Source of the DNA: an uncultured Roseiflexaceae bacterium
GTDB taxonomy: Bacteria; Chloroflexota; Chloroflexia; Chloroflexales; Roseiflexaceae
Direction: 5' to 3'
Assembly: GCA_903932805.1 (NCBI GenBank)
Contig: CAIZHO010000114.1
Location: 1-12,742, forward strand
DNA: 12,742 nucleotides
Both the position numbers and the translations under genes were made by a program. Under the pieces are notes generated by a model, which did no database searches, was not told the DNA's origin, and saw only the letters and a program-made list of their open reading frames with translations. Position 1 is the first letter of the stretch, and each line of letters begins with the position of its first letter. This document shows, piece by piece, positions 1 through 12,742 of this stretch.

Positions 1-1391
1 TCCTTGGTTGGGGCAACACTGCTGCTCTCTGGGTGGGCTGCATTGTCGCCTTGTCGAGTACCATGGTCATCCTTAAAACGTTGTCTGCACAGGGTGAACT
101 GGGCACCTTGGGTAGCCGGGTGATGATTAGCATGCTGATTGTCCAAGACCTGGCAGTGGTGCCGATGATGCTGATTCTGCCGGAGCTCAATAGCCTCGAG
201 AGTGGTCTGACCAATTTGCTCTGGGCCGGGTTGCGCGCAGTGATTTTTTTGGCGGTCATGATCCTCATCGGCACCCGCGTCATGCCCATGTTGTTGCGCA
301 CGATTAGTCGCCTCGGATCGCGTGAGTTGTTTTTGGTGGCGATTACCGCGATTGGGTTGGGAATTGGCTATGCGACCTACTTGGTCGGATTGTCGTTTGC
401 CTTCGGCGCGTTCGTTGCAGGGATGATTTTGAGCGAATCCGAATACAGTCATCAGGCATTGAGCGATATCATCCCACTGCGCGACATCTTCAGTATGCTC
501 TTTTTTGTATCGGTCGGGATGCTCATCAATCCTACGTTTCTCTGGACCAATGCAATTGTGATTGGTGTCTTTGTGCTGATTGTGATGCTGAGCAAAGCAA
601 CGATTTTCGGGGTGCTCACCCATCTGTTCAAGTACCGTGGCGATACGCCGCTTGCGGTTGCATTAGGGCTCTTCCAAGTGGGCGAATTTGCTTTTGTATT
701 GGCACGTGTCGGGCTCGATCGCGAGATGTTGAGTCACGATCAGTACAACATCTTGTTGGCGACCGCGTTGGTGACGATGATCCTTACCCCGAGTGTAATG
801 CGCCTGCGCCCCATGCTGTACCGGTTGCAGCGCAGGTGGTGGCCCGCACCGGTCGCGCAGCTCAGCGATATCGTCGATGAGACAGCCTTGCAACAGCATG
901 CCATTGTGGTCGGCTATGGTCGCGTCGGGCAGTACACTGCGCATCTCTTGCAACGCCTCGGCATACCGTTCGTTATCATCGAAGCAGACCAAAATCGCCT
1001 TGAATCGCTGCAAAAACAGAAGTTACCCGCAATCTATGGTGACGGTGCCAGCGCCGAGGTATTACATGCTGCCCACATCGAACGTGCGCGGATGGTGTTG
1101 ATTGCGGTGGGGTCGGCGGTCGATGTCGAGTCGATTGCACGGCAGGCGCGGACAGTCTCACCCGCGGTGCACATCGTTGCGCGGGCAGCGGTCATCAATC
1201 AGGTCGAAGTGTTGCACGCATTGGGCATCCACGAGGTCGTTCAACCCGAGTTCGAGGCGGGGCTCGAAATGATGCGCCAGACCCTTCTCCACTTCGGTAT
1301 CGCATCGACCACAATTGAGCAGATGAGCGATGAAGTCCGCGATGCGGCTTATCTACCGATTCGTACTGCCACAGAGCGGGTTGAGGGTTGA
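1..1391 (+). CDS. CPA2-family monovalent cation:proton antiporter with RCK (TrkA-N) domain, 5' truncated
   Basis: Inner-membrane antiporter of the KefB/YbaL type, which exchanges K+ or Na+ for H+. The frame is open to the left window edge (codons readable from position 3), so the real start lies outside; the GTG at 33 is only the first internal start-like codon. The visible part holds a long series of hydrophobic segments, with the family motif ALSSTMVILK near its start and conserved stretches such as FAFGAFVAGMILSES and FFVSVGMLI in the middle. A cytoplasmic Rossmann-type RCK_N domain follows: IVVGYGRVGQ gives GxGxxG at codons 294-299 counted from position 33, then an acidic residue in the next strand (FVIIEAD) that usually sets NAD(H) preference. 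Stop TGA at 1389-1391. About 463 residues are seen; family members have roughly 550-670, so the first membrane helices are missing. The ion cannot be told from sequence. Family call is secure. Confidence 0.9.
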   Translation, partial: LGWGNTAALWVGCIVALSSTMVILKTLSAQGELGTLGSRVMISMLIVQDLAVVPMMLILPELNSLESGLTNLLWAGLRAVIFLAVMILIGTRVMPMLLRTISRLGSRELFLVAITAIGLGIGYATYLVGLSFAFGAFVAGMILSESEYSHQALSDIIPLRDIFSMLFFVSVGMLINPTFLWTNAIVIGVFVLIVMLSKATIFGVLTHLFKYRGDTPLAVALGLFQVGEFAFVLARVGLDREMLSHDQYNILLATALVTMILTPSVMRLRPMLYRLQRRWWPAPVAQLSDIVDETALQQHAIVVGYGRVGQYTAHLLQRLGIPFVIIEADQNRLESLQKQKLPAIYGDGASAEVLHAAHIERARMVLIAVGSAVDVESIARQARTVSPAVHIVARAAVINQVEVLHALGIHEVVQPEFEAGLEMMRQTLLHFGIASTTIEQMSDEVRDAAYLPIRTATERVEG

Positions 1392-1538
1392 GGGAGTGCG
1401 ATCACACAGATGCGTAGCGCAGCAGGGCAACGCACAGACCACTGTCATGTGATGCTAAAAGACTGCCATGCCCTGTAACGAAATCCCTTTTCGATGTCCA
1501 CCACTCATTTGGTTTATTCCATCTACCGTTGAACCCCC

Positions 1539-1685
1539 AACTGCCAACTGATAACTGCCAACTGCCAACTGCCAACTGATAACTGCCAACTGCCAACTGC
1601 CAACTGCCAACTGCCAACTGATAACTGCCAACTGATAACTGATAACTGATAACTGATAACTGATAACTGATAACTGATAACTGAT
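1539..1685. repeat. Tandem heptamer array, 21 units of AACTG(CC/AT)
   Basis: Twenty-one consecutive 7-bp units, alternately AACTGCC (10 copies) or AACTGAT (11 copies), plus a degenerate AACTC. The order by last two bases is cc, at, cc x3, at, cc x5, at, cc, at x8. The right end is thus a homogeneous block of eight AACTGAT units, and the left end is mostly AACTGCC. Because 7 is not a multiple of 3, each frame cycles through all phases and gives repetitive peptide such as QLSVISY on the minus strand. Similar heptanucleotide short tandem repeats are known from cyanobacteria and other bacteria. Copy number probably changes by strand slippage (inference). The array ends 28 bp before the -35 of the next gene's promoter. 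Confidence 0.95.
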
Positions 1686-1713
1686 AACTCTGCCCATTGT
1701 CATCCACTTATCA

Positions 1714-1742
1714 GCGACATCCTGTGGAGAACCCTCTACAAT
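1714..1742 (+). promoter_or_regulatory. Candidate sigma-70-type promoter of the secreted glycosidase-like gene
   Basis: GCGACA at 1714-1719 (4 of 6 matches to TTGACA), a 17-bp spacer, and TACAAT at 1737-1742 (5 of 6 matches to TATAAT). Transcription would start near 1749, about 23 nt before the ATG. The same TACAAT hexamer is used in the better promoter before alaS in this window. Confidence 0.45.
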
Positions 1743-1771
1743 AAGGTATTGCCTATATTAGCGAGTCTCAC

Positions 1772-3679
1772 ATGAAGCGACTGCCATTGTTTTTCAGGTT
1801 TTTTATCGTCGTTTTGGGCATGGGTATGGGCCAACCGGCCTTTGCCGAGGAACCCGTTCCAACGACGCCATACATCTACAGTTCTGGTCCTGTCCAGCCT
1901 TTTCTGCCACTCTCGGTGTGTGTCGCTATCCCCAACGGCCCGAGCGGTGCTGCCAGCCTGATTGTGAACGATGCGCGCATGCGCACCATTTCGAGTACCC
2001 CAATCGAGCTCGTCAACGGGTCAGCATGCACCAACGTTACCCCACGTGGGGCAGCAGGCACGTCGGCCGGGATTGTTTGGATGCCCAATGGTACGCCCGA
2101 AGGGGCGATTATTGCGACCAATCCGGCGCTCTACACACTCAGCCCCACCACCGAGGTGCGTACGGGTGTCGAGCGCTACGATCAGTTCATCCCCGCTGCC
2201 ACGACCATCATGCGCGGTGCAATCCTTGATTTACCGGCCGCCGACGGTTCGATTATCCACGGCTATCGATCACCCGATAGTCCGCTGATATGGCTACGAG
2301 ATCATGTCTATCAGATGCGCGGTGCGCGTTACTTTGATGCTGATATGACCAGCACGCTCAATGCGTTTGCGGCATTGCAATCTGCGGATGGGAGCTTCCC
2401 CGATTACCTTGCACGTGCACCATACGCAGATGTTCCATACCGCACGCCGGTCGAGACGGATGTAGAGTTTTTGTTTATCCAGGGCGTCTACCAGGCGTGG
2501 CAAGTCGGCGCGGGTGACGAATTTGCCCGGGGGCATTTGGCGGGGTTGCGGCGGGCAGTCAATTACAGCCTGCAGAATCCCTTGCGTTGGGATGCCGCAA
2601 AAGGACTTTTGCGCAGACCATTCACCATCGATACCTGGGATTTCGAAGTGACGTGGGCAACGGCTCCTCGGCACGAAATCGATGGTGCCACGCGCTGGGG
2701 GATCTTCCATGGCGACAACACCGGCATGGTGCAATCATTGCGCATGCTCGCGACCCTCGAAGAACGAGTCGGAGACCCTGCATTAGCAGCAGTGTGGCGT
2801 TCGATTGCTGATGGTATCATTCAGCGCCTCAATGCGCTGAGCTGGAACGGTCAGTTTTATCGGCATTTCGTTTTTGATCAACCACACAGCATACCAGGAC
2901 TCGACATGGAGCAACAGCTCAGCCTGTCGAACGCGTATGCCCTCAATCGGGGTGTATTAGACGATGCCCAGAGCGATGCAATCATCGATACCTACATCAG
3001 TCGGCGACGCGACGGGGTGTTTGCCGAGTGGTATTCGATTGATCCGCCGTTCCCGGTGGGTGTTCTGGGGCTGGGAGGGCGCGCCGGTGAAATTCCAGGC
3101 ACCTATGTCAACGGGGGCATCATGCCCATGGTCGGTGGCGAGTTGGCCCGCGGCGCGTTCCGCATGGGGCGCTCTACCTATGGCTTTGCAACGCTTGATT
3201 ACTATTGGTTGGGGATGCTCAGCCGCGGACGAAGCTTCCTCTGGTATGCACCCGATGGCGCCGAAGGTGTCGGCACACCTGACACGTTGAGTACTGACGG
3301 CTGGGGCGCAGCAACGATGCTCAATGCCTTTGTCGAGGGCGCGGTGGGTGTCGTCGACCAGAGCGACAATTTCCGGACCGCCTTGGTTTCGCCGCAGTGG
3401 TTCTATGCCGGCTTGACCGACGCCGCTGCAACGGTACGCTATGCAACAGGCTCAGGCTATGTGGCGTATCGCTGGCACCACGATGCATGTTGGGCGTCCG
3501 TTGATGTGACGGGTGCGGATGCGTATCAGGTCGCGATCCCCATACCTATGCAGACCACGGGCTGTAGCGGTGTGGTCAGTTCACCCAATGGCACGGTACG
3601 TATTGTCGAGCGCCGCGAGGGCAGAGTGGCAGTGATTGATGTGAGCACGCCCGAGGCGACGGTCGTCGTTAGCTGGTAG
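1772..3679 (+). CDS. Secreted (alpha/alpha)6 six-hairpin glycosidase-like protein
   Basis: Predicted exported carbohydrate-active protein, 635 aa. Residues 1-25 form a Sec signal peptide: basic KR at 2-3, a hydrophobic core, and AFA before E26. The central part reads like a six-hairpin (alpha/alpha)6-barrel glycosidase of the glucoamylase/GH63/GH94 kind. It has helix repeats with aromatic and acidic clusters: WLRDHVY at 174-180, DTWDFEVTW from 287, RWGIFHGDNTGMV, and GTYVNGGIMP with N447-G448-G449, a glycine-rich turn common in this superfamily. The last ~100 residues are strand-rich and hold two cysteines, suggesting a beta-sandwich cap. There is no lipobox and no C-terminal anchor, so it is probably soluble outside the membrane. 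Exact family, substrate and catalytic acids cannot be assigned. The ATG lacks a strong Shine-Dalgarno, but it gives a well-formed signal peptide. Its end overlaps the convergent zinc-ribbon gene by 11 bp. Confidence 0.65.
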   Translation: MKRLPLFFRFFIVVLGMGMGQPAFAEEPVPTTPYIYSSGPVQPFLPLSVCVAIPNGPSGAASLIVNDARMRTISSTPIELVNGSACTNVTPRGAAGTSAGIVWMPNGTPEGAIIATNPALYTLSPTTEVRTGVERYDQFIPAATTIMRGAILDLPAADGSIIHGYRSPDSPLIWLRDHVYQMRGARYFDADMTSTLNAFAALQSADGSFPDYLARAPYADVPYRTPVETDVEFLFIQGVYQAWQVGAGDEFARGHLAGLRRAVNYSLQNPLRWDAAKGLLRRPFTIDTWDFEVTWATAPRHEIDGATRWGIFHGDNTGMVQSLRMLATLEERVGDPALAAVWRSIADGIIQRLNALSWNGQFYRHFVFDQPHSIPGLDMEQQLSLSNAYALNRGVLDDAQSDAIIDTYISRRRDGVFAEWYSIDPPFPVGVLGLGGRAGEIPGTYVNGGIMPMVGGELARGAFRMGRSTYGFATLDYYWLGMLSRGRSFLWYAPDGAEGVGTPDTLSTDGWGAATMLNAFVEGAVGVVDQSDNFRTALVSPQWFYAGLTDAAATVRYATGSGYVAYRWHHDACWASVDVTGADAYQVAIPIPMQTTGCSGVVSSPNGTVRIVERREGRVAVIDVSTPEATVVVSW

Positions 3680-4322
3680 TGCCCACGCGCACAATGCGGG
3701 TACGGACGCCACCGTCTATGGCATGCAAGAGTTGCGTAGCAATCACGCTCTGAAGGTTGTCGACGGCGTGCTCGTCTGCCTGCTGGGCATAGCGCAGGGC
3801 GGGTGCACTGTCGCCATTGCGGCGCAGGACATCGCCAATGATGACCGCATGTTCAAACGGTGTTGCACCGACAGCTTGACCATGTTGCAGTGCGAGTTCA
3901 AACGAAAGCACCGTTTGATTGCGACAAAACCCTGCCATGGGGTGGAGCATATCTTCGCACTTCCAGGCAGCTCGCAAGGCATGCCAGCCGGCTTCGGCAT
4001 AGCGTTCCGTCATACGACACACATGCGCAGCGGCGAGGTATTCACGTGCCAAAAAAGGGTATCCGGTGTCGTTCAGTTGGGCCAAGTATGCAGTGGTTTT
4101 GACAATGGTACGCGCATCGGGGTGGGCTAATCTGACATCTTCGGCGCAGAATCGACAGGTGCCGCATTGTTGTACCCAATACGGGAGCGCGATGATGCTG
4201 AGTTCGTATGGTCGGCCATCGAGATCGCGACTGTCGATACGTGCCCGCGGATCGACACACGTGTAGGTGGTGGTGTTGGTGCATACTGCACACTGGCGGG
4301 CTTCACGGAGCAATGTCTGCAT
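3669..4322 (-). CDS. Zinc-ribbon / helical-repeat protein of unknown function (DUF2225-like)
   Basis: Probably cytoplasmic, 217 aa from the ATG at 4322. The N-terminal part has a zinc-binding pattern: CAVC just after the start, then CGTCRFC about 45 residues later. The rest is helical with TPR-like character (YLAAAHVCRMTERYAEAGWHALRAAWKCED). This layout recalls DUF2225-type proteins, but I do not recognise the family with certainty and assign no function. Start choice: the ATG at 4322 has GAGG four bases upstream and puts the zinc ribbon directly at the N-terminus. A GTG at 4421 would add 33 residues, but it has no ribosome site and would lay coding sequence across the strong alaS promoter (4365-4394). 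Divergent from alaS and convergent with the glycosidase-like gene, so it appears monocistronic. Stop TAA at 3669-3671. Confidence 0.7.
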   Translation of the reverse strand: MQTLLREARQCAVCTNTTTYTCVDPRARIDSRDLDGRPYELSIIALPYWVQQCGTCRFCAEDVRLAHPDARTIVKTTAYLAQLNDTGYPFLAREYLAAAHVCRMTERYAEAGWHALRAAWKCEDMLHPMAGFCRNQTVLSFELALQHGQAVGATPFEHAVIIGDVLRRNGDSAPALRYAQQADEHAVDNLQSVIATQLLHAIDGGVRTRIVRVGTTS

Positions 4323-4364
4323 CGAACCTCGAATCCCACTGCGCGCTGCGCCCGTGTGGATGTG

Positions 4365-4394
4365 TTGACGCGTCTGCGATGCGTCGGCTACAAT
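4365..4394 (+). promoter_or_regulatory. Promoter of alaS
   Basis: TTGACG at 4365-4370 (5 of 6) and TACAAT at 4389-4394 (5 of 6), separated by 18 bp. Expected transcription start is near 4401, giving a leader of about 50 nt. This is the best sigma-70-like promoter in the window and argues against the long GTG start of the divergent gene. Confidence 0.65.
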
Positions 4395-4417
4395 AGGCAA
4401 TGTGTAAGGATTGGATA

Positions 4418-4437
4418 ACACACATATCGCTGTGTGT
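4418..4437. promoter_or_regulatory. 7-bp inverted repeat in the alaS leader
   Basis: ACACACA (4418-4424) and TGTGTGT (4431-4437) around a 6-base centre, TATCGC. It lies between the expected transcription start and the GGAG ribosome site at 4443-4446. It could be an operator or an RNA hairpin near the ribosome site. E. coli AlaRS is known to repress its own gene through a palindrome near the promoter, but no direct match to that site is claimed. Confidence 0.35.
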
Positions 4438-4451
4438 CAATCGGAGCGACC

Positions 4452-7124
4452 ATGAAAAAGCTGACGTCTGATCAGATTCGCCAGGCATACCTCACGTTCT
4501 TTGCAGAACGCGGACATACAATAGTGCCCAGTTCGTCGCTCATCCCGGGCAACGATCCGACGCTCATGTTTGCCAACTCAGGCATGGTGCAGTTCAAAGA
4601 TACCTTCCTCGGCCTCGAGCAACGCCCATACACCCGTGCCACCACCGCACAGAAGTGCTTGCGCGTCTCGGGCAAACACAACGATCTCGAAGAAGTCGGT
4701 CCATCCCCGCGGCACCATACATTTTTCGAGATGCTGGGCAATTTTTCGTTCGGCGATTACTTCAAAGCCGAAGCGATCCCGATGGCGTGGGAGCTGCTGA
4801 CCAAAGTCTTTGAACTGCCGGTCGAACGGCTCTGGTTCACGGTTTATCAAGGCAACGAGCAGGTCCCTGCCGACGAAGATGCCGCCGCCATGTGGGTCAA
4901 AGCGGGCGCGTCGCCCGATCGCGTCTTGCGCTTCGGCGAAAAAGACAATTTCTGGGTCATGGCCGACACCGGCCCATGTGGCCCGTGTTCAGAGATAACC
5001 GTCTACCTCGGTGAAGACCTCTCGAGGATGTCGGCAGCGGGCGTCAACAGCGACGATCCCGATTATGTCGAAATCTGGAACAACGTCTTCATGCAGTTCG
5101 AGCGCAGTACCATGCAACCGTTGCCGCGCCCGTCGGTCGACACCGGCATGGGCCTCGAGCGCATCGCCATGGTCCTCCAGGGCGTCAAAAACACCTACGA
5201 CACCGACTTGTTTGTGTCACTCATCGACACCATCAAAACGCTTGGTCACAAGACCGAAGCCGACTACCGCGCCAATGTCGCCCCCTATCGTGCAGTGGCA
5301 GACCACAGTCGCTCCGTCGCCTTCTTGATTGCCGATGGTGTATTGCCCGGCAACACCGGTCGATCCTATGTGTTGCGACGCATCTTGCGCCGGGCGGTCT
5401 ATCAGGGCCGGTTGATTGGTTTTGACAAGCCGTTTTTCACCACTGTGGTGGCCAAACTCATCGATCTGATGGGCACCGCCTACCCCGAGCTCAAGAGTCG
5501 CGGGGCATTCATTCTCGAGACCGTCGAGGCCGAAGAACAGCAGTTCTTGCGCACGTTGTCGAGTGGTTTGGTCAAGCTTGATGCGATTATTGGTCAGGTG
5601 AAAGCCAAAGGCGGCCTGATTATCCCTGGTGAAGAAGCATTCAAACTCAAAGACACGGACGGCTTCCCCCTCGACTTGACCGAAAAAATCGCGGCCCACC
5701 ACGGGATGACCGTCGATGTCGCCGCCTACGATACAGCCATGGCTGCCCAACGCGGTCGCTCACGCGCCAACGCCAACTTTAAGCGCGGTGCCGATACCGA
5801 AGTCTGGGCAGAACTCAATCTGAGCCCGTCGACATTTGTCGGCTACACGCAGCTCGAAGGCAAGGGTACCATTACGGCTATCGTCAGCGCGGACGACGTC
5901 AAGCACGACGCTTCGGTGGGCACCGAGGTCCAAATCGTGCTGGACAGTACCCCATTCTATGCAGAGTCAGGCGGGCAGGTGGGTGACACCGGTACACTGA
6001 CCACAGCCACGGGTACGGTGCACGTCACCGACACCCAACGGCCCATTCCTGGCGTCATCGTGCATATCGGTGTCGTCACACGTGGCACCATTGCGCGTGG
6101 GTCGGTTGCCCAGGCGGTCGTCGACGGCGTGCGTCGTGGCCATATCCAGCGCAACCACACCGCTACCCATCTACTCCAGCGTGCCCTACGCGATGTGTTG
6201 GGTGAACACGCTGCACAGGCGGGTTCACTGGTATCGGCTGAGCGTTTGCGCTTTGACTTTACGCACAACAAGTCGGTCAGCATTGAGCAACAGCGCGACA
6301 TTGAGCGCCGTGTCAACACCTGGGTGCGCGCCGATCAAAGCGTCACCTGGGCCGAAATGCCGTACCAAGAGGCCCTCGACAACGGTGCAATAGCGTTGTT
6401 TGGCGAAAAATACGGTGACCGCGTGCGCCTCGTCCACGCAACATCGGGCAGCAACAGCGGCGAACCAGGCTATGTGAGCCGCGACTCGCGCGAATTGTGT
6501 GGCGGCACACACGTCACCCGCACGGGCGAGATTGGATTGGTCCGCATCGTGTCAGAGGCGAGTGTGGCCGGCGGCGTCCGCCGTATCGAAGCGGTCACCG
6601 GCCTCGGCGCTGAGCAGTTGGTCGAAGAGCAATTCGAAGCGATGCGCGGTATCGCCAATCGGCTCGGTGTGACGCCGGCGCAGATCAACGAACGCATCGA
6701 GTCGGTGCTGTCAGACCTCAAAGCCAGTCAGCGTGCGCTCGAGGCACTCACGGCAGCAGCTACCGGCGGTAAAGCCGATGCACTGCTTGCCCATGCACCC
6801 GTCAACGGCGGGATTACCTACGTGCTGACACGTGTAGACGGTAACGACGGCGCCCAATTGCGGGAACTCGCCGAGCAACTCATCAGCAAACAACCCGCCG
6901 CTGTGGTGGTGTTGACCAGTGTGCTTGCAGACAAAGCAGCGTTGCTGGTGATGGTCGGCAACGGTGCAGCGGGCAAACACGCCGGCAATCTGGTCAAGGA
7001 ACTCGCCCCGGTCATGGGCGGCAATGGTGGTGGTCGACCCGATGTTGCCCAGGCTGGCAGCAAAGATATCACCAACGTCGACGCTGTGCTCATTAAAGCT
7101 CAGCAGTTGTTGGGCCTCGCCTAA
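4452..7124 (+). CDS. alaS: Alanyl-tRNA synthetase
   Basis: Class II synthetase that charges tRNA-Ala, cytoplasmic, 890 aa against a usual ~875. The start at 4452 is chosen because GGAG (4443-4446) lies five bases before ATG and the protein then begins MKKLTSDQIRQAYLTFF, as the family does. A GTG at 4434 would precede the ribosome site. Domains in order: catalytic class II core (FANSGMVQFKDTFLG, KHNDLEEVGPSPRHHTFFEM, ADTGPCGPCSE, DTGMGLERIAMVLQG); tRNA-recognition helices; editing domain with zinc-type ligands H569 and H573 (HTATH) and C683/H687 (CGGTH), the expected pair of motifs for clearing Ser/Gly-tRNA-Ala; C-Ala (DHHA1) domain ending with the glycine-rich GGGRPDVAQAG. All key motifs are intact. 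It has its own promoter and a strong terminator, so it is mainly monocistronic. Confidence 0.98.
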   Translation: MKKLTSDQIRQAYLTFFAERGHTIVPSSSLIPGNDPTLMFANSGMVQFKDTFLGLEQRPYTRATTAQKCLRVSGKHNDLEEVGPSPRHHTFFEMLGNFSFGDYFKAEAIPMAWELLTKVFELPVERLWFTVYQGNEQVPADEDAAAMWVKAGASPDRVLRFGEKDNFWVMADTGPCGPCSEITVYLGEDLSRMSAAGVNSDDPDYVEIWNNVFMQFERSTMQPLPRPSVDTGMGLERIAMVLQGVKNTYDTDLFVSLIDTIKTLGHKTEADYRANVAPYRAVADHSRSVAFLIADGVLPGNTGRSYVLRRILRRAVYQGRLIGFDKPFFTTVVAKLIDLMGTAYPELKSRGAFILETVEAEEQQFLRTLSSGLVKLDAIIGQVKAKGGLIIPGEEAFKLKDTDGFPLDLTEKIAAHHGMTVDVAAYDTAMAAQRGRSRANANFKRGADTEVWAELNLSPSTFVGYTQLEGKGTITAIVSADDVKHDASVGTEVQIVLDSTPFYAESGGQVGDTGTLTTATGTVHVTDTQRPIPGVIVHIGVVTRGTIARGSVAQAVVDGVRRGHIQRNHTATHLLQRALRDVLGEHAAQAGSLVSAERLRFDFTHNKSVSIEQQRDIERRVNTWVRADQSVTWAEMPYQEALDNGAIALFGEKYGDRVRLVHATSGSNSGEPGYVSRDSRELCGGTHVTRTGEIGLVRIVSEASVAGGVRRIEAVTGLGAEQLVEEQFEAMRGIANRLGVTPAQINERIESVLSDLKASQRALEALTAAATGGKADALLAHAPVNGGITYVLTRVDGNDGAQLRELAEQLISKQPAAVVVLTSVLADKAALLVMVGNGAAGKHAGNLVKELAPVMGGNGGGRPDVAQAGSKDITNVDAVLIKAQQLLGLA

Positions 7125-7136
7125 CGACCGTTACAC

Positions 7137-7172
7137 CGACGCTCGAGGTGCGCCTCGAGCGTCGTTTTTTTT
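7137..7172 (+). terminator. Strong intrinsic terminator after alaS
   Basis: Perfect 12-bp stem, 7137-7148 with 7153-7164, a 4-base loop (TGCG), then eight T (7165-7172). The next bases, GGAGGG, are the ribosome-binding site of ruvX, so the T-tract touches the Shine-Dalgarno directly. Confidence 0.95.
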
Positions 7173-7185
7173 GGAGGGAATGGTG

Positions 7186-7662
7186 ATGACGGTACCACAC
7201 GGTCGATTATTAGCCCTCGATGTCGGCGAAAAACGCATCGGCGTGGCGCTCAGCGACGAATCGCAGACAGTGGCATCGGCGTATGCCACCCTCCATGCGA
7301 CGCCATTTACGGTGTTTGTTCAGAAGCTTTCCAAGATTTTGGCCATGGAGCATGTGGTCGAAATCGTCGTTGGCCTGCCGTTATCGCTCAATGGTAACGA
7401 GGGTCCACAAGCCGCGCGCATCCGGGCGTTCATCGCCGCATTGACCCCATTGGTCACCCAACCGATTACGACCTGCGATGAACGATATACGTCTGCCGAA
7501 GCAGAGCGCATCATGCAAGAGGCTGGTTTGCGACCTGAGCAACGCAAAGCCAAAATCGACGAAGTCGCGGCATCGATTATCCTGCAAGACGTGCTCAATG
7601 CGCGGTATATCCGCCAAGATACATATACGGCCTACAACGAAAATGAAGGAGACATCGAATGA
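7186..7662 (+). CDS. ruvX: RuvX/YqgF family RNase H-fold nuclease (putative Holliday junction resolvase / pre-16S rRNA nuclease)
   Basis: Cytoplasmic RNase H-like protein, 158 aa, a normal length for the family (~140-160). Members are described as Holliday-junction resolvase-like proteins and, in E. coli, as a nuclease for 16S rRNA 5' maturation. Motifs: LALDVGEKRIGVALSDE with D12, VVGLPLSLNG, CDERYTSAEAE with D98/E99, and KIDEVAASIILQ with D125; these are the family's acidic metal-binding positions. Start: GGAGGG at 7173-7178 lies 7-8 bases before the ATG at 7186. In-frame ATG 7180 and GTG 7183 are possible but too close. The alaS terminator lies directly before it and I see no clear separate promoter, so expression may depend on read-through or on a promoter inside alaS. 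It overlaps the next gene by ATGA (7659-7662), suggesting translational coupling. Confidence 0.93.
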   Translation: MTVPHGRLLALDVGEKRIGVALSDESQTVASAYATLHATPFTVFVQKLSKILAMEHVVEIVVGLPLSLNGNEGPQAARIRAFIAALTPLVTQPITTCDERYTSAEAERIMQEAGLRPEQRKAKIDEVAASIILQDVLNARYIRQDTYTAYNENEGDIE

Positions 7663-8399
7663 CACGCACCCGTTGGATTCTGCCTGCCATCACATTTGGT
7701 GCGATGAGTGGTGTCGCTGCAGCCTGCGCGTTGCCGTACATCATGACTCTTAATCCGCCGAGCGCCGAGCAGGCACTCCCGCCATTTGCCGTTTTGCTGC
7801 TCGTGACGTTTCTGCAAAATACCCTCTTCGCAAGCGTCATTGCATATCTTGGATTGCGTGCGGGGCAGACACTGAGCATCGGCAGTGCGTTGTTTGATGC
7901 ATCGGTGCGCGCCATGGGTACGCGCCGAACCTACAGCCTTGCCGTGAGTGTAGGGTTGCTTGCAGGATTGCTCGTATGGGGGCTTGACAAGGTCTTTTTG
8001 CCATACATGCCGTCATTGCCGCAACTGAATGATGTTTCAATCACGGTGCGTGCCGCAGCGATTTTGTACGGTGGCGTTGCCGAAGAAGTGTTGCTGCGCT
8101 TGGGTTGTTTGAGTGTAGTCGCATGGGTCTTGGTGCGCATGCGATTGGCTCCATCCGTGGCATTGACGGGTGCGATCGTTATTGCAGCGTTGTTGTTTGG
8201 CATCGGTCACCTCCCTGCCATGGCTGCGATTGTCCCTTTGTCCTCTATTGTCGTGTTTCGTACCCTGTTGCTGAATGCATTACCAGGGCTTGCGTTTGGG
8301 GTGTTGTACCGACGGTATGGCATAGAGCATGCGATTGTTGCACACACCTGTGCAGACATTGCGTTGCTGTTGATTGTCCCAAGCATAAGAATCTCGTAG
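7659..8399 (+). CDS. CPBP-family intramembrane glutamic endopeptidase
   Basis: Membrane protein of the CAAX protease/Abi (CPBP, Rce1-like) family, 246 aa with about 6-7 hydrophobic segments. The three family motifs are present: EEVLLR (E142, E143, R147), FGIGH (F180, H184) and HTCAD (H229, D233), which form the intramembrane catalytic site. Bacterial members cleave membrane-associated substrates, and some act in bacteriocin self-immunity; the substrate here is unknown. AAGGAG (7646-7651) lies 7 bases before the ATG, inside the end of ruvX, so translation is probably coupled. The stop codon TAG (8397-8399) is itself part of the GTAG that opens the first copy of the downstream palindrome array, so the C-terminus may have been set by insertion of that repeat (inference). 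Family call is secure. Confidence 0.88.
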   Translation: MTRTRWILPAITFGAMSGVAAACALPYIMTLNPPSAEQALPPFAVLLLVTFLQNTLFASVIAYLGLRAGQTLSIGSALFDASVRAMGTRRTYSLAVSVGLLAGLLVWGLDKVFLPYMPSLPQLNDVSITVRAAAILYGGVAEEVLLRLGCLSVVAWVLVRMRLAPSVALTGAIVIAALLFGIGHLPAMAAIVPLSSIVVFRTLLLNALPGLAFGVLYRRYGIEHAIVAHTCADIALLLIVPSIRIS

Positions 8400-8698
8400 G
8401 TCGCCGCCATGGTGGCGACAAGAGCATGCCCCCGGCGTACGGTATTTGTCGGTCGCCGCCATGGTGGCGACGGGATTACGCCCCCGGCGTACGGTATTTG
8501 TCGGTCGCCGCCATGGTGGCGACGGGATTACGCCTCCGGCGTACGGTATTTGTCGGTCGCCGCCATGGTGGCGTCGGGGATTGATTGTGGCCGGGTGGGT
8601 AGGGTAGGTCGCCGCCATGGTGGCGACAGGAGCATGCCCCCGGCGTACAGTGTATGTTGGTCGCCGCCATGGTGGCGACAGGAGCATGCCCCCGGCGT
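8396..8698. repeat. REP/BIME-like array: six near-palindromic 20-mers with exact 52-bp period
   Basis: The core GTCGCCGCCATGGTGGCGAC occurs at 8400, 8452, 8504, 8556, 8608 and 8660; copy 4 ends in GTC instead of GAC. Every start is exactly 52 bp from the next. The core is an imperfect palindrome whose one non-pairing position would be a G-U wobble in RNA. Each core is preceded directly by GTNG: GTAG in copies 1 and 5, GTCG in 2-4, GTTG in 6. The 32-bp intervals are near-identical in 1, 2, 3 and 5 and partly present after copy 6; several contain a second hairpin (TACGCC-CCC-GGCGTA at 8477-8491). Interval 4 (8576-8607) is unrelated in sequence but the same length. The array fills the space between the converging protease and RAYT genes. 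GTAG plus a palindrome is the layout of bacterial REP elements. I see no gene in this 305-bp stretch. Confidence 0.9.
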
Positions 8699-8704
8699 CC
8701 CGAG

Positions 8705-9226
8705 TCATCTGCGCCGCCGTTCTTCACGCTCATGCCAGCGTCGCGGATTGTTGAGGATATATTGGGTCCTCTGGTCATATTCGAACTGGTTGCGGATGAT
8801 GCGGTCCATGAATCCCGGATACCAAAAGCTCATCTTTTTGCGCTTGACACTCTCGTCTATGCCCCGTGTGACTGCAGCTTTGAAAGATCCCACCGCCTGG
8901 CTCAAGAGAAATTCTGATGCTCTGCTTTCAACGGTCTCGCCGTCTTTGCCAGACGTACGGGCACGCGGAGCATTGGCCGTTATCTCGATAATTCCATGCA
9001 CGTGATTCGGCATCACAACATACGTATGTAGGACAAGACCCGGATAACTGTATGGGATTTGTTCCCAACAGTCGACGGCGATGACGCCACTTTCGTTGTG
9101 TGCCATCTGCGCATCGACAACGCTCCCAAACACTCTTCTGAAATCCCTGACCGTTGTCGTGACGAAGTAATACCCTGGACTCGAATAATCGAATTCTGCG
9201 AGACGAAGCGATTTTTTGACATGCAT
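8705..9226 (-). CDS. REP-associated tyrosine transposase (RAYT), Y1/HUH transposase family
   Basis: Single-strand DNA transposase-like protein of the Y1_Tnp (IS200/IS605 TnpA-related) superfamily, 173 aa. N-terminal signature LRLAEFDYSSPGYYFVTTTV; HUH metal-binding motif MPNHVHGI with H75 and H77; SFKAAVTRGI; then C-terminal DRIIRN...YILNNP, where Y156 is the likely nucleophile by analogy with YIENQ-type motifs (Y150 is an alternative). RAYTs are domesticated single-copy enzymes linked to REP palindromes, and a palindrome array abuts the 3' end here. The start at 9226 is chosen because AGGAGGTGA (9231-9239), a full anti-SD complement, lies 4 bases before it (7 from the AGGAGG core). A start at 9250 would place this site inside the gene. 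The frame is complete with no stop and the catalytic residues are intact, so it may be active. Basic RRRR tail before TGA. Confidence 0.88.
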   Translation of the reverse strand: MHVKKSLRLAEFDYSSPGYYFVTTTVRDFRRVFGSVVDAQMAHNESGVIAVDCWEQIPYSYPGLVLHTYVVMPNHVHGIIEITANAPRARTSGKDGETVESRASEFLLSQAVGSFKAAVTRGIDESVKRKKMSFWYPGFMDRIIRNQFEYDQRTQYILNNPRRWHEREERRRR

Positions 9227-9253
9227 GGTGTCACCTCCTGGCAACACCATAGC

Positions 9254-9272
9254 GCGGTGGCATTACCACCGC
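9254..9272. other. Hairpin in the RAYT leader
   Basis: GCGGTGG (9254-9260) and CCACCGC (9266-9272) around CATTA, 28 bases upstream of the RAYT start on its own strand. There is no T-tract, so it is not a terminator. It does not match the core of the 52-bp array. Possible regulatory or recognition structure for the transposase gene; function unknown. Confidence 0.4.
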
Positions 9273-9289
9273 ATTACCAGGCAAAAGGA

Positions 9290-9322
9290 CAAAAAACCGG
9301 TGTTGCCAAAGGCAACACCGGT
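9290..9322 (-). terminator. Intrinsic terminator of the minus-strand operon
   Basis: Perfect 12-bp stem (9311-9322 with 9296-9307), 3-base loop, and a T-run on the minus strand (complement of the A-run 9291-9296, the last A being in the stem). It lies about 20 bases after the stop codon of the DsbA-like gene at 9344. Its place downstream of the second half shows that the transcript is organised to include the region after the internal TGA. Confidence 0.88.
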
Positions 9323-9343
9323 CACCCTCCATGATTTCGACGC

Positions 9344-10003
9344 CTACGGTGGGTTCAGCAGCGTATCGATGATGTTTTTGAATACCGCATAGGGTTGTGC
9401 ACCGGCATACAGTCGGTCTTGGATGAGAAATGTTGGTGTGCTCCGAATGCCGATTTTCTCGGCGAGGGCCACGTCCGCCTTGATCTGGGCGAGATGGCGA
9501 TTGGTGGTCAAGCAACTATCGAAATCTGCCCGGTTTATACCGATGTCGCTGGCATAATTGCCGAACATGCTCAAGTCGTCGAGCGATCCATCACGCCATT
9601 CTTGGTCACGGGCACCATCGAACAGTTGTTGGCGCATCTCGCCGAATGCACCTTGTTCGGCCGCACAATTTGCTGCTTGGGCTGCCATCAATGCACCGGG
9701 ATGGATGGACATCAGTGGGTAGTCATACAGCTCGAGGTAGACCTTGCCGGTATCGACGTAGTCTCTCATCAATTGAGGGTACGTCTCACGGACGTACTGT
9801 TCACAGTATGGTCATTGATAGTCGCTGAATTCACGCATCACAATGGGTGCTTTGGGATCACCGAAGGCGCGTGGGTTTGGTGACCGTTCCGAGAGCAATG
9901 TCACCGGGCTTGCAGGGTCAACAACCGGTGCTGCAACGGGCGAGAGGCCACAACCTGCAAGCACTATCGCACAGACAATGAGGAGTGACGATGCGCGGAT
10001 CAT
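9344..10003 (-). CDS. DsbA-like thioredoxin-fold lipoprotein, probable selenoprotein (UPYC, in-frame TGA at 9812-9814)
   Basis: Read through one TGA, this is a 219-residue DsbA/BdbD-type thiol-disulfide oxidoreductase. Residues 1-18 form a lipoprotein signal with lipobox LAGC (C18), so it should be anchored outside the cytoplasmic membrane. After a linker, the family entry motif REFSDYQ is followed by TGA at codon 64, then PYC (C67): exactly where CPYC is expected. The frame continues without another stop through YVRETYPQL, LELYDYPL, AANCAAEQGAFGEMRQQLF and the cis-proline loop STPTF (P190) to the stop at 9344-9346. All that is missing is the first active-site cysteine. With the SECIS-like hairpin downstream, UGA is probably read as selenocysteine. 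Start ATG overlaps the upstream gene's stop (ATGA, 10000-10003). A nonsense mutation or base error is the alternative; a plain gene call would give two fragments (9812-10003, and a C-terminal part from about 9772 down to 9344). Confidence 0.72.
9779..9797 (-). promoter_or_regulatory. SECIS-like hairpin directly downstream of the in-frame TGA
   Basis: On the minus strand GTACGTC-CGTGA-GACGTAC forms a perfect 7-bp stem with a 5-base loop. The stem starts 15 nt after the TGA and the loop lies at 22-26 nt, with G and U as its second and third bases. Bacterial SECIS elements (for example in fdhF) sit at this distance, with a small apical loop having a G among its first two bases, usually followed by U. 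A competing small hairpin, TACTG-TGAA-CAGTA, covers positions 4-17 after the TGA and overlaps the first three stem bases. Confidence 0.6.
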
Positions 10004-10503
10004 GCATGTTCCGATCGACTGACATGCGGCAACCGGACATTGGTCGTACGGCCGACCATACCCGAGCCGTCGTCACCACAATACGGACAGATAGCCCATG
10101 TCAGGTCGATGACCCGATCGCAGGCTATACAGCGCCGGCGCAGCCCTGTATGGCAATGCGGGCAGAGGATGTATTCGTGATCAATGCCACGTTGACATTG
10201 AGGGCACACGAACTGTTCCTCGATATCATGGCGCAGGTATTCTTCTTCGAGCGACCGTTCGTATCGCTCGGCAATAGTCTGGCGCGGTCGCAGCAAGGTA
10301 TAAATGCCCAGGCCAGCAAACGGAATCAGCAGTGCCAGTGATACACCAAGCACCTGGAGGAGGGTTTCTTCGGTGCGTGCATGGATATCACGATACGTCC
10401 AAATGACGCTCGCCATCCAGAGCAGAACGACATACCCCGCTACGACCCATTTGAGCAAATCAAGAATAGTCCCGAGCACCCCGAGTGTTCCACCTATATC
10501 CAC
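10000..10503 (-). CDS. Membrane-anchored double zinc-ribbon protein of unknown function
   Basis: 167 aa. Two hydrophobic segments near the N-terminus (about residues 14-36 and 47-71) would anchor it in the membrane. A charged helix with many Glu/Arg follows (about 77-95), then four CxxC knuckles: C100/C103, C114/C117, C125/C128 and C139/C142. These make two zinc ribbons in tandem, resembling DZANK/zinc-ribbon modules. Such ribbons usually mediate protein or nucleic-acid contacts; no enzyme motif is visible and I assign no function. The start is GTG at 10503, because AGGGGAG lies 6 bases upstream. It lies 49 bases after the darA-like gene and shares ATGA with the DsbA-like gene, so it belongs to the tmk operon. 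Its topology (ribbons in the cytoplasm or outside) is not determined; if outside, the cysteines could be partners for the DsbA-like protein (speculation). Confidence 0.75.
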   Translation of the reverse strand: MDIGGTLGVLGTILDLLKWVVAGYVVLLWMASVIWTYRDIHARTEETLLQVLGVSLALLIPFAGLGIYTLLRPRQTIAERYERSLEEEYLRHDIEEQFVCPQCQRGIDHEYILCPHCHTGLRRRCIACDRVIDLTWAICPYCGDDGSGMVGRTTNVRLPHVSRSEHA

Positions 10504-10552
10504 AATCGACTCCCCTCACAACACAAAGGACCCAGCGCAAGATGGCGTGATA

Positions 10553-10888
10553 CTACCCTAGGACACGCGTGACCGACTCTGCATTGAGCACGAATACCGT
10601 TGCTCCACCGACCTGGACTTCGACTGGCGTTGGAGGGTAGAATTCGCCGGATTCGGCAACCGGTGGCAACGGTGAAATGTAGCGTATGCGCATGTTGCAA
10701 TGCGTATGAATCAGCTGCATGACGGCGTCGACTTGGGTATCTTCGACAGCGATAAGCAGAGTGATATTGCCTTCGCGGAGGAACCCGCCTTCACTGCTGA
10801 TGCGTGTCACGCGATGGCTACGGGCGGTGAGTGCATCAACCAGGTCCCCGGCATCTTGTCGTTGGACAACGGCTATCATGAGTTTCAT
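10553..10888 (-). CDS. darA: DarA/PstA-type PII-like cyclic-di-AMP receptor protein (DUF970)
   Basis: Small cytoplasmic PII-like signalling protein, 111 aa, the usual length (~109). It starts MKLMIAVVQRQDAGDLVDAL; the hallmark SSEGGFLREGN lies at 31-41, then ITLLIAVED, and the C-terminal part has EFYPPTPVEVQVGGATVFVL. In Bacillus, Staphylococcus and Listeria this family (YaaQ/DarA/PstA) binds cyclic di-AMP as a trimer through the GGFLRxGN region and the long loops. Its direct output is still poorly known. The start ATG overlaps the tmk stop (ATGA, 10885-10888), so it is probably coupled to tmk; tmk-yaaQ is also the Firmicutes gene order. Ligand binding here is inferred from the family, not shown. 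Confidence 0.88.
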   Translation of the reverse strand: MKLMIAVVQRQDAGDLVDALTARSHRVTRISSEGGFLREGNITLLIAVEDTQVDAVMQLIHTHCNMRIRYISPLPPVAESGEFYPPTPVEVQVGGATVFVLNAESVTRVLG

Positions 10889-11559
10889 GGGGTGGTCCTT
10901 TCAGTGACCGAAGAAATCGCTCCATGCGCGGCATGCAAGAATGGCAAGACCGATGTACGAATGTGCGCAGCCAGTGCTTCGATAGATTGCTCTGCGTCAC
11001 AGGTGACCCAACGCGTGGGGTCAGCATTTGCGAGCATTTCATACCCGTGCGCTACACGTTGATGGAAGGCCAGTTCGTGTGCGTCGAGGCGATTCCATTC
11101 GATCGCAGACGCATCGGGATGAAGTTTGCGACGAAGACCAACTGCAGGATCGATGCGGAGCCAAATTGTTACGTGGGGCACAAGTCCCCCGGTCGCTTTG
11201 GTTGTCACGGTACGCAAATCTGCGAGGTCGCGTCCGAGCCCGTACCCTTGATACGCATACGTCGAATCTGCATACCGATCACAAATGACAATACCGCCTG
11301 CGGCAAGCTGGGGGCGAATGATTTGATTGACGAGTTGGGCGCGTGACGCCGAAAAGAGCAACGACTCGGCAGTCGGATCTATCTCAGTATTCTGCATGCC
11401 CAAAACGATCGAACGAATCTGGTCACCGATTGCCGTACCACCAGGTTCACGCACGTGACTGACCTGGTATCCGACCGACCGCAAATGTTCAGCCAAGAGG
11501 CGTGCTTGGGTGCTTTTGCCACACCCTTCGCTTCCCTCGAATGTGATGAACAATCCCAT
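10885..11559 (-). CDS. tmk: Thymidylate kinase (dTMP kinase)
   Basis: Cytoplasmic enzyme phosphorylating dTMP to dTDP with ATP, essential for dTTP supply; 224 aa, slightly longer than the common ~205-215. P-loop EGSEGCGKST at 8-17 (K15, S16), VREPGGT at 36-42, the DRY motif at 94-96 (CDRYADSTYAYQG) and the following dTMP-binding GYGLGRD. The central and C-terminal helices are as in the family. The ATG at 11559 has AAGGG four bases upstream and lies 24 bases after the R3H ATPase stop, so the two are likely cotranscribed. Its end overlaps the darA-like gene by four bases. All catalytic motifs are intact. Confidence 0.95.
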   Translation of the reverse strand: MGLFITFEGSEGCGKSTQARLLAEHLRSVGYQVSHVREPGGTAIGDQIRSIVLGMQNTEIDPTAESLLFSASRAQLVNQIIRPQLAAGGIVICDRYADSTYAYQGYGLGRDLADLRTVTTKATGGLVPHVTIWLRIDPAVGLRRKLHPDASAIEWNRLDAHELAFHQRVAHGYEMLANADPTRWVTCDAEQSIEALAAHIRTSVLPFLHAAHGAISSVTERTTP

Positions 11560-11583
11560 AATACCCTTTTTTCTGCGTCTCTG

Positions 11584-12742
11584 CTAGCGAGACACCTTGA
11601 CGCGACGATGTGGTTCTTTGCCACGGCTTTCTGAGGTCACGTTGTAGCGTTCGGCCATTTGATGTTGGAGGCGTCGGATGATGCTCCCTTGCGGGGTGAG
11701 TTCGACCACGTTCTTCTCACCCTTGAGAACCTGATGTATTGCCGTCTCGGCCTCGAGAATCGCTTCTTGGACTTCAGGCGTTCCTGACCCAACACGGTCG
11801 TGGCCGCGGGCTGGGACTTCGATTCCAAATATATCCAACAATTGCCGTTCGATTTGAATGGCCGTCGACGCACGCAACACATATATAGGCAGATTGCGTT
11901 GTTCGGCGCCGCGCAACCGAGCCGATCCCTGCCGGTAGTAGTTTTTGATGGTCATCACCATGGTCGCCTCGTCGAGGTCACGGACCACCACTGCCGGCAC
12001 GTGCAAGCCCTGGACGACTTTTTCGACCTTGTCGCGACTGAGCCCAAACGGGTAGATCCGATGCGTAATGGAGGGGCTGTGCGGGACCGCAGGGGCAACG
12101 GGTGGGATGGGGTTTGCCGCCGGGATGGTCGTCACAAATGGGTCTTGGAGGACGCCATGCAGGCGCTCGGGGGGCAGGGTCATCATCCCCATCGAACGTG
12201 CGGGGGTGCCAAAGCGATCGTTGCCACGGCCGCGACCGCCACGACGTTGGTCGGGTTGTCGGTCGAACCCAGTGTTATGCGCACGGCGAACACTCTGCGC
12301 CGATTGGCCGGCGAGACCTTCGGGCGGCTCTGACGTCACCATTTCGACCGTGATAGTCCCATCAGCTGCGCGCGTGCGGTGTTCGGCTTGGGGTGATTCA
12401 CCAAGGAGCAAACTATCGACGGCTTCGCCGATGTTGTTATAGATCAGGACATCGTCCCAATTGCGGATTTCGACCAAAATATCGAACGTCGGTGGTTGTT
12501 TGCGCTCGAGCACGGTCTTTTGGGTGCCACGGCGGCGCGCTTCGTCGTCGCCCAACGTGACGGGCTGAATGCCGCCGACAAGGTCCGAAAGAGTCGGATT
12601 GACCATCAAGTTTTCGAGGAGCTGGCCGTGAGCGGTACCGATGAGCTGGACACCGCGTTCGGCGATGGTGCGCGAGGCTTGGGCTTCGAGCTCGGTACCG
12701 ATTTCGTCGATGACGATGACTTCCGGCATGTGGTTTTCGACA
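11584..12742 (-). CDS. R3H-domain AAA ATPase (ycf45/SpoIIIAA-like), 5' truncated
   Basis: Cytoplasmic ATPase of the type found in cyanobacteria, plastids (Ycf45) and Chloroflexota. The reading frame is open to the right edge, so the N-terminus with the Walker A motif is outside the window. The visible part begins [20 protein letters not shown], the Walker B region with a family-typical DEIG. AAA core follows ([41 protein letters not shown]), then a long variable linker with RG-rich (RRGGRGRG) and Pro/Ala-rich stretches. The C-terminal R3H domain reads [25 protein letters not shown] and should bind single-stranded nucleic acid. About 385 residues are seen. It is the first visible gene of the operon with tmk, 24 bases upstream. 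Biological role is not established. Confidence 0.88.

Follow-up and report, generated by a model that had tools for sequence, protein, structure and literature searches.

The window analysed here, the whole 12,742-nucleotide stretch of contig CAIZHO010000114.1 from an uncultured Roseiflexaceae bacterium, contains a real selenoprotein gene, in which an in-frame TGA occupies the codon of the first active-site cysteine, and which adds a new subfamily to a known kind of selenoprotein. The product is predicted to be a lipid-anchored thiol:disulfide oxidoreductase of the DsbA fold; that it is a Sec-containing oxidoreductase is given a probability of about 0.95, judged from sequence. This reading draws on coding conservation, an exchange of Sec and Cys among relatives, a SECIS signal, the selenium machinery with the exception of tRNA-Sec, and the predicted fold. 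The features concerned are the following:

10885..11559, minus strand: tmk, thymidylate kinase gene.
10553..10888, minus strand: darA, cyclic di-AMP receptor gene, above the Pfam cut-off; its NCBIfam score is 118.6, with the cut-off at 140.
10000..10503, minus strand: double zinc ribbon protein gene, whose TGA stop overlaps the dsbA ATG (ATGA).
9344..10003, minus strand: predicted Sec-DsbA-like lipoprotein gene (dsbA), 219 codons and TAG, Sec at codon 64.
9950..9952, minus strand: Cys18 of the lipobox-like LAGC, seen by eye in the sequence.
9812..9814, minus strand: in-frame TGA, read as Sec and supplying the first residue of the UPYC active site, from the sequence and the homologue alignment.
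9803..9805, minus strand: Cys67, second Cys of UPYC, from the sequence; invariant in the A4 alignment.
9779..9797, minus strand: hairpin GUACGUC-CGUGA-GACGUAC, a bacterial SECIS whose apical loop (9790-9786) follows the UGA by 21 nt.
9434..9436, minus strand: Pro190 of the STPTF loop, invariant in the A4 alignment.
9295..9323, minus strand: terminator-like hairpin of 13 bp with a T run, 3' of the dsbA gene, from the sequence.

From 10003 to 9344 on the minus strand, one frame runs from ATG to TAG with the TGA at codon 64 as its sole internal stop, which confirms the claim of the preliminary description, made without a strand, that a single frame carries a single TGA at the first Cys of a CxxC motif. 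The TGA stands in the context YQ-U-PYC, with C as the next base, and the predicted product has 219 residues. Its short N-terminus includes a lipobox-like LAGC at residues 15-18, spotted by eye, and Pro190 of the STPTF loop is presumably the cis-Pro known from thioredoxin folds. The run of tmk, darA and the zinc ribbon protein gene ends with dsbA, and the terminator reported after the full frame was recovered as the hairpin and T run at 9323-9295; in the whole stretch, six terminator-like sites were found against 3.8 expected from shuffles. An Rfam scan of the window returned no match at the gathering threshold. Elsewhere in the window, a 52-bp unit (core GGTCGCCGCCATGGTGGCGAC) is repeated about six times at 8399-8698. 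It is adjoined by a minus-strand ORF at 8705-9250, which by eye resembles a REP-associated transposase, has no Pfam match and has a relative at this locus in five further genomes of the genus. At 1539-1689 the heptamer AACTGAT, or a variant of it, recurs about 20 times.

The gene was compared across 26 genomes of the family, 11 of which, including the genome that holds the window (hereafter the own genome), represent the genus. A relative of the window protein was found in all 26. The best match carries TGA in 15 of them, namely all 11 genus genomes and G001-G004 from three further genera; in the remaining 11 it contains no stop. In the codon alignment every TGA of the 15 genes falls in one column, and ten genomes have Cys at this codon at the same locus, so that the alignment of homologues proposed earlier as a check did return TGA or Cys in relatives. 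The locus check took in 25 loci, the best match of G007 being left out: darA and the zinc ribbon gene stand beside dsbA in 24, L023 running off its contig, and tmk lies inside the flank in 21. Because these darA and zinc ribbon neighbours are kept, the 15 Sec genes and the 10 with Cys are regarded as the same gene in the same place. A tree of 45 rows, paralogues included, needs four Sec/Cys changes, three of them forced by well-supported branches; Sec is not required at this site, since G005 and G008 have tRNA-Sec yet use Cys.

The source is a metagenome-assembled genome, fragmented into 635 contigs, in which a sequencing or assembly error at 9812-9814 might be suspected; its probability is nevertheless negligible, as the same TGA occurs in ten other genus genomes and four of other genera, and as all 18 public protein clusters with at least 57% identity among the matches listed start after the TGA codon. 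These 18 belong to the best 120 of at least 1790 matches and are all 141-145 aa long; with six more of 130-147 aa they make up the 24 clusters examined, every one of which starts after the active site. This shows an annotation gap, the nearest public clusters among the matches listed being fragments that lack the active site, much as the preliminary description had expected of standard pipelines.

Under translation table 11 the window frame is cut into ORFs of 63 and 142 codons, as would be the case in a pseudogene whose nonsense mutation happened to fall on the active-site Cys codon. Further disabling mutations in near relatives had been named in advance as evidence against the Sec reading, and one was found: L027, the G021 copy (1501-1650), contains a TAA six codons upstream of the UGA, the remaining frame being open, which may reflect either an error or early decay. 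This second stop affects one of 11 genus members and is absent from the others. Against the split frame and the L027 stop are set the recurrence of TGA at one codon in 15 genomes, the frozen hairpin codons described below and the selection acting on the codons beyond the TGA, and a pseudogene is highly improbable. The dN/dS ratio was compared in 11 pairs between the 24 codons before the UGA and the codons after it. Before the UGA, six pairs were usable and gave 0 to 0.11, the others being saturated; after it, ten were usable, with 0.04 to 0.12 in eight, and 0.22 and 0.25 in two pairs involving distant rows.

The SECIS-like hairpin that had been pointed out after the UGA finds support in frozen codons and in the covariation of paired bases. 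Its core is CGUC-CGUGA-GACG, and 13 nt, CGTCCGTGAGACG, are invariant in the 15 Sec genes. These genes share the same degenerate amino acid in 35 columns, of which four use a single codon, and these are the hairpin codons +7 to +10; random placement would set four frozen codons consecutively at the hairpin about once in 52,000, a figure that serves only as a guide since the rows are related. Stem pair 20-34 covaries (UA in eight genes, AU in six, broken in one), the fifth pair is broken in L028 and the seventh in 10 of 15. The ten Cys homologues, by comparison, lack the hairpin: two of their 60 such columns are codon-invariant, neither in the hairpin, and the same four stem pairs form in 42.5% of cells versus 45.2% in shuffles. 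A paralogue group of 15 further TGA loci can form a hairpin with the loop CGUGN in 14 cases and CGUUG in one (L098), five of the six pairs being changed on both sides while the loop is alike. The comparative signal is strong and single-sequence folding weak: folded on its own, the window sequence is only modestly ahead of its shuffles (z -1.62; 13 of 200 do as well), the z-score of single-sequence folds never goes beyond -1.9, L028 prefers another fold, and the L099 hairpin is not the minimum. The published bacterial SECIS (bSECIS) model has a loop of 3-9 nt with G in the first two positions, a spacing of 16-37 nt and an MFE of at most -7.5 (PMC13188914). The window hairpin agrees with it, having the loop CGUGA, a spacing of 21 nt and -9.5 kcal/mol over 42 nt; that of L027, at -6.7 kcal/mol, misses its energy limit.

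The own genome encodes SelA, SelB and SelD, which lends support to the Sec reading first proposed. SelA is present as two pieces at two contig ends, and SelD (G000:C143, L049:1232-1234) itself has an in-frame TGA, in ASCAGU, followed by a 6-bp hairpin with the loop CGGGU whose energy is no better than that of shuffles (z 0.13). Only the binning links the selenium contigs to this genome, and SelA identities do not part the groups sharply, the own SelA piece having 57-62% identity to four SelAs of the genus and 53-58% to four of other genera. The search for selC that had been called for succeeded in relatives, tRNA-Sec being present in 6 of 11 genus genomes, and failed in the own 635-contig assembly, where it was not found with Rfam scoring 150 and 108 of 229 candidates, nor near selA, selB or selD. 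BLAST of 3.1 kb around the G019 selC against the own assembly gave three matches, none over selC. Among rejected candidates, five sub-threshold RF01852 matches in the own genome are Leu, Arg, Gly, Arg and Tyr tRNAs, and a close-looking C85 match to the G019 selC region consists of an ATTCATC repeat only.

Thirteen loci scored above the Rfam cut-off, 11 of which ARAGORN confirms as tRNA-Sec, the other two being tRNA-Ser. In three of the 11 (L056, L057 and L058, in G019, G022 and G025), a dsbB or dsbB-like gene lies beside the tRNA-Sec gene within 1.5-kb flanks. Across the family dsbB occurs in 21 of 26 genomes, and the search of the own assembly did not recover it; since selC adjoins dsbB in relatives and neither was found here, the two may have been lost together as one missing segment. 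DsbD/CcdA, present in 24 of 26 genomes, was likewise not found in the own assembly, and the VKOR search, which covered the own genome, found none there. SelA was detected in 16 of 26 family genomes, weakly in G008 (48.8 bits). All TGA carriers but one have SelA or tRNA-Sec (14 of 15), the exception, G024, being 60% complete, whereas 8 of the 10 Cys carriers at the locus have neither, G005 and G008 having tRNA-Sec; 14 of 15 against 2 of 10 gives a Fisher p of 3e-4, a guide only, as the rows are related.

A product without selenium could arise if UGA were decoded as another amino acid or if tRNA-Sec were loaded with Cys, which is the residue in related genes. Such a product is very unlikely, though, given SelA, SelB, SelD and the SECIS signal, and given that 5 of 11 other window genes checked (tmk, the zinc ribbon gene, the 8705-9250 ORF, yqgF and an exchanger gene) end in TGA, so that UGA is not reassigned throughout.

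For a Sec-containing enzyme, the proposed mechanism would begin with SelB and Sec-tRNA binding the hairpin just 3' of the UGA, leading to insertion of Sec at residue 64, as the machinery, the SECIS signal and the conservation suggest. The signal peptide would then be cut and Cys18 lipidated, which, given the lipobox seen by eye, would leave the enzyme anchored at the outside of the cell membrane. There Sec64 would attack substrate thiols or disulfides and Cys67 would probably resolve the bond, a chemistry suggested by UPYC and the fold.

A selenolate is a better nucleophile, and an Se-S bond a weaker oxidant; for these reasons, and because an all-Cys DsbA-like paralogue (CPGC) is present in all 11 genus genomes, a reductive or isomerase role seems somewhat likelier than net oxidation. 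Alternatively, the protein may be a selenoprotein that works mainly with DsbB in net disulfide formation, rather than in reduction or isomerisation, and this is a serious contender at somewhat below even odds. DsbA and BdbD are among the nearest solved folds, and dsbB lies in the fetched flank of three of the 11 tRNA-Sec genes and is widespread in the family; against this role count, besides the genus-wide paralogue and the weak oxidising power of Se-S bonds, all-Cys paralogues close to dsbB in G004, G006 and G007 (motifs CPAC, CESC and CPSC) and the frequency in the family of DsbD/CcdA, a possible source of reductant that was not found in the own genome. Neither the genes around the paralogue nor a plasmid search, in which all 191 records were below 60% identity, gave a functional hint. 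More speculatively, and on balance doubtfully, selenium in the genus may serve an extracytoplasmic thiol-disulfide relay, in which UPYC and UGSC lipoproteins would work beside the all-Cys DsbA and be tied to DsbB, a proposal for which dsbB beside selC in three genomes is cited; if it is true, extracellular disulfide chemistry would be the chief reason for keeping the Sec system. The fixed locus, at which Sec and Cys forms interchange, provides a natural series for working out when selenium repays its cost beyond the cytoplasm.

With the TGA translated as Cys, the Pfam search returned Thioredoxin_4 (5e-31, residues 42-213) and DSBA (3e-12, residues 57-212), both spanning the TGA site, and a DsbA fold was predicted for the window protein with a pLDDT of 88.5; domain score, fold, xPxC motif and Pro loop together place it, by prediction, in the DsbA-fold family. 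Among the nearest solved sequences or folds are Corynebacterium diphtheriae DsbA/TsdA (4pwo, 7unn) and Bacillus subtilis BdbD (3eu3). Unlike the window protein, the 4pwo group has Cys rather than Sec at the first active-site position of the alignment, as BdbD presumably does. Cys orthologues from a Roseiflexus MAG (L106) and a Kouleothrix MAG (L107) share the darA-zinc ribbon-dsbA order and 45-47% identity with the window gene but have CPFC and no hairpin.

The preliminary description had regarded a UPYC lipoprotein beside tmk and darA as undescribed, a claim of novelty that proved too strong. Two reviews already list UxxC selenoproteins of DsbG-like (NF041057) and DsbA-like type (PMC13188914, PMC9312934), and NF041057, the closest family in the catalogue, carries the label (seleno)lipoprotein. 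A 2006 survey had counted three selenoproteins in Chloroflexi (PMC1794560), and the literature covered on Sec-DsbA-like proteins and on selenoproteins of Chloroflexi, Roseiflexus and Roseiflexaceae, with most subscription papers outside its scope, held no description of the window gene. Form 1 of the DsbA-like selenoproteins (PF01323; the Sargasso Sea family) resembles the window protein in having a DsbA-family domain and Sec first in UxxC (PMC13188914, PMC1088965). Form 1 corresponds to COG2761 in that paper, while the best Pfam match of the window protein is Thioredoxin_4, a distinction drawn from description, not sequence.

What is added is a Sec subfamily of DsbA-like lipoproteins, the window protein having no NCBIfam model above cut-off. 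Against NF041057 (Rcas_1661 family thioredoxin-like (seleno)lipoprotein, listed as DsbG-like) it scores 142.7 bits, under the cut-off of 190, and all 23 A4 members match this model (best E 1.8e-50). A second Sec lipoprotein of the own genome, with UGSC (L090, G000:C386:13783-14340), reaches 266 bits versus the same cut-off, and a TGA paralogue of the L090 group is present in 10 of 11 genus genomes. The tree splits the window group from the L090/NF041057 group with support of 99/97, which places the window protein as a sister of the NF041057 family, below its cut-off. The two are alike in being UxxC/CxxC lipoproteins with a related domain, but NF041057 members have UGSC, UTAC and the like, whereas the window protein is set apart by UPYC/UPFC, the tmk-darA locus and a separate clade.
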